Of a stretch of 64,000 nucleotides of DNA, positions 1-64,000 are shown in pieces; position 1 is the first letter of the stretch; each line of letters starts with the position of its first letter. Below the pieces are notes generated by a model that saw nothing but the letters and a program-made list of their open reading frames with translations, was not told the DNA's origin and made no database searches. A program made the position numbers and the translations under genes. Origin of the DNA: Undibacterium umbellatum (GTDB taxonomy: Bacteria > Pseudomonadota > Gammaproteobacteria > Burkholderiales > Burkholderiaceae_D); assembly GCF_014284125.1 (NCBI RefSeq), contig NZ_JACOFX010000006.1, forward strand, positions 186,001-250,000, written 5' to 3'.

Positions 1-629
1 CCAGCTTCCGCGCACCGACTTTCAATGAACTGTATTACCAGGGTTATGGTGTTGCCACTAATAAGCCTGAAAAAGCAAAAAATGCAGAAATCGGCGTGTA
101 TTTTGAGCAAGGTGATACGCAACTGAGTGCAGTGTATTATCAAAACAAAGCAACTGATTTGCTGGTTTCCGCTGGTTCCAAGGATTGTCCTGCTGGTTAT
201 TCTTTTGGCTGTGCACGCAACGTCAACAAGGCAACTCTGTCTGGTTTAAGTATCGGCGGCACAACCCGTTTTGCTGACCTTACAGTGCGTGGCTCCATCG
301 ATATTCAGGATCCTAAAGACGACACGGCAAATAAACGCCTGGCACGCCGTGCCAAACAGCATGGTACTTTAGCTGCAGAGTATTCCTTTGCAAACGCAAA
401 GCTTGGTGTAGAAGCCATTTATTCGGGAGACCGTTATGATGACGCTGCCAACACCAAAGTCCTGGGCTCATATAACTTGCTGAATTTGTACGCAACATAT
501 GAAGTTGCGAAAAACACGACTGTACTGGCACGCTGGAATAATGCACTGAACAAAGACTACGAATTGGCGAGAAATTATGCAACAGCCGGTTCCAATGTAT
601 TTGTTGGCGTGAACTACGGCTTTAAATAA
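1..629 (+). CDS. btuB: TonB-dependent vitamin B12 receptor BtuB, C-terminal part
   Basis: The reading frame is open from base 3, so the gene is cut by the window edge and only its last 209 codons are seen. The protein carries alternating beta-strand segments typical of an outer-membrane barrel, and it opens with SFRAPTFNELYY, a hallmark of the C-terminal third of TonB-dependent receptors. It ends VGVNYGFK, so the last residue is not the usual aromatic one. The B12 assignment is from context: btuC, btuD, btuF and cobalamin assembly genes follow directly. The substrate could be another corrinoid. Family membership is secure. Confidence 0.85.
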   Translation, partial: SFRAPTFNELYYQGYGVATNKPEKAKNAEIGVYFEQGDTQLSAVYYQNKATDLLVSAGSKDCPAGYSFGCARNVNKATLSGLSIGGTTRFADLTVRGSIDIQDPKDDTANKRLARRAKQHGTLAAEYSFANAKLGVEAIYSGDRYDDAANTKVLGSYNLLNLYATYEVAKNTTVLARWNNALNKDYELARNYATAGSNVFVGVNYGFK

Positions 630-638
630 GTCTGGCAT

Positions 639-760
639 TGATGTGAAGCGAAATGGTTGATACGGCTGCATCGCACGTCACATCGCAAGCTGATAGCCTG
701 ATGTGCAGGTCTGGTTTTTCAAAAGACGCTGCACATCAAAACCTGTTTTTTCTTTTGGAC
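639..760 (+). promoter_or_regulatory. Nested hairpins between btuB and btuC (terminator or attenuator)
   Basis: Four segments can pair. Segment 1 GATGTGA (640-646) is complementary to segment 2 TCACATC (678-684). Segment 3 TGATGTGCAG (699-708) is complementary to segment 4 CTGCACATCA (729-738), with GTCT/AGAC extending that stem inward past one bulged base. After segment 4 comes a T-rich tract (745-756). The 3:4 hairpin resembles an intrinsic terminator after btuB. Because segments 2 and 3 are also complementary through CACATC/GATGTG, an alternative fold could break it. No cobalamin-riboswitch B12 box is visible. Confidence 0.55.
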
Positions 761-767
761 CAGACCG

Positions 768-1826
768 ATGATGGCGTCTTATTTTTCTGCACGACAGCGC
801 AAGCAATCCCCCAGGGTGGCGGTCGCTCAACGTGCTGGTCTGGTGCTCCCTATCTTATTGGTCACCGCTATAGGCAGTGTATTGATTGCCTGCGTCAGCG
901 GTTCAGTTTCCCTGAGCTTTACTGAGTTATGGCAAGCCTTGCTGGAGTTGTTGCGAGGCCCGCCAACGACTCTGCCTGGCAGCTTGCTGGATTTGCGCCT
1001 CGGACGTGCACTGACTGGTTTTGTGACCGGCGCCACGCTGGCGCTGGCCGGTGTGATGATGCAGGCGCTGTTGCGCAACCCTCTGGCTGACCCGTATGTC
1101 CTCGGTATATCGGGTGGTGCGTCTGTCGGCGCGCTGGCAACCATATTGTTTTTCGGTGCATTCTGGCTGGTGGACGTGGCTGCCTTTGTCGGCGCGATTA
1201 CTGTTGCGCTGTTACTGTTTGCCCTGGCTTACCGCGACTTGCGCGGCGCAGGCAGTACCGATGGCAGCGCACCTATCCTGTTGCTGACCGGTGTCATTGT
1301 CGCCACCGGTTGTGGTGCCATCATCACCCTCATGCTATCGATTGCGCCAGACAGCCGCTTGCGCGGCATGGTGTTCTGGATGATAGGTGATTTGTCGAAT
1401 ACCCAGTCGCGCTATCTGCCCTGGTTGATACTCGGCGCCATCTTGTTGTTCGCTATGCGCAACGCACGCTCCATCAATGTCGCTGCCATGCATGCTGACA
1501 ATGCCAGTACTCTGGGCGTCAATATTGGCCGCCTGCGTCAATTGCTGTTTTTATGTTCTGCATTGCTGACCGCCAGCGCAGTCAGCAATGCGGGCAGCAT
1601 CGGTTTTGTCGGGCTCATCATGCCGCATATCTGCCGCTTTGCCTTTGGGCCGGATCACCGCTTGCTGGTACCTGCTGCGGCGCTGGCAGGTGGCTGCTTT
1701 CTGGTGCTGGCAGATACGGTGGCCCGCACCGTGGTCGCACCACAGCAGTTACCGGTTGGTGTCATTACTGCCCTGGTAGGCGTGCCCATGTTCCTGCTGC
1801 AACTGCATCAGTTGAGGAGGCGCTGA
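768..1826 (+). CDS. btuC: Vitamin B12 ABC importer, permease BtuC (FecCD family)
   Basis: This 352-residue inner-membrane permease has about ten hydrophobic segments and FecCD/BtuC family signatures: GRALTGFVTGATLALAGVMM near residue 85, NPLADPYVLGISGGASVGA near 107, and VGLIMPHICRF near 282 for the coupling region. The length matches the family (about 330-350). ATG at 768 and 771 are both possible. The stop overlaps the btuD start (ATGA at 1826), so the two are translationally coupled. It should pair with BtuD and periplasmic BtuF (7269) to move corrinoids from periplasm to cytoplasm. Confidence 0.93.
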   Translation: MMASYFSARQRKQSPRVAVAQRAGLVLPILLVTAIGSVLIACVSGSVSLSFTELWQALLELLRGPPTTLPGSLLDLRLGRALTGFVTGATLALAGVMMQALLRNPLADPYVLGISGGASVGALATILFFGAFWLVDVAAFVGAITVALLLFALAYRDLRGAGSTDGSAPILLLTGVIVATGCGAIITLMLSIAPDSRLRGMVFWMIGDLSNTQSRYLPWLILGAILLFAMRNARSINVAAMHADNASTLGVNIGRLRQLLFLCSALLTASAVSNAGSIGFVGLIMPHICRFAFGPDHRLLVPAAALAGGCFLVLADTVARTVVAPQQLPVGVITALVGVPMFLLQLHQLRRR

Positions 1827-2599
1827 TGGACATCCGCTCTCTCAATTTATCGGTAGGAAAACGTGTACTTGTGCGCGAACTCAACTGGCAGATACAGCCC
1901 GGTGAATGCTGGTGCATCATTGGCCGCAATGGTGCTGGCAAAAGTACCTTGCTTCGTACACTGGCTGGTTTGCGCCCCATAGAAAGTGGTCAGGTCTATC
2001 TGCGTGATAGACCTTTGCAAGACTGGACATTGACAGCGCTGGCCCGTGAACGTTCGTTCTTGCCGCAGGGCAGGGCAGATGCTTTTGGCTATTCTGCGCT
2101 GGATACCGTACTCAGCGCCCGCCATCCTTATCAGGATGCGCATTATTGGGAAAACAATGATGACATGGATATTGCCATGTCCTCGCTGCGCGAGATGGAT
2201 GTCGCCGATCTGGCAGAGCGCGATGTGCGCAGCCTGTCTGGCGGTGAAAGACAACGCGTTGCGATCGCCGCCTTGCTAGCCCAGGATGCCAGGTGGATGT
2301 TGCTGGATGAGCCAGCTAATGCACTTGACCTGGGTCACCAGGTCAGCGTGATGCAACTGTTTGCACGATTGTGCTGTAAAGAAGATACGCAACAAAGCAA
2401 GGCTGTCGTCATGGTAAGCCATGACCTCAACATGGCTTACCGCATTGCCACCCACGCCCTGTTGTTGATGGGTGATGGTGGCTGGCAAGCTGGGCCAGCA
2501 GACGACATATTCAGTGCATCCCAACTCAGTATTTGTCTTGGGCACCCAATAGAACGCTTCACACATGGCGGGCAAACCATATTTCTGCCGCAAAACTAA
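1826..2599 (+). CDS. btuD: Vitamin B12 ABC importer, ATPase BtuD
   Basis: A 257-residue ABC ATPase. Walker A is GRNGAGKST (near residue 34), the signature is LSGGERQRV (near 136), Walker B is WMLLDEP (near 157) and the switch is VMVSHDLNM. The frame is open further upstream, but the ATG at 1826 is chosen because it overlaps the btuC stop, has GGAGG just upstream, and gives normal family length. The sequence before it would only add btuC shadow. It hydrolyses ATP to drive BtuC-mediated corrinoid import. Confidence 0.94.
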   Translation: MDIRSLNLSVGKRVLVRELNWQIQPGECWCIIGRNGAGKSTLLRTLAGLRPIESGQVYLRDRPLQDWTLTALARERSFLPQGRADAFGYSALDTVLSARHPYQDAHYWENNDDMDIAMSSLREMDVADLAERDVRSLSGGERQRVAIAALLAQDARWMLLDEPANALDLGHQVSVMQLFARLCCKEDTQQSKAVVMVSHDLNMAYRIATHALLLMGDGGWQAGPADDIFSASQLSICLGHPIERFTHGGQTIFLPQN

Positions 2600-2633
2600 A
2601 CATCACAACAAACCATCACTACAGACTATCACC

Positions 2634-3272
2634 ATGACAAGTGCAATGCCACCAAAGCCAGATACCGAGACCGATAATATCAACACTCGTCATGAACGCC
2701 GCATGCAACGCAAAAAGGCGATGATGGACGAAAAGATTGAGCAGGCGCAGCGAAAGACTGGTGTTTTGTTGGTGCATACTGGCAATGGCAAGGGTAAAAG
2801 CTCCAGTGCTTTCGGCATGGTCATGCGCGCCATGGGGCATGGTATGAAGGTCGGTGTGGTTCAGTTTATCAAGGGCGCTATGTCGACTGGCGAAGAGATT
2901 TTCTTGCGGCGGTTTCCTGATGAAGTCGAATTTCATGCCATGGGTGAAGGTTATACCTGGGTCACCCAGAACCGTGAACGCGATATGGAAAAAGCCGCTG
3001 CCGCGTGGGAACAGGCAAAACGCTTTTTGAATGACCCGGCGATAGGTCTGGTCGTGCTTGATGAACTCAATATCGCCCTCAAATACCATTACCTGGATTT
3101 GCAGATGGTCATTGATGATCTCGATGGCAGGCCAGAAATGCAGCACGTCGCCGTCACAGGTCGTGGTGCGCTGCCAGAAATTATTGCCATCGCTGATACC
3201 GTCACAGAAATGAATGTCATCAAGCATGCCTTCAAAGAAGGCATCGTGGCACAGGCAGGTGTGGAATGGTAA
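2634..3272 (+). CDS. cobO: Cob(I)yrinic acid a,c-diamide adenosyltransferase (CobO/BtuR type)
   Basis: A 212-residue cytoplasmic enzyme of the CobA/CobO/BtuR family, which transfers the adenosyl group of ATP to the cobalt of corrinoids. It has the P-loop variant HTGNGKGKSS (near residue 48), then the conserved VVQFIKGAMSTGEE and VVLDELNIALKY segments and a short charged N-terminal tail. ATG 2634 is chosen because the preceding in-frame stretch overlaps the end of btuD. The stop overlaps the next start (3266), supporting one operon. Length is typical (about 200). Confidence 0.93.
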   Translation: MTSAMPPKPDTETDNINTRHERRMQRKKAMMDEKIEQAQRKTGVLLVHTGNGKGKSSSAFGMVMRAMGHGMKVGVVQFIKGAMSTGEEIFLRRFPDEVEFHAMGEGYTWVTQNRERDMEKAAAAWEQAKRFLNDPAIGLVVLDELNIALKYHYLDLQMVIDDLDGRPEMQHVAVTGRGALPEIIAIADTVTEMNVIKHAFKEGIVAQAGVEW

Positions 3273-4579
3273 GGCCCAGCGCCAAGGTTGTTTTAATATC
3301 TGCTATCGCCTCAGGCCAGGGTAAGACAACGACTACTGCAGCACTCGCTCGCAAGCTGGTGAAGCTGGGCAAGACGGTACGTGTATTTAAAACCGGCCCA
3401 GACTTTATCGACCCCATGATGCTGGAGCGCGCTTGTGGCTCAGCTGTGCATTCGCTGGATTTGTGGATGGTAGGGCAGGCTGACTCTGAAGGCATGCTGG
3501 CACGTGCGGCGATGGATGCCGACGTTATCCTCATCGAAGGCGTCATGGGCCTGTATGATGGCAATCCATCATCAGCCGATCTTGCGCGCGCCTTTGGTGT
3601 GCCTGTTGTGGCTGTGCTTGATGCCTCTGCCATGGCGCAGACAGTCGGTGCACTGGCCCTGGGTTTGCGTGATTTTGGGCCGGTGCATCTGGCAGGCGTC
3701 ATTGCCAATCGCATAGCCTCAGAAGGTCATGCCAAGATGGTGGCAGCTGCCATGCGTGATATCCCCTTGCTCGGCAGCCTGCACCGTCAGGAAGAGGCTT
3801 TACCAGAGAGGCACCTGGGGCTGGTCTTGCCTCAGGAAGTGGATCGCATTGAAGCCATCCTTGATGCCATAGCCGACAGCCTGGAGCTGGATATGCAAGC
3901 CTGGGATGCCTTGCCAGACACCAGTTTTGGATTGCATGAGCATCAGGCTCAGCATGTATTGCAAACTGCCGGGAATTTGGCTGGTAAAACCATTGCCATT
4001 GCTCGTGATGCCGCATTTGCGTTTATCTATCCAGCCAATATTGAATGCCTGATCGGACTCGGTGCAGAACTGGTTTTCTTTTCGCCCCTTGCTGATGAAG
4101 CGATTCCAGAGCGAACTGATGCCCTGTACCTGCCCGGCGGTTATCCTGAATTGCATGCAGAGACACTGACGCAGGCAAGCAACTGGCTGGCATCGCTGCA
4201 CGCCGCACATGCGCAAGGCATGCCTATGTTGGCAGAATGTGGCGGCATGATGGCCATTACCGAAGGCCTGGTGGATCAACAGGAGCAAAGCTGGCCCATG
4301 GCTGGCATATTGTCAGGCAAAGTCATCATGCAAAAAAGGCTGGCAGCGCTGGGGGCGCAGGCATGGGCGACTGCGCAGGGCGAATTGCGTGGGCATACTT
4401 TTCATTACTCGCGCTTTGAAACGATATTGGCTGCCAGCAGCCATACGATTAAACATTCAACTCAGCAGCACGGCGAAGCTATTTACCGCGTTGGCAATGT
4501 GCGCGCCTCTTATTTTCATGCTTACTTTGCTTCTAATCCGTCAGCAACGGCAGCACTGTTCTTAAGAGATAAAATATGA
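3266..4579 (+). CDS. cobB: Cobyrinic acid a,c-diamide synthase (CobB/CbiA)
   Basis: A 437-residue ATP- and glutamine-dependent amidase that converts the a and c carboxylates of (hydrogeno)byrinic or cobyrinic acid to amides. The N-terminal synthetase half has ASGQGKTTTTAALARKL and KTGPDFIDPMML. The C-terminal type-I glutamine amidotransferase half has YLPGGYPELHAE and the nucleophile in MLAECGGMM (near residue 328). ATG 3266 overlaps the cobO stop by 7 bases, and its own stop overlaps cobU. Whether it serves de novo synthesis or finishes incompletely amidated corrinoids cannot be told from the window. Confidence 0.92.
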   Translation: MVRPSAKVVLISAIASGQGKTTTTAALARKLVKLGKTVRVFKTGPDFIDPMMLERACGSAVHSLDLWMVGQADSEGMLARAAMDADVILIEGVMGLYDGNPSSADLARAFGVPVVAVLDASAMAQTVGALALGLRDFGPVHLAGVIANRIASEGHAKMVAAAMRDIPLLGSLHRQEEALPERHLGLVLPQEVDRIEAILDAIADSLELDMQAWDALPDTSFGLHEHQAQHVLQTAGNLAGKTIAIARDAAFAFIYPANIECLIGLGAELVFFSPLADEAIPERTDALYLPGGYPELHAETLTQASNWLASLHAAHAQGMPMLAECGGMMAITEGLVDQQEQSWPMAGILSGKVIMQKRLAALGAQAWATAQGELRGHTFHYSRFETILAASSHTIKHSTQQHGEAIYRVGNVRASYFHAYFASNPSATAALFLRDKI

Positions 4580-5154
4580 GTACCGCGCAACGTACCAGCC
4601 TGATTTTTGGTGGTGCGCGTTCGGGTAAGAGTGCGTTTGCTGAGCAACTGGCGAGCAGGCTTAGTGAAGGCAAGCAAGAAGTGTTGTATCTGGCAACCGC
4701 AAAGGCAGGCGACGTTGAAATGCAGGAGCGCATCGCCCATCATCGTGCTCGCCGCCCCGCGCATTGGGGCACGCTGGAACAAAGTCTGGCACTGGGCGCG
4801 ACCATTATGGAGCATAGCCGTGCAGACAATATCATCCTCGTCGATTGCCTGACAGTCTGGCTGTCGAATCTACTGTTTTCAGGAAAGACAGACTTTCCAG
4901 AGATAGGTCACATTTCTCCGCCACCGCAGTTTGCCACGCAACGTCAGGCATTGCTGGATGCATTGGTGCAGGCACCGGGTCAGATTATCCTGGTATCGAA
5001 TGAAGTCGGCATGGGCATCGTCCCCATGGGGGCGGTGTCGCGCTGGTTTGTTGATGAAGCGGGACGACTGAATCAGTCTGTCGCCGCCATTGCGGATCAT
5101 GTGATCTGGGTTGCTGCTGGCTTGCCGCTGTATTTGAAAGGCAAACCATGCTGA
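4576..5154 (+). CDS. cobU: Adenosylcobinamide kinase / adenosylcobinamide-phosphate guanylyltransferase
   Basis: A 192-residue bifunctional CobU/CobP enzyme that phosphorylates adenosylcobinamide and adds GMP for nucleotide-loop assembly. It has the P-loop GGARSGKSAFAE at the N-terminus, VDCLTVWLSNLL near residue 95 and SNEVGMGIVP near 137, all family-specific. The ATGA overlap with cobB at 4576-4579 and the overlap with cbiB at 5148 show tight coupling. Length matches the family (about 180). Confidence 0.94.
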   Translation: MSTAQRTSLIFGGARSGKSAFAEQLASRLSEGKQEVLYLATAKAGDVEMQERIAHHRARRPAHWGTLEQSLALGATIMEHSRADNIILVDCLTVWLSNLLFSGKTDFPEIGHISPPPQFATQRQALLDALVQAPGQIILVSNEVGMGIVPMGAVSRWFVDEAGRLNQSVAAIADHVIWVAAGLPLYLKGKPC

Positions 5155-6101
5155 TCCAGGATGCTTGGGGCATAGTGCTATGCTTGCTACTGGGTATCTT
5201 GCTGGACCTGGCACTGGGTGAAGTGCGTAAATTTCATCCGCTGGTGGGTTTTGGTAATCTGGCCAATGCCATAGAGCTGCTATTGAACAAGCCTACCGCT
5301 GACCGTTGGACTGGCGCTTTGGCATTGTGTCTGGCGGTCTTGCCACTCGTTGCATTAAGCATGCTGGCACTGCTGCTGGCTCAATATTTCAGCCTTTGGC
5401 TGGCCGCTATATCGCACTTCGTCTTGCTGTATTTTTGCCTGGGCTTGCGCAGCTTGCACGAACATAATGCCGCTATAGCCACTGCCTTGCAGACTGGTGA
5501 TCTGGCCGAAGCCAGAAAACGCACTTCCTATATCGTCAGCCGTGATACAGAAAATGCGGATGAAGCCTACCTGGCCAAAGCCAGCGTCGAATCCGTACTC
5601 GAAAACGGCTGTGATGCCGTTTTCGCTACCTTGTTCTGGTTCATCTTGCTGGGTGGTCCGGGTGCCGTCTTGTACCGTCTCGTGAATACTCTCGATGCCA
5701 TGTGGGGCTATCGCTCCACACGCTTCCTGCGCTTTGGCTGTGTGGCAGCACGCGCGGATGACGTCATGAACTGGATACCCGCTCGTCTGACTGCATGCAC
5801 CTATGCGATATTGGGCAAGACCCGCCTGGCATGGCAATGCTGGCAGCGTCAGGCACCTGGCTGGCCCAGCCCCAATGCGGGGCCAGTAATGGCTGCCGGT
5901 GCTGGTGCGCTTGGCCTGGCTTTGGGGGGCGCAGCCAGTTATGACGGCGTGGCCGAAGTCCGGCCACCATTGGGTGAGGGCGATACAGCGAATGCAGCAG
6001 ATATTCTGCGTGCCTTGCGTCTGGTAGAAACTGGCGCTGCCTTGTGGTGTGGCGTAGCCTTGCTGGCGGCCATATTTTTGAGTGGAGTCATCCATGCTTG
6101 A
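5148..6101 (+). CDS. cbiB: Adenosylcobinamide-phosphate synthase (CbiB/CobD)
   Basis: A 317-residue integral membrane protein that joins cobyric acid to aminopropanol (phosphate). It begins with the hydrophobic LLGILLDLALGE and the family motif KFHPLVGFGNLANAIE. It continues with SYIVSRDTENADEAYLAKASVESVLENG-type sequence near residue 130 and YRLVNTLDAMWGYRS near 178, both diagnostic for CbiB. There are four or five membrane segments. It starts inside the end of cobU (7-base overlap) and its stop overlaps the next gene, whose product is expected to supply the aminopropanol moiety. Confidence 0.94.
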   Translation: MLIQDAWGIVLCLLLGILLDLALGEVRKFHPLVGFGNLANAIELLLNKPTADRWTGALALCLAVLPLVALSMLALLLAQYFSLWLAAISHFVLLYFCLGLRSLHEHNAAIATALQTGDLAEARKRTSYIVSRDTENADEAYLAKASVESVLENGCDAVFATLFWFILLGGPGAVLYRLVNTLDAMWGYRSTRFLRFGCVAARADDVMNWIPARLTACTYAILGKTRLAWQCWQRQAPGWPSPNAGPVMAAGAGALGLALGGAASYDGVAEVRPPLGEGDTANAADILRALRLVETGAALWCGVALLAAIFLSGVIHA

Positions 6102-7152
6102 ACACGGTGGCAACCTGCGCGATGCGGTGCGCCATTTTGGCCGTCCGCTGGAAGATTGGCTGGACCTGTCCACCGGTATCAATCCTCACTTTTATCCTGC
6201 ACCGCAACTGGCAGCGAATGCCTGGCATCGCTTGCCTGAGTATTCTGATGCGCTGGTACAAGCAGCACAGTCTTATTATCGCGCGCCACAGATGCTGGCT
6301 GTGGCAGGTTCGCAGGCAGTGATACAAGCCTTGCCGCGCTTGCGCCCGGCTGCGCGGGTTGCTGTGTCAGCCCCCAGCTATGCCGAACATGCTTATCAGT
6401 GGCGGCAGGCAGGGCACGCGGTGACTGAATGCATTTATGCGGAGTTGCATGCGGCCGTCGAACAGGCAGATGTTGTGGTTCTGTGTAATCCAAACAATCC
6501 TACTGGTGAATTCATTACACCAGCCCAGCTTTTGCGCTGGGCTGCGCAACTGGCTGAACGTGGAGGCTGGCTGGTAGTTGATGAAGCCTTTGCCGATACC
6601 GTGCCCGATATGAGTGTGGCTAACCATACAGATCAGCCTGGCTTGATCGTCTTGCGCTCAGTGGGCAAGTTCTTTGGTTTGGCTGGCATACGTCTGGGTT
6701 TTGTCGCTGCTGAACAGAATTTGTTACAGCAATTGGCAAATTATCTAGGGCCCTGGAGTGTCAGCGGGCCAGCTCAGCAAATTGCCATCGCTGCTTTGAA
6801 TGACCGGCAATGGCAAATGCAGACAGCGCAACGCTTGCAGCAAGAAGGTGAACGATTGCGCCAGCTTTTGAAAACGCATGACATGCGTTCATCAGGTACT
6901 GATTTGTTTCAGTGGTGCAGTCATCAAGACTTGGACGATAAGTCGGAACAGTTGTGGCAATTCATGGCAGAACGGGGAATTTGGCTACGCTGGTTTGCGC
7001 AAGGACCACACAGGCCGCATGGCTTGCGTTTTGGCTTGCCGGGAAGTGAGGCGGGGTGGCAGCGGTTGGTGCTTGGTTTGGATGAATGGTGTGAATTAAA
7101 TTTTAAAGACTCCCCAACACAGAGGCGCAGAGGGAGGAAAGATTTCTCTTAG
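6094..7152 (+). CDS. cobC: L-threonine-O-3-phosphate decarboxylase-like aminotransferase (CobC/CobD)
   Basis: A 352-residue PLP enzyme of aminotransferase class I/II fold. In this setting it should provide (R)-1-amino-2-propanol phosphate for CbiB. Motifs are CNPNNPTGEF near residue 133, VVDEAFADTVPDM, the PLP lysine in RSVGKFFGLAGIRLGF near 193, and a substrate-binding arginine in the C-terminal LRFGLPG. ATG 6094 (8-base overlap with cbiB) is preferred over the in-frame ATG at 6082 because family members start with MLEHGG. The last 15 or so residues (after CELNF) are encoded by a repeat element and look unlike the family. Confidence 0.9.
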   Translation: MLEHGGNLRDAVRHFGRPLEDWLDLSTGINPHFYPAPQLAANAWHRLPEYSDALVQAAQSYYRAPQMLAVAGSQAVIQALPRLRPAARVAVSAPSYAEHAYQWRQAGHAVTECIYAELHAAVEQADVVVLCNPNNPTGEFITPAQLLRWAAQLAERGGWLVVDEAFADTVPDMSVANHTDQPGLIVLRSVGKFFGLAGIRLGFVAAEQNLLQQLANYLGPWSVSGPAQQIAIAALNDRQWQMQTAQRLQQEGERLRQLLKTHDMRSSGTDLFQWCSHQDLDDKSEQLWQFMAERGIWLRWFAQGPHRPHGLRFGLPGSEAGWQRLVLGLDEWCELNFKDSPTQRRRGRKDFS

Positions 7153-7235
7153 GAAATCTTCGTTTCGCAGGCGAATGGCATGCCATTCGAATTCCCTGCT
7201 ACACCACAGAGTGAGCACAGAGAGAATTAAGAGAT
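7111..7235. repeat. CACAGAG-type interspersed repeat, degenerate copy
   Basis: This stretch contains ACACAGAGGCGCAGAG near 7117-7132 and CACCACAGAGTGAGCACAGAG near 7203, related to the cleaner element at 42113-42285. Inside are a perfect 18-bp palindrome CGAATGGCATGCCATTCG (7172-7189) and a hairpin AAGATTTC/GAAATCTT around 7140-7160 that includes the cobC stop codon. The element therefore forms the 3' end of cobC and the spacer before btuF. Confidence 0.55.
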
Positions 7236-7268
7236 GTATTTCGTTTTATATTTGAATGCGAGAAGTTT

Positions 7269-8186
7269 ATGTCCAAGTATTTAAGGTTTGTAATGGTCGT
7301 CGGATTTGCTGCATTGACTTCGCATGCACAGGCGGCCATTACAGTGACGGATGACTTGGGTAATCAGGTTACCCTGGCGAAGCCTGCACAGCGGATTATC
7401 AGTTTGTCGCCGCATGTGACCGAATTGATTTATGTCGCAGGTGCGGGTGACAGAATTATTGGCACGGTCAAATACAGCGATTATCCGGCAGCGGCAAAAA
7501 ATATTCCTCGCGTAGGGGACAATCGTCAACTGGATATTGAACGCATACTGGCGATGAAACCGGACCTGCTCATTGTATGGATGCATGGTGCCTACGAACG
7601 ACAGTTGGAAATGTTGCACAATTCCGGCATTCCTTATTTCTTCAGTGAACCGCATAAGCTTGATAATGTGGCAGAGACCCTGATCAAGTTCGGTAGTCTG
7701 TTTGGTACAGAAAAACAGGCGCAGGTAGCTGCGGCTGAATTCAGGCAACAAGTACAGCAACTGAACAGTCAGTATCAGGGCAAAAGCAAGGTCAGGACTT
7801 TTTATCAGGTGTGGGGCAAGCCGCTCTATACGTTGAATGACAGCCACATCGTCAGTGATGCTATTCGCACCTGCGGTGGTGAAAATATTTTTGGTAAATT
7901 AGCCACCACGGCACCTGTGGTTGGTACAGAAGCTGTCTTGCAGGAAAATCCTGAAGTCATCATCACTGGAGACAGCAAAACCCAGGCGGTGAGCGGCATT
8001 GAGCAGTGGAAAACTTTCCCTACCTTACTTGCAACAAAAAATAATAATCTGATATCTATAGAGGGTGATCTGGTCAACCGTTCTGGCCCGCGCATTATCG
8101 AAGGTGCGAAATTGATTTGCCAGGCGCTTGAGCAAGCCCGGCAGAAACGCGACAAAACCGTGGTGCCGCCACAAGGGAAAAAATGA
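7269..8186 (+). CDS. btuF: Periplasmic cobalamin-binding protein BtuF
   Basis: A 305-residue periplasmic-binding protein of the class III (TroA/BtuF) fold. A signal peptide is visible (VMVVGFAALTSHAQA, cleavage near residue 23), then ITVTDDLGNQVTL and RIISLSPHVTELIYVAGAGDRIIG, standard BtuF/FhuD-type lobe-1 sequence, then a long helix and lobe 2. It would deliver corrinoids to BtuCD encoded 5 kb upstream. The stop overlaps the start of a second BtuF-like gene (ATGA at 8183). Ligand identity comes from the operon context. Confidence 0.9.
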   Translation: MSKYLRFVMVVGFAALTSHAQAAITVTDDLGNQVTLAKPAQRIISLSPHVTELIYVAGAGDRIIGTVKYSDYPAAAKNIPRVGDNRQLDIERILAMKPDLLIVWMHGAYERQLEMLHNSGIPYFFSEPHKLDNVAETLIKFGSLFGTEKQAQVAAAEFRQQVQQLNSQYQGKSKVRTFYQVWGKPLYTLNDSHIVSDAIRTCGGENIFGKLATTAPVVGTEAVLQENPEVIITGDSKTQAVSGIEQWKTFPTLLATKNNNLISIEGDLVNRSGPRIIEGAKLICQALEQARQKRDKTVVPPQGKK

Positions 8187-8992
8187 ATTCAGCCAGTCTG
8201 TATCAACGTATTGCCTGCCTCTCTACAGAAGCGGTGGAGGTTTTGTATGCACTGGGGGCAGAAGATTATGTGGTTGGCATTTCTGGCTACACCACCAGAC
8301 CGGCCCGTGCCCGCGATGAAAAGCCCAAGGTCAGTGGTTTTTCTTCTGCGCAGATAGACCGCATACTGGCTGTGAAGCCTGATCTTGTGATTGCCTATTC
8401 AAATATGCAATCTGAGATTTCGCGTGAGCTGATCAGTGCGGGCATAGAAGTACATGCCTTCAACCAGCGCGACGTTGGCGGTATTTTGCATATGATCAGG
8501 GTATTGGCGAACCTAGTCGGCAAGCAGGAGCAGGGTTCCGTGTTGATCGCAGAACTGGAATCGCAAATTGCAACTGTCAAACAGCAAAGCGCAGGCTGGA
8601 CACGCAGGCCAAAAATTTATTTTGAAGAATGGAATGATCCACTGATGTCCTGCATAGGCTGGGTGTCAGAACTGATCCATATCGCTGGTGGTGAAGATGC
8701 TTTTGCTGACCTGGCGCAGCACCATAGTGCCCGAGAGCGCATTATTGCCGACCCTGCAGAAATCATACTGCGTGCACCAGATATCATCATCGGCTCCTGG
8801 TGTGGCAAGAAGTTCCGGCCTGACAGCGTGATTGCCCGCGAAGGCTGGGATCATATCCCTGCTGTAAGAAATGGCAGGGTGCTGGAAATTAAATCGGCAG
8901 ACATACTTTCGCCAGGTCCTTCAGCGATACAGCATGGCTTGGTGCAATTGCATATACTGATTGCTGAATGGCAGTCTGCACAGACCGCATGA
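8183..8992 (+). CDS. BtuF-fold cobalamin-binding-type protein without signal peptide
   Basis: A 269-residue protein with the same two-lobe binding-protein fold as Btu[27 protein letters not shown] at the start, [16 protein letters not shown] near residue 65, and [28 protein letters not shown] near 150. It begins directly with lobe 1 and has no signal peptide or lipobox, and no better upstream start exists because it overlaps btuF by ATGA. It is therefore predicted to be cytoplasmic. Such proteins are usually annotated as cobalamin-binding proteins, but a cytoplasmic role is not established. It could buffer or hand over corrinoids. Confidence 0.75.
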
Positions 8993-9008
8993 ACAAGAAA
9001 TTTATCCT

Positions 9009-10448
9009 ATGAAAATATCCACGCTGATGGTACAAGGTACGACTTCTGACGCTGGCAAAAGCACGGTGGTTGCGGCCCTGTGCCGCCTGTTGTATCGTCA
9101 GGGCGTGCGCGTCGTTCCAATGAAGCCGCAAAATATGGCGCTCAACAGCGCCGTGACCATTGACGGCGGCGAGATCGGGCGTGCCCAGGCCTTGCAAGCG
9201 TTGGCAGCAGGTTTGCCTGCGCATACTGACATGAATCCAGTCTTGCTGAAGCCTTCATCCGATACCGGCGCGCAAGTCATCATCCATGGCAAGGTCAGAG
9301 CAGATATGGATGCGCGTGATTACCATCAATACAAAACCATCGCCATGGGGGCAGTGCTGGAATCCTACGGACGCCTGCAACAGCAATATGAAGCGATTAT
9401 TGTCGAAGGTGCAGGCAGCCCGGCTGAAGTGAATTTGCGTGACCGTGATATCGCCAATATGGGTTTTGCTGAAGCCGTGGATTGCCCAGTCATCCTGGTG
9501 GCTGATATAGACCGTGGTGGTGTGTTCGCACATTTCGTCGGCACTCTGGATTGCCTGTCTGAATCCGAACAAAAGCGCATCATCGGTTTTGTCATTAACC
9601 GCTTTCGGGGGGATATCAGTTTACTGGAACCTGGCCTCGACTGGCTGGAGAAAAAAACCGGCAAGCCTGTTTTAGCGGTACTGCCTTACCTGCATGGCCT
9701 GCAACTCGATGCCGAAGATGCGATACAGTCCAGCCAGGGTAACGCGGGCAAGTTTCGCATCATTGTGCCCGCCATACCGCGCATATCGAATCATACTGAC
9801 TTCGATGCACTGCGCGCCCATCCAGACGTCGATCTGCAATTCATCGGCCCTGACAGGGCGATACCTGCTGCCGACCTCATCATCCTGCCCGGTAGTAAAA
9901 ACACCCGCGCCGACCTGGCATTCTTGCAGGCGCAGGGCTGGCAGCCAGTGCTGGAAAAACATCTACGCTATGGCGGCAAAGTCATCGGCATTTGTGGTGG
10001 TTATCAAATGCTGGGGCAAGTCATTAGCGACCCGCATGGTGTGGAAGGGCAGGCTGGTGATTCAGATGGACTTGGCCTGCTAGACATCACCACCGAGCTG
10101 ACACAGGAAAAACGTCTGCAACAGGTGACTGGCATCTGTGCATTCAATGCCAGCACTGCACATGTCAGTGGCTACGAAATCCATATGGGCACCACCTATG
10201 CCAGTAATGACACGCAGCCTGTCTTCACCATCAACGGCGAAGACGAAGGCGCACGCTCACCAGACGATCTGATACTGGGCACCTACCTGCACGGCCTGTT
10301 CGATCACCCCGAGGCCTGTGCCGCCTTGCTGGCATGGGCAGGTCTGGAAAGTGAGCATAAAGTCGATCTGGCGGCCTTGCGCGAGCTCAGCCTTAACCGG
10401 GTGGCAGATGCCTGTGCGCCGTTGCTGGATGCCTTGCAGAAGCTCTAA
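9009..10448 (+). CDS. cobQ: Cobyric acid synthase (CobQ/CbiP)
   Basis: A 479-residue glutamine-dependent amidase that amidates the b, d, e and g carboxylates of adenosylcobyrinate a,c-diamide. The N-terminal part has [19 protein letters not shown] and [13 protein letters not shown]; the middle has [21 protein letters not shown]. The C-terminal amidotransferase has [11 protein letters not shown] and the nucleophile in [11 protein letters not shown] (near residue 333), with YLHGLFDHP near the end. ATG 9009 is chosen because the family starts at this point; in-frame sequence upstream to 8961 overlaps the preceding gene. It closes the cobalamin operon and ends inside a palindromic repeat. Confidence 0.95.
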
Positions 10449-10596
10449 GAACCTGTTTTCGATCTTGCTGCGCGAGCGTGATCGGGACTCATGTGCTGCT
10501 CAAAATGCTCATGTACTAGAGTACATTTCGCTTTTTGCGCTGCGTTTTTGTTACCCTGACCCCGCTGACGCTCGCTACAGATCGTAAACAGGCTCT
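10448..10596. repeat. 149-bp palindromic repeat element (MITE/REP-like)
   Basis: The ends are near-perfect inverted repeats: AGAACCTGTTTTCGATC at 10448 and the complement of AGAGCCTGTTTACGATC ending at 10596 (2 mismatches in 17). The arms keep pairing inward (GCGAGCGT on both sides) down to the centre ATGTACTAGAGTACAT near 10509-10524. The whole element could fold into one long hairpin. It overlaps the cobQ stop on the + strand and supplies the stop of the convergent gene, so it may also act as a bidirectional transcription end. Confidence 0.75.
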
Positions 10597-11002
10597 AATC
10601 AGTAGCAGACTGTTTTTGAACAGGCAGTAACTGCGCAATCCCAAAAGCAATTTCAACCACAGTGAAGGCCAGTATGATCTGGCTTGCACCATGAGCAACC
10701 GCATATAGCTGCCACGCGCTGAACAGAATGCGTCCGGCAGCGTCATACCGGCCATATTCCATGCGCGTGCCACGCAGGCGCAAAATGGCCCAGATCGTGA
10801 CGATGGACCCCAGCAGGTTCGCCATCAAGACATGGGCTGCAGCGAAAGCGGGGAATTCGCCTGGTATACCCAGGCTGCTGTTGAGCTGTGTCAGGCTTTG
10901 GTGGATCAGGGCGAAGGTCCAGGGCGTGGCAAAACCGATTGTGACAATCAGGTCATACCAGGCGCTGGCGCGCACGATGCGCAGATAGTTTTTCAGTTGC
11001 AT
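10595..11002 (-). CDS. Small four-helix membrane protein, unknown function
   Basis: A 135-residue protein with about four hydrophobic segments (DLIVTIGFATPWTFALI, AAHVLMANLLGSIVTIWAIL, ILFSAWQLYAVAHGASQIILAF, VVEIAFGIAQLLPV) and a short charged tail. I do not recognise a named domain. The ATG at 11002 follows GGAGAG at 5 bases, but this ribosome-binding site lies inside a perfect hairpin (11003-11031). It lies about 80 bases downstream of the PepSY gene on the same strand and may belong to the iron module. Its stop comes from the palindromic repeat. Confidence 0.7.
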   Translation of the reverse strand: MQLKNYLRIVRASAWYDLIVTIGFATPWTFALIHQSLTQLNSSLGIPGEFPAFAAAHVLMANLLGSIVTIWAILRLRGTRMEYGRYDAAGRILFSAWQLYAVAHGASQIILAFTVVEIAFGIAQLLPVQKQSATD

Positions 11003-11031
11003 ATAGTCTCTCCGGAATTAGGAGAGACTAT
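11003..11031 (-). promoter_or_regulatory. Perfect hairpin masking a ribosome-binding site
   Basis: Two 11-base arms, ATAGTCTCTCC and GGAGAGACTAT, are exact reverse complements around a 7-base loop. On the - strand the 3' arm contains the Shine-Dalgarno GGAGAG, followed after 5 bases by the ATG of the small membrane protein. Folding would hide the site. It could also be a DNA operator. There is no T-tract, so it is not a standard terminator of the upstream PepSY gene. Confidence 0.6.
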
Positions 11032-11080
11032 GGTGAGCCCTGGTGTTTACTCCAGGGTCAAGCTAAATTTGAGAAAAGTA

Positions 11081-12682
11081 TCAGGCGATTGTCTGCAAAG
11101 ACCAGACACTATCCTTTGCTTCATCCTTGATACGCTTGCCCGTTTTGCGCGCCGCGTAGATAAATGCCAGCGCCATCGCAATGGCAACCAATTCCACACC
11201 GAGGCCAGTGATGTTGGTATTGGATGTAGTTTGTAAGGCCATGAATGCAGAACTACATGGGATGGACAGCGCGGCAATCACGCACAGCCAAAGCAAATCG
11301 ACCGAAGAGCGTGCAGCTCCGCGCAGATATGCCCAAGCCAGCGCACCAAGGAAAACACTGTAGTAGACGAATAAATAGACAAAATTGATATTCTTAGCCG
11401 TGGCTGTAAATAATTTTCCAGCCACCAGGGTGAAGCAGACGCCTGCCACAGTGCCCAGGCATACACCAACCGTGCCTGCAGCCATCAACTTGGTCGACAG
11501 TGTTTGTAGCGGCAGTGCCTGATTTGGGCGTTGCACTTTACGACGCTTTTCCAGCCACAACAAATTGCCTGAGTAAAACAGGAAGGCACCACTCAGTCCA
11601 AAAGCGAAATACACCCAGCGCATCATATCGCCACCATAACTTCCGAAGTGCAGGGAAAAGAAGGGGCCGACGATGGCGCTCCAGGTGCTTTCCCTGCCCG
11701 GCAACATACTGGCATTGATCACAGCACCTGTATAAGGGTGGACGATGAGGTAGCCAGCTTCCGGCCCTTGCACCAGATAGCGTGGATTGACGAGAGCCAC
11801 CCTTGCCATGGGGCGCGGGCTTTCCAGTCCAAAGAACTGTATCTCTGAAATTGTTGAGTCGCCCGCTTCGGCTTTGACCTTGCTGATGATACTGGTCAGC
11901 GGCAGCATGTCTTTGGCTTCATAGGGTTTGGCTGCTGCTGCCGGTGGCTTGCCAAACATGGCCTGGTTTTTATAGACTACTTCTGCCAGGCTGTCATAAA
12001 ACTGATCATGAAAGGCAAATACAATGACGGTAACACTGATGACGATGTGGTAGGGCAGGCTGGTAATGCCGATGATATTGTGGGCATCAAGCCAGAAGCG
12101 TTTGCGGTTCTTGCCAGGGCGCAGGGCAAAGAAATCTTTAACCATGGTCGGCAGTAATAGAATCACGCCAGATATCAGAGCCAGAAAGTACAAAATACCT
12201 GCCACGCCCATGAGATAGCCACCAAGGTATTCGTCGCCTATCTCTCCAGGTATCCCGCCTGTTCTGTGCAGCATGTCTATCATTTGCGCCAGGATAGACG
12301 GCAATTCTTCCTTTGCTTGCAGAATACCCGTTTCATCAAGCGTGGCAGTCCATTGTTTTGCTGAGAAATCCAGCTCGCGTCCGGGCCTGCCTGCCGTCCA
12401 GCTCATGGTCGCAGCATTATTGTCATGATGACCCAGATGCATGGTGAAGCCTTTGCGCGCAGCAGGGTGCTGTGCCAGCGCTTGTAGTGCCAGGCTGTCG
12501 ATGTGCTGCGCGTTGACCATGGCGGGTGAAGGTGTCGGCGGACTGACCCAGTGGTCCAGCGGTTGCTTGAACATCGTCAAGGCACCAGCAAAAAAACCGA
12601 TGAACAACAATAAGCCCGCACTGATCCCTACCCAGGTATGCAGGGATTGATAGACACGCAGGATGTCACTTCTGATTTTCAT
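11081..12682 (-). CDS. PepSY-associated transmembrane protein (iron-uptake type)
   Basis: A 533-residue inner-membrane protein of the PepSY-TM family, often found with TonB receptors and implicated in reductive release of iron from siderophores (FoxB-like). It begins LRVYQSLHTWVGISAGLLLFIGFFAGALT, the family's first helix. A periplasmic PepSY region (EAKDMLPLTSIISKVKAEAGD near residue 250) and four or more further helices follow. It is the third gene of a - strand run starting at the TonB receptor (15282), 11 bases after the preceding small membrane protein. The substrate is not known from sequence. Confidence 0.85.
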   Translation of the reverse strand: MKIRSDILRVYQSLHTWVGISAGLLLFIGFFAGALTMFKQPLDHWVSPPTPSPAMVNAQHIDSLALQALAQHPAARKGFTMHLGHHDNNAATMSWTAGRPGRELDFSAKQWTATLDETGILQAKEELPSILAQMIDMLHRTGGIPGEIGDEYLGGYLMGVAGILYFLALISGVILLLPTMVKDFFALRPGKNRKRFWLDAHNIIGITSLPYHIVISVTVIVFAFHDQFYDSLAEVVYKNQAMFGKPPAAAAKPYEAKDMLPLTSIISKVKAEAGDSTISEIQFFGLESPRPMARVALVNPRYLVQGPEAGYLIVHPYTGAVINASMLPGRESTWSAIVGPFFSLHFGSYGGDMMRWVYFAFGLSGAFLFYSGNLLWLEKRRKVQRPNQALPLQTLSTKLMAAGTVGVCLGTVAGVCFTLVAGKLFTATAKNINFVYLFVYYSVFLGALAWAYLRGAARSSVDLLWLCVIAALSIPCSSAFMALQTTSNTNITGLGVELVAIAMALAFIYAARKTGKRIKDEAKDSVWSLQTIA

Positions 12683-12693
12683 TGACTACTCGA

Positions 12694-12990
12694 CTAAGTT
12701 TTTACAAGAAACAGCAAGGCATAGGCCAGTGCATTGGCAATCAGCAGTCCTTTCAATGCACGTACACCGTTGCGCACCAGATAAATCAAGCTGAGTATCA
12801 GCATCCATACCGGCGTGATAAGCCACATGACGAACTGCACTTTTTGTGGCGCAGCTATGCCGCCTGGGCCTATCCAGGCAAACAGGCCAGATATCGCCAG
12901 GGCCAGCGTAAAGCCCAGTACCAGACCGGATATGGTTTTAGTCCACCAGTCTGCGCGGATGGGCGTTTTTTTTGAGGCGTTATTCTCCAT
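12694..12990 (-). CDS. Small membrane protein of iron-uptake operon (DUF3649-like)
   Basis: A 98-residue protein with three hydrophobic segments (TISGLVLGFTLALAISGLFAWIG, VMWLITPVWMLILSLIYLV, LLIANALAYALLFLV) and a polar N-terminus. ATG 12990 is used; the frame is open further upstream but only as a shadow of the neighbour. It overlaps the preceding gene by 11 bases and lies just before the PepSY gene. Small proteins of this kind (DUF3649/DUF3325) accompany PepSY proteins and ferric-siderophore receptors. The DUF3649 name is a tentative match from memory. Confidence 0.7.
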   Translation of the reverse strand: MENNASKKTPIRADWWTKTISGLVLGFTLALAISGLFAWIGPGGIAAPQKVQFVMWLITPVWMLILSLIYLVRNGVRALKGLLIANALAYALLFLVKT

Positions 12991-13246
12991 GTGTTTTCTT
13001 TTTCTTGAGTAAGGAGAAGAATGGCAGCAAGCCCAAAACCAGCATGGTGATGACCAGCCACGCAAATATTGCGGTCGCCATGCTGAAAGCCTGCCATCCG
13101 CAATACAAGGCCAGTGCCGTGACCAGACTGGTAATCGCAAGCACAGGTTTTGCTGGCAAAGAGGTTGGCAACCACCCTTGGTGTCGTTGGCACAGATACA
13201 GGAGGAGGGAAGCTACGATTGTTAGTAATAAAAACAAAATAGACAC
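12980..13246 (-). CDS. Small membrane protein of iron-uptake operon (DUF3325-like)
   Basis: An 88-residue protein with three hydrophobic helices: an N-terminal MSILFLLLTIVASLLLYLCQ, then AITSLVTALALYCGWQAF and ATAIFAWLVITMLVLGLLPF, ending in a lysine-rich tail. This layout fits DUF3325, found beside TonB-dependent siderophore receptors and PepSY proteins. It is the first gene after the receptor on the - strand and overlaps the next gene. The function of the family is unknown. Confidence 0.65.
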   Translation of the reverse strand: MSILFLLLTIVASLLLYLCQRHQGWLPTSLPAKPVLAITSLVTALALYCGWQAFSMATAIFAWLVITMLVLGLLPFFSLLKKKKTHGE

Positions 13247-13286
13247 AAGACTATTCCTGTTTGGGTAGGTAGGATGTTTCTGTAGA

Positions 13287-13318
13287 GAGAAGCAGCAGGT
13301 GAAAAACTGCAGCTTCTC
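13287..13318 (-). promoter_or_regulatory. Intercistronic hairpin after the TonB receptor gene
   Basis: GAGAAGC at 13287-13293 and GCTTCTC at 13312-13318 form a stem that continues (GCAG/CTGC) after one mismatch, with an A-rich loop on the + strand. It lies between the receptor stop (13330) and the DUF3325-like start (13246). There is no clear T-tract, so it may protect or process the receptor mRNA 3' end and lower expression of the downstream genes rather than fully terminate. Confidence 0.4.
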
Positions 13319-13329
13319 ATTTGCTGAAA

Positions 13330-15282
13330 TTAGAAAGCCAGTGTGGCACTCACGTAATAGTTGCGGCCTAGTTCAAAGTAAGCAAAGTCTTTGCTCTTTT
13401 GTTCCATGCTCACATTCGTGAGGTTCTTTACGCCCACGCGCAAAATCAGGTTATCTTGCAGGCGGGCTGAGAGGTTCCAGTCCAGACGAGTATAGGCTGG
13501 TAGTTCCTTGCTTTCATAGAATTGGCTGCCTATGTAATGCGCAGTCAGACCAGTTTGCAAGTGTGTCGTTGCTTTCCAGTTGACACCTAGTTTTCCAACA
13601 TTAGCAGGGCGGTTGTCCAGCTTGCTTTCCTTGCCGCGCTCATCGGTATAGTTAGCTTTCAAGTGCGTATAGTTGCCATTGATGGAAAAGGAAGGGCTCA
13701 GTTCCACATCTGCCTGCAGTTCTATGCCACTGGTCTTGGCCTTGGCAATATTGATCCAATTGCGAGTTTTCTTAATGCCATCATAGTTGGCGACGATCAT
13801 GTCATCGACATCGTTCTTGAAAGCCACGGCACTCAGGTTCCAGCCTTTTTGATGTACTTCAACACCAGCTTCAAAGTTGGTGCTGGTTTCAGGCTTCAAA
13901 TTTGGATTGCCGGACAGATAGCAAGCTCCGCCGCAACTGATCACACTGTACTCAGGACTCAACTGATAGGCATCCGGTGCTTTGAATGCTTTGCTGATAC
14001 CGCCTTTGACGGTGACAGCATTGTTGGCCTGGTAAGACAGATATGTTTTTGGGGAAAAGTGATTGCCAAAAGTATTGCTGTCATCGACACGCCCAGCCAG
14101 TGTCAGATGCAAGTCCTTGCTCAGGCTGATTTCATCTTCCACGAATATGGCAGAGCTGCGCGTACTGATCTCACCGGTTTTCAAATAAGTCAGCGGGTCT
14201 TTGATTAACTGGCGACGCAAGTCGATGCCTGCTGTCAGGCTATTAATGCCCAACTCAGTATTTGCATACACTTTTGCATACGTATTTTTTTCTTTCAATA
14301 CGTGCTGTTGTGGTTTTTTGTAGCGGCTGTTGAAATCATCTATGGTGGTATCTTCCTGATTCAGGAACGCAGTAGTGGTACCCCAGCCCCATGTAGCCTT
14401 GTGAGTGATCCCATAGGTATAGCGCGTGACTTCCTGTTCGCGATAATCCTTGGATTCAAATTTGTATTCAGGATTGTAGGCGTAGTAGTACAGAGCGAGT
14501 GGACGCTTGTCCTTGTTATAGCCAAAGTCAAAGTCGAGTGACTGTGTATCTGACAGATTAAGTGTCGTTGTCGTCACCAGATTCTGGGATTGTTTTTTCT
14601 CCAGGCGGGCAGGGCGGGTAGGATCAGATGCCGAAGTGCTGAACCAAGGCTGCCTGTCATAGACTTCGCCGGAAATAGCCATGCTGAGTCGCTCATTAAA
14701 GGCTCCACTGGTGGCCGCACCTATTCGGTATTGATCGCCTTGCTCACCAGTCGCGACCTTGCGGTACTCGGTATTGAATGTGCCTGTCCATTGCTTGGCA
14801 GGCGTCTTCGTGATGATGTTGATCACACCGCCAATAGCGTCAGAACCATACAAGGCAGCCATGGGGCCGCGTACGATTTCTACCCGTTTGATACTGTTCA
14901 AAGGGATGGAGCTGAAATCAAAATCACTGCCGCGCCACAAGGCGCCGCCAGAAGAGATGCGCTTGCCATTCACCAGCATTAACGTATATTTGCCTGCCAG
15001 CCCCCGGATCTGGATTTCATCACGGCCTGTGCCGTCAGTCTGATTGTTGACACCCACTGTTTCGCGCAATAAGTCTGCCAGGCTGTTTACTGGTGATTTA
15101 GCGATATCTTCAGCAGTCACCACAGTGGTAAAAGCCGGTGCTGAGGCAATGCTATGGTTGCGCAGAGTCGCTGTTACCACGACCTGTTGTCCATCTGCTG
15201 GTTCTTGTGCTGCTGCATGTAATGCTTGTCCAGTGGCCAGATTAGCCAAGACAATGACGATCAACTTCCTTTTGAAACGCAT
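13330..15282 (-). CDS. TonB-dependent outer-membrane receptor (CirA/siderophore type)
   Basis: A 650-residue receptor: signal peptide (KLIVIVLANLATGQALHAAA), a TonB-box-like QQVVVTATLR, a plug with DLLRETVGVNNQTDG, IQIRGLAGKYTLMLVNGKR and VEIVRGPMAALYGSDAIGGVINIITK, then a 22-strand-type barrel ending ELGRNYYVSATLAF with the terminal Phe. Length fits CirA/FepA-like receptors. It is preceded by a Fur-box-like palindrome and followed by two small membrane proteins and a PepSY protein. Together these indicate ferric-siderophore or catecholate uptake; the exact ligand is unknown. TonB, ExbB and ExbD are available at 40372-43193. Confidence 0.9.
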   Translation of the reverse strand: MRFKRKLIVIVLANLATGQALHAAAQEPADGQQVVVTATLRNHSIASAPAFTTVVTAEDIAKSPVNSLADLLRETVGVNNQTDGTGRDEIQIRGLAGKYTLMLVNGKRISSGGALWRGSDFDFSSIPLNSIKRVEIVRGPMAALYGSDAIGGVINIITKTPAKQWTGTFNTEYRKVATGEQGDQYRIGAATSGAFNERLSMAISGEVYDRQPWFSTSASDPTRPARLEKKQSQNLVTTTTLNLSDTQSLDFDFGYNKDKRPLALYYYAYNPEYKFESKDYREQEVTRYTYGITHKATWGWGTTTAFLNQEDTTIDDFNSRYKKPQQHVLKEKNTYAKVYANTELGINSLTAGIDLRRQLIKDPLTYLKTGEISTRSSAIFVEDEISLSKDLHLTLAGRVDDSNTFGNHFSPKTYLSYQANNAVTVKGGISKAFKAPDAYQLSPEYSVISCGGACYLSGNPNLKPETSTNFEAGVEVHQKGWNLSAVAFKNDVDDMIVANYDGIKKTRNWINIAKAKTSGIELQADVELSPSFSINGNYTHLKANYTDERGKESKLDNRPANVGKLGVNWKATTHLQTGLTAHYIGSQFYESKELPAYTRLDWNLSARLQDNLILRVGVKNLTNVSMEQKSKDFAYFELGRNYYVSATLAF

Positions 15283-15325
15283 GCTTCCCCCCCGTGATGT
15301 AAGGTCGAAATATTAATTCAATTTA

Positions 15326-15350
15326 AATGCGAATGCAAATGATTCGCATT
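15326..15350 (-). promoter_or_regulatory. Fur-box-like palindrome upstream of the TonB receptor
   Basis: AATGCGAAT (15326-15334) and ATTCGCATT (15342-15350) are exact inverted 9-mers separated by GCAAATG. The arrangement of AATGxxAAT-type half-sites matches the general Fur-box pattern. It lies 44 bases upstream of the receptor start, where an operator would overlap the promoter. Iron repression of the receptor and its downstream genes is inferred. Confidence 0.65.
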
Positions 15351-15470
15351 AGCATTAAGTGTTGATCTTGTGTGCGCCAGTATCCACAGCATGAATTTCG
15401 TCTGAACTGAGAGCAGCGACAAAGCTCTCTGATATCTCGAAGGATTGGAACCTCAAAAAGTTCTTGCGAT

Positions 15471-15488
15471 TAGTTTCCTTGGAAACTA
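15471..15488 (+). promoter_or_regulatory. MarR-type operator palindrome TAGTTTCCTTGGAAACTA
   Basis: An 18-bp palindrome with exact 8-base arms, TAGTTTCC and GGAAACTA, and a 2-base centre. It lies 37 bases upstream of the MarR gene start chosen at 15526, the usual place for autoregulation by MarR dimers. The position also argues against the upstream in-frame ATG at 15445, which would put the palindrome inside the coding region. Confidence 0.6.
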
Positions 15489-15525
15489 TGATGCATGCAT
15501 CAAACCTTGTGTGAGATTATTAATA

Positions 15526-16023
15526 ATGAGTGAGAAAAAAAATTCCAGCATGGCGTCAGCTACCTCGACAGGAAAGCCTGTCAGTACGCTGGACTCGCAC
15601 CTGGGTTTTTGGTTGCGCTATGTTTCAAACTATGTTTCCGCGTGCTTTGAAAAAAGCGTGGAAGCAGCAGGGGTATCCATCTCTGAGTGGGTCGCTTTGC
15701 GCACCTTGTACAGTAAAACTGATTCGACACCTGCGGATTTGATGTGCGAATTGGGCATGACCAAGGGGGCAATTTCAAAAATTCTTGCCAGTCTGGAAAA
15801 AAAGGAATTGCTTCGTCGGGAAACATCTCTTGTTGACCGGCGCGCCCAACAAATTTCATTGACAAGAAAAGCCAAAAATCTGGTTCCCAAATTGGCAGCA
15901 CTGGCCGATCAAAACGATGAAAAGTTTTTTGGTCATATGTCGCCGCAGCAACGCATGGACTTGATCGCAATCATGCAGGAAATCACTTGCGTGCATGGCC
16001 TGAAAGAAATACCAGTTAAATAG
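15526..16023 (+). CDS. MarR-family transcriptional regulator
   Basis: A 165-residue winged-helix regulator. It has a helical dimerisation region (SHLGFWLRYVSNYVSACFEKSVEAAGVS), a DNA-binding helix-turn-helix in DLMCELGMTKGAISKILASLEKKELL, and a wing with SLVDRRAQQISLTRKA, the classic MarR DxR motif. ATG 15526 gives a normal length and leaves the palindromic operator in the 5' region. DUF1398 follows 24 bases downstream and is probably cotranscribed. The ligand is unknown. Confidence 0.88.
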   Translation: MSEKKNSSMASATSTGKPVSTLDSHLGFWLRYVSNYVSACFEKSVEAAGVSISEWVALRTLYSKTDSTPADLMCELGMTKGAISKILASLEKKELLRRETSLVDRRAQQISLTRKAKNLVPKLAALADQNDEKFFGHMSPQQRMDLIAIMQEITCVHGLKEIPVK

Positions 16024-16047
16024 TTTTGAAACGACCAGGAGTGAATA

Positions 16048-16449
16048 ATGAACGATGCAGCAATACTGGCAATAGAAACCCTAGCAAAGGATTCATACGC
16101 AGGGAAACTGAGTTTCGGCCAGGTCGTCTGCAGCCTAGTTGATGCGGGTGTAGCATCCTATTTTGTCGACTATCGCACTGGAGTCACAACATACTACTTT
16201 GAGGATGGTGGTGTTTGCACCTTGGACTTTGGGAAAAAGGAATACCTGATTCCAGCCGTATTCGATGCCCAGTCTCTGGTGGCTGCCATACGAGGGGCGC
16301 AGCGCGATGAAGTGCGCTATCCAGAATTTGTCAGGCTATCAATGACTGCAGGCTGCGTGGGTTATATTGTCTGGATAACGGGTCGTCATGTCAGTTACTT
16401 TGGACATGCAGGTGAGGTGCATGTCGAGCAATTTCCATCTGCAAAGTAG
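16048..16449 (+). CDS. DUF1398 family protein
   Basis: A 133-residue soluble protein matching DUF1398: KLSFGQVVCSLVDAGVASYFVDYRTGVTTYY near the N-terminus, FDAQSLVAAIRGAQRDEVRYPEF in the middle and AGCVGYIVWITGRHVSYFGHAGEVHVEQFP at the end, the family's most conserved part. No catalytic site is known. It sits 24 bases behind the MarR gene with AGGAG before its ATG, so it is likely the regulator's target or partner. Confidence 0.85.
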   Translation: MNDAAILAIETLAKDSYAGKLSFGQVVCSLVDAGVASYFVDYRTGVTTYYFEDGGVCTLDFGKKEYLIPAVFDAQSLVAAIRGAQRDEVRYPEFVRLSMTAGCVGYIVWITGRHVSYFGHAGEVHVEQFPSAK

Positions 16450-16466
16450 TATCTCGGTTCACTTCA

Positions 16467-17276
16467 TCACAAATCCATGATGAAGTGCTCGCTAGCCCAT
16501 GTTTGCCAGGCTTGCGGAGCGTCAGTGTCGTTGAGGAATTTTTGCAGATGTTCAACATCATCGAATGCAGACATGCCCCAAAGCCGGAATGCATCGACGT
16601 AGCCCATGTCATCTTCATAACTATCGGCAAAATCATCCAAGCTGAGACCCAATTGCCAGGGCGGTGTCAGCTTGTTTGCGGCTAACATTTGCGTAAGTGT
16701 CAGCAAGCCTTGTTTGAAGTTTGGCGTGCCTGGCTGCTCTTCTCGCAAGGCAGAAGCGCAGGCAGCCCATACTGGTGGTACCACAGGCAGTTGCCAGTCA
16801 GGGCGTAGCCTGAGCTCGGCAACTTGACGTGACCAAAACCACAGATAACGTGTCCAGTTGCGCGCTACTTCTTCTGGGGTTTCGTCAAACTCCCATGGCC
16901 GTGCAACGCCTTCCTGTTGTGCCAGCCAGGTAGGATAGGCAATGTCAGACGCGATCAGGCTCAGATCCTGAAGTTCTTTGAGGTACGTTTTATATTCATC
17001 TTGTTCCTCATGTTCAAGCTCAGGATGTAAGGTCTCTTGAACATAGTCCGCCCAATTGTAAGGTGCGGGTGGATGGCGTTTCAGGTAGGCCAGTCTTACA
17101 TCGAAGTCAGCGGGCATTTCTTGTATAAAATCCCTCCACTTGCCAAGCCAGGTTTCACCAGCTCCCATGCGCCAACCTATGGTGTATCGATCATAATGCG
17201 GGAATTTTTCCCAAGGCGGTGCAATATCGCCTTGGACATCGAGATCTGCAGAGTAAGTTGCTTGAATATTTTGCAT
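16467..17276 (-). CDS. Conserved hypothetical protein, 269 residues
   Basis: I do not recognise the family. The protein is soluble, Trp/Tyr-rich and acidic. It has an N-terminal motif PPWEKFPHYDRYTIGWRMG and GETWLGKWRDFIQEMP, a charged middle (HPELEHEEQDEYKTYLKEL), and a C-terminal half with LTPPWQLGLSLDDFADSYEDDMGYVDAFRLWG, possibly helical. No signal peptide or membrane helix is seen. Codon use looks like its neighbours. The convergent DUF1398 gene ends 17 bases away. Coding is likely because of the length and the sensible amino-acid make-up. Confidence 0.75.
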   Translation of the reverse strand: MQNIQATYSADLDVQGDIAPPWEKFPHYDRYTIGWRMGAGETWLGKWRDFIQEMPADFDVRLAYLKRHPPAPYNWADYVQETLHPELEHEEQDEYKTYLKELQDLSLIASDIAYPTWLAQQEGVARPWEFDETPEEVARNWTRYLWFWSRQVAELRLRPDWQLPVVPPVWAACASALREEQPGTPNFKQGLLTLTQMLAANKLTPPWQLGLSLDDFADSYEDDMGYVDAFRLWGMSAFDDVEHLQKFLNDTDAPQAWQTWASEHFIMDL

Positions 17277-17526
17277 TTTTGTCTTTTGTTAACGAATTCT
17301 TTTGCTCACTTTTTCTTCCCATTTTCCTGGCATTTAGAAGTGTCGCGAAAACAGTGTTTTTAACTGGCATTGCAGTCTTAATTTGCTTTTATACAGGCTT
17401 TTTGCGCGCATTTCAGCATCTACCAAAGTATAGCTAGCAATGTACTTGCCAGCGTGGCATGCTTGTATATGATGTAATAAGCATGCACGATGACTTCTGC
17501 ATGGATTTCAATGCAAAGGAAGCACC

Positions 17527-19161
17527 TTGAACGAACCGCTTTCTCAATCGACAAACTTGTCGTTTTTTACAGAAGGACCTGCTGGTACGTTGTTTGCGCA
17601 ATATGACCCTGCAGCAGCTGGTCCAGCCCCGGATATGGCCAGTCTCGAAAGCGCATTGCAAGCAAGTGAATACGCTGATTTCTATAGAGACAGTACGGCT
17701 TTACTGGCCTTCATCAAGCTATGTCGTGACGTAAAAGAACTGCAAAAAATCCAGATAGGGGAGCGCAGAGATGCTGAGTTCTCACTAGAGGTTTCCGACG
17801 ATTTGTTATCCGCATACCTGACCTTGATTCCTGCCCAAGGTGGTAAAGCCATAGGTAGTGCGATCAATGATGCCTTGCGTGAACAGGGTATTATCCATGG
17901 TATTTTGCATAAGGAACTCGACGCAGCCCTGGCAGCTGGGGCATGTCATCATGTGCTGATTGCAGAAGGTGAGCCGCCACGCCAGGGGGTGGCAGGGAAA
18001 CTGGAGCCACTGTTCGGCGCCCAAAAAAGTGAAATTGCACAACGAGACGAACTGGCGATGATCAAGTTTCGCGAGCTCAGCCATTTACTGATTGTTCATA
18101 TTGGCGATGAGCTGATGCGGCGAACTCCGCCGGTGCATGGAAAATTTGGCATGAATATCAAGGGTCAGGTCATATTGGCCAAACCCATGCCGGAAATGGC
18201 TTTTGCTGCGCAATTGCAGGGCGCAGTGCCATCTGCTGCAAATCCTGATTTGCTGGTGGCAACCAATGCCGGTCAGCCTGTGGTGGTGGATAATGGCGTG
18301 ATCGTCAATCCGGTTTTACAGGTACCCGATGTGGATTTGAGTACCGGAAATATCAGTTTTGAAGGCACCATTCATGTGGATGGTGATATCAAGGCTGGCA
18401 TGATACTGAATGTGACTGGAGATATTATCGTCAATGGCCTGGTGGAAGCGGCGGATATTACGGCTGGTGGCAACGTCGCAGTCACGGGTGGGATCATAGG
18501 TCTGGCAGAAAAAAAGCCGGGCACGCAGCATCTCAGTGGTACAACGTCAAGGATAAAGTGCGCTGGTTCAGTGCAAGCCCTGTTTGCCGAGAACGCCCAC
18601 ATAGAGGCGGGCGATAGCATACATCTGCAGCAAAATGCCAGGCAGTGTGAACTCGTGGCAAGGAGGGAGATCATCGTCGGTAAGCCAGGTTCCAATGTGG
18701 GTAATATTCTGGGTGGCCGCGCACAGGCTGCCCTGGCGATTTGCGCAGTTTCTATTGGTTCGCCAGTGGCGACGCGCACCCAAATTCAAGTCGGGTTTGA
18801 TCCTTATCGGGATCAGCAAATTCATGACAAACAATACCAGATAGGGCGCAAAGCTTCTGAGCTGGATCAACTAATCAAGTTGCAAGCTTTTTTTGCTACT
18901 CATCCGCAAAAAGCTGCGGGAGGTGTAGGTGAGAAAGTCGAGGCCAAACGCCTGTATTTATTGGCGGAACTGGATACCCTGGAAGAAGAGCTGGATGAAC
19001 TGGAAGCAGAACAGGAACTGATTGACAAGGCCAGTGTGAAAATCATCAAAAAAATCCACGAGGGTGTGGAAATACAAATAGGCAAGCAGAAATGGCAGGT
19101 CAAGGAAGATTCCGGACCTGGCAATTATCAATTACATGATGGGCATATTGCCATCATATGA
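17527..19161 (+). CDS. FapA/DUF342 family protein (flagellar assembly protein A-like)
   Basis: A 544-residue protein. The middle carries the DUF342 beta-helix: VDLSTGNISFEGTIHVDGDIKAGMILNVTGDIIVNG from about residue 255, then GGIIGLAEKKPGT and IEAGDSIHLQQNARQCELVARREIIVG. The C-terminus has a coiled coil (TLEEELDELEAEQELIDKA) as in FapA. The start is TTG at 17527 with AAAGGAAG 5 bases upstream; no in-frame ATG fits. Related proteins are linked to polar flagellar function and localisation in Vibrio. No flagellar genes lie nearby, so the role here is open. Confidence 0.85.
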   Translation: MNEPLSQSTNLSFFTEGPAGTLFAQYDPAAAGPAPDMASLESALQASEYADFYRDSTALLAFIKLCRDVKELQKIQIGERRDAEFSLEVSDDLLSAYLTLIPAQGGKAIGSAINDALREQGIIHGILHKELDAALAAGACHHVLIAEGEPPRQGVAGKLEPLFGAQKSEIAQRDELAMIKFRELSHLLIVHIGDELMRRTPPVHGKFGMNIKGQVILAKPMPEMAFAAQLQGAVPSAANPDLLVATNAGQPVVVDNGVIVNPVLQVPDVDLSTGNISFEGTIHVDGDIKAGMILNVTGDIIVNGLVEAADITAGGNVAVTGGIIGLAEKKPGTQHLSGTTSRIKCAGSVQALFAENAHIEAGDSIHLQQNARQCELVARREIIVGKPGSNVGNILGGRAQAALAICAVSIGSPVATRTQIQVGFDPYRDQQIHDKQYQIGRKASELDQLIKLQAFFATHPQKAAGGVGEKVEAKRLYLLAELDTLEEELDELEAEQELIDKASVKIIKKIHEGVEIQIGKQKWQVKEDSGPGNYQLHDGHIAII

Positions 19162-19174
19162 GATCTGAGACCTG

Positions 19175-19867
19175 CTATTCAGTTGAATTCTCTGGTTTCC
19201 AGTCCTGTGCCAATGCCTCGGCTTCTGCAACTTCATCCTTGCTCATTTTGGCAGCCACATATTTCCTGAATACTTCACTGTCTTCATAATCACCAGCCAG
19301 GCTCAGCCATTTATACGCTTCAACCAGATTGCTTGCGACGCCGCGACCTTTCAGGTAAAGCAGACCTAATTGATACTGGGCACTGGCATTGCTTTGATTC
19401 GCTGCTCTCTGAAATAATTCTTTAGCCTTGTTGTAGTCGCGTGCCACGCCATTCCCCGTAACATGCAAAATTCCCAGGCTGTATTGAGCATCGGCATAGC
19501 CCTGGTCAGCAGCCTTCCTGAACCATGACGCAGCAATGCCATGATTCGACAGCATGCCTTTGCCTTTGGCATACATACGCCCCAGATTTACTTGTGCCTT
19601 GACATTGCCCTTGCTGGCAGATAGTTCAAACCAGCTGAATGCCTGTTTGTAGTCTTGTGGCACACCTTCACCATTCAAAAACATCAGGCCCAGATTGAAT
19701 TGCGCATCGGCATTACCCTTGTCTGCAGCTGCCTTGAATGATTCAAGTGCAGATGCAAAATCACCTTGCTCGTAGTAGCTGACTCCATCGTTAAAGTCGT
19801 CAGCATGTACATTGCCAGTTGCCAGCATGCATGACAGCAAGACGACAGCAGGGTTAAATTTTCGCAT
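19175..19867 (-). CDS. Secreted Sel1-repeat (TPR-like) protein
   Basis: A 230-residue protein with a signal peptide (MRKFNPAVVLLSCMLATGNVHA) and about five Sel1-like repeats of 36 residues, e.g. GNADAQFNLGLMFLNGEGVPQDYKQAFSWF and GYADAQYSLGILHVTGNGVARDYNKAKELF. These form an alpha-alpha solenoid for protein interaction, here in the periplasm. ATG 19867 is chosen because it starts a clean signal peptide; the in-frame extension to 19921 does not. The gene faces the FapA-like gene tail to tail. Confidence 0.88.
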   Translation of the reverse strand: MRKFNPAVVLLSCMLATGNVHADDFNDGVSYYEQGDFASALESFKAAADKGNADAQFNLGLMFLNGEGVPQDYKQAFSWFELSASKGNVKAQVNLGRMYAKGKGMLSNHGIAASWFRKAADQGYADAQYSLGILHVTGNGVARDYNKAKELFQRAANQSNASAQYQLGLLYLKGRGVASNLVEAYKWLSLAGDYEDSEVFRKYVAAKMSKDEVAEAEALAQDWKPENSTE

Positions 19868-19987
19868 GGCATGTCCTTGTTGGAAAGTAGTCAGCTCTAG
19901 CTGCTGACTGCATTTTAGCAAGCGCGTGACTGCTTTGCATTTGACTTTATGATACAGATTCGATTTCCAGATCAGTCTGGTGGAAGT

Positions 19988-20623
19988 TTATGTCTTTCCA
20001 GATAAGGCCGCTTCCAGAACTTCAATAAATTGATGCACATGATAGGCATCGACCAGCCCATGATGGACAAAAATTGCAATCGGCAGCATCAGACGCTGAT
20101 CTTGCTTGAAAAATTTGCCAACGGAGATTTTAGGTACACTGTCCTTGCGATCATATTGCCGGGCATGGGTTAGTCCGGTGAAGCTGATCCATGGGATGGC
20201 AGAGAAGTGGATGACGTCTTCACGTGCGCATTCATCATTGAAACAAAGGCCGCTGCTATTCTTGATTTTATCCATGGCGATATTTGCCCCTGCTGCGAAG
20301 GTGGCAAAATCTTCTTCATAATAAATGGGGCAAAATCCAAAAGTATGATCGGCACGCTGCACGGTTGCATTCGCGTGTATTACCTCGTAATCAAACACCT
20401 TGCCGTCTTCTATGCGGTAGCGCATGGCATCGGTGCGCATGATGGCGTTTAATATCTGATGCAGGTAAAACAGGAAGAAGGAATGCTGTTTTTCTTTGCA
20501 ATACTGATAAGCCCAGGTGCAATCCACATTCAGGCTCAGGCCGTGGAAGGGTTCATCCATTTGGGAAAAGAAGGCGTAATGCTCACGCCTATTCCAGTTT
20601 GCTATATCTAACTGCTTTTTCAT
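19988..20623 (-). CDS. Chloramphenicol acetyltransferase-like (CatA-type) protein
   Basis: A 211-residue protein of the trimeric type-A CAT fold: IANWNRREHYAFFSQ at the N-terminus, AIPWISFTGL near residue 140 and the active-site region HHGLVDAYHVHQF near 188, with catalytic His and Asp present (consensus HHxxxDG, here Ala for Gly). ATG 20623 is chosen; an upstream TTG at 20698 would put the transaldolase terminator inside the gene. The protein differs enough from resistance enzymes that drug resistance should not be assumed. It may acetylate another substrate. Confidence 0.8.
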   Translation of the reverse strand: MKKQLDIANWNRREHYAFFSQMDEPFHGLSLNVDCTWAYQYCKEKQHSFFLFYLHQILNAIMRTDAMRYRIEDGKVFDYEVIHANATVQRADHTFGFCPIYYEEDFATFAAGANIAMDKIKNSSGLCFNDECAREDVIHFSAIPWISFTGLTHARQYDRKDSVPKISVGKFFKQDQRLMLPIAIFVHHGLVDAYHVHQFIEVLEAALSGKT

Positions 20624-20637
20624 ATCCGGGTCATCAA

Positions 20638-20665
20638 AACAAAAAAGGGCAGAAAATTCTGCCCT
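20638..20665 (-). terminator. Rho-independent terminator of the transaldolase gene
   Basis: On the - strand AGGGCAGAA and TTCTGCCCT form a perfect 9-bp stem around a TT loop, followed by a run of T (20638-20645 complement). It begins 30 bases after the transaldolase stop and ends just before the ATG of the CAT-like gene. Confidence 0.85.
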
Positions 20666-20694
20666 CTCATCATAACCTGTCAGGTGGTTTTGAT

Positions 20695-21630
20695 TCAACG
20701 CATTGCGGCAATCATCTTTTCCAGTTTGACGGTGTCGGCACAGAAAGCACGTATGCCTTCTGACAGTTTTTCTGTCGCCATGGCATCTTCATTCAAGTCG
20801 AGACGGAAAGTCTTTTCATCCATGTTGATTTTTTGCAGGTCAGAAGAAGCCGCCAATTCCTTGCTCAGTTTTTGCGTGACATTGCCATTGCTGTCGCTGA
20901 GTTTTTGCAAAAGATCAGGGCTGATAGTCAGCAAGTCGCAACCAGCCAGTTCCAGGATTTGCGAAGTATTGCGGAAACTGGCGCCCATGACTTCGGTGTT
21001 GTAACCAAACTTGCGATAGTAAGTGTAGATTTTTTTGACGGACAAGACGCCTGGATCATCTGCGCCAAAAATTTCCTGGCCAGTCTTGTTTTTGTACCAG
21101 TCATAGATGCGGCCAACGAAAGGCGAGATCAGTTGCGCACCTGCTTCAGCGCAGGCTATCGCTTGTGCCAGGCAGAACAGCAAGGTCATATTGCAGCGTA
21201 TGCCTTCTTTCTCCAATACTTCGGCGGCACGTATACCTTCCCAGGTAGAAGCGATTTTGATCAGGATGCGTTCACGCGGTATGCCTTCAGCTTCGTACAT
21301 GGCGATCAGTTGACGGCCTTTGGCAATGGTGCCAGCAGTGTCGAAAGAAAGGCGGGCATCGGTTTCCGTAGAAACGCGGCCAGGGATGACTTTTAAAATT
21401 TCCAGGCCAAAAGCAATGAGCAAATGATCAATGGTTTCATCAATGGACTTGCCAGCTGTTTCTTTGACAGCTTTTTCAAGCAAAGGCAGGTATTCCGGCT
21501 TTTGCACGGCTTTCAGGATCAGGGACGGGTTGGTCGTCGCGTCACGTGGCGCGTAAGCCTGGATAGCCTGAAAATCGCCAGTGTCAGCGACAACAGTGGT
21601 GTATTGCTTGAGTTGTTCTAATTGGTTCAT
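20695..21630 (-). CDS. tal: Transaldolase
   Basis: A 311-residue enzyme of the non-oxidative pentose phosphate pathway that moves a dihydroxyacetone unit from sedoheptulose 7-phosphate to glyceraldehyde 3-phosphate. It has the N-terminal [32 protein letters not shown] (near residue 30), the Schiff-base lysine in [12 protein letters not shown] (near 129) and [30 protein letters not shown]. Length and motifs match TalB. It is 33 bases downstream of selD on the same strand and is followed by a strong terminator. Confidence 0.96.
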
Positions 21631-21663
21631 GGTATTTGCAAAAGTGGGGGCAAAATCAAAAAA

Positions 21664-22722
21664 TCAGGGCAGGACTGTAATTAGGGGTTCACCTGTAACA
21701 ATATCACCAATCACAGCAGCTTCCAAGAAGCCACCCTGACGGAAAATCCTCAAAACATCTTCTACTGCTTCAGGGGCGCAGGCGACCAGCAAGCCGCCTG
21801 AGGTTTGCGGATCGGTCAACAAGGCTTGTTGCGCGGGGCTGATCAGTGCATCAAGATTGACAGACTCACCATAGGCAGCCCAGTTGCGGGCTGAGGCACC
21901 GGTGATAAAACCATCAGTCGCCAGTTGTTCTACATTCGCCAGCAAGGGTATCGTAGTCATATTCAGACGCGCTGCCAGTCCTGAGCCACGACAGACTTCC
22001 AGCAAATGGCCTAGCAAGCCAAAGCCGGTGACATCGGTCATGGCATGCACGCTATCAAGAGCAGACAGGGCCTGCCCAGGTTTGTTGAGTTTGGTGGTGC
22101 TGTCTATCATGGTGTCATAGCCAGCGCTGTCCAGTACCTGTTTTTTCAGGGCAGCAGACAATATACCTACACCCAGTGGTTTGCTGAGTATCAGTTTGTC
22201 GCCTGCTTTCGCATCCGCATTGCGCTTGACCTTGGATGGATGGATCAGACCCATGACCACCAGGCCATAAATTGGTTCGACAGAATCGATGGTGTGACCA
22301 CCAGCGATGGGTATGCCAGCTTCGGCGCAAATGCTTTCACCACCCTGGATAATCTTGCCTATGACTTCCAGCGGCAACTGATTGATGGGCATGCCGACCA
22401 GGGCCAGTGCCATGATAGGGGTGCCACCCATGGCATAAATATCTGAAATGGCATTGGTGGCAGCGATACGACCGAAGTCAAAAGGGTCGTCCACAATGGG
22501 CATGAAAAAATCGGTGGTGGCGATCAGTGCCTGCTCATCATTGAGTTTATAGACAGCTGCATCGTCTGCAGTTTCTATGCCGACCATGAGGGCTGATGGC
22601 ACAGGAAAGCCCGAAGATTTTTTTAGTATTTCGGCAAGTACGCCAGGCGCAATCTTGCAACCACAGCCACCGCCATGCGAAAAAGAGGTGAGTCGAACGG
22701 GTGCGTCAGTTTCTTTGCTCAT
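21664..22722 (-). CDS. selD: Selenide, water dikinase (selenophosphate synthetase)
   Basis: A 352-residue enzyme that makes selenophosphate from selenide and ATP for tRNA selenouridine or selenocysteine. The N-terminus has SFSHGGGCGCKIAPGVL, with catalytic Cys rather than Sec and the following Lys. Then come VGIETADDAAVYKLND, ATTDFFMPIVDDPFDFGRIAATNAISDIYAMGG and GGHTIDSVEPIYGLV, all SelD signatures. Length matches E. coli SelD (347). Partner genes selA, selB or selU are not in the window. It probably shares a transcript with tal. Confidence 0.96.
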   Translation of the reverse strand: MSKETDAPVRLTSFSHGGGCGCKIAPGVLAEILKKSSGFPVPSALMVGIETADDAAVYKLNDEQALIATTDFFMPIVDDPFDFGRIAATNAISDIYAMGGTPIMALALVGMPINQLPLEVIGKIIQGGESICAEAGIPIAGGHTIDSVEPIYGLVVMGLIHPSKVKRNADAKAGDKLILSKPLGVGILSAALKKQVLDSAGYDTMIDSTTKLNKPGQALSALDSVHAMTDVTGFGLLGHLLEVCRGSGLAARLNMTTIPLLANVEQLATDGFITGASARNWAAYGESVNLDALISPAQQALLTDPQTSGGLLVACAPEAVEDVLRIFRQGGFLEAAVIGDIVTGEPLITVLP

Positions 22723-22783
22723 GAGACTTATACTTTTTTGCGTTGGTCAGAAGCTGTTGATTATACGCCTAGCCTATAAGTAT

Positions 22784-22815
22784 AAAAAAAGCGACCACCA
22801 AAGTGATCGCTTTTT
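22784..22815 (-). terminator. Terminator between the DEAD-box helicase and selD
   Basis: On the - strand GCGATCAC and GTGGTCGC pair (one G-T wobble) around a TTTG loop, followed by seven T residues (complement of 22784-22790). It ends the helicase transcript. The + strand also shows a T5 tail, so it could work in both directions. Confidence 0.8.
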
Positions 22816-22879
22816 CATGATATTGCTTATGCAGCAATGTCTATGTTACTTGCTCTACTGAGTAAAGCTACATGGCAAA

Positions 22880-24343
22880 TCAGTAGTCGCCAAATGTACG
22901 ACGTGCACCACTATCGTTAGAGCGGTTGCCTTTGTAGCCGCCGCCTTCTTTACGTGGACCAGCGCTGGTACCAGTAGAAGCGCCAGCTGGCTTGCTAAAG
23001 CTGCGTTGACCTGGTTTGTTATTGCCGTAACCACCGCCACCACCTGCGCCAGCGCCTGTTTTACGGGCGTCACCTGGTTTCCAGCCGTTAGGTTTGCGTG
23101 CAGCAGAGCGTGCTGGTGCGGCAGATTTCTTAGGTTCAAAACCTTCGATGACATCAACAGGGATCAATTGCTTGGTGAAGCGTTCGATACGTTTGACGTG
23201 CATGCCTTCAGCATGGTTCACCAGGGAAATCGCCAGACCTTTACGACCAGCACGACCAGTACGGCCAATACGGTGGACATAATCTTCCGGGAATTTAGGC
23301 AAATCGTAGTTGAATACGTGCGTAATCGCAGGAACGTCAATACCACGGGCAGCAACGTCAGTTGCTACCAGTACACGTACCGTGCCACGGCGCAATGCGT
23401 CCAGAGTGCGGTTACGCGCACCTTGGTGCATGTCGCCATGCAGGGCAGCAGCAGCGAAACCAGCGATGTTCAGGCGGTCAGCGATCGTGTCTGCATCACG
23501 TTTAGTGGCTGTAAATACAACTGCCTGGTCAACGGTAGTGTCGCGCAGGAGATGATCAAGCATGCGGTTTTTGTGTGACAGGTCATCCACAAAGTGAACG
23601 CGTTGCTGAATGTTTTCATGCTTGCTGGCAGAACCGGCGATCTGTATGACCAGAGGCTCAGTTGTGATGCGTTTTGCCATGTTACCAACGACGCCATCCA
23701 GTGTTGCGGAGAACAGCATAGTTTGACGTGTAGGAGGTGTGGCAGCGACGATTTTTTCGATATCGTCGATGAAACCCATGTCCAGCATGCGGTCAGCTTC
23801 GTCCAGAACCAGCATTTGCAGTTCAGAAAAGTCGATCTTGCCAGATTCCATATGGTCGATCAAACGACCAGGTGTTGCCACCAGGATTTCTGGATTGCGG
23901 GACAGCAATTGCATCTGTTTAGGATAAGGCATGCCACCCAGGATGGATACTGCCTTGATACGGCGGGAATAGGCGCTGTATTTGTCAGTTGCTGTAGTGA
24001 CTTGCAAAGCCAGTTCGCGGGTTGGAGTCAACACCAGCATTTTTGGTTTTGCAGCAACGAAACGTGGTTTGTCGCCACGTGAACGGGCAGCCTGGCGTTC
24101 TTGATTAGGGGTTTTGCTGGTGGCAGCGTCGTAGCTGACAACTTCAGCAGTAACCAGTTTATGCAAAGCAGGCAGCATGAAAGCGGCAGTTTTGCCGGAG
24201 CCGGTCTGGGATGAGACCATCAGGTCACGACCTTCAATCGCGGCAGGGATTGCCTGTTCTTGTACCGAAGTTGGCTTGGTGTAGCCAGAATCAGTCAGAG
24301 CGCGGATGATATTGACGTGTAGACCTAGTGCTTCAAAACTCAT
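22880..24343 (-). CDS. DEAD-box ATP-dependent RNA helicase (RhlE-like)
   Basis: A 487-residue helicase with all core motifs: Q motif (GYTKPTSVQEQAIPAAIEGRD), motif I SSQTGSGKTAAF, motif Ia PTRELALQ, motif II VLDEADRMLDMGF, motif III FSATL, motif V ATDVAARGIDVPAITHV and motif VI HRIGRTGRAGRKG. A basic Gly/Ser-rich tail (after residue 400, GGGGGYGNNKPGQRSFSKPAG) is typical of RNA-binding RhlE/SrmB-like proteins. ATG 24343 is chosen because MSFEALGLH is the canonical start. The exact orthologue (RhlE, DeaD or SrmB) is not certain. A long 5' region lies upstream. Confidence 0.93.
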   Translation of the reverse strand: MSFEALGLHVNIIRALTDSGYTKPTSVQEQAIPAAIEGRDLMVSSQTGSGKTAAFMLPALHKLVTAEVVSYDAATSKTPNQERQAARSRGDKPRFVAAKPKMLVLTPTRELALQVTTATDKYSAYSRRIKAVSILGGMPYPKQMQLLSRNPEILVATPGRLIDHMESGKIDFSELQMLVLDEADRMLDMGFIDDIEKIVAATPPTRQTMLFSATLDGVVGNMAKRITTEPLVIQIAGSASKHENIQQRVHFVDDLSHKNRMLDHLLRDTTVDQAVVFTATKRDADTIADRLNIAGFAAAALHGDMHQGARNRTLDALRRGTVRVLVATDVAARGIDVPAITHVFNYDLPKFPEDYVHRIGRTGRAGRKGLAISLVNHAEGMHVKRIERFTKQLIPVDVIEGFEPKKSAAPARSAARKPNGWKPGDARKTGAGAGGGGGYGNNKPGQRSFSKPAGASTGTSAGPRKEGGGYKGNRSNDSGARRTFGDY

Positions 24344-24762
24344 GAATTTCTTTCGTGATTGGAACATTTGCAAAATGCGGCAGCAATGCCAAGCTCACCG
24401 ACGATAAGGCCAGTTTGCAGCATGTTTTGCCGGAACGATTGCTTCTGTTCCCGTATAAATTAGCGCGTTGCTAACGAACGCGCGCAACAATGCAGCGCCA
24501 ACCAAACGAAATGAACACAGAAAATCCAACAAGGGACGACAATGAAATTTCGGCACAAAAGCTTTGCGCCGGGATGATGTCTATGGATTACTACCAGACA
24601 TGCGAGGCGGGAGGGCTTTTACATGCACCATCCTGAGGATGTGCACAGGCTTGCGATGCTACTTGGTTCTACGCTGAAATTTATATTGCAGCGCAAAAAA
24701 CGGAACTATACAGGATTTTTCAGGAAAAAGCAGCCAGTTTCTAAGAAAATCTTGCTCATGCC
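24344..24762. other. Gene-less region between helicase and GH8 genes
   Basis: About 420 bases without a convincing gene. It should hold the helicase promoter and 5' leader (- strand) and the 3' end of the GH8 gene. A perfect 7-bp hairpin GCGCGTT/AACGCGC (24463-24483) lies about 120 bases upstream of the helicase start. Long structured leaders are known for cold-regulated helicases, but nothing here proves such control. Confidence 0.4.
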
Positions 24763-25932
24763 TCAAAATAAACGCCAGCAAAAGTGTTGCCAGTAAAAGT
24801 CGGCATTTCCACGCGCATCAAAGCGAAAACGTTTTTCTTGCCAGCCGAGAGCGAACAAGGATAGCACCTGATCATAATAGGCATCCGGCTTGATGGCTTG
24901 TGCTTGCAGGCGCAGTTGCTGTTGCACCAGCGTTTTTTGTACGCCGTTGATTTGCAGCAGGGGCAATAGGGCGGCACTGAATCCGCTGGAGCCCGGCCCA
25001 CTAATCTCGCCGCTGAGGATGTCGATAAACTCTGGCGGATAACCCTTGCTATCGACAAGTTGCAGCATGGGGCGCAGCAATTTAAGCAGGTTAGCTCTTT
25101 CCGCATCCTGGCTGGCCATCATGCCTGCCCAGAGATAAACCCGGATGGCGTTATAGCCACCCTGGCCTTTTTCCGCGCCCTGGCTATCTGGCAAGAAGCC
25201 TTTTTGCGCATCGTAAATAATCCAGTCGGCAGCATAGCCCTTGGGCGCGCTGCCTGCGATGAGACGCATGGCCGGAGCTAACATGCGCTTCCAGCGTTCA
25301 TCGCTTTCTTTTTGTTCAAACCAGCGCAACAAGGGCAGGGGCAGGTAGCTGGCATTCAGCTTCCATTGATTGTTAGGCAGATTGAAGCCAGTCGGGGCTG
25401 GTAACAAGCTCAGCCCCAGTCCTGGCAGTTCGGCGGTTTCTTCATTCAGTATTCTTAGTGCCAGCAAGCTCGATAGGGCAGAATAACGCTTGTCTTTCCA
25501 GACTTCTCCAGCGACACCCAGACTATAGGCTATCCACAAATCAGCATCAGAAGCCGGGTTCTTATCGATGACGCCCCAACTATTGTCTTCACGTTGTCCC
25601 CATTGCCAGGCGGGCAGGCGAGCTGTCAGGTCACCGGCTGACAGGTTGTTCTCGGTCCAGGTCAGAATGCGTTGAAAAGCGGCTTTATCATTGGCACTCA
25701 GGGCAAAGAACAGGGCGTACGCCTGCCCCTCGGAAGTCGTGGGCTTGCGTGGGCCGCTATGGTCGATTACTCGGCCGTCCTCAGCGATGAAAGTTTTTTT
25801 GAAGTGATCCCAGGCAGGCCAGGGATCATTGCATGAAGCTGCCAGTGCAACACCGGGCAGCATCAGCCAGCAGCTGAAAAAAATCAGCAAGCACTTGTAA
25901 AGCCGGGATAAGTCGTTCAAGGTGTTGAACAT
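24763..25932 (-). CDS. bcsZ: GH8 family endoglucanase, BcsZ-like
   Basis: A 389-residue secreted enzyme with a signal peptide (LLIFFSCWLMLPGVALA) and BcsZ-like sequence: CNDPWPAWDHFKKTFIAEDGRVID, PTTSEGQAYALFFALSAND (general acid Glu68), LPAWQWGQREDNSWGVIDKNPASDADLWIAYSL. In BcsZ the catalytic base lies in a YDAIRVYxW motif; here it reads GYNAIRVYLW, so Asn261 (codon 25150-25152) replaces Asp. GH8 enzymes with Asn here use another base or may be weak. No bcsA, bcsB or bcsC is nearby, so the gene is orphaned. It starts 89 bases after fabI ends. Confidence 0.87.
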   Translation of the reverse strand: MFNTLNDLSRLYKCLLIFFSCWLMLPGVALAASCNDPWPAWDHFKKTFIAEDGRVIDHSGPRKPTTSEGQAYALFFALSANDKAAFQRILTWTENNLSAGDLTARLPAWQWGQREDNSWGVIDKNPASDADLWIAYSLGVAGEVWKDKRYSALSSLLALRILNEETAELPGLGLSLLPAPTGFNLPNNQWKLNASYLPLPLLRWFEQKESDERWKRMLAPAMRLIAGSAPKGYAADWIIYDAQKGFLPDSQGAEKGQGGYNAIRVYLWAGMMASQDAERANLLKLLRPMLQLVDSKGYPPEFIDILSGEISGPGSSGFSAALLPLLQINGVQKTLVQQQLRLQAQAIKPDAYYDQVLSLFALGWQEKRFRFDARGNADFYWQHFCWRLF

Positions 25933-25958
25933 GTGGGAGATGTATTCATTTTACAGCG

Positions 25959-26002
25959 GCATTGCATGAGGGAAAGATCAATCTTATGCCTTCATGCAAT
26001 GC
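25959..26002 (-). terminator. Nested hairpin after fabI (terminator-like)
   Basis: GCATTGCATGA (25959-25969) and TCATGCAATGC (25992-26002) form a perfect 11-bp stem. Inside the loop AAGAT/ATCTT form a second small stem. It lies 20 bases beyond the fabI stop and before the GH8 gene on the same strand. No strong T-tract follows on the - strand, so it may be a processing or mRNA-stability structure instead. Confidence 0.5.
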
Positions 26003-26021
26003 TTAAACTGGCACAGGCCGA

Positions 26022-26816
26022 TTACTTATTGTAGGAATCAGCGTTGAGGCCCATGACATGCGAGAAGCCGCCATCGACGTAAGTGATTTCACCAGTAATA
26101 CCGTTTGCCAGTGGCGACAGCAGGAAGGCCGCTGTATTGCCCACATCTTCAATTGTCACATTGCGGCGCAGAGGTGCGTGCTCGGCAACAAAGCCCAGCA
26201 GTTTGCCAAAGTCCTTGATGCCGCTGGCAGCCAGGGTTTTGATAGGGCCAGCGGAGATACCATTGACGCGTATGCCTTTTTTGCCCAGGTGTTCTGCCAG
26301 GTAACGTACCGATGCTTCAAGTGATGCCTTGGCCATGCCCATGGTGTTGTAATGCGGGATGGCACGGATAGCACCCAGGTAAGACAGGGTCAGCAGGGCC
26401 GAGTCTTCACGCAGCAGTGGCAGAGCAGCTTTTGCCATGGCCGGGAAACTGTAAGCAGAAATGTCATGCGCAATGCGGAAAGCTTCACGGGAGAACCCAT
26501 CGAGGAATTCACCGGCAATTGCTTCGCGTGGTGCAAAGCCGATAGCATGTACCAGGCCATCAAGCTTGTCCCAGGATTTGCCCAGGTCAGCAAAAACCGC
26601 TTCAATTTGTTCGTCGCTGGCGACGTCGCAATCAAAGATCAGTTTGCTATCGAATTCAGCCGCAAAATCAGTAATCCTGTCTTTGAAACGTTCGCCTACA
26701 TAGGTAAATGCCAGTTCAGCGCCTTCGCGTTTGCATGCCTGGGCGATGCCGTAAGCGATGGAACGATTGGACAGCAAACCGGTGATCAGAATTTTTTTGC
26801 CTTGCAGAAATGCCAT
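26022..26816 (-). CDS. fabI: Enoyl-[acyl-carrier-protein] reductase (NADH), FabI
   Basis: A 264-residue short-chain reductase that catalyses the last step of each fatty-acid elongation cycle. It has the FabI-type nucleotide site [17 protein letters not shown], the phosphate-free NADH pocket, LVHAIGFAP, and active-site Tyr/Lys in [30 protein letters not shown] (Y-x6-K). [18 protein letters not shown] follows. ATG 26816 is chosen as the canonical [13 protein letters not shown] start. It is the triclosan-target type of enoyl reductase. Confidence 0.96.
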
Positions 26817-27091
26817 GTTGACTCCAGGTAGGGCCGCATCAAGTCTATGGCCGGTCGGCAAAATGCCAGGCTAAACCTGCCCTTGATACGTTTTAAAATT
26901 TTTTGATACTGCACAAAGTGAGACTGGCCAACTTGTGCCCATACTCACAGTAGGTCGGAATTGTAGTGGCTAAGACCAAAACGGGCAAATATTAAGTGTG
27001 CTGCGATGGCAATAATGAACTTAATTTGGCAATTCCGGGCAATATTGGTACTGCAATTGCCCAGTTTTTGACTGAATGACTATCAATGCAG

Positions 27092-28678
27092 TTACTTATC
27101 TTGCTGGTTTGAAGTCTCCAATTCCTTCAATTGTTGCTCTGCATGCTTGTTGTCAGGATTTAATTTCAAGGACTGGCGGTAATTGACGATGGCCAGATCT
27201 TTGTTGCCGGCGACTTCATAAGCTTCACCCAGGCTGTCAAAGGCATTGAAGCTGTCCGTTGATAAGTGGGTGTTCAGTCTGAAAATCGCCAATGCTGCCT
27301 TGAGTTTATTCTGGCGCAATAATTCATAGCCCCAGGCATTCAAATCACTATCTTTAAGAACAAATTCTGGATTCAGTTTATGCAGGCTGTCATACAGCGC
27401 TTCGGCTCCCTGAAAGTCTTGTTTTGCCAGTCCCTGTATAAAACCGGAGCGTGTTGGCAGGGCACCTGGCAGGGCAGGCCGGTGTTGCACATACATCATA
27501 TGTGCAGGCGCGCCATTTTTGACTGGCGTCGTTTGCAAAAAGCGTTCGCTTTCTGTGTTGGCTTTGAGCTTTGCATTGAGAAATTCCAGCACATAGCGGC
27601 TGACCCAGGAATGTGCTAAACCTATTTCTTTACGCGTGTATTCAGAAAAATGCAGATCGGATCCCATGCGCAAGCTATCTGAAGCAAAGTCGACATGCTG
27701 CATCCATGGCATGGTGATTTTAATTAAATCCATGTATTTCATGCTATTGAGTGCTGAATAAGACATGTCCTGGTTACGCTGGCTCAGTTCTTCCAGTGAT
27801 TCATTTCCCCTGTGTATAAACAACGTCGGTACCGTGATTGATACTGCAGGAATCTGTTTGGCAAATTCAGTGAAACGGCGCAAGGAACCATCAAGGCTAA
27901 TCAGGGCAGAAATGCGGCTGTCTCTTGAGGCTGCAACAAAGTTGGCCATGCCGCCCCAACTGAAACCCATTACGGCAATTTTGGATAAATCTGCTTCAGG
28001 TACGGTCGACGCATAGGCGAGTAAAAATTGTATATCTCTGGCCTGGGCATCAAGGCCAGCCATATCGATGCTCACATTATTTGTCAGCGGGCCCTGGCTG
28101 GCGCTGGAAATAACGATGTAGCCATGGCTGGCCAGGTATTCAAAGTTATCGACGTTCTCCATCGCTTCGCCACCAGCGCCGGGGGCATAAATCAGGACAG
28201 GGTATTTGCCACTGGCTGGGGATGTGCCCTTGCTTGCACGCATGACAGCCTGGACTTCTGCATTGCCACGCTCGTTGCCAAATACGCGTAGTACTTTGTC
28301 AGTCTTTTCCTTGAGCTTACGCTCGATTTCAGCGCCAGGCAGCTGGAAGTCAGGCCTGGTCTCGGTCGTTCTCAGATAATCAATGAAACGCAGGGGCTTG
28401 CCTGGTTTATCTGAGGGATACCAGATCAGGGTTTGTACCGGGCGGGCACGTTCAGTTTTGATCGCTTCGCCAGTGACCAGATCATGCTTGCCCTTCATGG
28501 AGCGGCTGAAGTCATATTGCTGCACCAGGCGAAAACCGACAGCGTGTTTGCCATAGGCATTGGCGAGCTGGAAATTTGGTTCGGTGGTATTGGCTGAAGC
28601 CAATGTTGCTGCGAACAGGCAAAAGCCACTGGCGGCTTTTGCAATATGGCGCAGAAAAAATGAAGGCTGGCGTAGCAT
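27092..28678 (-). CDS. Secreted alpha/beta-hydrolase with C-terminal TPR
   Basis: A 528-residue protein with a signal peptide (HIAKAASGFCLFAATLASA), an alpha/beta-hydrolase core (PVQTLIWYPSDKPGKPLRF, VLIYAPGAGGEAMENV, nucleophile elbow VMGFSWGGMANF, VPTLFIHRGN) and about two C-terminal TPR units (AFDSLGEAYEVAGNKDLAIVNYRQSLKLNPDN). ATG 28678 is chosen for the signal peptide; in-frame ATGs at 28762 and 28795 would add 28 to 39 residues. A shorter relative lies at 60431. The substrate is unknown; it resembles platelet-activating-factor acetylhydrolase/dienelactone-hydrolase-like proteins. Confidence 0.82.
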   Translation of the reverse strand: MLRQPSFFLRHIAKAASGFCLFAATLASANTTEPNFQLANAYGKHAVGFRLVQQYDFSRSMKGKHDLVTGEAIKTERARPVQTLIWYPSDKPGKPLRFIDYLRTTETRPDFQLPGAEIERKLKEKTDKVLRVFGNERGNAEVQAVMRASKGTSPASGKYPVLIYAPGAGGEAMENVDNFEYLASHGYIVISSASQGPLTNNVSIDMAGLDAQARDIQFLLAYASTVPEADLSKIAVMGFSWGGMANFVAASRDSRISALISLDGSLRRFTEFAKQIPAVSITVPTLFIHRGNESLEELSQRNQDMSYSALNSMKYMDLIKITMPWMQHVDFASDSLRMGSDLHFSEYTRKEIGLAHSWVSRYVLEFLNAKLKANTESERFLQTTPVKNGAPAHMMYVQHRPALPGALPTRSGFIQGLAKQDFQGAEALYDSLHKLNPEFVLKDSDLNAWGYELLRQNKLKAALAIFRLNTHLSTDSFNAFDSLGEAYEVAGNKDLAIVNYRQSLKLNPDNKHAEQQLKELETSNQQDK

Positions 28679-28841
28679 ATATCGTTGCTTGCTTATATGC
28701 TTAAGTGAACTCTCCGAGCGGGCCATGCGTACAAAGGAAAACCACTTGCTTTGAAAATTCATGCGTCTACTTTCAAAAAAGCTGAGGCAGGCCATGTGCT
28801 ATCAGTGCCCGGCTTGATTTACGACTGGCCTGTGTTCAGGA

Positions 28842-30164
28842 TTAAAGTGCGAAGTACATTTCTTTGAGCAAGGCACCTGGCACGACTGCGCCGCCAGTAT
28901 GGCGTTCACCATAAGAGCGGTCATCCATGATGACCTCGGTTTCTTGTGTTAGTTTCAATAAATTATCACCGAGTATCCTGAATAAAGAATCATCAAAGCG
29001 CATGACATTGAGCGGCGCCTTGATCTCTCCGTTTTCTACCCAAAAAGTGGCGAAGCGTGTCATGCCTGTGATGCGGCAGGTAGCACGATCAGAAAAGTTC
29101 AAATACCAGAGATTGGAAATATAGATACCCGTGCCCAGCTCTTTGAGTATGTCCGCGTTTGCCAGTGTACCCGCGCGCATGATCAGGGATCTTGCTGACT
29201 CATCGTCCGGTGCCCCATTGGCGATCAAGCCAAATTCCTTGGCGCTGCGCGGTGAGATCATGCTGCCGCTCAGTTTGCCCGTCTGTATCAGGGGAATGAC
29301 GTCGGGTTTGATGAAGCCTTGCGCCTGAAAACCAGGCTCCAGGCCAGCACGGCTGTCTTCGCAGATATCCACCATGGCATGCATGCTTGCTTCGCCTGAC
29401 TGCAAGCGACGCAGGCAGCTATGGCGGGTACGCAAAGACTTTTCGGACAGACCACCCCAGTTGAGCATCATAATCAATTCATTCAATGCCGTCGGGCTGA
29501 GATAAGCCCGGTAATTGCCTGCCGCAACGGTGACAGGTGGTCGCGCCAGCAAGGCGAGCTTTTGACGGGCATCGGCAAATTTCTTCAGAAATTCAGCCTC
29601 ATCCCAATGGAAGCCTGCATAGTTGGATTTGACAGCTTTATCTGTTGAATGAAACAGGCTCCAGTCAAAATTGATATTGCTGGTTTCATACCAGTTGCGC
29701 TGGCCATAGGAATTGGCAAAGCCGCGATATTGCGTACCTGTGGTCAGCAGGCCCACCATGTCTACCCCGTTTGCTGCTGCCAGTATCTGCTCCAGTATGG
29801 CCGATGTTGGGGGCAGGGAAGATGGGAGGATTTGTACGCTGTTGTTAACTTCAGTGGCTATCATCAGGTGCGGGTCTGCTGGCAAGTCTGGTAATTGCGT
29901 ACGCAAATCTTCAATTGCAGCATTGATCCTCGGTAAATCCATTTCCGTTTCGCCGCTGAGATTGAAACTCATGGCCGCATGGGTTTGCCCCTTGATCAAT
30001 TGCAGGTTCAGTATCAGTTGCAAGACATGGCCAGGCTGGCGTATGGCGCTGCGGTTGAAACGGACAAAGTCACTGGACTCTGCCGACAACCAGGTGGTGC
30101 TGACTTCATTCGCCGCTAATTGCGTTTCTATATGTGCTGCCAGGGATAAAAAATAGTCTTGCAT
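28842..30164 (-). CDS. TldE/PmbA-type subunit of TldD-TldE peptidase
   Basis: A 440-residue protein of the PmbA/TldD family, most like the TldE half, which lacks the zinc-binding HExxxH and pairs with TldD to enclose and cut unfolded peptides. Visible family features are GVDMVGLLTTGTQYRGFANSYGQRNWYE, the central GNYRAYLSPTALNELIMML, and the C-terminal GTGIYISNLWYLNFSDRATCRITGMTRFATFWVENGEI. Its ATG overlaps the TldD stop by one base (30164), so the two are translationally coupled. The protein is somewhat diverged from E. coli PmbA. Confidence 0.87.
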   Translation of the reverse strand: MQDYFLSLAAHIETQLAANEVSTTWLSAESSDFVRFNRSAIRQPGHVLQLILNLQLIKGQTHAAMSFNLSGETEMDLPRINAAIEDLRTQLPDLPADPHLMIATEVNNSVQILPSSLPPTSAILEQILAAANGVDMVGLLTTGTQYRGFANSYGQRNWYETSNINFDWSLFHSTDKAVKSNYAGFHWDEAEFLKKFADARQKLALLARPPVTVAAGNYRAYLSPTALNELIMMLNWGGLSEKSLRTRHSCLRRLQSGEASMHAMVDICEDSRAGLEPGFQAQGFIKPDVIPLIQTGKLSGSMISPRSAKEFGLIANGAPDDESARSLIMRAGTLANADILKELGTGIYISNLWYLNFSDRATCRITGMTRFATFWVENGEIKAPLNVMRFDDSLFRILGDNLLKLTQETEVIMDDRSYGERHTGGAVVPGALLKEMYFAL

Positions 30165-31672
30165 CAGGCTTCGCCTCCAAATACTTCCACCTGGTCAAAC
30201 AGGCAGGCTGGTGAAGCGTGACCCACGCGTATGACTTGGGAAGGCTCGCCTTTGCCACAGAAGGGTGTGCCCATGACTGCCAGGGTGGATACATCACCCA
30301 CCATTTTTAGCGAGCGCCAGAAACTCTCTGAAATACCACGATAATTGGGATTCTTGACCAGTTCTTGCAATTTGCCATTGCGTATCATTTGCCCATATTC
30401 ACAGCCAAACTGGAATTTATTGCGTGAATCGTCGATGGACCAGGACACATTGGTATTCATCAGCACGCCACACTCAACACTGGCAATCATCTCATCGAGG
30501 CTGCTGCTGCCTGCTTCTATATTCAGGTTGGCCATACGGTCTATGGCCGGGCGGTTCCAGTCGCAAGCGCGCGAATTGGCGACACCTGCCATACCAGCGC
30601 GGGCTTGGGAAAGGGCGCTGCCCAAAGGTTTTTCCAGTATGCCGTTTTTGATGATCCAGGTTTTTTCTGCAGTACTGCCATCATCATCCCAGCCAAAGCT
30701 GGCAAATTGTTCGGCACGGCTGGGGTCATAGGTGACGTTCAGCAATTCAGAGCCATACTGGAAATGACCAAACATCTCTGGTGTGACAAAACTGGTGCCA
30801 GCAAAATTGCGCTCATCACCAAGGATGCGGTCAAGTTCCAGCGGGTGCCCTATGGATTCATGGATTTGCAGCATCATCTGTTCTGGCATCAGCAGCAAGT
30901 CCATGCGGCCACTTGGGCAGTTAGCTGCATGCAGTAGCGCTAGTGCTTCCTCTGCAATGCGCTTGCCCGCGCCATAAAAGCCGGATTGCTGCAAAACTTC
31001 CATACCACCCTGACGGCAAAAACCGTTGTATTGACCTCCGAGGCTACGGGTCTGGGTCTCTGATCCATCGTTGGCGGTAACGCTGAGATTCGGTATCAGG
31101 TAGTTGAATTGCTGATGTATGTCAGCACCAGCACTACTGATAAATAGTTGCTCAGTATGAGTCACGCCTATGGAAGCACTCCAATCTACAATCTTGTCGC
31201 TGAAATGCGATGCTGCAGACTCCTGCATTAGTAAGGCAATCAAGTCTTTCCTGGGCCAGATGGATGCGGCAGGACTTTGATACTGACCGATAATAGCAGC
31301 TTGCGGGATTTTGCTGAAGTTGGTGATCGTTTTACCTGCGCTGAGCCTGGCCCATTTCAAAGCATGCTGCAATGCGGTATTCAATCCATTGCGGGATAAG
31401 TCGCTGGTTGCGGCATAGCCGTAGCCACCATCATGAATAACGGTCAGCATCGCGCCATGGCTTCGGGCATTGCGCAGGGGTTGCAATACATTTTGCCTGA
31501 CCAGCAGTTCTTCACTGCGCTCATCCACTACACGCATGGAGAAAAAATCGACAGCGGGCATTAATTCCCGGAATAAACTTCTTAATGCTTCCAATCCTGA
31601 CTCCAGTAAATTTGCTGCATATGGATATGCGGGAAATTGTGCCCGTTTCGTCAAGCAACAGGCGAACGCCAT
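30164..31672 (-). CDS. TldD-type zinc peptidase subunit
   Basis: A 502-residue TldD-like metallopeptidase. The zinc site QIHESIGHPLE (HExxxH, near residues 271-276) is intact, with Glu as catalytic base. The C-terminal signature GTPFCGKGEPSQVIRVGHASPAC is typical. TldD/TldE degrade flexible peptides and mature microcins. ATG 31672 is used; a TTG at 31699 is also possible, and residues before MPAVDFF look less conserved. The gene follows the peptide-importer ATPase by about 100 bases on the same strand with no clear terminator between them, suggesting joint expression. Confidence 0.87.
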   Translation of the reverse strand: MAFACCLTKRAQFPAYPYAANLLESGLEALRSLFRELMPAVDFFSMRVVDERSEELLVRQNVLQPLRNARSHGAMLTVIHDGGYGYAATSDLSRNGLNTALQHALKWARLSAGKTITNFSKIPQAAIIGQYQSPAASIWPRKDLIALLMQESAASHFSDKIVDWSASIGVTHTEQLFISSAGADIHQQFNYLIPNLSVTANDGSETQTRSLGGQYNGFCRQGGMEVLQQSGFYGAGKRIAEEALALLHAANCPSGRMDLLLMPEQMMLQIHESIGHPLELDRILGDERNFAGTSFVTPEMFGHFQYGSELLNVTYDPSRAEQFASFGWDDDGSTAEKTWIIKNGILEKPLGSALSQARAGMAGVANSRACDWNRPAIDRMANLNIEAGSSSLDEMIASVECGVLMNTNVSWSIDDSRNKFQFGCEYGQMIRNGKLQELVKNPNYRGISESFWRSLKMVGDVSTLAVMGTPFCGKGEPSQVIRVGHASPACLFDQVEVFGGEA

Positions 31673-31770
31673 CTTGCCAGTGTTTGCAAGATTGGTCAAA
31701 AATATAAGTGTAAGGAGGTTTTTCAGACTGGAGCGGGCGAACCAGCAAGCAGCCGATTCGCCTGTGCAGC

Positions 31771-33471
31771 TTAGTGTTGCAGACCCTTGGGAATGGCATT
31801 GAGTAAAGTCTTGGTGTACGCCTGGGTAGGATTCAAATACAGATCATCTGAATTCGCCAGTTCGATAACCTTGCCCTTGTTCATCACCATGACCTGGTCG
31901 GCAATATATTTGACCACTGCCAGATCATGCGAGATGAAGATGTAGGACAGACCAAATTCTTCCTGCAAATCCTGCAGCAGATTCAGCACCTGCGCCTGCA
32001 CCGATACGTCGAGTGCTGACACCGATTCATCGCAGACCAGCACTTCCGGTTTCATCGTCAGGCAGCGCGCAATGGCGATACGCTGACGCTGGCCGCCAGA
32101 AAATTCATGTGGGTAGCGATGGAAGGCAATTGTTGGCAGGCCGACCTTTTCCAGCAATTGATAAGCCATGGCAGAGCGTTCGCTGTCGTTGGCGCCGATA
32201 TTGTGGATGTACATGGGTTCCATCAAGATCTGCCCCACAGTAAAGCGCGGGTTCAGTGATGCATAGGGGTTTTGAAAAATGATTTGTATGCGGCGCTTGT
32301 AGTGATGAAATTCCTTGTTCGACATGGACAGGATGTCCTTGCCTTCAAACAGAGCTTGCCCGGTGGTTGCCTGATGCAGGCGCATCAGTGTCAGGCCAAC
32401 CGTGGTCTTGCCAGAGCCTGATTCACCCACCACACCCAGAGTTTTGCCACGTGCCAGTTTGAAGGAAACACCTTCTACGGCCTTGAATTCTTTCTTGCCA
32501 AAGAAGCCTTCACGGGAGTAAAAGCTCTTGCCCAGATCCTTGACTTCCAGCACGATTTCTTCATCGCCTTTGAGGCCACGCGGGCGTTGTTTTTGCTCGA
32601 CCAGTGCGCCGTTATTGTTCATGAAGTCGGCAATCACCGGCAAACGCCATGGACGGGTATCCAGCGTAGGGCGGCAGTGCAGCAGCGCCTGGGTATAGGT
32701 ATCTTTCGGGCTTTCAAATATTTGTTCTACCGTGCCCGCTTCGCGGATTTCACCATTGCGCATGACGATGACATGGTCGGCAATTTCACCGACCAGTGCC
32801 AGGTCATGGGTAATGAACAGCACTGACATTTTGTGTTTAGTGCGCAGCGCATCGATCAGGTCGATGATCTGCTTTTGTATGGTGACATCCAGTGCCGTCG
32901 TCGGTTCATCGGCAATCAATAATTTGGGTTCGCAGGCTATCGCCATGGCGATCATCACCCTTTGTTGCTGGCCGCCGGACATCTGGCTGGGGTAGGCGTC
33001 GATCTTGTTCTTAGGATCGGGAATGCCGACTTCTTCCAGCAATTCTATCGAACGTTTGCGAGCCTGTTTTGCATCCATGCCCATGTGCAGACGCAAGACT
33101 TCAGCGATCTGGAAACCGACAGTAAATACCGGATTCAGCGAGGTCATTGGCTCCTGGAAAATCATGGATATTTCCTTACCACATAAATCGCGCCTTTCCG
33201 CAATGCTGAGCTCCAGCAGGCTGCGGCCTTCAAAAATGATTTTGCTTTCAGCGGCAATGCTTGAAGTATCTGGTGGCAGCAAGCCCATGACGGCCAGCGA
33301 GCTGACGGACTTGCCACTGCCGGATTCCCCTACCAGAGCGACGGTGGAATTGCGCGGTATTTCAAATGAAATACCCTTGACGGTTTCTACACTGTCTTTT
33401 TTATTGACGCGGAAAGACACTCGCAGGTTTTCTACTTTCAGCAAAGCTTGATTTGGGTTTTCTTGACTCAT
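31771..33471 (-). CDS. Peptide ABC importer, fused double ATPase (YejF/DppDF-like)
   Basis: A 566-residue protein with two complete ABC domains. The first has [16 protein letters not shown] (near residue 45), [15 protein letters not shown] and [13 protein letters not shown]; the second has [17 protein letters not shown] (near 345), [15 protein letters not shown] and [13 protein letters not shown]. Each ends with the oligopeptide-binding-protein-dependent C-terminal extension (e.g. [14 protein letters not shown] and [17 protein letters not shown]). One chain thus replaces the usual OppD/OppF pair, as in YejF. It energises the two permeases just upstream. Confidence 0.93.
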
Positions 33472-33480
33472 GATCTGTCC

Positions 33481-34596
33481 TTATTTCAACTTGGGGTCAA
33501 GCGCATCGCGCAAGGCATCGGTGAACAATGAAAATGCCGTCACCAGCACAGCCATCGCCGCGGTTGCGGCAACCAGTTGCCACCATTTACCCAAAATCAA
33601 TTCATTCTGTGCTTCATTGAGCATACTGCCCCAGGACACCACACCAACCGGCACGCCAAAGCCCAGGAAACTCAGGATAACTTCGGACTTGATAAAGCCG
33701 ACGACAAGGATGGATACCTGTACCAGTGCCACATGGCTGACATTCGGGAAGATATGCACGAACATCTTGCGCCAGTGCGAAGCACCGATGGCATCTGCTG
33801 CCCACACATATTCACGCGCCTTGTGCTTCATGTATTCGGCGCGTATCAGTCGGAATGGACCAGTCCAGCCAGTAAAGGCCAGAATCAGGATGATGGTGGT
33901 CACACCTTTTTGCTGCAATACAGCTGCGACTGAAAGTATCAGCAACAGGTAAGGGATGGAAGTGAAGATGCTATAAAACCAGTTGAAAAAGTCATCGACT
34001 TTTCCGCCAAAATAACCAGCCAGTGCGCCAAACATCGTACCCAGCAGTGTCGCCAGAAAGGCTGCAACCAGGCCAACGACGATGGAAGTCTCAGCACCCT
34101 TGATGGTTTTCTTGATAATGTCATGCCCCCACTTGTCGGCACCAAAGGGCAGGGTGGTCAGGCGGTCGGCCACGACAGCCTTGCCAGACTTGGCAAGTTC
34201 AGCGCGGATTTCTGCCATTTCCTTTGCCAGCGGGTCAGGGATGCCGTAATCATTGACGATGATTGCCTGATCAGCATCTGGCTGCTTGCGCAATTCACGG
34301 ATGATGTCAGCCAACGGGTCGAGAGGATTCTCAGGCGGTGGTGCTTCTACTTCTACTTTAGCTGCTACGTTTGCGTCTGCGCCAATAAAGCCGGGCGGGG
34401 CATAGCTGACACCGCTTTCCTGTTCCCAGTCAGCGGCAATGATACCGGCAGCGGACAGGGTAAGAGTCAATAAAAAGGCAGTCACAATCGCCATGGCGAT
34501 CATGGCGACCTTGTCGGCGCGCAGGCGGCGCCAGGCCAGGGCCCACAGCCCGGGCGAAACAGTTTGAACAGTTGGATTGGTGATAGTCGTGCTCAT
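33481..34596 (-). CDS. Peptide ABC importer permease (OppC/YejE-like)
   Basis: A 371-residue inner-membrane permease. An N-terminal helix (VAMIAMAIVTAFLLTLTLSAAGII) is followed by an extended periplasmic insert of about 110 residues rich in Glu/Pro (VEVEAPPPENPLDPL). Then comes the transport core GAETSIVVGLVAAFLATLLGTMFGALAGYFGG and the EAA loop REYVWAADAIGASHWRKMFVHIFPN, ending ALRDALDPKLK. The insert makes it longer than OppC (about 300). It starts 9 bases after the other permease ends and 9 bases precede the ATPase. Confidence 0.92.
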   Translation of the reverse strand: MSTTITNPTVQTVSPGLWALAWRRLRADKVAMIAMAIVTAFLLTLTLSAAGIIAADWEQESGVSYAPPGFIGADANVAAKVEVEAPPPENPLDPLADIIRELRKQPDADQAIIVNDYGIPDPLAKEMAEIRAELAKSGKAVVADRLTTLPFGADKWGHDIIKKTIKGAETSIVVGLVAAFLATLLGTMFGALAGYFGGKVDDFFNWFYSIFTSIPYLLLILSVAAVLQQKGVTTIILILAFTGWTGPFRLIRAEYMKHKAREYVWAADAIGASHWRKMFVHIFPNVSHVALVQVSILVVGFIKSEVILSFLGFGVPVGVVSWGSMLNEAQNELILGKWWQLVAATAAMAVLVTAFSLFTDALRDALDPKLK

Positions 34597-34605
34597 GAAT
34601 GATCC

Positions 34606-35544
34606 TTATTTCAACTGTACGCGTGGATCAACCGCCTGGTACAGCAGATCGGTCAACAAATTAAAAAACATGGTCGCGGCAGCGACATACACGGTGATCG
34701 CTTTGATCACGGGGAAGTCACTGCGTTCCACTGCCAGTATCACTTCGCGGCCTATGCCAGGGATGGAAAAGAAACGCTCGATCAGGAAGGCGCCGATCAG
34801 CAAGGCTGGCAGGTTCGACATGACGTGGGTGATGATAGGTATCGACGCATTTCGCAAGACGTGTACCCATTTCACGCGGCTTTCGCTAACGCCCTTGGCG
34901 CGTGCAGTGCGCACATAATCCTGGTTCACTTCATCCAGCACAAAGGTGCGGAACAGGCGCAGGTTAGGTGCGACACCCACGGCCAGAGCGATCAGGATAG
35001 GCAGGGCAGAGTATTTGAACAGGTTTTCAGCAAAGTGATTGCCCCAGCCCTGTACCGGGAACATTCCCAGTTTATAAGCAAAGAAATACTGGCCGACGAT
35101 GATGTAGACCAGGATACTGACCGACATGCCGACGGTACAGGCAATCATCACAGAGCGGTCAGTCAACGAGCCACGTTTGAAGGCAATTGCGAGCGCCAAC
35201 GCAATCGCAATCAGGGTTTCGATAATTGTAAGTGGTATCAACACAGTCAGCGAAGGGCCAAGACGTGTGCCTATGATGGAAGACACTGCTTCACCGGTAC
35301 TCCAGCTATTGCCAAAGTTGAAGGTGACAATTTGCTTGATGAAGATCCATAGTTGTACATAGTAAGGCTGGTCTATGCCAAGTTGGGTGCGGATATTGGC
35401 TATCTGTTCGGCATTTGACATCTTGCCTGCCAGGATGTAGGCCGGGTCGCCACCCACCCAGTTAAACAGGAAAAACACCAGCAGGATGACACCCAGCATC
35501 GTTGGTGCCATCTGCCATAAGCGGCGCAGTATATAAGCGGTCAT
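34606..35544 (-). CDS. Peptide ABC importer permease (OppB/YejB-like)
   Basis: A 312-residue permease starting MTAYILRRLWQMAPTMLGVILLVFFLFNWVGGDPA, the OppB/DppB N-terminal signature. The periplasmic region IRTQLGIDQPYYVQLWIFIKQIVTFNFGNSWST follows, with six helices and the EAA loop VRTARAKGVSESRVKWVHVLRNASIPI near residue 210. Length matches the family. It is 40 bases downstream of the second substrate-binding protein gene and should pair with the OppC-like permease. Confidence 0.94.
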   Translation of the reverse strand: MTAYILRRLWQMAPTMLGVILLVFFLFNWVGGDPAYILAGKMSNAEQIANIRTQLGIDQPYYVQLWIFIKQIVTFNFGNSWSTGEAVSSIIGTRLGPSLTVLIPLTIIETLIAIALALAIAFKRGSLTDRSVMIACTVGMSVSILVYIIVGQYFFAYKLGMFPVQGWGNHFAENLFKYSALPILIALAVGVAPNLRLFRTFVLDEVNQDYVRTARAKGVSESRVKWVHVLRNASIPIITHVMSNLPALLIGAFLIERFFSIPGIGREVILAVERSDFPVIKAITVYVAAATMFFNLLTDLLYQAVDPRVQLK

Positions 35545-35583
35545 GTTTGTCTCTCGGTTTTCAAATTTCAGTCAGCCTGCGGA

Positions 35584-37431
35584 TTACTTGTTCTTGTCGA
35601 TGTCGATCTGTAGCCATTCTATATGCATGATGGGGTGCTTTTTATGACCTATCACGCGTGGCTGTGACAGCATCATGCGATGGCGGGCATAACCCAGGCG
35701 CTGGGCAGCATACAGTTCCATGATGCGGGTCATCTTGTGATACAGCAGATCGCGCTCTGGCCCTGGAGCCATTTTTTGTGATTGTTCATACAGCTTGTCA
35801 TATTCTGGGATGGCGACGCAGCCATTATTATTCATGTGTATGTTTTTACCGTAAAACAATTGCATAAAGTTATCACCATCAGGATAGTCCGCTATCCATG
35901 GTGAAATGCGCTGCATCAATTGGCACTGCTTTTCTGCTTTCAAAATTTCAGCAAAGGGACGGAATTCGGCACGCATTTTAATGCCTATGCCGTCATAGGA
36001 TTTTTTCCAGACCTCAGCCTGCAAATGACCGCGTGATTCTGTCTGGGCTGTGTGAACAATTTCCAGTGGACTACCATCTGGCATGGTGCGATAACCATCC
36101 TTGCCTTTTTTGTAGCCGAACTTGTCGAGCAAGGCGTTGGCTGCGGCAGGATTGTACTGAATGCTGCTTTTGTAGTTAGGGTCATGTCCTACCACGCCAG
36201 GAGGGATGGGATATTGCAAAGGTATAGCATGCCCGTTGTCTACGATGCGTATTTCTTCTTCTACATTGTGGGCCATGGACATGGCGCGGCGCAGGGCGAT
36301 TTTCTCTTTGCTCAAGCCACCAAATACCGGGTCTCGCATGTTCCAGTAATAGACGGTTAGTTCTGGGTCAATAATGCGCGACATCTGTATGCCGCGTTTG
36401 ACAAATTCAGGCTTCAAGTCTGGTCCGTTCAATACCTGAGGTGCCAGACCGCCATATAACTGGAATAAATCAATTTCATCTTTTTGGAATGCCAGCAGGC
36501 GCGACTGGTCTTCCAGTATCACATTGACGACGACACGCCCGATTTGTGGCATGCGTTTGCCCTTCATGGCAGCAATGATTTTCTGATCATTCGGGTCTGC
36601 GCTGGCCTGGAAATCCCATATCGTCTTATGAAAATCAGGATTTGCATCCAGTATCATTTTCGAGCCGCGTACCCATTCAGTTAGTTTGAAAGGGCCAGTG
36701 CCTACTGGGTTTGCCATGGCAACACCTTGTGCATCCTGGTATTTTTCTATGACTTCGCGTGCAACCGCGGACATGGCGGTGTAGGCCAATATCATGGGCA
36801 GATTAAAGTCCGGACGCGTCAGATGTATGCGCAAAGTATATTTATCGACGACTTCCAGACCTGGTACCTTGGCCGAATAATCAAATTTACCCGATTTCTT
36901 CGCCTGCGCGGCCAGTTGATCCAGTCCCGTTATCTTGTCTTCTAACAGCCATACATGGGTAGAGGCGATTTTCGGGTCCATGATGCGCTTGAATGAATAC
37001 ACATAATCATCCACCGTCAATTCACGCTTTTTGCCATTGAAGGCCGCATCAGGCGTGAAGTAAATACCTTTCTTAAGCTTGATGGTATAGGTTTTGCCAT
37101 CGGCAGAAATCTCTGGCATGCCATCGGCTGTTTTTGGGATAATCTTCGCCGGGCTGGCCAGGTAGTCATAGGTGAACAGGCGTTCAAAAATCGCCTCATT
37201 AATGGCGTTGGAGTACAGGTCTCGTGTCGCCGCAGGGTCAAAGCCGGTTTCCGCAACTGGGAAGATGGTGCGCAACACTTTTTCCGGATCAGCAAAATCA
37301 GGTTTGGCAGCATGTGCATGCATGGGCAGAGTTGTTGCGGCCAGACCAGCAAGGGTCAGGCAGATTGCCATGCCTGTTCTGGATAGCTTGCGTAAAGCTC
37401 TGTCGCGCTGATACGGATGAGTGGACTTCAT
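35584..37431 (-). CDS. Peptide ABC importer, substrate-binding protein (family 5)
   Basis: A 615-residue periplasmic protein with a signal peptide (GMAICLTLAGLAATTLPMHAHA). The family-5 solute-binding sequence includes FPVAETGFDPAATRDLYSNAINEAIFERLFTYDYLASP, LTVDDYVYSFKRIMDP and NPVGTGPFKLTEWVRGSKMILDANPDFHK. Length (about 610) exceeds OppA/DppA (535). GGAG precedes the ATG by 9 bases. It is a paralogue of the next upstream gene product, so the importer has two binding proteins and possibly two peptide ranges. Confidence 0.92.
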   Translation of the reverse strand: MKSTHPYQRDRALRKLSRTGMAICLTLAGLAATTLPMHAHAAKPDFADPEKVLRTIFPVAETGFDPAATRDLYSNAINEAIFERLFTYDYLASPAKIIPKTADGMPEISADGKTYTIKLKKGIYFTPDAAFNGKKRELTVDDYVYSFKRIMDPKIASTHVWLLEDKITGLDQLAAQAKKSGKFDYSAKVPGLEVVDKYTLRIHLTRPDFNLPMILAYTAMSAVAREVIEKYQDAQGVAMANPVGTGPFKLTEWVRGSKMILDANPDFHKTIWDFQASADPNDQKIIAAMKGKRMPQIGRVVVNVILEDQSRLLAFQKDEIDLFQLYGGLAPQVLNGPDLKPEFVKRGIQMSRIIDPELTVYYWNMRDPVFGGLSKEKIALRRAMSMAHNVEEEIRIVDNGHAIPLQYPIPPGVVGHDPNYKSSIQYNPAAANALLDKFGYKKGKDGYRTMPDGSPLEIVHTAQTESRGHLQAEVWKKSYDGIGIKMRAEFRPFAEILKAEKQCQLMQRISPWIADYPDGDNFMQLFYGKNIHMNNNGCVAIPEYDKLYEQSQKMAPGPERDLLYHKMTRIMELYAAQRLGYARHRMMLSQPRVIGHKKHPIMHIEWLQIDIDKNK

Positions 37432-37505
37432 AAACGAGTTCTCCTGCTATTTTTGTACGATGATAATAAATGCGTATTGAATCAACTGAGACTTGCACGT
37501 CGCAA

Positions 37506-39290
37506 TTAATGTTTTTCTACATCAATGAAGGCCCAGTCAGAATGTAAGATAGGATGCTTTTTATAGCCAATAATCCAGGGACGATATAGCCAGCTGCGGA
37601 TGCGCGAGGTATGTACTATCCATGGTGTATCAGCTTCTACCTGGCGGTTCATTTGTGCATACACCTTATTGCGCTCTTCCCCCAATGGCAAGGAGATAGC
37701 CTTGCGGAACAGTGCATCATAGGCAGGTGATTCGTAGCAGGCATGGTTGCCCGCACCGGCTTTGGGACCGTAGAGTAATTGCAGGAAGTTTTCGCCATCA
37801 GGGAAATCTGCATTCCAGGCGCCGCCCCACATATTCAGTTTGCAGGCGGAGGCAGCTTTCAGGTTGTCAGCGAAATTGCTGACCGGGAATTCGATGCGCA
37901 AACCAATTTTATCCAGGCCACGTTTATAAATCTCAGACTGAACTTTATAGATGGCTGCGGGTTCCACGGTTTTTTTGAGGATGAGCGGGCTGCCGTCAGG
38001 ATTATTTCTGTATCCATCCGCTCCACGTTTATAGCCAAAATGGTCGAGCAGTTTATTGGCTAATTTGATGTCATATGCGAGACTGCTGCGGTAAGCTGGA
38101 TCGTAGCCAACAATATCCTTGGGGATCAGCATTTCAGATCGTATGGCTTGCCCCAGCCGCATTTGGGCGATTTCATCTTCATGACTATAGGCCATGCCTA
38201 TCGCGCGACGCAGGGCAATTTTCTCCTTGGTGTAACCGCCGATCAAAGGGTCGCGCATATTGAAAATCGTAAAGGTGATGCCCGCGTCTGTAACTCTGTC
38301 CATCTTGATGCCCTGGTTTACCAGGTCAGGTTTTAACGCAACTCCATCGAGGGCTGCCGTGGCAGCGCTTTGCGGCAGCTTATCAATGTCAAGTTGCGAA
38401 TCCTGAAATGCCAGCCAGCGAGATTGTTCTTCTTCGATGATGCTAATGTCGACCTTGCCAACCTGGGGCATCTTCTTGCCCTTCATTTGTTTGACGATTT
38501 CTTCATCGCGGGCGCTGCCCGTCGATTTGAAATCCCAGGTGTAGCCACGGTATTCGGGGTTGGCCGTGAGCACGATCTTGCTACGTGGCAAATACTTTTC
38601 CACCATGTAAGGACCAGTCCCGACTGGATGCAGGCCAGTTTGATCGCCATAAGCCTCTATCACTTCCCTCGCTACTGCGCCAAAACCGCCGTAGGCGACG
38701 ACATACAGGAAATTGTAGTCTGTTGCTGTTAACTCTATCCTTAGCGTGTACTTGTCGATAGCCTTCAGGCCAGCAACTGGCGCATCGTAGTCGAATTTAC
38801 CCGTTCTTTTTGCATTTGCAGCGACACTATCAAGGCCAACAATTTTGCCTTCTATGAAGCTGGCATTGGGTGAACGGTTGACGGGGTCCAATACGCGCTT
38901 GAAGGTGTAGACATAGTCGTTCGCGGTCAACTCATGTTTTTTGCCCTTGAATGCGGGATCGGGGGCAAAGTAAATGCCAGGCCTGATCTTGAAGGTAAAA
39001 ACTTTCCCCTGCTCGGTTACTTCTGGCATTGCCTCTGCAGCAAGTGGCAAGAGACGTGCCGGGCGTGCCAGGTAATCATAGCTGAGCAAGGGTTCAAAGA
39101 TTGCTTCACTGACCCAGCCAGAATAAAAATTCTGGGTTTTTGCCATGTCAAAGCCATCATCCGCAGCTTCGAAAGCCTGCCTGACTACTTTGTTGAGGTC
39201 CGCAGGGCTAGCTGCCTGAGCCACCTGCAAGGAAACTGAAGCCAGCAGCATGGTGAAAATACAAGCAACTCTCTGGTGACGCATGAACAT
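37506..39290 (-). CDS. Peptide ABC importer, second substrate-binding protein (family 5)
   Basis: A 594-residue periplasmic protein, first gene of the importer operon. A signal peptide (VACIFTMLLASVSLQVAQA) is followed by AFEAADDGFDMAKTQNFYSGWVSEAIFEPLLSYDYLARPARLLPLA, LTANDYVYTFKRVLDPV and HPVGTGPYMVEKYLPRSKIVLTANPEYRG. It is clearly homologous to the 615-residue protein encoded downstream over its full length, indicating tandem duplication with later divergence. Ligand unknown. AAGG precedes the ATG at 39290; 39284 is an alternative. Confidence 0.92.
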   Translation of the reverse strand: MFMRHQRVACIFTMLLASVSLQVAQAASPADLNKVVRQAFEAADDGFDMAKTQNFYSGWVSEAIFEPLLSYDYLARPARLLPLAAEAMPEVTEQGKVFTFKIRPGIYFAPDPAFKGKKHELTANDYVYTFKRVLDPVNRSPNASFIEGKIVGLDSVAANAKRTGKFDYDAPVAGLKAIDKYTLRIELTATDYNFLYVVAYGGFGAVAREVIEAYGDQTGLHPVGTGPYMVEKYLPRSKIVLTANPEYRGYTWDFKSTGSARDEEIVKQMKGKKMPQVGKVDISIIEEEQSRWLAFQDSQLDIDKLPQSAATAALDGVALKPDLVNQGIKMDRVTDAGITFTIFNMRDPLIGGYTKEKIALRRAIGMAYSHEDEIAQMRLGQAIRSEMLIPKDIVGYDPAYRSSLAYDIKLANKLLDHFGYKRGADGYRNNPDGSPLILKKTVEPAAIYKVQSEIYKRGLDKIGLRIEFPVSNFADNLKAASACKLNMWGGAWNADFPDGENFLQLLYGPKAGAGNHACYESPAYDALFRKAISLPLGEERNKVYAQMNRQVEADTPWIVHTSRIRSWLYRPWIIGYKKHPILHSDWAFIDVEKH

Positions 39291-39631
39291 TGTTAACCTT
39301 CGTACTCTCGTAGTGTAAATTTATTCTGCTTAAGCATGGATCAGGCCCGAGTGGGGTACATGCGGGCCTTTAATGGCAAAATCTTAGAAAAAAAACTATT
39401 GAATAGTTTAATTTACATATTGCAGGTGCAAATTAATTTTACCCTTGTGTTTTCAAACAATTTAGCTTGTATGCATGCCAAAAAGCCGTAACCTTAACGC
39501 AAGAGTCACATCGGTGGGAAATGAAAAGAAATTTTTATTTCACACGGTAATGCTCAAGTGTGACAATTTTTTTCAATTTGTGATTTTCAAGTGCAGTTTG
39601 ATCGTGATTGCGCACCAGAGAAGGAGTGATG

Positions 39632-39715
39632 ATGTTGCCTTGCACCATTGCGGTGCAATACTGCGGCGCAACTTTAGATAGTTTGGAGGCTAAAAAGAGG
39701 CTCAAAAAAAATTAA
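39632..39715 (+). CDS. Possible 27-residue small protein or leader peptide
   Basis: The sequence AAGGAG (39621-39626) lies 5 bases before ATG 39632, an ideal ribosome-binding site in otherwise AT-rich DNA. The frame encodes MLPCTIAVQYCG followed by a basic tail (KKRLKKN) and TAA. Codons 3 to 9 overlap the perfect hairpin TTGCACC/GGTGCAA. It could be a small protein or a chance ORF; nothing else supports it. Confidence 0.25.
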   Translation: MLPCTIAVQYCGATLDSLEAKKRLKKN

Positions 39716-40137
39716 ATTTCGGCGAGTAGCTAAGTCGGCAAATTTATCAATGTAAGGAAGTGTAAAAATAGCTGCGCTGACATGATTTATGCTGCACAGC
39801 ACAAAAGAATAGGTTTCCTAAGCGCGTGTTTTTTTGGCAAAATGCGTCATGTTGTTTTTTTGATGGACCAGCTGTCATACTACTTGACAGTTTCTGTGCG
39901 GAAGTGGTTTTATGCGCCTTCGGAAAATTTTCTGACGCTTAAATTTACATTTCGCAGATGTGAAGGCAACTTTTTTTACATGAATAAATTAAGTTGCCAG
40001 CCAATTTGCAGTGTAACCATCTGCAGCAGGTAAAAATTTCCGGACCACCTTGCGAGCTATTGTCCTTCGGGGCCGTAGAGCATGGTTGATGAAATAAGAA
40101 ATAGATCAATAAGTTTATTATTTGGTTAATTGCTGAC

Positions 40138-40161
40138 GTAGTCAGTAAAGTAGTCAGTAAA
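40138..40161. repeat. Tandem duplication of GTAGTCAGTAAA
   Basis: Two exact adjacent 12-bp copies lie about 210 bases upstream of tonB. Simple slippage is enough to explain them. A role as paired regulator sites is possible but unsupported. Confidence 0.5.
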
Positions 40162-40371
40162 GCTTGATATTTTGGTTGCAGGCAAAATTAAATAAGTCAG
40201 TTTCACAAGAAAACTCGATTTATATTTTGATGAGCCTGCTGCTTATGAATTTATAAGTGGTTTTGTATCGGTATGGCTTTTTATTGATGCTCAGCATTTA
40301 TAATCACTTTTTTGTTTGAGTTGTTTTGACTTGCGTCAGACAGTAGACCTTGTGGTAGTGGAGGAGCAGTA

Positions 40372-41043
40372 ATGGATTTTTCAAATCGCCAGCAAGAGCC
40401 GGGGAAGAAGTTTATAGGTATAGGGCTGGTAATCGCATTTCACTTACTGGTGGTATATGCGCTGGTATCAGGATTGGCTCGCAAGGCCATGGAAGTGGTG
40501 ATCAAGCCAGCAGAAGTCAAGCTGGTGGAAGAGGTGAAACCACCGCCACCACCGCCAGATACACCGCCACCGCCGCCACCAAAACTGCTGGCCCCACCGC
40601 CACCGTTCATTCCGCCACCGGAAGTCCAGGTACAACAACCGGTACAACAGCAGCCGACGATCGCCGCCGTATCGAATGTCAAGCCAGAGAACCCGACATT
40701 CGCCAAGACCCAGGCCCCACCTGCTCCCGTAGCAGAAGCCAAGCCTACAGGTCCTGTGACAGTACCAGGCGTGATCGATTTTAACGTTGGTGGTTGCAAA
40801 CCGGAATATCCGCGTGCATCGCTGCGTAACGAAGAAACTGGTACCGTGCAATTATCCGTCCTCATCGGTGCAGATGGCTCGGTAGCCGATGTCAAGATCG
40901 ACAAATCCAGTGGCTTCCGCGGTCTCGATAATGCAGTGAAGTCCCAATTGATGTCAGGTTCCTGCAAAAACAAACCAGGTACCGTGGATGGCAAGCCACA
41001 ACAGACATGGACCAAAGTCCAGTATGTCTGGAAGTTGGAGTAA
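40372..41043 (+). CDS. tonB: Energy transducer TonB
   Basis: A 223-residue TonB protein: one N-terminal membrane anchor (FIGIGLVIAFHLLVVYALVSGL) and a proline-rich periplasmic spacer (EEVKPPPPPPDTPPPPPPK and onward to residue 130). The C-terminal TonB domain has CKPEYPRASLRNEETGTVQLSVLIGADGSVADVKIDKSSGFRGLDNAV. A GGAGGAG site sits before the ATG. It transmits proton-motive energy from ExbB/ExbD to outer-membrane receptors, and the B12 and siderophore receptors in this window are natural clients. Confidence 0.95.
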   Translation: MDFSNRQQEPGKKFIGIGLVIAFHLLVVYALVSGLARKAMEVVIKPAEVKLVEEVKPPPPPPDTPPPPPPKLLAPPPPFIPPPEVQVQQPVQQQPTIAAVSNVKPENPTFAKTQAPPAPVAEAKPTGPVTVPGVIDFNVGGCKPEYPRASLRNEETGTVQLSVLIGADGSVADVKIDKSSGFRGLDNAVKSQLMSGSCKNKPGTVDGKPQQTWTKVQYVWKLE

Positions 41044-41207
41044 TAAAGAGACTCAGGCAAGAGCAGGCTGACAAATCAATGTTGCCTTCTCTACCCAAGA
41101 AAATTAAGTAGCAAACTAGATTAGTACCAGGCAACAAACAAACCAAGTAGCACATAAAAACAGTAGCAAGCAATACCAACCTTATTTTGTTAAAAGGAAG
41201 CACCTCA

Positions 41208-42089
41208 ATGAAAACCCGTTTCTCCGCATTCCTGGCTGCAACACTCCTGGCTTTGACAGCCGCCGTTGCCGTCGCTCCTGCCTCCGCTCAAGGTCCAGCT
41301 TCTGCTGCCGCCTCTGCTCCAGCAGCTCCTGCTGCTGAAGCTGCCGCCGCTCCAGCTGCCCCCGCCGATGCTGGCGCTCCCGCAGCTGCACCAGCAGCAG
41401 CCAAAGAAGTGATAGAAAATCCATACGGCCTCGATGCCCTCTGGAAAACAGGTGACTTCGTTGCCAAAGGCACACTCATCATCATGGTCATCATGTCCAT
41501 GGGTAGCTGGTACATCCTCATCACCAAAATCATCGACCAGGTCAAACTGTCTGGCCAGGCAACAGATGCACGCACCAAATTCTGGAAAGCAGCCTCCGTA
41601 CAAGCCGGTGCCGCTTCCCTGAAAGAAGGCAGCCCATTCCGCTTCATCGCTGACTCTGGCATCAAAGCCACAGAACACCATGAAGGCGCTTTGCTGGAAC
41701 AAATCGATTTGAACACCTGGGTCTCCATGTCCATCCAGCGCGCTGTGGAAAAAGTCCAGAGCCGCCTGCAAGACGGCCTGGCATTCCTGGCAACAGTTGG
41801 TTCCACAGCACCGTTCGTAGGTCTGTTCGGTACAGTATGGGGTATCTACCATGCGCTGACAGCCATCGGTATGTCCGGTCAGGCATCGATCGACAAAGTA
41901 GCGGGTCCGGTTGGTGAAGCGCTGATCATGACCGCGATTGGTCTGGCTGTGGCTGTTCCTGCCGTTCTGGGTTACAACTTCCTGGTACGCCGCAACAAGA
42001 GCGCCATGGAAGAAGTCCGTGCTTTCTCCGCTGACCTGCATTCTGTAGTTCTGTCCGGCAACATGGGCAAAACAGCAGCAAAGAAATAA
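41208..42089 (+). CDS. exbB: MotA/TolQ/ExbB proton channel protein (ExbB)
   Basis: A 293-residue protein with an N-terminal signal-like helix (FLAATLLALTAAVAVAPASA) and an Ala/Pro-rich linker (residues 25-65). The ExbB core follows: GTLIIMVIMSMGSWYILITK, a cytoplasmic loop, and the helix pair in FLATVGSTAPFVGLFGTVWGIYHALTAIG and VGEALIMTAIGLAVAVPAVLGYNFL. ATG 41208 is chosen with AAAGGAAG upstream. Codon use is strongly biased to C-ending codons, suggesting high expression. It forms the proton channel with the two ExbD proteins encoded downstream. Confidence 0.95.
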   Translation: MKTRFSAFLAATLLALTAAVAVAPASAQGPASAAASAPAAPAAEAAAAPAAPADAGAPAAAPAAAKEVIENPYGLDALWKTGDFVAKGTLIIMVIMSMGSWYILITKIIDQVKLSGQATDARTKFWKAASVQAGAASLKEGSPFRFIADSGIKATEHHEGALLEQIDLNTWVSMSIQRAVEKVQSRLQDGLAFLATVGSTAPFVGLFGTVWGIYHALTAIGMSGQASIDKVAGPVGEALIMTAIGLAVAVPAVLGYNFLVRRNKSAMEEVRAFSADLHSVVLSGNMGKTAAKK

Positions 42090-42112
42090 TTAGCAGTCAC
42101 TGATTAACACCA

Positions 42113-42285
42113 GAAGACCTCTCAACGCAGAGGCACAGAGACACAGAGAAAAGCAAGAGGAAAATCTTCTTGTTGAAACTGATCGCAGATCATTTCTCCT
42201 GGACATTACAAGCAGTAAGTAATGAATAGGTTTTCTCTGTGGGTTTTTACTCTGTGTCTCTGTGTCTCTGTGGTGAGGGGTCTTC
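42113..42285. repeat. CACAGAG-type palindromic interspersed repeat inside the exb operon
   Basis: The ends are GAAGACC (42113) and GGTCTTC (42285), and the arms contain GCAGAGGCACAGAGACACAG and its inverse CTCTGTGTCTCTGTGTCTCT. Arms of about 40 bases are nearly complementary, so the RNA can form a long hairpin between exbB and exbD. A degenerate relative is at 7111-7235. Similar CACAGAG-rich intergenic elements occur in many environmental bacteria. No coding capacity. Confidence 0.75.
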
Positions 42286-42315
42286 CGTATTCAGTAATTT
42301 GAAAGAGAACACATT

Positions 42316-42750
42316 ATGGCAATGGCAATTGGCAATGATGGTGATGGCGAAGACGAAGTCAACAGCACCATCAACACCACCCCGCTGGTAGACGTCATGC
42401 TGGTTTTGCTGATCATCTTCCTGATCACCACCCCGGTGATTACAGACACGATCAAGCTCAAGCTGCCGGCAGAGCACAACCAGATTTACAAAACCAAACC
42501 GGAAAACATCACCTTGTCGATCAACAAGGATGGTGATCTGTACTGGAACGGCAGTACCAAGCCGCTTGGTGGCACGGATGCCCTGTTTGAACGACTCAAG
42601 GTAGAAGCAGTCAAGGTCCCGCAACCGGAGTTGCATATCCGTGGTGACCAGAATGCCCGTTATGAGTTTGTCGGCAAGAGCATTTTGACAGCCCAGCGTG
42701 CAGGTATCGCCAAGGTCGGCTTCGTTATTGAACCGCCAGCGCGGAACTAA
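42316..42750 (+). CDS. exbD: Biopolymer transport protein ExbD (first copy)
   Basis: A 144-residue ExbD/TolR protein with one membrane helix carrying the essential Asp: STINTTPLVDVMLVLLIIFLITTPV. A periplasmic domain follows with NITLSINKDGDLYWNGSTKPLGGTDALFERLK and LHIRGDQNARYEFVGKSILTAQRAGIAKVGFV. It is separated from exbB by the palindromic repeat but from the next exbD by only 14 bases. It pairs with ExbB and TonB. Confidence 0.95.
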   Translation: MAMAIGNDGDGEDEVNSTINTTPLVDVMLVLLIIFLITTPVITDTIKLKLPAEHNQIYKTKPENITLSINKDGDLYWNGSTKPLGGTDALFERLKVEAVKVPQPELHIRGDQNARYEFVGKSILTAQRAGIAKVGFVIEPPARN

Positions 42751-42764
42751 GTAAAGGAATCATT

Positions 42765-43193
42765 ATGGGTATGCAAATAGGTTCCGGCAGCGCGTCTGCT
42801 GATCCAGAAGTAATGATAGAAATGAACATGACGCCTTTGATTGACGTCATGCTGGTGTTGATCATCATGTTGATCATCACAATTCCCATTCAGAATCATG
42901 CGGTCAATCTGAATATGCCGCAAGGGCCGTCGCCAGTGAAGCAGACGGATCCTATCGTCGTGAATATTGACGTGGATTTTGATGGTACTGTGTCCTGGAA
43001 TGGTGCAGCAGTGAATCCAAGCGAACTGGATGCCAAGCTGGCAGAAGCGGCAGCGCAACCTGACCAGCCAGAAGTGCATTTGCGTCCGGTGGCTGTCGTT
43101 CCTTACAAATCTGTGGCGGCTGTCATGGCAGCGGCACAGCGTCTTGGCGTGACCAAGATTGGTATGGTTGGCAACGAACAGTTCTTGAAATGA
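42765..43193 (+). CDS. exbD: Biopolymer transport protein ExbD (second copy)
   Basis: A 142-residue paralogue of the preceding ExbD. The helix is EMNMTPLIDVMLVLIIMLIITIPIQ with the conserved Asp; the periplasmic domain has DPIVVNIDVDFDGTVSWNG and VHLRPVAVVPYKSVAAVMAAAQRLGVTKIGMV. Two different ExbD proteins beside one ExbB is a recurring arrangement in TonB2-like systems. A terminator follows at 43257. Confidence 0.94.
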   Translation: MGMQIGSGSASADPEVMIEMNMTPLIDVMLVLIIMLIITIPIQNHAVNLNMPQGPSPVKQTDPIVVNIDVDFDGTVSWNGAAVNPSELDAKLAEAAAQPDQPEVHLRPVAVVPYKSVAAVMAAAQRLGVTKIGMVGNEQFLK

Positions 43194-43256
43194 TAAATCA
43201 GCATTTCAAGATGGTTTCGGCGCAACAATGCTGAGTTATTAAGGTATGATAGAAAA

Positions 43257-43282
43257 TTGGCAGGGTTAACCCTGCCATTTTT
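43257..43282 (+). terminator. Terminator after the second exbD
   Basis: TGGCAGGG and CCCTGCCA form a perfect 8-bp stem around TTAA, followed by TTTTTC. It lies about 65 bases beyond the exbD stop and before the TPR gene, so the TPR gene either has its own promoter or is reached by read-through. Confidence 0.8.
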
Positions 43283-43363
43283 CATATTCACGGGTTGAGC
43301 CTTGGTCCTTTCTAAAGCTGCAGTCCCAAAGTTTATTAAATTTATTGATTGAGAGATCAACAT

Positions 43364-44617
43364 ATGAAGCAACTTCGCTTGTCTCGTATTGCTGTATTGA
43401 TTGCAGCTATTGGCTTTGCAGCCATTCCGGAATTAACAAATATCGCCGCAAATCAAGCCTATGCCCAAGAAGCCATGCGCCCTGAAATTGGCCGCATTGT
43501 GCAAGCAGCTGGTGAACTGTACAAAGCGAAGAAGTATAAAGAGGCGCTATCCAAGATTCATGAGGCCAATAGCATAGGCGGTAAGACAGTCAATGAAAGC
43601 TTTACGATAGAGCGCATGCGCTTGTCGATCGCTTCTGCAGCTGGCGACAATGATACGGTGATCCGTGCAGCAGAAACGATTGTTTCGGCAAATAAACTGG
43701 GCGGCAAAGAACAGTTGCAAATGATACAGGTGCTGGCGAATGCCTATTTCAAGGCTGGTAACTACGCCAAAGCAGCGCAATGGTATAACCGCTATTATGC
43801 GGATGGTGGTACAGACCCTTCTCTGCGCCCTTATCTGATACAGGCTATGTCGCAAAGTGGTGACAGTGCCAAAGCGATGAAAGAGATTAACGCTGAGCTG
43901 GCAGCAGATGAAAAAGCTGGCCGTACGCCAAGCCTGACCAATCTGGAATATCTGGCCAATGATGCGCTGAAGCGTAAAGACATGGCAACTTATTCCAGCG
44001 CCCTGGAAAAAATGGTGTCTTTCCATGGTAAAAAAGAATTCTGGGTTAACCTGCTGAATAATATCGAGAGAAAACCTGGCTATTCAGAAAGACTGAAACT
44101 GGATTTGATGCGCCTCAAACTGGCTCTGGGTCAAATCACAAAAACTTCTGATTACATGGATATGTCCTTGTTCGCGATCCAGGCTGGTTATCCTGCTGAA
44201 GCGATCAAAGTGATCGATGCCGGCTATAAAGCAGGGGCATTGGGTGAAGGCAAGGATGCGGATCGTCATAAGCGTTTGCGTGACATGGCAAACAAGACGC
44301 AAACCGAAAGCAATAGCTCCCTGGCAGCCAGTGAAGCAGAAGCCAAGGCGGCTAAAGATGGCAATGGTCTGGTTAATATTGGCTTTGCCTATGTGACAGC
44401 CGGGCAGGTTGATAAAGGCCTGAGCATGATGGAAGAGGGTATTGCCAAGGGTGGTCTCAAGCAGGAAGATGATGCCAAATTGCATTTGGGTGTAGCTCAA
44501 CTGCAGGCTGGTAAGAAAGCCAATGCGATCAAGACTTTCAAAACAGTGCGTGGCACAGACGGTACAGCCGATCTGGCGCGTTACTGGGTAATCTATGCAA
44601 ATCAGTCAGGCAAGTAA
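43364..44617 (+). CDS. Periplasmic tetratricopeptide-repeat protein
   Basis: A 417-residue protein with a signal peptide (SRIAVLIAAIGFAAIPELTNIAANQAYA) and helical repeats: AGELYKAKKYKEALSKIHEA near residue 52, MIQVLANAYFKAGNYAKAAQWYNRYYADGG near 125, NIGFAYVTAGQVDKGLSMMEEGI and DAKLHLGVAQLQAGKKANAIKTFKTV near the end. ATG 43364 is used. Large TPR proteins encoded next to TonB-ExbB-ExbD sets are known in TonB2 systems of marine bacteria and may help TonB reach receptors; a similar role here is inferred from position. Confidence 0.85.
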   Translation: MKQLRLSRIAVLIAAIGFAAIPELTNIAANQAYAQEAMRPEIGRIVQAAGELYKAKKYKEALSKIHEANSIGGKTVNESFTIERMRLSIASAAGDNDTVIRAAETIVSANKLGGKEQLQMIQVLANAYFKAGNYAKAAQWYNRYYADGGTDPSLRPYLIQAMSQSGDSAKAMKEINAELAADEKAGRTPSLTNLEYLANDALKRKDMATYSSALEKMVSFHGKKEFWVNLLNNIERKPGYSERLKLDLMRLKLALGQITKTSDYMDMSLFAIQAGYPAEAIKVIDAGYKAGALGEGKDADRHKRLRDMANKTQTESNSSLAASEAEAKAAKDGNGLVNIGFAYVTAGQVDKGLSMMEEGIAKGGLKQEDDAKLHLGVAQLQAGKKANAIKTFKTVRGTDGTADLARYWVIYANQSGK

Positions 44618-44640
44618 TTGACCGTAGTGTGATTGCAAAT

Positions 44641-44675
44641 AACAAGGGCGCGTGATGCGCCCTTGTTATTTTATG
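44641..44675 (+). terminator. Terminator after the TPR gene
   Basis: AACAAGGGCGC (44641-44651) and GCGCCCTTGTT (44657-44667) form a perfect 11-bp stem around GTGAT, followed by ATTTT. The gene on the other side is convergent (- strand), so the hairpin may end both transcripts. Confidence 0.85.
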
Positions 44676-44693
44676 AGTTGGCCAGATGATCGT

Positions 44694-45665
44694 TTAACTT
44701 GCCACCTGGTTCCGCCCGTTGGCTTTGGCGCGGTACAGTGCCGCATCGGCACAACTGATGAGGGCATTACTGTCTTGCTCATCACTTAAGGTGGCGACTC
44801 CAAAGGAGCCTGTAATGTGTGGCAAGGGTTTATGCCGGTCAATAAATACCTTGGTTTTGCCTAAGCGGTTGCATAGTCTTTGCGCTACTCCCAGCGCTGA
44901 CTTATGATTGGCACCAGGTAGTATGACCATCATCTCTTCGCCGCCATAGCGCGCAGCAAAGTCACTCGGACGCAGTCCTGCATTCAAGACCTTGGCAGCA
45001 GTTTGCAGGGCATCATCCCCGAGCAAATGACCATGCTCGTCATTGAAACGCTTGAAGTGATCCAGATCTACCATGATGATGCTCAAGGCAGCAGCTGTAG
45101 CATGGGCGTGCTGTACCATTCCCGGTAGCTGCGCATTCAGCCAGGCGCGATTGTGCAAGCCGGTGAGTCCATCTACCATGGATAACTGGCGGTAAAATTC
45201 CCCCACTTTTTGACGGCTACGTATCTGTGCATTGGCAGCCCGGATGCGAAAAGACAAGAGCTGCAATAGATTGCGGGCAACACCATTCGATTCATCAATC
45301 AGTCGCCACAGTGTCTCGGCCTCAATCAAGAGCAATTCACTGTCACTGATTGCCGAGATGGTGGCAGAATGGATTTCTTCGTCCAGGACCGAGATTTCAC
45401 CGACGCATTCACCTGGCAGGAACTGGGTAATGGTATTTTCTAGCTGGTTGCTTTGTTCCGTCAGACGGGTTACGCCCAAAGCACCTCGCAGCACAATAAA
45501 CAGCTTGGCACCAGCACTGTTGGCGTCCAGGACGACTTGACCGGCGCATGCTTTGACTACCAGGCAATCTTTGACTATGTCAGCAATGAGTTTTCTGTTC
45601 TCTTCTGTAATGTCGCGAAAAAGATGGATATCTTCTATACGGTAGTTCGTTGCCTTGAAACGCAT
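44694..45665 (-). CDS. Diguanylate cyclase with N-terminal cNMP-binding domain
   Basis: A protein of about 323 residues. The first half is a cyclic-nucleotide-binding fold (VVLDANSAGAKLFIVLRGALGVTRL, FLPGECVGEISVLDEEIHSATISAISDSELLLIE). The second is a GGDEF domain (VDGLTGLHNRAWLNAQL, IIMVDLDHFKRFNDEHGHLLGDDAL) with active site RYGGEEMMVILPG. An inhibitory RxxD (RPSD) lies exactly 5 residues before GGEEM. The last position is Met rather than Phe. It should make c-di-GMP under control of a bound ligand. The start is uncertain: 45665 follows a GGA, while 45683 and 45698 are alternatives. Confidence 0.88.
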   Translation of the reverse strand: MRFKATNYRIEDIHLFRDITEENRKLIADIVKDCLVVKACAGQVVLDANSAGAKLFIVLRGALGVTRLTEQSNQLENTITQFLPGECVGEISVLDEEIHSATISAISDSELLLIEAETLWRLIDESNGVARNLLQLLSFRIRAANAQIRSRQKVGEFYRQLSMVDGLTGLHNRAWLNAQLPGMVQHAHATAAALSIIMVDLDHFKRFNDEHGHLLGDDALQTAAKVLNAGLRPSDFAARYGGEEMMVILPGANHKSALGVAQRLCNRLGKTKVFIDRHKPLPHITGSFGVATLSDEQDSNALISCADAALYRAKANGRNQVAS

Positions 45666-45717
45666 CAGTTGTTCCAAAATCATTTTATCCAGATACATGA
45701 GGCAAAAATAAAAAATG

Positions 45718-46572
45718 TCAAAGTACGATCTGATCCAAAGCATCGAAGCGCATTTCAGTTTCGTGAAAAATGCTCAAGTAGTCAGCTTCACCAAGCCCTA
45801 GCGTATCCCAAGCTGACTGCGACAGCAAGGGCAGCCTGTCGTTTTCATCGTGAGACAGATCAAGTGCATGCACAATTGCGTTCGCGATATGGACAACAGA
45901 GGCCAGGACATGTAAATTTTCCTGTTCAGGATGGTGATGGCCACGGATAGCATCGCACACAGCTTCAGAGAAATTCCAGTGTGTGGCAAGTGCCAAACCT
46001 GCATCGACATGGTCGATGTGCATGATGCTGCGTTCCGCGACCAGTAAATCGGCATCGGTATATGCTTGATAGCGCAAGACTTCATCATAATTTGCTGGGT
46101 AACAAGTCACCAGAACCAGACGGCCTAGGTCGTGCAGCAAACCGGCTGTGAATGCGAAATCATGCTTCATATGCAAAGTACGGGAAATCTGTTCGGCGCA
46201 AACAGCGGTGGCAATGCTGTGACGCCAAAATGCCTTGAAATTAAATCCGGGGCAATTTGCTGTGGGAAATTTATTGGCCAGTGTTGTCACGCGGATGAGA
46301 TTCTTGACATTCTTGATCCCCAGCATGGCAGTCGCTTGCTGCAGGGTAACGACTTTCGAATTGTTGCCATAATAAGAAGAATTGGCCAGCCTGAGTAACT
46401 TCGCCGTGATGGAGTGATCCATGGCGATTTTTTCAGTGACCATGTCCAGGCTGCTTTCTTCATCTTCAAGATTTTGCAGCATTTCCATGGCGACTTCAGG
46501 CAGGGTAGGCAAATCCTTGATCTTTTTAACCATGTCATCGAGATGGATCTTGAATTCAGCGTTATCTGTCAT
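45718..46572 (-). CDS. HDOD-domain signalling protein
   Basis: A 284-residue protein with an HDOD domain: VKKIKDLPTLPEVAMEMLQNLEDEESSLDMVTEKIAMDHSITAKLLRLANSSYYGNNSKVVTLQQATAMLGIKNVKNLIRVTT. It continues as HDIAT-type helices FWRHSIATAVCAEQISRTLHMKHDFAFTAGLLHDLGRLVL, which retain an HD pair. Such proteins act in signalling, often with diguanylate cyclases. The start overlaps the preceding gene (ATGA at 46569), and the GGDEF gene follows within about 50 bases, giving a three-gene operon. Confidence 0.9.
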   Translation of the reverse strand: MTDNAEFKIHLDDMVKKIKDLPTLPEVAMEMLQNLEDEESSLDMVTEKIAMDHSITAKLLRLANSSYYGNNSKVVTLQQATAMLGIKNVKNLIRVTTLANKFPTANCPGFNFKAFWRHSIATAVCAEQISRTLHMKHDFAFTAGLLHDLGRLVLVTCYPANYDEVLRYQAYTDADLLVAERSIMHIDHVDAGLALATHWNFSEAVCDAIRGHHHPEQENLHVLASVVHIANAIVHALDLSHDENDRLPLLSQSAWDTLGLGEADYLSIFHETEMRFDALDQIVL

Positions 46573-46889
46573 TTGGTTTCACCCTGACGGTAATGGATAA
46601 CAAAGGATTTCAGGATACACGCAGGTTCGCTCTCGCCAATATGGCGGAAAATTTTTTCTATGCGCTCTAATTGAGTTGCGAGATTTTCGCTGTCTTCCTG
46701 TTCAGTTGCCGCCACACCTTCAATGGACAACTGATGTATGTCATGATGCGCTATTGCCTGAAGCATGCGCTCGGTCAGGATAGTGCTGGCAGGTAGCAAT
46801 ACATGGCCTACTTTATCGAGCAAATCATCCGCCAGCACCATGCCAGGCGTGACCTTGGAAAGGGGCAAATAGTGATAATGTTTGTTCAT
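46569..46889 (-). CDS. Small protein like the N-terminal domain of HD-GYP phosphodiesterases
   Basis: A 106-residue protein: YHYLPLSKVTPGMVLADDLLDKVGHVLLPASTILTERMLQAIAHHDIHQLSI, a segment commonly found at the N-terminus of HD-GYP or HDOD proteins, followed by an acidic stretch and a helix (ENLATQLERIEKIFRHIGESE). There is no catalytic HD. ATG 46889 is chosen with GAGG upstream. It appears to be a split-off domain that may bind the HDOD protein encoded by the overlapping next gene. Confidence 0.78.
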   Translation of the reverse strand: MNKHYHYLPLSKVTPGMVLADDLLDKVGHVLLPASTILTERMLQAIAHHDIHQLSIEGVAATEQEDSENLATQLERIEKIFRHIGESEPACILKSFVIHYRQGETK

Positions 46890-47083
46890 GACACTTGCCT
46901 CGTTGAATGACATCACACCAGAACTGGCAGTTATGTATGGTTTCAGTGTAATAAAAAAATGCGCAAAAGAAAGTTACTTTTCATTAAGATACTGAACTTC
47001 AGAGAGAAGTCAAAGCTGGGTGAAACTGGATAGCAGTTACTGATGAATATACTACACCTGTTCTTGCTTGCAGTTTGATTCTG

Positions 47084-47473
47084 CTAGGGTGTGTGGACAT
47101 ATCTTTTAGTCAAGCGAATGGGTGAGAAACCTTGTCTGGCTAGGCGTGCGGAGCGCTGCTTGGCGAGCCAAGTGAGCGACGCACAACAACGCCAGGCGAG
47201 GTTTCTGGCCCATTCCCTCCGGGTTCCACCTGGGCGGCCCCACCTAGGCGGCCCCCATCATATCGCACGCTGGACTGCAGGGTTTGCAAGATTCTGCGTC
47301 TTGTCAGGGGCACCAGCCCTGACTGCACCGCCCTTGCAGGGCGCTTGTGCGCTGGTAGGCGCACATCGTTGCGCAGGCAGGCGGCATGCCGCCTGCAACC
47401 TCTGCTCCACCACATTGCCAGCCCGCGATATGGCGGGAACGCTTTGTCTAAAAGATATGTCAACACGCCCTAG
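47084..47473. mobile_element. 390-bp MITE-like element with 26-bp terminal inverted repeats
   Basis: The left end begins CTAGGGTGTGTGGACATATC, and the right end is the complement of CTAGGGCGTGTTGACATATC. The shared 26-bp ends differ at only 2 positions and continue to TTTTAG. CTAG at the outside of both ends may be a target duplication or part of the repeats. The interior is about 60% GC, far above the flanks, and contains several hairpins, including the perfect 20-bp palindrome at 47377-47396. There is no transposase, so it would need one in trans. Confidence 0.8.
47377..47396. repeat. Perfect 20-bp palindrome inside the MITE-like element
   Basis: GCAGGCGGCATGCCGCCTGC reads identically on both strands. 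It is one of several inverted repeats within the element and could form a cruciform or RNA hairpin. Confidence 0.7.
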
Positions 47474-47581
47474 TCACTGTAATTTATCATTTGTAATTTT
47501 CATTCAGGCAAATTTTTCCAACACTCTATCCCTCAGTCAGGTGGCATCATCGAACAATTAATTCAACGCAGACCGCGCCTC

Positions 47582-48196
47582 GTGCTGACCCTGGTTTTCG
47601 GGATAGTGGCGGCTCTGGCTTTGCCAGGAGAGGCGTCTGTGGTAACCCGTGCCTTGAGTGGCTGGAATGTGGCTGTCTGGTCCTATCTTTTTCTGATGGC
47701 CTGGTTGATGATGCGCGCAGACAAGCATGCGGTCCGTAAGATGGCGCAACAAGAGGATGAAAGTGCGGTGGCAGTGCTGGTCTTACTGTCGTTGGCCGCA
47801 GCGCTAAGTTTATTGGCCAACATTCATGAGTTGTCGGGCATGGCTGGTGCCAGCAGCGAACTCAGAGTAATGAAATATCTGTTTGCTGCCAGCACAGTGC
47901 TGGGCTCGTGGTTGTTGCTGGGCGTGATTTTTTGCTTTCATTATGCCTTGCTGTTTTACAACTCAGCACCAGACAAACCCGCACTACGTTTCCCTGAAGA
48001 TGAGGACATGCCTGATTTCTGGGATTTTTTGTACTTCTCGTTCACGATAGCCGTAGCCGCACAAACTTCAGACGTCACCGTGATGAACCGGCAGGTGCGC
48101 AAGACAGTGCTTGCGCAATCCATACTCAGTTTTTTCTTCAATGTGGCCGTGGTCGGTTTTTCCATCAATATTGCTGCTGGCCTGGTAGGCAATTAA
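47582..48196 (+). CDS. DUF1345 family membrane protein
   Basis: At least 204 residues with five hydrophobic segments (LTLVFGIVAALALPG, WSYLFLMAWLMM, AVLVLLSLAAALSLLANI, GSWLLLGVIFCFHYALLFY, ILSFFFNVAVVGFSINIAAGLVG). The DUF1345 signature DFWDFLYFSFTIAVAAQTSDVTV lies near residue 145. GTG 47582 is the first conventional start in frame; family members usually carry about 10 more residues, and the upstream frame (IEQLIQRRPRLV) fits, so an unusual start such as ATC at 47546-47549 after AGGTGG is possible. Function unknown. Confidence 0.87.
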   Translation: MLTLVFGIVAALALPGEASVVTRALSGWNVAVWSYLFLMAWLMMRADKHAVRKMAQQEDESAVAVLVLLSLAAALSLLANIHELSGMAGASSELRVMKYLFAASTVLGSWLLLGVIFCFHYALLFYNSAPDKPALRFPEDEDMPDFWDFLYFSFTIAVAAQTSDVTVMNRQVRKTVLAQSILSFFFNVAVVGFSINIAAGLVGN

Positions 48197-48660
48197 CGTC
48201 CGTAGTCACCGTAATGACCATGGTGACCATGATGACGCTCGCGTCTTTCTTCGCGCCATTCTCGTTCATGGCGTCTGCCATGACGCCACTCGTGGCGGTC
48301 ACGCAAGGGGTGGCCATAGGTTTGCTCGACATATACATGTTCTACATACGGTCTTGGTGAACTCAACACGATAGGTACGCCGCCAACGCGCACATCAAGA
48401 TTCAGGCCATAGGGCAGACGTCTACCAGTTTCCCAGCCACGTCCATTGGCCCAGTACCAGTTACCTTGTGCAGGTGCGTAATAGACCTGATGAGAGGGGT
48501 AATAGACATAATTGTAATTGCGTGCCACATGATGGACGGGAGGTGCCGGGTGCCAGCGATGGTCCCTGCCATAAGCATCATTCGCAAACACGGTACTGGT
48601 GCTGGCACTGCAAATCAGCAGGGTTGCCAACAGGCCTTTGAAAAGTTGACTGAGTTTCAT
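48193..48660 (-). CDS. Secreted His/Arg-rich protein of unknown function
   Basis: A 155-residue protein with a signal peptide (LFKGLLATLLICSASTSTVFA). An aromatic-rich middle (RNYNYVYYPSHQVYYAPAQGNWYWANGRGWETGRRLP) is followed by VRVGGVPIVLSSPRPYVEHVYVEQ, and the last 45 residues are almost entirely His, Arg, Glu and Tyr (e.g. ERRERHHGHHGHYGDYGR). No enzyme motif is seen. The tail could bind metal ions. It is convergent with the DUF1345 gene, overlapping it by 4 bases. Confidence 0.75.
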   Translation of the reverse strand: MKLSQLFKGLLATLLICSASTSTVFANDAYGRDHRWHPAPPVHHVARNYNYVYYPSHQVYYAPAQGNWYWANGRGWETGRRLPYGLNLDVRVGGVPIVLSSPRPYVEHVYVEQTYGHPLRDRHEWRHGRRHEREWREERRERHHGHHGHYGDYGR

Positions 48661-48880
48661 GATATCAATTCCTTCGTTTTGATATCTCTATAACGCAGGC
48701 TAGTACTGATGCGCTGACACGGGTTTGTATATAGACATCTCAATATGCAAGCAGATGTTACAGCAGCTTGTTATCAGGACATCGTCGACAGCTTGCAAGT
48801 ATACATGTTTGATATCTTCATCTTGCTCTATTGAAATGGAGCGTCGCCCGCGAATCTACTTTCAAGCGACGCTTACCTAG

Positions 48881-50674
48881 TTATTTGGGAACAAAATCCA
48901 GGCGCAAGACAGGGTACACTTGATAACGCTGGTCCCAAGACGAATGTCGCTGGGCAAAAAAGTCCAGGCGCGCAAACGGGCTTTTGGCAAACTCCGGGTC
49001 TGCAGCAATTTTCTTTTCGAATGTGGCTTTCAATTGTGGATCACTGGCCATTTGCTCACGAGCCACATCTTCGGCTACATAAGCTTCCATGTATTCTTTG
49101 CGCTCAAACGCGCCATTGAACCAGCCCCAGTTGACCAGCGCATCTGGGGCTTGCGGCTCGAACAAACCGGCCAGCAGACGCGCTTTTGGCTGGGCAATGG
49201 GGATGAATAAAGCACCTTTGCGCAAGCTTTGCTGCTGGCTTTGCCATTTGCCTTGCAGCTTCATGGCTTGTCGCCCTTCAAATGACTTCGCCTGCAAAGC
49301 GGCAGTGCTGGTCATGAACTGTTCCGTAGTGACTGCACTTAAATCCGCATGGATAGTGCGGAACAAGATGCCATGCTGTTGCAGTTTTTCAGCCACTGCC
49401 TTGCTATAGGCGGCAGGAATCAGATAGCCGCCTTTAGGTAGGATGACTTGCGCATCAGTGACAATCTCGTCGCGCAGTTTGACTTTCCATATCTGTGGCT
49501 TGCTTTCATCGTAGCGCGTCATCAAGGCACCAGAAATATCCGACATGCTGCGGGTATAAGCGTAGCCACGGAAGTCTATCTCCCTGGCTTTTTCAGTCGT
49601 TCTGTAGGTCAATGGCAACGCTTGGCCTGCCAGTTGCATGGCGCGCTGATCTGCAGCTTTGGCAGCTTTCAGCCATTGTTCGCCATAGCCAGATATTTGC
49701 TCGAGTACGGAAATTATCGTGTTGCGTGTGATAAGAACACGGGTGGCATATTCTTTCCAGGAATGGGTTTCCACCAGCATGCCAAAGCGGTTGCGCAATA
49801 CCGGATAACCACTTGAAAAGCGAGGAGGAGGAACTGAGTCAGCAAAGCCCGACATGGGATCATCTTCCTGCACAAACGACATATAGAAGGCATGTGGCAG
49901 CGAGCCTTGCTTGGCAAGGTCGGCAATGACGTTGTCGCGCAAGGTCTTGCCCGCTTCACGCAATAAGGCATCACCTGAATTGACAGGCTCTACCTGTATG
50001 GAAATATCAGGTTCAAATTTTGCACCGTTGGTCACATGCAAATCGATGATTGCCAACGGGTCCCAGGTGTTGATCAGCTTCAGCATGGCCTGCATTTCAG
50101 GCGAGTCTGCCTTCACGTAATCACGGTTGAGATTAAAATTTTGTGCGGTTGTGCGCCAGCCCATTTCTTCTGGGCCGCGTTGATTGGGACGGTTCCAGGC
50201 GCCAAAGCGTTCATGTCCATCGATATTGAAGACGGGGACAAACAACAAGGCTTGCTTGTCCAGCGCATGTGATGCCGCCTTGTTTTCCAGGATGTCCCTT
50301 ATTGCCAGGAAGCCAGCATCCTTGCCATCAATTTCACCTGCATGGATGCCACCCTGTATCAGGGTCACCGGCAACTGTTTTTCCACAAGTTGGGCGGGTG
50401 TGAACAGGCCGCTGCGGGTGACCAGCAAGGCCAGCATGGGTCGGTTTTCCGGAGTACGTCCAAATTCCATGCAACGCACTTCTTTGGGATAGTTTTTTTG
50501 AAAAGACAGGCACAGTTTTTCTACCTCTTCATAGCGCCCGGTTTTTTTAAAGCCGCTTTGCTCGGCAATCGTGCTGAGGGGATTCGCTGCATGAGCAGTC
50601 GTCAACATCAGACTGCTACCTGTAATCAAGCCACAAATGACGCTTAGTTTCAAAATTGAGTATGCTGGTTTCAT
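48881..50674 (-). CDS. M14-family zinc carboxypeptidase, secreted
   Basis: A 597-residue protein with a signal peptide (ILKLSVICGLITGSSLMLTTAHA) and an M14 peptidase domain. It has CMEFGRTPENRPMLALLVTRSG, the zinc motif QGGIHAGEIDGKDAG (HxxE), VFNIDGHERFGAWNRPNQRGPEEMGWR, NLNRDYVKADSPEMQAM and the third zinc ligand in IIDLHVTNGAKFEPD. ATG 50674 gives a clean signal peptide; a TTG at 50704 overlapping the previous stop is an alternative. It likely trims peptides in the periplasm. It follows the MtaD-like gene closely, though a functional link is not obvious. Confidence 0.9.
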   Translation of the reverse strand: MKPAYSILKLSVICGLITGSSLMLTTAHAANPLSTIAEQSGFKKTGRYEEVEKLCLSFQKNYPKEVRCMEFGRTPENRPMLALLVTRSGLFTPAQLVEKQLPVTLIQGGIHAGEIDGKDAGFLAIRDILENKAASHALDKQALLFVPVFNIDGHERFGAWNRPNQRGPEEMGWRTTAQNFNLNRDYVKADSPEMQAMLKLINTWDPLAIIDLHVTNGAKFEPDISIQVEPVNSGDALLREAGKTLRDNVIADLAKQGSLPHAFYMSFVQEDDPMSGFADSVPPPRFSSGYPVLRNRFGMLVETHSWKEYATRVLITRNTIISVLEQISGYGEQWLKAAKAADQRAMQLAGQALPLTYRTTEKAREIDFRGYAYTRSMSDISGALMTRYDESKPQIWKVKLRDEIVTDAQVILPKGGYLIPAAYSKAVAEKLQQHGILFRTIHADLSAVTTEQFMTSTAALQAKSFEGRQAMKLQGKWQSQQQSLRKGALFIPIAQPKARLLAGLFEPQAPDALVNWGWFNGAFERKEYMEAYVAEDVAREQMASDPQLKATFEKKIAADPEFAKSPFARLDFFAQRHSSWDQRYQVYPVLRLDFVPK

Positions 50675-50704
50675 GCGTATGATGGAGTAAGTGAATTTGA
50701 TCAA

Positions 50705-52012
50705 TCAAGCCGCAACAATTTTTTGTTGCCACCACTTTGCCTTGTCCTTGAGCTGTGCTTCATCCACAGTCTGCAATGTACGTTCTGCCATCAGACAGCG
50801 TCCATGGACCCAGACATGGCTGACTTGCTCACGTCCGGCGGCATACACAATCTGCGATGCCGGATCAAACAGTGGCAGGGTCTCCAGTGCCGAGAGATCA
50901 ATCGCAATCACATCCGCGAATTTACCCGCCACCAGACTGCCAATTTGCTGATCCATGCCCAAGGCTTTGGCACCAGCCAGGGTCGCCATCTCCAGCGCAT
51001 TTGCAGCATTCAGTGCAGTCGGATTGCCCGACACCGCTTTCGCCAACAGCGCAGCCATGCGCAAGTCACCCAGTAAATCGAGTTTGTTATTACTGGCTGC
51101 ACCGTCCGTACCTATCCCCACATTCACGCCTGCATTTTGCATGGCGTGGACAGGTGCAAAGCCGGAAGCCAGTTTCAGATTGCTGGCCGGATTATGGGCA
51201 ATGTGCACGCCTTGCTGTGCCAGCAGTTTGATCTCATCTTCATTCGCATGCACCATATGGGCAGCAATCAGGCGTGGTGACAACAGACCCAGGTTATGCA
51301 GGCGCTGCAAGGGGCGCATGCCATGATCGCGGAGGCTGTCATTGACTTCGTCCATGGTTTCATGAATGTGGCAGTGTATGCCCATGTCATGTTTGTCTGC
51401 CAGAGCGACTATCTTTTTGAACGTCGTATCCGCAACCGTGTAAGGCGCATGTGGTGCAAGGCGGAAGGAGACCCCATTTTGTCCCTTGAATTCCTGATGT
51501 GAGGCCATTGCTTTTTCCAGATAGCCATCAGCATCTGCCGCATAGCCAGTAGGGAATTCAAGCACACTGCAACCAACGACAGTGCGCATGCCGGTATGCA
51601 GACCAGCGCGTGCCACGTCGTCGTTATAGAAATACATGTCATTGATGGTGGTCGTGCCGCCACGCAGCATTTCAGCCATTGCATAGACGCTACCATCGAA
51701 GACAAATTCTTCCGACAAATGCTTCTTTTCAGCGGGCCAGATGTGATTGTGCAGCCAGTCCATCAGACTCAGGTCGTCCGCCAGACCCCGCAGCAGCGTC
51801 ATGGCAGAGTGACCGTGTAGATTGACCATGCCAGGCATCACCGCATGTTCAGGTAATTCTATATGCTTTGCATCCGGGTGCTGCTGGCGCGCCTCTGCGC
51901 TGCCAAGTATGGCGAGAATTTTTTCACCTTGCATGACCAGAGCATGCTCGCCAAGGACGGTGGCGCGTGGTTCTATAGGAATAAGATACTTGGGATGTAG
52001 GCAGGTTTTCAT
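50705..52012 (-). CDS. mtaD: 5-methylthioadenosine/S-adenosylhomocysteine deaminase-type amidohydrolase (MtaD)
   Basis: A 435-residue amidohydrolase of the TRZ/ATZ group. The metal site HGHSAMTLLRG lies near residue 68 (the HxH motif), with GIHCHIHETMDEVNDS near 205, LIAAHMVHANEDEIKLL, and the metal-binding Asp in VGIGTDGAASNNKLDLLGD near 300. These match MtaD/SAH deaminases, which convert methylthioadenosine or SAH to inosyl forms in sulfur salvage. Related enzymes act on other deaminable substrates, so the specificity is probable rather than proven. Confidence 0.87.
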   Translation of the reverse strand: MKTCLHPKYLIPIEPRATVLGEHALVMQGEKILAILGSAEARQQHPDAKHIELPEHAVMPGMVNLHGHSAMTLLRGLADDLSLMDWLHNHIWPAEKKHLSEEFVFDGSVYAMAEMLRGGTTTINDMYFYNDDVARAGLHTGMRTVVGCSVLEFPTGYAADADGYLEKAMASHQEFKGQNGVSFRLAPHAPYTVADTTFKKIVALADKHDMGIHCHIHETMDEVNDSLRDHGMRPLQRLHNLGLLSPRLIAAHMVHANEDEIKLLAQQGVHIAHNPASNLKLASGFAPVHAMQNAGVNVGIGTDGAASNNKLDLLGDLRMAALLAKAVSGNPTALNAANALEMATLAGAKALGMDQQIGSLVAGKFADVIAIDLSALETLPLFDPASQIVYAAGREQVSHVWVHGRCLMAERTLQTVDEAQLKDKAKWWQQKIVAA

Positions 52013-52159
52013 ATTTTTAGACTCCGCAATTGATCTGGCATTATAACCAGTGAAATTAAATCATGAGTCTACAGACTACAATCAAGCGACGAGAGTGTAT
52101 GACAGAGCATATTTGAAAATGCCATAATAGGGTTTGGCCTCAGACCTTCAGGAACAAAT

Positions 52160-52855
52160 ATGGATTACCTGTTTCCCCCGCTACAGCAAGCGGCCGTCCC
52201 CATTGCTGGTGGTACTGCTTATTTTCCCGTGCACAGGATTTACTGTGTCGGGCGTAATTATGTGGAGCATGCCAAAGAAATGGGGTGGACAGGCCGCGAG
52301 CCACCATTTTTCTTCATGAAACCAGCTGATGCTGTTTTGCCCGTGAGACAGGGAACGGTCGGTGAAATGCCTTATCCACCCCTGACAGTCAATTTGCATC
52401 ATGAAGTTGAACTGGTGATAGCGATAGGCAAGGGGGGCAAGAGTATCCGCACCGAAGACGCGCTCAGCCACATCTGGGGTTATGCGGTGGGCCTGGACAT
52501 GACGCGGCGTGACTTGCAGGCAGAAGCCAAGGACCATGGCAGGCCATGGTGTACTGCCAAGGGTTTCGACTTTTCTGCGCCTATAGGGGAAATCCATAGG
52601 GCTGATACAGTGCAAGACATGCAGCAGGCAGACATCAGCCTGAATGTGAATGGCCAAAGCCGTCAACATAGCAACACCAGTAAATTGATCTGGAGTCTGG
52701 GTGAGAGTATTGCCTGCTTGTCTGAGCTTTACACGTTGAAGCCTGGTGACCTGATTTTTACCGGGACACCTGAAGGCGTTGGGGCTGTGCAGCGTGGGGA
52801 TATGCTAGAGGCGACAATCTCGGGCTTGAGTGATTTGAAAATTAAATTGGTATAA
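52160..52855 (+). CDS. Fumarylacetoacetate-hydrolase family protein (fumarylpyruvate hydrolase type)
   Basis: A 231-residue FAH-fold enzyme: RIYCVGRNYVEHAKEMGW, PPFFFMKPADAVLPV, LHHEVELVIAIGKGGKSI with metal-binding acidic residues, GYAVGLDMTRRDLQAEAKDHGRPWCTAKGFD, and TGTPEGVGAVQRGD near the end. Length and sequence fit NagK-type fumarylpyruvate hydrolases, which cleave fumarylpyruvate to fumarate and pyruvate. AGGA precedes the ATG. The partner isomerase gene starts 5 bases downstream. No gentisate dioxygenase is in the window. Confidence 0.9.
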   Translation: MDYLFPPLQQAAVPIAGGTAYFPVHRIYCVGRNYVEHAKEMGWTGREPPFFFMKPADAVLPVRQGTVGEMPYPPLTVNLHHEVELVIAIGKGGKSIRTEDALSHIWGYAVGLDMTRRDLQAEAKDHGRPWCTAKGFDFSAPIGEIHRADTVQDMQQADISLNVNGQSRQHSNTSKLIWSLGESIACLSELYTLKPGDLIFTGTPEGVGAVQRGDMLEATISGLSDLKIKLV

Positions 52856-52860
52856 ACGAA

Positions 52861-53520
52861 ATGATGAAACTTTATGGTTATTTCCGCAGTTCTGCTTCTT
52901 ACCGGGTCAGGATCGCGCTCAATCTCAAGGGCCTGGACTACGAACAGGTAGCTGTGCATCTGGTTAAAAACGGCGGCGAGCAACTTGCCCCGGCCTTTCG
53001 TGCCTTGAATCCGGATGCCCTGGTGCCAGTCTTGCAGGATGAGCTGGAAGGAGAAACGGCGAATCTGACGCAGTCTATGGCAATTATCGAATATCTTGAT
53101 GAAGTTTATCCGGAAATATCACTGCTGCCATCCACACCGTTGGATCGTGCTTATGTCAGGTCTTTGGCGCTGGCAATTGCCTGTGAAATTCATCCCGTCA
53201 ATAACCTGCGTGTGTTGAAATACCTGTCAGGTACCCTGCAAGTCACTGATGAACAAAAAAATGCATGGTATCGGCACTGGTGTGAAACTGGTTTGGCGGT
53301 GTTGGAGAAAAAGCTGGCGGCGGATGCCCGCACCGGAATTTTTTGCTTTGGTGATGCACCAGGTTTTGCAGATTGCTTTCTGGTCCCGCAAATTGCCAAT
53401 GCCCAGCGATTTCATTGCGATATGAGTGGCATGCCTACACTTATGCGCATACACCAGGCATGTAGCGAACATCCTGCCTTTATCAAAGCAGCACCGGCCA
53501 ATCAGCCGGATGCTGAATAG
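52861..53520 (+). CDS. Maleylacetoacetate/maleylpyruvate isomerase (zeta-class GST)
   Basis: A 219-residue glutathione S-transferase: MKLYGYFRSSASYRVRIALNLKGLDYE (zeta-class SSxSxR motif for glutathione activation), DALVPVLQDE, LTQSMAIIEYLDEVYP, and C-terminal helices with ACEIHPVNNLRVLKYL and FCFGDAPGFADCFLVPQIANAQRF. It isomerises maleylpyruvate or maleylacetoacetate to the fumaryl form used by the upstream hydrolase. ATG 52861 or 52864 are both possible. Confidence 0.92.
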   Translation: MMKLYGYFRSSASYRVRIALNLKGLDYEQVAVHLVKNGGEQLAPAFRALNPDALVPVLQDELEGETANLTQSMAIIEYLDEVYPEISLLPSTPLDRAYVRSLALAIACEIHPVNNLRVLKYLSGTLQVTDEQKNAWYRHWCETGLAVLEKKLAADARTGIFCFGDAPGFADCFLVPQIANAQRFHCDMSGMPTLMRIHQACSEHPAFIKAAPANQPDAE

Positions 53521-53551
53521 TAGAGCTGAAAAATTGTTAGTTGTCGGGAGA

Positions 53552-53580
53552 CAAAAAAAGGGGCCTGAAAACTGGCCCCT
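53552..53580 (-). terminator. Terminator between the isomerase and response-regulator genes
   Basis: AGGGGCC (53559-53565) and GGCCCCT (53574-53580) form a 7-bp GC-rich stem. On the - strand it is followed by seven T residues, giving a terminator for the response-regulator gene. On the + strand the T-tract is missing. Confidence 0.75.
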
Positions 53581-53617
53581 GGCATTCCCCGCTGCATAAG
53601 TAAAATATTTAAAAGTG

Positions 53618-54268
53618 CTAATTTGGCAAATCAGGATTATTGTGACAATTTGCCAGGGTATCATTGAGCACGGAAATCAGAAGCGAACGTGTCAATTTTG
53701 ATTTTGTCGTATAACCATCAATGGCAAATTCCTCGCTGACTTGCTGTTCAGGGGCATAACCTGGTTGTCCGGTACGTAAAACGATGCGCAGATTGGTCAG
53801 GGCCATCTCGTTGCGGATGACATTCACCAGTTTCAGGCCAGCATCAACAGTTTCCATGACCACATCCAGTAAGACCAGAGCGATATCCGGGTTGGCGCTA
53901 ATCACCGCACGTGCTTCTTTGGCAGAGTAGGCGTGTATAAACTCCAGTGGGCGGCCATGAATTTTGACGCCGCTCAAAGCCAGCAAGGTAGTGTCATGGA
54001 CATTGCTGTCATCATCAGCAATCAGGATTTTCCACGGATGCAAATCCAGCTTGGGTTGCAAGCTTTCTTCATCTTCTTCTATAAAGTCAATAATGTCATC
54101 ATCATGACTGGTACCTAGCGCACCGTCAGAAATAGAGTCGTTACCCCAATATGAGTACCGCCCCAAACCCGCTGACCTTTCATTTTTTGACAAAATTTCA
54201 ACAGCCATTTTGCCTACGTAAAGATCACTTTGTAACAAGCCGGGTATCCTACTGTGTTGGTTCTTCAT
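53618..54268 (-). CDS. Single-domain response regulator with acidic N-terminal extension
   Basis: A 216-residue protein. The first 75 residues are low-complexity and acidic (HDDDIIDFIEEDEESLQ). The rest is a receiver domain: WKILIADDDSNVHDTT (acidic pocket DDD at 85-87), phosphoacceptor Asp135 in ALVLLDVVMETVDAGL, and RIVLRTGQPGYAPEQ. The receiver resembles those fused to DUF3369/HD-GYP outputs, but no output domain follows. ATG 54268 has GGGAG 7 bases upstream. It is divergent from the PAS kinase gene 251 bases away and may be its partner. Confidence 0.88.
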   Translation of the reverse strand: MKNQHSRIPGLLQSDLYVGKMAVEILSKNERSAGLGRYSYWGNDSISDGALGTSHDDDIIDFIEEDEESLQPKLDLHPWKILIADDDSNVHDTTLLALSGVKIHGRPLEFIHAYSAKEARAVISANPDIALVLLDVVMETVDAGLKLVNVIRNEMALTNLRIVLRTGQPGYAPEQQVSEEFAIDGYTTKSKLTRSLLISVLNDTLANCHNNPDLPN

Positions 54269-54518
54269 CAGTGTGCTCCCTGTTGCTTGAATTTTGCCTA
54301 GCTTCAATTCAATCTTATGTGAAGCAGGTAGCATAATCAAGACCAAAAAACTTGAAAGTGTTAAATAATGATTATTGCAACACTTACTTGTCACGAATAT
54401 TGATTTATGTCGTTAAATGCGTCGATTTTCGGTGCTATGATTAAATTCAAGCGATTAAGATCTTGTTTTTTTTCAGCCGGAATTCGCACAGAATTAAGCT
54501 GATTTTTTTCTGAGTGCG

Positions 54519-57437
54519 ATGTTTCCTTTGGCATCCAGTCCACCCGGACTGAGAACAGTAAGCCTGATTCAGGAGCAGGTATGTCGCTTCGCGCTTTTTT
54601 GCATGGCTTTCTTGGGTAGCTCATTGATGCCTACTGTATACCTTCCCGCTGCGATCATCACTTCACTGGTCACGTCTTTTTTGACCATGCTGGTACTGCT
54701 TTATGTGCAGCATTTACATGTGCATGCGAGAGCTACACGCTGCTGGGCGCTGGCATATGCTGGCCTGGCGTTACAACAGACATGCAGGTTTCTGGCTGAC
54801 ACCCAGGCGCCGATCTTCAATCTCTTTGCCGATATTTTTTTGCTTGCTTATGTTTGCTATTTGTGGGCCGGCATCAGGATATTCCACGGTGTTACAGTCT
54901 ATGTAATGCCTGTCATGCTTGGTTTTGCGATTGCTGTCCTTTGGTTGTTAATGACTTTCCTGACAGGTGTAAAACCCTTGTGGCGCATGCTGCCGATATA
55001 CCTGGTTTCCGGCTTGATTTTGATGATAGCAGCTTTGGGTTTTTGGCGCGCCCGCAGTCAAAAACATACTTTCGGTTTTCACTTGTTGGGTACGCTGATA
55101 TTTTTGAAGGGCTTGCATCTGCTGGATTTTCCTTTCTTCCGTGAGCAGCCCGAGTACGCTGCACTTGGATATGAAGTCAGTGCCTTTCTGGACCTGGCTA
55201 TCGGCATGCTCTTTCTTGTCGCTGCTTTACTGCGGCAACAAGATGATGTAGAGCGTGTTAACGACGATCTGAAACTGGAAATGGATGAGCGCAAAAACAT
55301 AGAACGCTTATCCAGGGAGAGGGAAGCCCTGTTTGAAAAAGTATTTCAGATGGTACCCGATGTACTGGCGATCTGCCGTGAAAAAGATGGCCGTTATCTG
55401 GAAGTGAACCGGCACTGGGAAACCATTACAGGATATGCCAGGGAAGAAACCTTAGGACGCTATTCGCTGGAGTTGAACTTGTGGATGGATGTCAGCCTGC
55501 GTGAAAAAATGCTGGAGATATTAAGACGCGATGGTGAAGTCAGTAATTTTGAAGGTGTCTACAGGCACAAACTGGGGCATCCTTACAATGTGTTGATTTC
55601 TGGCACGCGCTTTGATGTCAGCGGCGAGCCATATATTGCCTACGCCATGCAAGACATTTCGGCACTGCGCAAAGTAGAGCGCTTGCAGGAGCAGGCAGAA
55701 CGGGAATTGCAGGAACGTGAAAAATTACTTTCAACGGTGTTTCAACTCGTGCCTGATACCCTGACCATAAGCAAAATCACTACTGGAGAATATGTCGATG
55801 TTAACCGCAACTGGGAACCTATTTCTGGTTATACGCGCGAAGAAGTCCTTGGCCGCACTTCAAACGACATCCAGTTATGGGAAAAACCAGAGCAACGCGA
55901 TGAACTTATCAAGCGCATACGCCGCGATGGTGAGGTCCATAATATGCAAATCGCATTCCGTCACAAGCAAGGGCATATTACCCAATGCAGGGTTTCAGGA
56001 TCTCAGTTTGAGGCGGGCAATGAATCCTATCTCTTACTGTCATCTCGCAATATAGATCAGGAGCTCAATGCAGAAGCCGCACGTGTGCAAGTGGAATCTC
56101 TCTTGCGCGAGAACGAACAAAAGTATTCCACCTTGTTCCAGTTGTCACCGATACCCCTGGGTCTGGTGGATGTGCAGACAGATTGCATTGTTGAAGTCAA
56201 TGATATCTGGTTAAAGGAATTTGGCTATCAACGGGAAGGTATCGTAGGCAAAACTACGATGGAAATGGGTCTTGTCGCGCAAGCTGAAGAGCGGAAAAAG
56301 TTCAACGATGACCTTGGGCGCGACAAGAAAGTCGATCAACTGGAAGTTCGCATCAAAGCTTGTGACGATCATGAAATGATTTTTCTCTTATCGGCAAGGT
56401 TGATCAGAATGCATGGTAAGCCCATGTGCATATTCTCTTTATTGAACGTGACCAGACAAGTACAGATAGAGCAGGAAATCCGCGAGATGACAGCCCAACT
56501 GGAAGAGCGTGTCAGGTTGCGTACTTTGAATTTACAACAGGCCAATGCAGAACTGGCAGCAGCGATGGAATCATTGCGGCATACCCAGGATGAATTGGTA
56601 CGCTCTGAAAAAATGGCCGCACTGGGTTCACTGGTAGCGGGTGTCGCCCATGAACTTAATACTCCCATAGGGAATAGTGTGACAGTAGCCAGCACGCTGC
56701 AGGACAAAACCAGAGAAATGCTGCGTGATATCAAAGAAGGCAAGTTAAAACGATCTGCCCTGGAAAATTATCTTGAGAATGCCGAAACAGGAACCGCCTT
56801 GCTGATGCGTACATTGGGAATGGCACGCGAGTTGATACGCAGTTTCAAGCAAGTCGCAGTCGACCAGTCCAGCAGTTACAGGCGACAGTTTGATTTGCAA
56901 ACAGCAATGGAAGAACTGATCGTGACCCTGGCCCCGATGTATAAAAAAACTGCCTACACACTGGTGACTGATCTTGCGCCCGGCATCATCATGGACAGTT
57001 ACCCTGGCCCTCTCGGGCAAATCATTACCAACTTCATGACCAATGCTCTGACCCATGCGTTTGAGCACCGCGATAGCGGTGAAATGCACCTGCACACACA
57101 TTTGCTGGATGATACCCAGGTACAAATCGTCTTTAGCGATAATGGCATAGGCATGAGCGAGCAAGTACAAAAGCGCGTATTTGACCCCTTCTTTACGACC
57201 AAGTTGGGGCAGGGTGGTTCTGGCCTGGGCATGAATATAGTCTACAACCTGGTAACTGGTGTGCTGGGTGGGTCCATACAATTGGACAGCAAGCCGGGTG
57301 AGGGGACCAGTTTCACACTCGTCGTACCCCTAGTTGCGCCCCAATTGCGGGTAGACAATAGCAAAAAAAACAGAGCGGCTCTGGCTATGCCAGGAACTGC
57401 AAGCACTGAAGCGACGCTTCCCGACACCAAAAAGTAA
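54519..57437 (+). CDS. Multi-PAS membrane sensor histidine kinase
   Basis: A 972-residue kinase. About seven helices fill residues 30-245, then three PAS domains (from about 275, 405 and 535, e.g. VFQMVPDVLAICREKDGRYLEVNRHWETITGY). A coiled coil (TAQLEERVRLRTLNLQQANAEL) leads to the His-phosphotransfer site ALGSLVAGVAHELNTPIGNS (His711). The ATPase has QIITNFMTNALTHAFEH (N box), DNGIGM (G1) and GGSGLGMNIVYN (G2). The start is uncertain; ATG 54627 (MPTVYLPAA) would remove 36 residues. It has no fused receiver, so the divergent response regulator is the obvious partner. Confidence 0.9.
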   Translation: MFPLASSPPGLRTVSLIQEQVCRFALFCMAFLGSSLMPTVYLPAAIITSLVTSFLTMLVLLYVQHLHVHARATRCWALAYAGLALQQTCRFLADTQAPIFNLFADIFLLAYVCYLWAGIRIFHGVTVYVMPVMLGFAIAVLWLLMTFLTGVKPLWRMLPIYLVSGLILMIAALGFWRARSQKHTFGFHLLGTLIFLKGLHLLDFPFFREQPEYAALGYEVSAFLDLAIGMLFLVAALLRQQDDVERVNDDLKLEMDERKNIERLSREREALFEKVFQMVPDVLAICREKDGRYLEVNRHWETITGYAREETLGRYSLELNLWMDVSLREKMLEILRRDGEVSNFEGVYRHKLGHPYNVLISGTRFDVSGEPYIAYAMQDISALRKVERLQEQAERELQEREKLLSTVFQLVPDTLTISKITTGEYVDVNRNWEPISGYTREEVLGRTSNDIQLWEKPEQRDELIKRIRRDGEVHNMQIAFRHKQGHITQCRVSGSQFEAGNESYLLLSSRNIDQELNAEAARVQVESLLRENEQKYSTLFQLSPIPLGLVDVQTDCIVEVNDIWLKEFGYQREGIVGKTTMEMGLVAQAEERKKFNDDLGRDKKVDQLEVRIKACDDHEMIFLLSARLIRMHGKPMCIFSLLNVTRQVQIEQEIREMTAQLEERVRLRTLNLQQANAELAAAMESLRHTQDELVRSEKMAALGSLVAGVAHELNTPIGNSVTVASTLQDKTREMLRDIKEGKLKRSALENYLENAETGTALLMRTLGMARELIRSFKQVAVDQSSSYRRQFDLQTAMEELIVTLAPMYKKTAYTLVTDLAPGIIMDSYPGPLGQIITNFMTNALTHAFEHRDSGEMHLHTHLLDDTQVQIVFSDNGIGMSEQVQKRVFDPFFTTKLGQGGSGLGMNIVYNLVTGVLGGSIQLDSKPGEGTSFTLVVPLVAPQLRVDNSKKNRAALAMPGTASTEATLPDTKK

Positions 57438-57529
57438 TTTTATGGCAATATCAGCCTGACTGATAATCTAGTTGCCTCAACTATTTCCCTTTGCGTGCAA
57501 TATTCTTTGTGCCTGTGCGTCTACAGGGT

Positions 57530-58102
57530 ATGGAGACTACACATAACCCCCACGAGCTGATGACTGATCAGGACCATCACATCACCGAAACGGTCAGGCG
57601 CGAGCGCGGGCGGCTGGGGAGTTTCATACGTAAGCGTGTGGCTGACGCCAGCGAAGCAGAAGATATCTTGCAGGATGTATTGTATGAACTGGTAGAAGCT
57701 TATCGTTTGCCAGAGCCGATAGAGCAGGTTGGTGCGTGGCTGTTCAGGGTGGCGCGCAACCGCATCATAGACCGCTTCCGCAAAAAGAAAGAAGTGGCCC
57801 TGCCTGAGGGAGAAGAGGGTAGTGATGATGAAGCCTGGCTGGATAAAGTATTGCCGTCCAGTGATGAAGGCCCGGAAGCAGCGTACGCACGCAATGTCAT
57901 GCTGGAAGAATTGTACGAGGCCCTGGATGAATTGCCGGAAGAGCAGCGCGATGCCTTCATAGGCCATGAAATCGAAGGCCTGAGTTTTAAAGAAATGTCT
58001 GCCGCTACCGGGCTGGGCATCAACACCTTGCTGGCGCGCAAACGCTATGCGGTCTTGCACTTGCGAACCCGCCTGCAAGACTTACTGGAAGAATTTAATT
58101 GA
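57530..58102 (+). CDS. RNA polymerase sigma factor (ECF type)
   Basis: A 190-residue sigma factor with region 2 (FIRKRVADASEAEDILQDVLYELVEAYRLPEPIEQVGAWLFRVARNRIIDRFRKKKE), an acidic linker (PEGEEGSDDEAWLD) and region 4 (LYEALDELPEEQRDAFIGHEIEGLSFKEMSAATGLGINTLLARKRYAVLHLRTRL). ATG 57530 is chosen; 57491 and 57560 are alternatives. The stop touches the next reading frame, and a His-rich membrane protein gene follows at 58115. There is no recognisable zinc-finger anti-sigma factor, so that membrane protein is the candidate regulator. Confidence 0.9.
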   Translation: METTHNPHELMTDQDHHITETVRRERGRLGSFIRKRVADASEAEDILQDVLYELVEAYRLPEPIEQVGAWLFRVARNRIIDRFRKKKEVALPEGEEGSDDEAWLDKVLPSSDEGPEAAYARNVMLEELYEALDELPEEQRDAFIGHEIEGLSFKEMSAATGLGINTLLARKRYAVLHLRTRLQDLLEEFN

Positions 58103-58114
58103 ATGGAGCCTGAT

Positions 58115-58495
58115 ATGTTGATGAAATTCAGAGTATTAAAAATAATGGTATTGGCCGTTGCCGGTATCAGTGCCTTGAGCTGGGTAGTCATGATGCTGTG
58201 GAACTGGCTCATGCCTGCTTTGTTTGTGGGTGTCCGCAGTATCGATTTTTTGCAGGCACTTGGGCTGCTGGTGCTGAGTAAAATCCTGTTCGGTGGGATG
58301 CGTGGACATGGCGGCTGGCACAAACATCATGACCACCATTGCCATCATCGTCGCTGGGAAAAGCTGACACCCGAAGAGCGCGAAAAATTCAAGCATGGCT
58401 TGTTTGGCCGCAGAAAGCACAGGGATGGAGCGCATGGCCATGTTCAAGACAATAAATACAGTAACAAGCATGACAGCAATCAGGAGCAAGTCTGA
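58115..58495 (+). CDS. His-rich two-helix membrane protein beside the sigma factor
   Basis: A 126-residue protein with two hydrophobic segments (VLKIMVLAVAGISALSWVVMMLW and FLQALGLLVLSKILFGG). Then comes a very His-rich stretch HGGWHKHHDHHCHHRRW (near residues 64-80), LTPEEREKFKHGLFGRR, and a polar tail. ATG 58115 has GGAG 6 bases upstream. Position right behind a sigma gene suggests a membrane partner that may sense metal, but no anti-sigma domain is recognised. Confidence 0.78.
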   Translation: MLMKFRVLKIMVLAVAGISALSWVVMMLWNWLMPALFVGVRSIDFLQALGLLVLSKILFGGMRGHGGWHKHHDHHCHHRRWEKLTPEEREKFKHGLFGRRKHRDGAHGHVQDNKYSNKHDSNQEQV

Positions 58496-58496
58496 G

Positions 58497-58793
58497 ATGC
58501 AATCGGCAAAAGAAGCCGCCTGCAAACAAGATGCAGGCGTGATCGTCCCTTTCGTCAACTTCAGCAAGTGTGAAGGCAAGGCCGATTGTGTGCCAGTTTG
58601 CCCGGAAAATGTGTTTGAAGTTCGTCGTATTGACGACAAGGATTACAAACAACTGAGCTGGCTGGCACAGATCAAACTACGGGTGCATGGCATGCAGGTT
58701 GCCTATACACCGAGGGCAGACGCCTGCCAGGCTTGTGGCTTGTGTGTGTCAGCCTGTCCGGAAAAAGCCATCACCTTGCGGCGTTCAGAATGA
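58497..58793 (+). CDS. Two-cluster ferredoxin with a Lys in the first Cys motif
   Basis: A 98-residue ferredoxin. The first motif reads SKCEGKADCVPVCPENVFEV: compared with CxxCxxCxxxCP, Lys takes the second Cys position, so a [3Fe-4S] cluster is likely there. The second motif DACQACGLCVSACPEKAI is a complete [4Fe-4S] site. The linker (LSWLAQIKLRVHGMQVAYTPR) is conserved in this ferredoxin family. ATG 58497 follows the previous stop by 1 base with GGAG upstream, so it is the third gene of the sigma operon. Redox partner unknown. Confidence 0.87.
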   Translation: MQSAKEAACKQDAGVIVPFVNFSKCEGKADCVPVCPENVFEVRRIDDKDYKQLSWLAQIKLRVHGMQVAYTPRADACQACGLCVSACPEKAITLRRSE

Positions 58794-58887
58794 GCCTATA
58801 TGCGCTTGCGTAAGAGGCATACGAATGTTTTAAAATAGTCATTTTCGCCCACATCGTGGGTGCCTGTATCCCGCTAAAGGAGCATTG

Positions 58888-59373
58888 ATGACTATCGTAA
58901 TTCGCGAAGCAAAGCCAGATGATCTTGAGGAAATCCTGCAATTGCGCATGCGCCTGTTTGAGAAGCTCGTCGATTTTAATCACGGCAAAGGCGTGGATGA
59001 AGACCTCTTGCAAGCAACGCGCACTTACTTCAATGATGCTTTCCAAAATGGATCTTGCAAAACCTGGGTAGCACAAGCTGATGGCCATATCGTCGCCAGT
59101 GGGTCGCTCGCGATCTTTGTGCGCCCGCCATATCCCGGCAATGTGGCAGGCAAGGACGCGTATTTGCTCAATATGTACACCCTGGCAGATTATCGCAAGC
59201 AAGGACTGGCAAGGAAGATATTGCAACAGGCAATGCAATACGCGCATGAGCACGGCTTCGCAAAGATCTGGCTACATGCGACTGAAGACGGCCAAGCCCT
59301 GTATGCTTCCGAAGGCTTCGCACCATCCAGTCAGTACATGGAATGGGAAGTCAAGCCAGAGGTAGCAAGATGA
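58888..59373 (+). CDS. GNAT-family N-acetyltransferase
   Basis: A 161-residue acetyltransferase. It begins MTIVIREAKPDDLEEILQLRMRLFEKLVDFN; the acetyl-CoA-binding region is YLLNMYTLADYRKQGLARKILQQAMQYAHEHGF near residues 92-124, and ATEDGQALYASEGFAPSSQYMEW closes the fold. ATG 58888 has AAAGGAG 5 bases upstream. Its stop overlaps the AraC-type gene (ATGA at 59370), indicating coupled expression. Substrate unknown. Confidence 0.9.
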   Translation: MTIVIREAKPDDLEEILQLRMRLFEKLVDFNHGKGVDEDLLQATRTYFNDAFQNGSCKTWVAQADGHIVASGSLAIFVRPPYPGNVAGKDAYLLNMYTLADYRKQGLARKILQQAMQYAHEHGFAKIWLHATEDGQALYASEGFAPSSQYMEWEVKPEVAR

Positions 59374-60329
59374 GCGAGCTTCAACTGGGCAAGTCTTCCA
59401 AATCATCCCAATATCAATCGCATTACCAGGCTCGTATGCACAGGGTGCTGGAGCATATCGACCGTCATCTCGATCAGCCACTTGATCTGGAAGTGCTGGC
59501 CGGGGTTGCGCATTTTTCCCCATTTCATTTTCATCGCCTGTTTGCCGCCTGGATGGGCGAGCGTCTTGGGGATTATGTGCGCCGCCGACGGCTGGAGGTG
59601 GCAGCATTTCGTTTGTTTGCACAGGCAGGCACTCCGGTACTGGACATTGCCCTGTCGGTCGGTTTTGGATCAGCAGAGGCTTTTACCAGAGCATTCAAGG
59701 ACCGGTTTGCGTACACACCAGCCGCCTGGCGGAAGCATCAAGTAGAACTACACCGTGAAAATAGCAAGATTAATCAAGTCTTGAGCAAGAATGATCAGTT
59801 GCAATCTTATGCGTCCTTCCATAATGGGGTCTCTGCCAACTTGAAACAGGTCACCAGCATGGATGTCAAATTAATACGCAGGGCTACAACCAATATCGCC
59901 TATTTGCGCCACATAGGCCCGTATGGTGCACCAGTTGGCCAGTTTTGGGCAGATACTGTCTCACCTTGGATAGTCATGCATAATCTCTTCGGCAGGGCGC
60001 GTTATGGCATCAGCCATGATGACCCCAGTATTACCGATCCTGCACTATGCCGTTACGATGCCGCTGTTGAACTGCCAGAAGATGCTGACATTCCAGGCCA
60101 TGCCTTGCAGACCAGCATACCGGGCGGTGAATACGCAGCCCTCAGTTTTAAGGGGAAAAACGCAGAGATAGGCGCCGCCTGGACAGCGATCTTGCGTGAC
60201 TGGCTACCTTCCAGCGGCTATCAAGTCGATGCCCGGCCTTGCTTTGAATATTATTCAGCTAACGCTTGCTTTGATCCCGAAACAGGCATCTTTGATTGCG
60301 ACATCTGCATCCCTGTCGTTCCCCTCTGA
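59370..60329 (+). CDS. AraC-family regulator with GyrI-like ligand domain
   Basis: A 319-residue regulator. Two N-terminal helix-turn-helix units (LDLEVLAGVAHFSPFHFHRLFAAWMGERLGDYVRRRRLEVAAFRLF and VLDIALSVGFGSAEAFTRAFKDRFAYTPAAWR) occupy residues 35-125. A GyrI/Rob-type small-molecule-binding domain follows (VKLIRRATTNIAYLRHIGPYG, SIPGGEYAALSFKG, DARPCFEYY, DIC IPV at the end). This layout matches Rob/SoxS-like multidrug or stress regulators. It overlaps the acetyltransferase gene by 4 bases. Confidence 0.92.
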   Translation: MSELQLGKSSKSSQYQSHYQARMHRVLEHIDRHLDQPLDLEVLAGVAHFSPFHFHRLFAAWMGERLGDYVRRRRLEVAAFRLFAQAGTPVLDIALSVGFGSAEAFTRAFKDRFAYTPAAWRKHQVELHRENSKINQVLSKNDQLQSYASFHNGVSANLKQVTSMDVKLIRRATTNIAYLRHIGPYGAPVGQFWADTVSPWIVMHNLFGRARYGISHDDPSITDPALCRYDAAVELPEDADIPGHALQTSIPGGEYAALSFKGKNAEIGAAWTAILRDWLPSSGYQVDARPCFEYYSANACFDPETGIFDCDICIPVVPL

Positions 60330-60430
60330 GCAGACAGTTGCTGCTTTAAGTCATTTTGATGCAGGCATGGGCGCTGGCACTCGCTGCGCCATTGTATGCT
60401 TGCGCCCATCATTTTTTGCGAGTTGTATCC

Positions 60431-61528
60431 ATGATTTCATTTGCTCGTCATATTCTTGTTTCTTTCAGTTTGTTCGCTTTGGCAAACTGTGCCGTGTCTG
60501 CAGAGACAGCACCCAGACCCCATCGGGTAGGAATGCAGATGCTTCATTATGAAGATGCCAGTCGCCTGGATTGGGCTGGCAGCAAGGCGCGCCCACTGGC
60601 GACCACGATCTGGTATCCGGCGCAAGCAGGTGCTGTAGAAAAAAATTGGAATGTAGCTATCTTTAAAGCAGGTTCCAATGCCATGGGCGCGGCTTTATCC
60701 ACGGCACCACAAAAACTGCCCTTGATTTTGCTATCCCACGGCACAGGTGGGTCAGCTGCTTCCATGGCCTGGCTGGCAGAAAGTCTTGCTGCACACGGAT
60801 ACATTGTGGCCGCTGTCAATCATCATGGCAACACTGGCTATGAAGACAAGACTCGTCTGGAAGGTTTCGTGGTGTGGTGGGACAGACCAAAGGATCTCTC
60901 CATCCTGATAGATAAGCTGATGGCTGACCCTGTTTTTGGCAGCAGAATAAATGCCCGGCGCATTGCTGTAGCTGGTTTCTCCATAGGTGGGTACACCGCG
61001 CTGGCGAGTGTGGGAGGCCGTATCAGTTATGCGCAATGGGAAGAGTTTTGCGGTAAAAATGGCAGCAATCCTAATTGCAAGCTGCCGCCAGAGGCCAAGT
61101 TCAGCCAAGCAGAATTACAGACCCTGCTCAAGGAAAACCAGCGCGTCAAGGATGCCATCGCAGTTTCTGGTGCATCTTACAGTGATGTCCGCATACGCGC
61201 CGCATATTCCATTGCCCCGGTAATGGGCAGGGTAATGACAAAAGACAGCATGACCGACATCAGGGTGCCAGTGCGCATTGTGGTGGGGGCTGATGACGAT
61301 CAGGCCATACCAGAGTTCAATGCCCAGGTTTATGCGGCAAACATAACTGGTAGTACGATACAGATACTGCCTGCAGTCACGCACTATAGTTTTTTGGCTG
61401 AGTGCAATACGCTGGGTAAAATTGTGGCCAGCCAGGTTTGTGTTGACCCGGCAGGAGTGGATCGCTCGGTAATACACCGGCAAGTGGCGGCAGATGCACT
61501 GAAATTCTTTGCCGACAATCTGCGTTGA
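60431..61528 (+). CDS. Secreted alpha/beta-hydrolase (dienelactone hydrolase-like)
   Basis: A 365-residue hydrolase with an N-terminal signal sequence (FARHILVSFSLFALANCAVSAE). An LANC tetrad resembles a lipobox but has Asn at -1, so lipidation is doubtful. The core has PLATTIWYPAQAGAVE, PLILLSHGTGGSAASMAWLAE, nucleophile elbow VAGFSIGGYTALAS, VRIVVGADDDQAIPEFN for the acid, and VTHYSFLAEC for the His. ATG 60431 is chosen over 60356 for the signal peptide. It resembles the hydrolase part of the protein at 27092. Substrate unknown. Confidence 0.85.
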   Translation: MISFARHILVSFSLFALANCAVSAETAPRPHRVGMQMLHYEDASRLDWAGSKARPLATTIWYPAQAGAVEKNWNVAIFKAGSNAMGAALSTAPQKLPLILLSHGTGGSAASMAWLAESLAAHGYIVAAVNHHGNTGYEDKTRLEGFVVWWDRPKDLSILIDKLMADPVFGSRINARRIAVAGFSIGGYTALASVGGRISYAQWEEFCGKNGSNPNCKLPPEAKFSQAELQTLLKENQRVKDAIAVSGASYSDVRIRAAYSIAPVMGRVMTKDSMTDIRVPVRIVVGADDDQAIPEFNAQVYAANITGSTIQILPAVTHYSFLAECNTLGKIVASQVCVDPAGVDRSVIHRQVAADALKFFADNLR

Positions 61529-61614
61529 GAAAGTCCGCTTCAAGCAGGATAGCAAGCTGCGCCCTTGTTACAGCCGAGCGCAACGAATCTATCACGCAAG
61601 ATGGTGCTCAGAAA

Positions 61615-63333
61615 TTACGTATGCGTAAGCTTGCTGTCGCCAGCAGGATGAAAGCGATTAAGTATGTGACTGGACATACCTTTTGCCAGCTCTTCTTCGC
61701 CATAGAAGACATCGCCAATTTCCTCCTTGCGCAACATGATTGATTCATCCTCGCTATGCGTGCGCAGCAAAATCTCGATGGTGGGATTCAGCGTCCTGGC
61801 AGTGTCTGCCATATGCCTCACATTCAAGGTATCTGGCGTGGCAATGACCAGCATGGCAGCTTTTGCTATATGCGCCTGTATCAAGACAGCTGGGTCAGCC
61901 GCATTGCCGGACACAGCGGCTATACCTAGTTTGCGCATGTCTTCGACGATCTCACGATTTTGTTCAGCGATGACATAGGGGATTCCCCCTTCATCCATGG
62001 CCTGTGCAATACGGCGGCCAACCCTGCCATAGCCAATCAGAACTACCTGGCCTTCCAGATATTTTCTATCCGTACTCATAGGCAATTCGGCATACGGGTC
62101 TTGTCGCTGGTCGAGTTCTCGCGCCAGGTCAGAATGTGACAAGGCCCATTTTCTGATTGGCTCTATCAGCGTAAATAGAAAAGAATTCAATGCTATCGAG
62201 ATCAGCACACCTGAAAGTATCAAGCTCATGCCCTCTTGCGGCAGCAAGCCCAGTGACAAGCCCAAACCTGCCAGGATGATGGAAAACTCACCGATTTGCC
62301 CCAGGCTGGCTCCAATAGAAAGCGCCGTATTGAGGGGGTAGCGCAAAATGATAACCAGCGCCGATGCTGTGAAAAAATTGCCCAGGATGATAATGGCAAC
62401 GACACACAGTACACGCAGAGGTTGTGCCAGCAAAATGTTAGGATCAAACACCATGCCTACCGATACAAAAAACAGGACTGAAAACGCATCCCGTAAAGGC
62501 AGCGATTCTTCTGCCGCGCGATGGCTGAATTCAGATTCGCGCATCACGGTCCCTGCAAAGAATGCACCCAGCGCAAAAGACACACTGAATACTAGCGAAG
62601 CACCATACGCAATACCAATAGCGGACGCCACTACCGACAGCGTGAATAATTCCCGCGAGCCAGTGCGCGCCACTTGCCATAACATCCAGGGTAAGGCACG
62701 ACGACCAACCACCAGCATCAAGACAATAAATGCGGTTACCTGCAGCAAGGTCTTGCCTATGGTGATCCATAACGGTGTCGAATTTGCAACAGCTGCTGTT
62801 GTGCTTCCTAACACGCCCGCCAGTGGGGGTAGCAAAACCAGCACCATCACCGTGACCAGATCCTGCACCACCAGCCAGCCTATTGCGATGCGGCCATTCA
62901 TGGTGCTTAGCATGTTGCGTGCTTCCAGTGATTTCAGCAGCACGACCGTACTGGCGCAGGCCAGTGACAATCCAAAAATCAATGACCCACCAATGCTCCA
63001 GGCCCACCAAGAGGCAATTGCCATGCCCACCGCCGTGGTTACACCCATTTGCAAAACGGCACCAGGAATGGCAATCCGCCTCACTGCCAAAAGATCACTA
63101 GGCGAAAAATGTAAACCAACGCCAAACATCAGCAGCATCACACCTATCTCTGACAACTGGGATGCGATATGCACATCCGCTACAAAACCGGGTGTTGCGG
63201 GGCCTATCATGATGCCTGCAAATAAATAGCCAACCAGGGCGGGGATCTTGATTTTTTCGGCAATGAAACCGAAGGCGAGTGCTCCGGCAAATGCGGCAGC
63301 AACAGTCGTGATTAAAGAAATGTTGTGGTCCAT
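61615..63333 (-). CDS. Kef/YbaL-type monovalent cation:proton antiporter (CPA2)
   Basis: A 572-residue protein with about twelve membrane helices: LAFGFIAEKIKIPALVGYLFAGIMIGPATPGF, LSEIGVMLLMFGVGLHFSPSDLLAVRRIAIPGAV, LFFVSVGMVFDPN and SLGQIGEFSIILAGLGLSLGLLP. A cytoplasmic TrkA-N domain follows (GQVVLIGYGRVGRRIAQAMDEGGIPYVIAEQNREIVEDM, near residues 415-530). ATG 63333 has AGGGAG just upstream. It fits YbaL-type K+/H+ antiporters more than KefB/KefC. It is convergent with the hydrolase gene. Confidence 0.92.
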   Translation of the reverse strand: MDHNISLITTVAAAFAGALAFGFIAEKIKIPALVGYLFAGIMIGPATPGFVADVHIASQLSEIGVMLLMFGVGLHFSPSDLLAVRRIAIPGAVLQMGVTTAVGMAIASWWAWSIGGSLIFGLSLACASTVVLLKSLEARNMLSTMNGRIAIGWLVVQDLVTVMVLVLLPPLAGVLGSTTAAVANSTPLWITIGKTLLQVTAFIVLMLVVGRRALPWMLWQVARTGSRELFTLSVVASAIGIAYGASLVFSVSFALGAFFAGTVMRESEFSHRAAEESLPLRDAFSVLFFVSVGMVFDPNILLAQPLRVLCVVAIIILGNFFTASALVIILRYPLNTALSIGASLGQIGEFSIILAGLGLSLGLLPQEGMSLILSGVLISIALNSFLFTLIEPIRKWALSHSDLARELDQRQDPYAELPMSTDRKYLEGQVVLIGYGRVGRRIAQAMDEGGIPYVIAEQNREIVEDMRKLGIAAVSGNAADPAVLIQAHIAKAAMLVIATPDTLNVRHMADTARTLNPTIEILLRTHSEDESIMLRKEEIGDVFYGEEELAKGMSSHILNRFHPAGDSKLTHT

Positions 63334-63556
63334 TCGGCTCCCTAAATTTAAGCGACACTTGTCATCTTCACGTATAACATTAAAGTGCCGTCCGCACATC
63401 AATGATGTTCAGCTCTTTTTTAGGGAGGAGAGTTGCCAGGGATAATTATCAAGATACCTGCAAGCATTTCTCTGGATACTGATTTCTTATGTTATGTTGC
63501 CGCATGCAAATGAAAAAAAATAGGCATTTTTCTGCGCTAACACATAATCGCTCACC

Positions 63557-63982
63557 ATGACTACTGCATACCATTTCACTTTTGAAGAGCATTGGCGCAG
63601 CCCGCTTGCTTACTGGGTCCATCTTCCCGTAACAGGCAAGCCAGATGCCTGGGAGCCGCCCTTGCCGCCTTATATTCCGCATAAGGGCTATGTCTTTCTG
63701 CATGTGGAGTTTGAGAAGCATGAACTGATCTTCAGCTCCCCGGCGCAGCTTGATCACTTTATCTCCGTGCTATCAAACAAGCCACTGCCGACCACAAGGC
63801 ACCTGTCATCTCTGCGCAATGCACCTGTAGGCCCGAACGGCCACTGGCTGAGCCGCTTGCCCGCCTCCTTGAAAGCGCCACGCAAGCGCGTCAAACTTGT
63901 GCAGGTCATGCAAACCTTGCGGCCAGAGGTCGTCAAGGAAGATATGCCGCATCAATTTGACTGGACTGAAACTGGGTCGTGA
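63557..63982 (+). CDS. Conserved hypothetical protein, 141 residues
   Basis: A soluble protein without signal peptide. It has AYHFTFEEHWRSPLAYWVHLPVTGKPDAWEPPLPPYIPHKGYVFLHVEFE, then LIFSSPAQLDHFISVLSNKPLPTTRHLSSLRN, GPNGHWLSRLPASLKAPRKR and a basic-acidic tail. The family is not recognised, but the steady composition and length support coding. It is divergent from the antiporter gene, and no neighbour to the right is visible before the window ends. Confidence 0.7.
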   Translation: MTTAYHFTFEEHWRSPLAYWVHLPVTGKPDAWEPPLPPYIPHKGYVFLHVEFEKHELIFSSPAQLDHFISVLSNKPLPTTRHLSSLRNAPVGPNGHWLSRLPASLKAPRKRVKLVQVMQTLRPEVVKEDMPHQFDWTETGS

Positions 63983-64000
63983 AGGGTTGTAATGATGGAC

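Follow-up and report, generated by a model that had tools for sequence, protein, structure and literature searches.

A predicted ECF sigma factor circuit with a candidate two-helix anti-sigma factor and a 7Fe-8S-type ferredoxin in Undibacterium umbellatum and its relatives

The described systems closest to the regulatory pair reported here include those of the CnrYXH type, in which an ECF sigma factor is served by a periplasmic Metal_resist sensor, and those of the type to which both SigF-NrsF and EcfF-OsrA belong. In Bradyrhizobium, the ECF16 sigma factor EcfF is paired with OsrA, a protein that, according to PMC3420878, has a DUF1109 domain, six helices and two conserved cysteines. The EcfF-OsrA system resembles the Undibacterium umbellatum locus in combining an ECF sigma factor, a multi-helix membrane anti-sigma factor outside the usual classes, an autoregulated operon and a small redox-stress regulon, the last three of which are predictions in the present case. 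However, unlike OsrA as presented in PMC3420878, the Undibacterium membrane protein has no DUF1109 match, two helices rather than six and no conserved cysteine, so that the circuit, which by analogy would work like EcfF-OsrA, is not a member of that group. In the literature searched, which was judged largely from listings and included PMC8999054, PMC8928951, PMC4440368, PMC6037834, PMC8103513 and PMC3420878, we recognized no published description of this sigma-membrane pair.

The window, a 64,000-nucleotide stretch of contig NZ_JACOFX010000006.1 (positions 186,001 to 250,000) in a genome of 6.46 Mb and 103 contigs, contains a three-gene operon on the forward strand, in which sigma factor, membrane protein and ferredoxin lie exactly where the initial annotation had placed them. 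The first gene (57530 to 58102, from the ATG to the end of the stop codon) encodes a protein of 190 amino acids that matches Sigma70_r2 (48.7 bits; cut-off 24), Sigma70_r4_2 (37.8 bits; cut-off 25.7) and no other Pfam model above its cut-off, and that scores 74.9 bits against the 42.9 needed for the NCBIfam sigma70-ECF model; having sigma2 and sigma4 domains alone, and no visible extension, it belongs to the ECF (group IV) sigma factors. Almost abutting it is the gene for a membrane protein of 126 amino acids (58115 to 58495, forward), whose start is most probably the ATG at 58115, which has GGAG just 5' of it and is where close relatives begin, an upstream ATG at 58103 being possible as well. 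A single base separates its stop codon from the ATG of the ferredoxin gene (58497 to 58793, forward; 98 amino acids). The operon is flanked by genes for a PAS histidine kinase (5') and a GNAT acetyltransferase (3'; both by Pfam); these neighbors recur in several close Undibacterium, one of which (L005) has no acetyltransferase, and are not counted as parts of the operon.

The pairing of sigma factor and membrane protein extends far beyond this genus. An alignment of the membrane protein, run against 84,980 species, found at least 294 relatives among at least 592 candidate stretches, of which the best 80 were retained; these 80 span Burkholderiales, Gallionella-type and Rhodocyclales Betaproteobacteria, one Xanthomonas, Acidobacteriota, Bacteroidota and SAR324. 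Among these best 80 of at least 294 loci, blastp places the sigma factor just upstream and on the same strand in 79. The exception, a Paraburkholderia locus (L085:3847-4234), has a truncated sigma gene (residues 11-59 matching) and open frames for membrane protein and ferredoxin. Because the pair has been retained across phyla, its arrangement is not a product of chance. A sample drawn independently of the sequence patterns used in that scan gives the same linkage: among 398 Pseudomonadota genomes, the sigma group, delimited by a threshold of our choosing (E 1e-28 or better), occurs in 12 and the membrane protein in 13, and the same 12 genomes hold both, adjacent to one another. Conserved linkage, on which the initial annotation had made its reading depend, is thus borne out by both samples. 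In the thirteenth genome (G530), a diverged hairpin protein sits beside a different ECF sigma factor (31% identical). Gene order varies, in that the membrane gene comes first in six of the 12 genomes, all of one family (f58), and likewise at a Pantoea plasmid locus (L147). The membrane protein was found in 13 Pantoea plasmid copies, all annotated 'hypothetical'; we found no plasmid relatives of the diverged hairpin protein, and one membrane-first pair, used as a DNA query against E. coli genomes, returned no match.

A common sequence motif heads the operon. In the window, a -35-like element, CAATATT (57498 to 57504, forward), and a -10-like element, CGTCTACA (57518 to 57525, forward), which ends 4 nt before the sigma ATG, form the only exact match in the genome to CAATATT-N13-CGTCTWC; the motif shared upstream of the relatives reads roughly ACAATATTC-N10-TGAwwCGTCTTCA. 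A relaxed form (AATAT-N14-CGTy) lies near the sigma start in 74 of the 78 usable sigma-first loci, a count that leaves out one cut locus (L028) and the one with the broken sigma gene (L085), where 0.095 would be expected by chance from single-base shuffles of the same 74 windows, and all of these loci together hold only 79 such matches in 1.18 Mb of both strands. The four misses resemble variants: two with an altered -35 element (L012 and L065), one with an extra base (L071) and one that has diverged (L068). In seven of seven membrane-first loci, the motif likewise precedes the membrane gene, at a distance of 17-43 nt. Its position at the head of the operon, whichever gene comes first, is a strong argument for regarding it as the operon's promoter and as a sequence read by the sigma factor; as judged from sequence alone, these 74 and seven loci have the autoregulated operon with -35 and -10 motifs expected of ECF (group IV) sigma factors. 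In 59 of the 74 loci, 2-7 nt separate the end of the pattern from the expected start codon, and ordinary spacing from -10 to +1 would put the mRNA start at about the ATG; given this proximity, the sigma mRNA may be leaderless.

The membrane protein itself matches no Pfam model above cut-off. None of 49 members of the family carries a known anti-sigma domain (such as zf-HC2, RseA-type or FecR-type; Pfam, E 0.01), which sets them apart from the class I and ZAS anti-sigma factors, and the same 49 gave no match to DUF1109, which, together with the presence of two hydrophobic stretches, places the protein outside the NrsF/OsrA kind. The ECF sigma factor thus stands without a canonical anti-sigma partner, as initially described, and no canonical factor was seen that would take over that role for the sigma group. 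Over 81 aligned rows, L28, W29, N30, P34 and L54 are invariant, G50, L52, I57-G60 and M84-F92 (except position 91) are mostly so, and no cysteine is conserved; the two stretches form a hairpin with the consensus VVMxLWNWLMPxLF...ALGLLxLSxILFGG. Behind the hairpin lies a tail box, LTPEEREKF (58364 to 58390, forward; family consensus MTPEEREKF), the proposed sigma-binding helix, which is near-invariant in the 81 rows, a conservation that is partly ascertained, as the scan for relatives itself used the patterns VVMxLWNW and TPE[EQ]RE[KQ]F. AF2 predicts helices at residues 2-38, 45-60, 73-83 and 86-102, the last one at the box, in a weak model of modest confidence (pLDDT 70.7, pTM 0.31). The net charges of the N-terminus (+3.2), the inter-helix loop (-0.07) and the segment after the second helix (+4.0) fit a topology with both termini inside.

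Between the hairpin and the tail box, the window protein carries a run of histidines, HKHHDHHCHH (58319 to 58348, forward), which the initial annotation had listed among the features of a suggested metal- or redox-sensing unit. On the metal-sensing reading, the His-rich tail would bind metal and control the sigma factor in a CnrYXH-like manner, with the ferredoxin taking part in a metal or iron-sulfur response. The tail box does show a weak resemblance to Metal_resist, the window protein's sole metal-family match, which stays below the cut-off there (14.3 of the required 29.2 bits) and recurs in one of 49 members (E 0.0014). However, the histidine run is lineage-specific: residues 61-83 hold 0-4 histidines in 75 of 81 aligned rows, six in two and eight in four, the window included. 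Since only a few close relatives possess the run, metal sensing through it is left unsupported, and we rejected it. The tail is, moreover, predicted to be cytoplasmic, there is no periplasmic sensor domain of the CnrX kind, and the neighbors and motif-bearing targets are oxidoreductases, an exporter and a hydrolase, with no metal transporter noticed among those examined. We therefore regard a metal-sensing unit as distinctly unlikely, and the likeness to CnrYXH-type systems goes no further than metal-type membrane signaling to an ECF sigma factor and a weakly similar LTPEE box.

Some hairpins occur apart from this sigma group. Three relatives consist of the hairpin only (L008:1411-1677, L009:1489-1704 and L208:1432-1752), with no tail and no sigma factor within about 1.5 kb, and at one further locus (L205:946-1902, which coincides with L162) a diverged hairpin with an EWW-containing tail directly precedes a different ECF sigma factor (31% identical). 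Such sigma-less hairpins, and the position of the membrane gene within the sigma factor's own operon, are what one would expect if the membrane protein were a positive partner or an effector under sigma control, for example a membrane-stress or transport protein, and sigma activity were set by transcription alone. But that explanation sits poorly with a co-occurrence that is strict and an adjacency that holds in either gene order, the three sigma-less hairpins lack the tail, and the diverged hairpin with another tail adjoins another ECF sigma factor; taken together, we consider it unlikely. Instead, linkage, co-occurrence, the promoter in both gene orders and the motifs before targets make it probable that the membrane protein acts as an anti-sigma factor, one that lacks any known domain of this kind, and this lends support to its initial designation as an unusual anti-sigma candidate. 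As the sigma-less hairpins have no tail, and as the tail differs where the neighboring sigma factor differs, we infer from these few cases that the hairpin senses and the tail binds the sigma factor; the hairpin may serve several ECF groups.

The ferredoxin matches 4Fe-4S dicluster models in Pfam (Fer4_7, 40.3 bits against a cut-off of 27); its AF2 model is poor (pLDDT 61.6). The first cluster motif, CEGKADCVPVCP (58569 to 58604, forward), has the form C25-x2-K28-x2-C31-x3-C35P, and the second, CQACGLCVSACP (58725 to 58760, forward), is of the regular [4Fe-4S] type (C77x2Cx2Cx3CP). The lysine at the second cysteine position, pointed out in the initial annotation, is real: C25, E26, G27, K28, C31, C35 and P36 are identical in all 45 aligned rows, which include a few near-duplicates. 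The resulting spacing, CX5CX3CPX40CX2CX2CX3CP, falls within the general 7Fe-8S pattern CX3-10CX3CPX17-40CX2CX2CX3CP and is identical to that of 7Fe-8S subtype 2 in Table 2 of PMC8928951, with which the earlier guess of a [3Fe-4S] cluster fits. Unlike subtype 2 as described there, the present candidate 7Fe-8S ferredoxin is encoded behind a sigma-membrane pair.

It is not, however, an obligatory part of the set: of the three genes initially proposed as a unit, the ferredoxin does belong to the operon in the window, but of the 77 judged loci (three others being too short) 35 have it in third position, all of these from Burkholderiales apart from one Xanthomonas, and the other 42 keep sigma factor and membrane protein without it. 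Five of the loci without ferredoxin are from Burkholderiales (L040, L047, L048, L083 and L089). Related ferredoxins also occur away from the sigma factor in other Proteobacteria, some of them next to genes of the SDR or NAD(P)H-binding kind. This distribution bears on the idea that the ferredoxin is the sensor, its labile [3Fe-4S]/[4Fe-4S] cluster relaying the redox state to the membrane protein and hence to the sigma factor. The single base between the two genes would suit such a relay, as would a 204-aa frame that joins membrane protein and ferredoxin in one MAG, but with a majority of pairs lacking the ferredoxin, and relatives of it lacking a nearby sigma factor, a sensory role appears very unlikely; the ferredoxin is an accessory output of the circuit. 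The joined frame is seen in L004:1510-2124 and L010:4001-4615, which are apparently one identical contig of 32,978 bases, so that the fusion may be real or an assembly error; if it is real, the C-terminus of the membrane protein is cytoplasmic.

The predicted regulon is very small. In addition to its one exact motif site, the genome contains two one-mismatch sites (L091 and L092), which we treated as chance, and sites with up to two mismatches are not enriched (53 matches, as opposed to 82 for the reversed control), which gives no indication of a larger regulon. The first of these (L091:1501-1527, with the gene at 1840-2970, contig C37) falls within a divergent TetR gene, some 310 bp ahead of a gene for an MBL-fold protein, a 52% relative of which adjoins the sigma gene at the Pantoea locus L147; the site is retained in three other Undibacterium, though its location within the TetR gene makes this conservation weakly informative. 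Among 300 Burkholderiales genomes the exact motif occurs in three: this one, one in which it precedes the operon (G060) and one in which it has no clear target (G164). A slightly relaxed pattern, applied to the 40 sigma-bearing genomes given by 41 loci, recovered 35 sites in 31 of them, compared with one in the reversed control, and 31 of the 35 are at the operon; nine genomes have no site under this pattern, some having variants.

The four extra sites include two in Herbaspirillum CF444, of which one precedes a gene for an NAD(P)H-binding protein and the other lies 44 nt from the ATG of an MFS exporter that is 72-83% identical to the MFS proteins encoded behind the ferredoxin at four other loci (L007, L079, L087 and L154). 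A third (L145:1553-1620; G350:C64) is an additional promoter copy followed by sigma-like first codons and then an MBL-fold hydrolase, possibly a case of promoter capture. The fourth (L146, in G339), like the match in G164, has no clear target and was taken as chance. In four Undibacterium (G004, G026, G031 and G034), an MFS relative (56-57% identical) is encoded behind a Tet(X)-like FAD monooxygenase, and CAATATTTGCAwTTTCAAAACGTCTATC, with two mismatches, precedes this pair in all four Undibacterium that carry it, the site in G026 having been sought after the other three had been seen. The monooxygenase was found in four of 60 relatives, and those four all have the operon according to a membrane-protein search (Fisher p 7e-5, with the window's genome included and kinship ignored). 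The motif thus stands before the extra exporter targets, the CF444 MFS gene and the monooxygenase-MFS pair, with one to two mismatches. The best NCBIfam relatives of these predicted targets are Tet(X) monooxygenase (219.7 of 750 bits) and MxcK/Bcr-type MFS exporters (268.4 of 525 bits), in both cases well under the curated cut-off. In Herbaspirillum GW103 and U. terreum the MFS genes had only three-mismatch sites and were not counted as support, and no motif was found before an MFS relative in G154 (35% identity). Since the window's own genome has neither the monooxygenase nor the MFS exporter at the cut-offs used, the operon itself is the only predicted target in this species.

Downstream of the operon, a frame of at least 100 aa on the same strand begins within 300 nt at 60 of 80 loci, some of these frames probably not being genes. 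Eight of the 60, chosen by eye, were annotated (SDR twice, NAD(P)H-binding protein, zinc-type dehydrogenase, MsrA, rhodanese, MFS and methyltransferase), and because they are so few and so chosen, the redox theme among them is suggestive only. A methyltransferase-like gene follows the operon at L019:4683-5399 and at 13 further loci, forming a cluster of 14 Burkholderia/Paraburkholderia-type loci (Pfam was run on L019 only).

Cumulatively, these results make it reasonably probable that the locus is an autoregulated circuit of ECF sigma factor and membrane anti-sigma factor with a very small detoxification regulon. In the resting state, the two-helix membrane protein would tether the sigma factor at the inner membrane through the MTPEEREKF helix of its cytoplasmic tail, and would let it go when the conserved hairpin reads a signal located at or in the membrane. 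The freed sigma factor would then read CAATATT-N13-CGTCT and switch on its own operon and, in relatives, also the MFS exporter and the Tet(X)-like flavin monooxygenase, with the 7Fe-8S-type ferredoxin serving as a co-transcribed electron-transfer effector for a presumed partner. The stimulus is likely to be a toxicant of the redox-active aromatic or quinone-like kind, and not a metal, as suggested by the family resemblance of a few targets.

More tentatively, the locus could represent a class of minimal anti-sigma factors, in which a hairpin would sense a membrane-active, redox-active toxicant, short cytoplasmic tails would be matched to different ECF sigma factors (MTPEEREKF here, EWW-containing in L162/L205), the sigma factor would drive one or two detoxification operons besides its own mRNA, which may be leaderless, and a 7Fe-8S ferredoxin would be an output in many Burkholderiales. 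Regulators without a recognizable anti-sigma domain remain 'hypothetical' in annotations, and the combination of linkage and a highly conserved promoter yields a candidate for the inhibitor as well as a regulon open to testing, for a circuit that occurs in Burkholderiales, a Pantoea-like enteric group and Acidobacteriota. Its promoter, whose sites number close to one per genome, would also make an attractive orthogonal switch.
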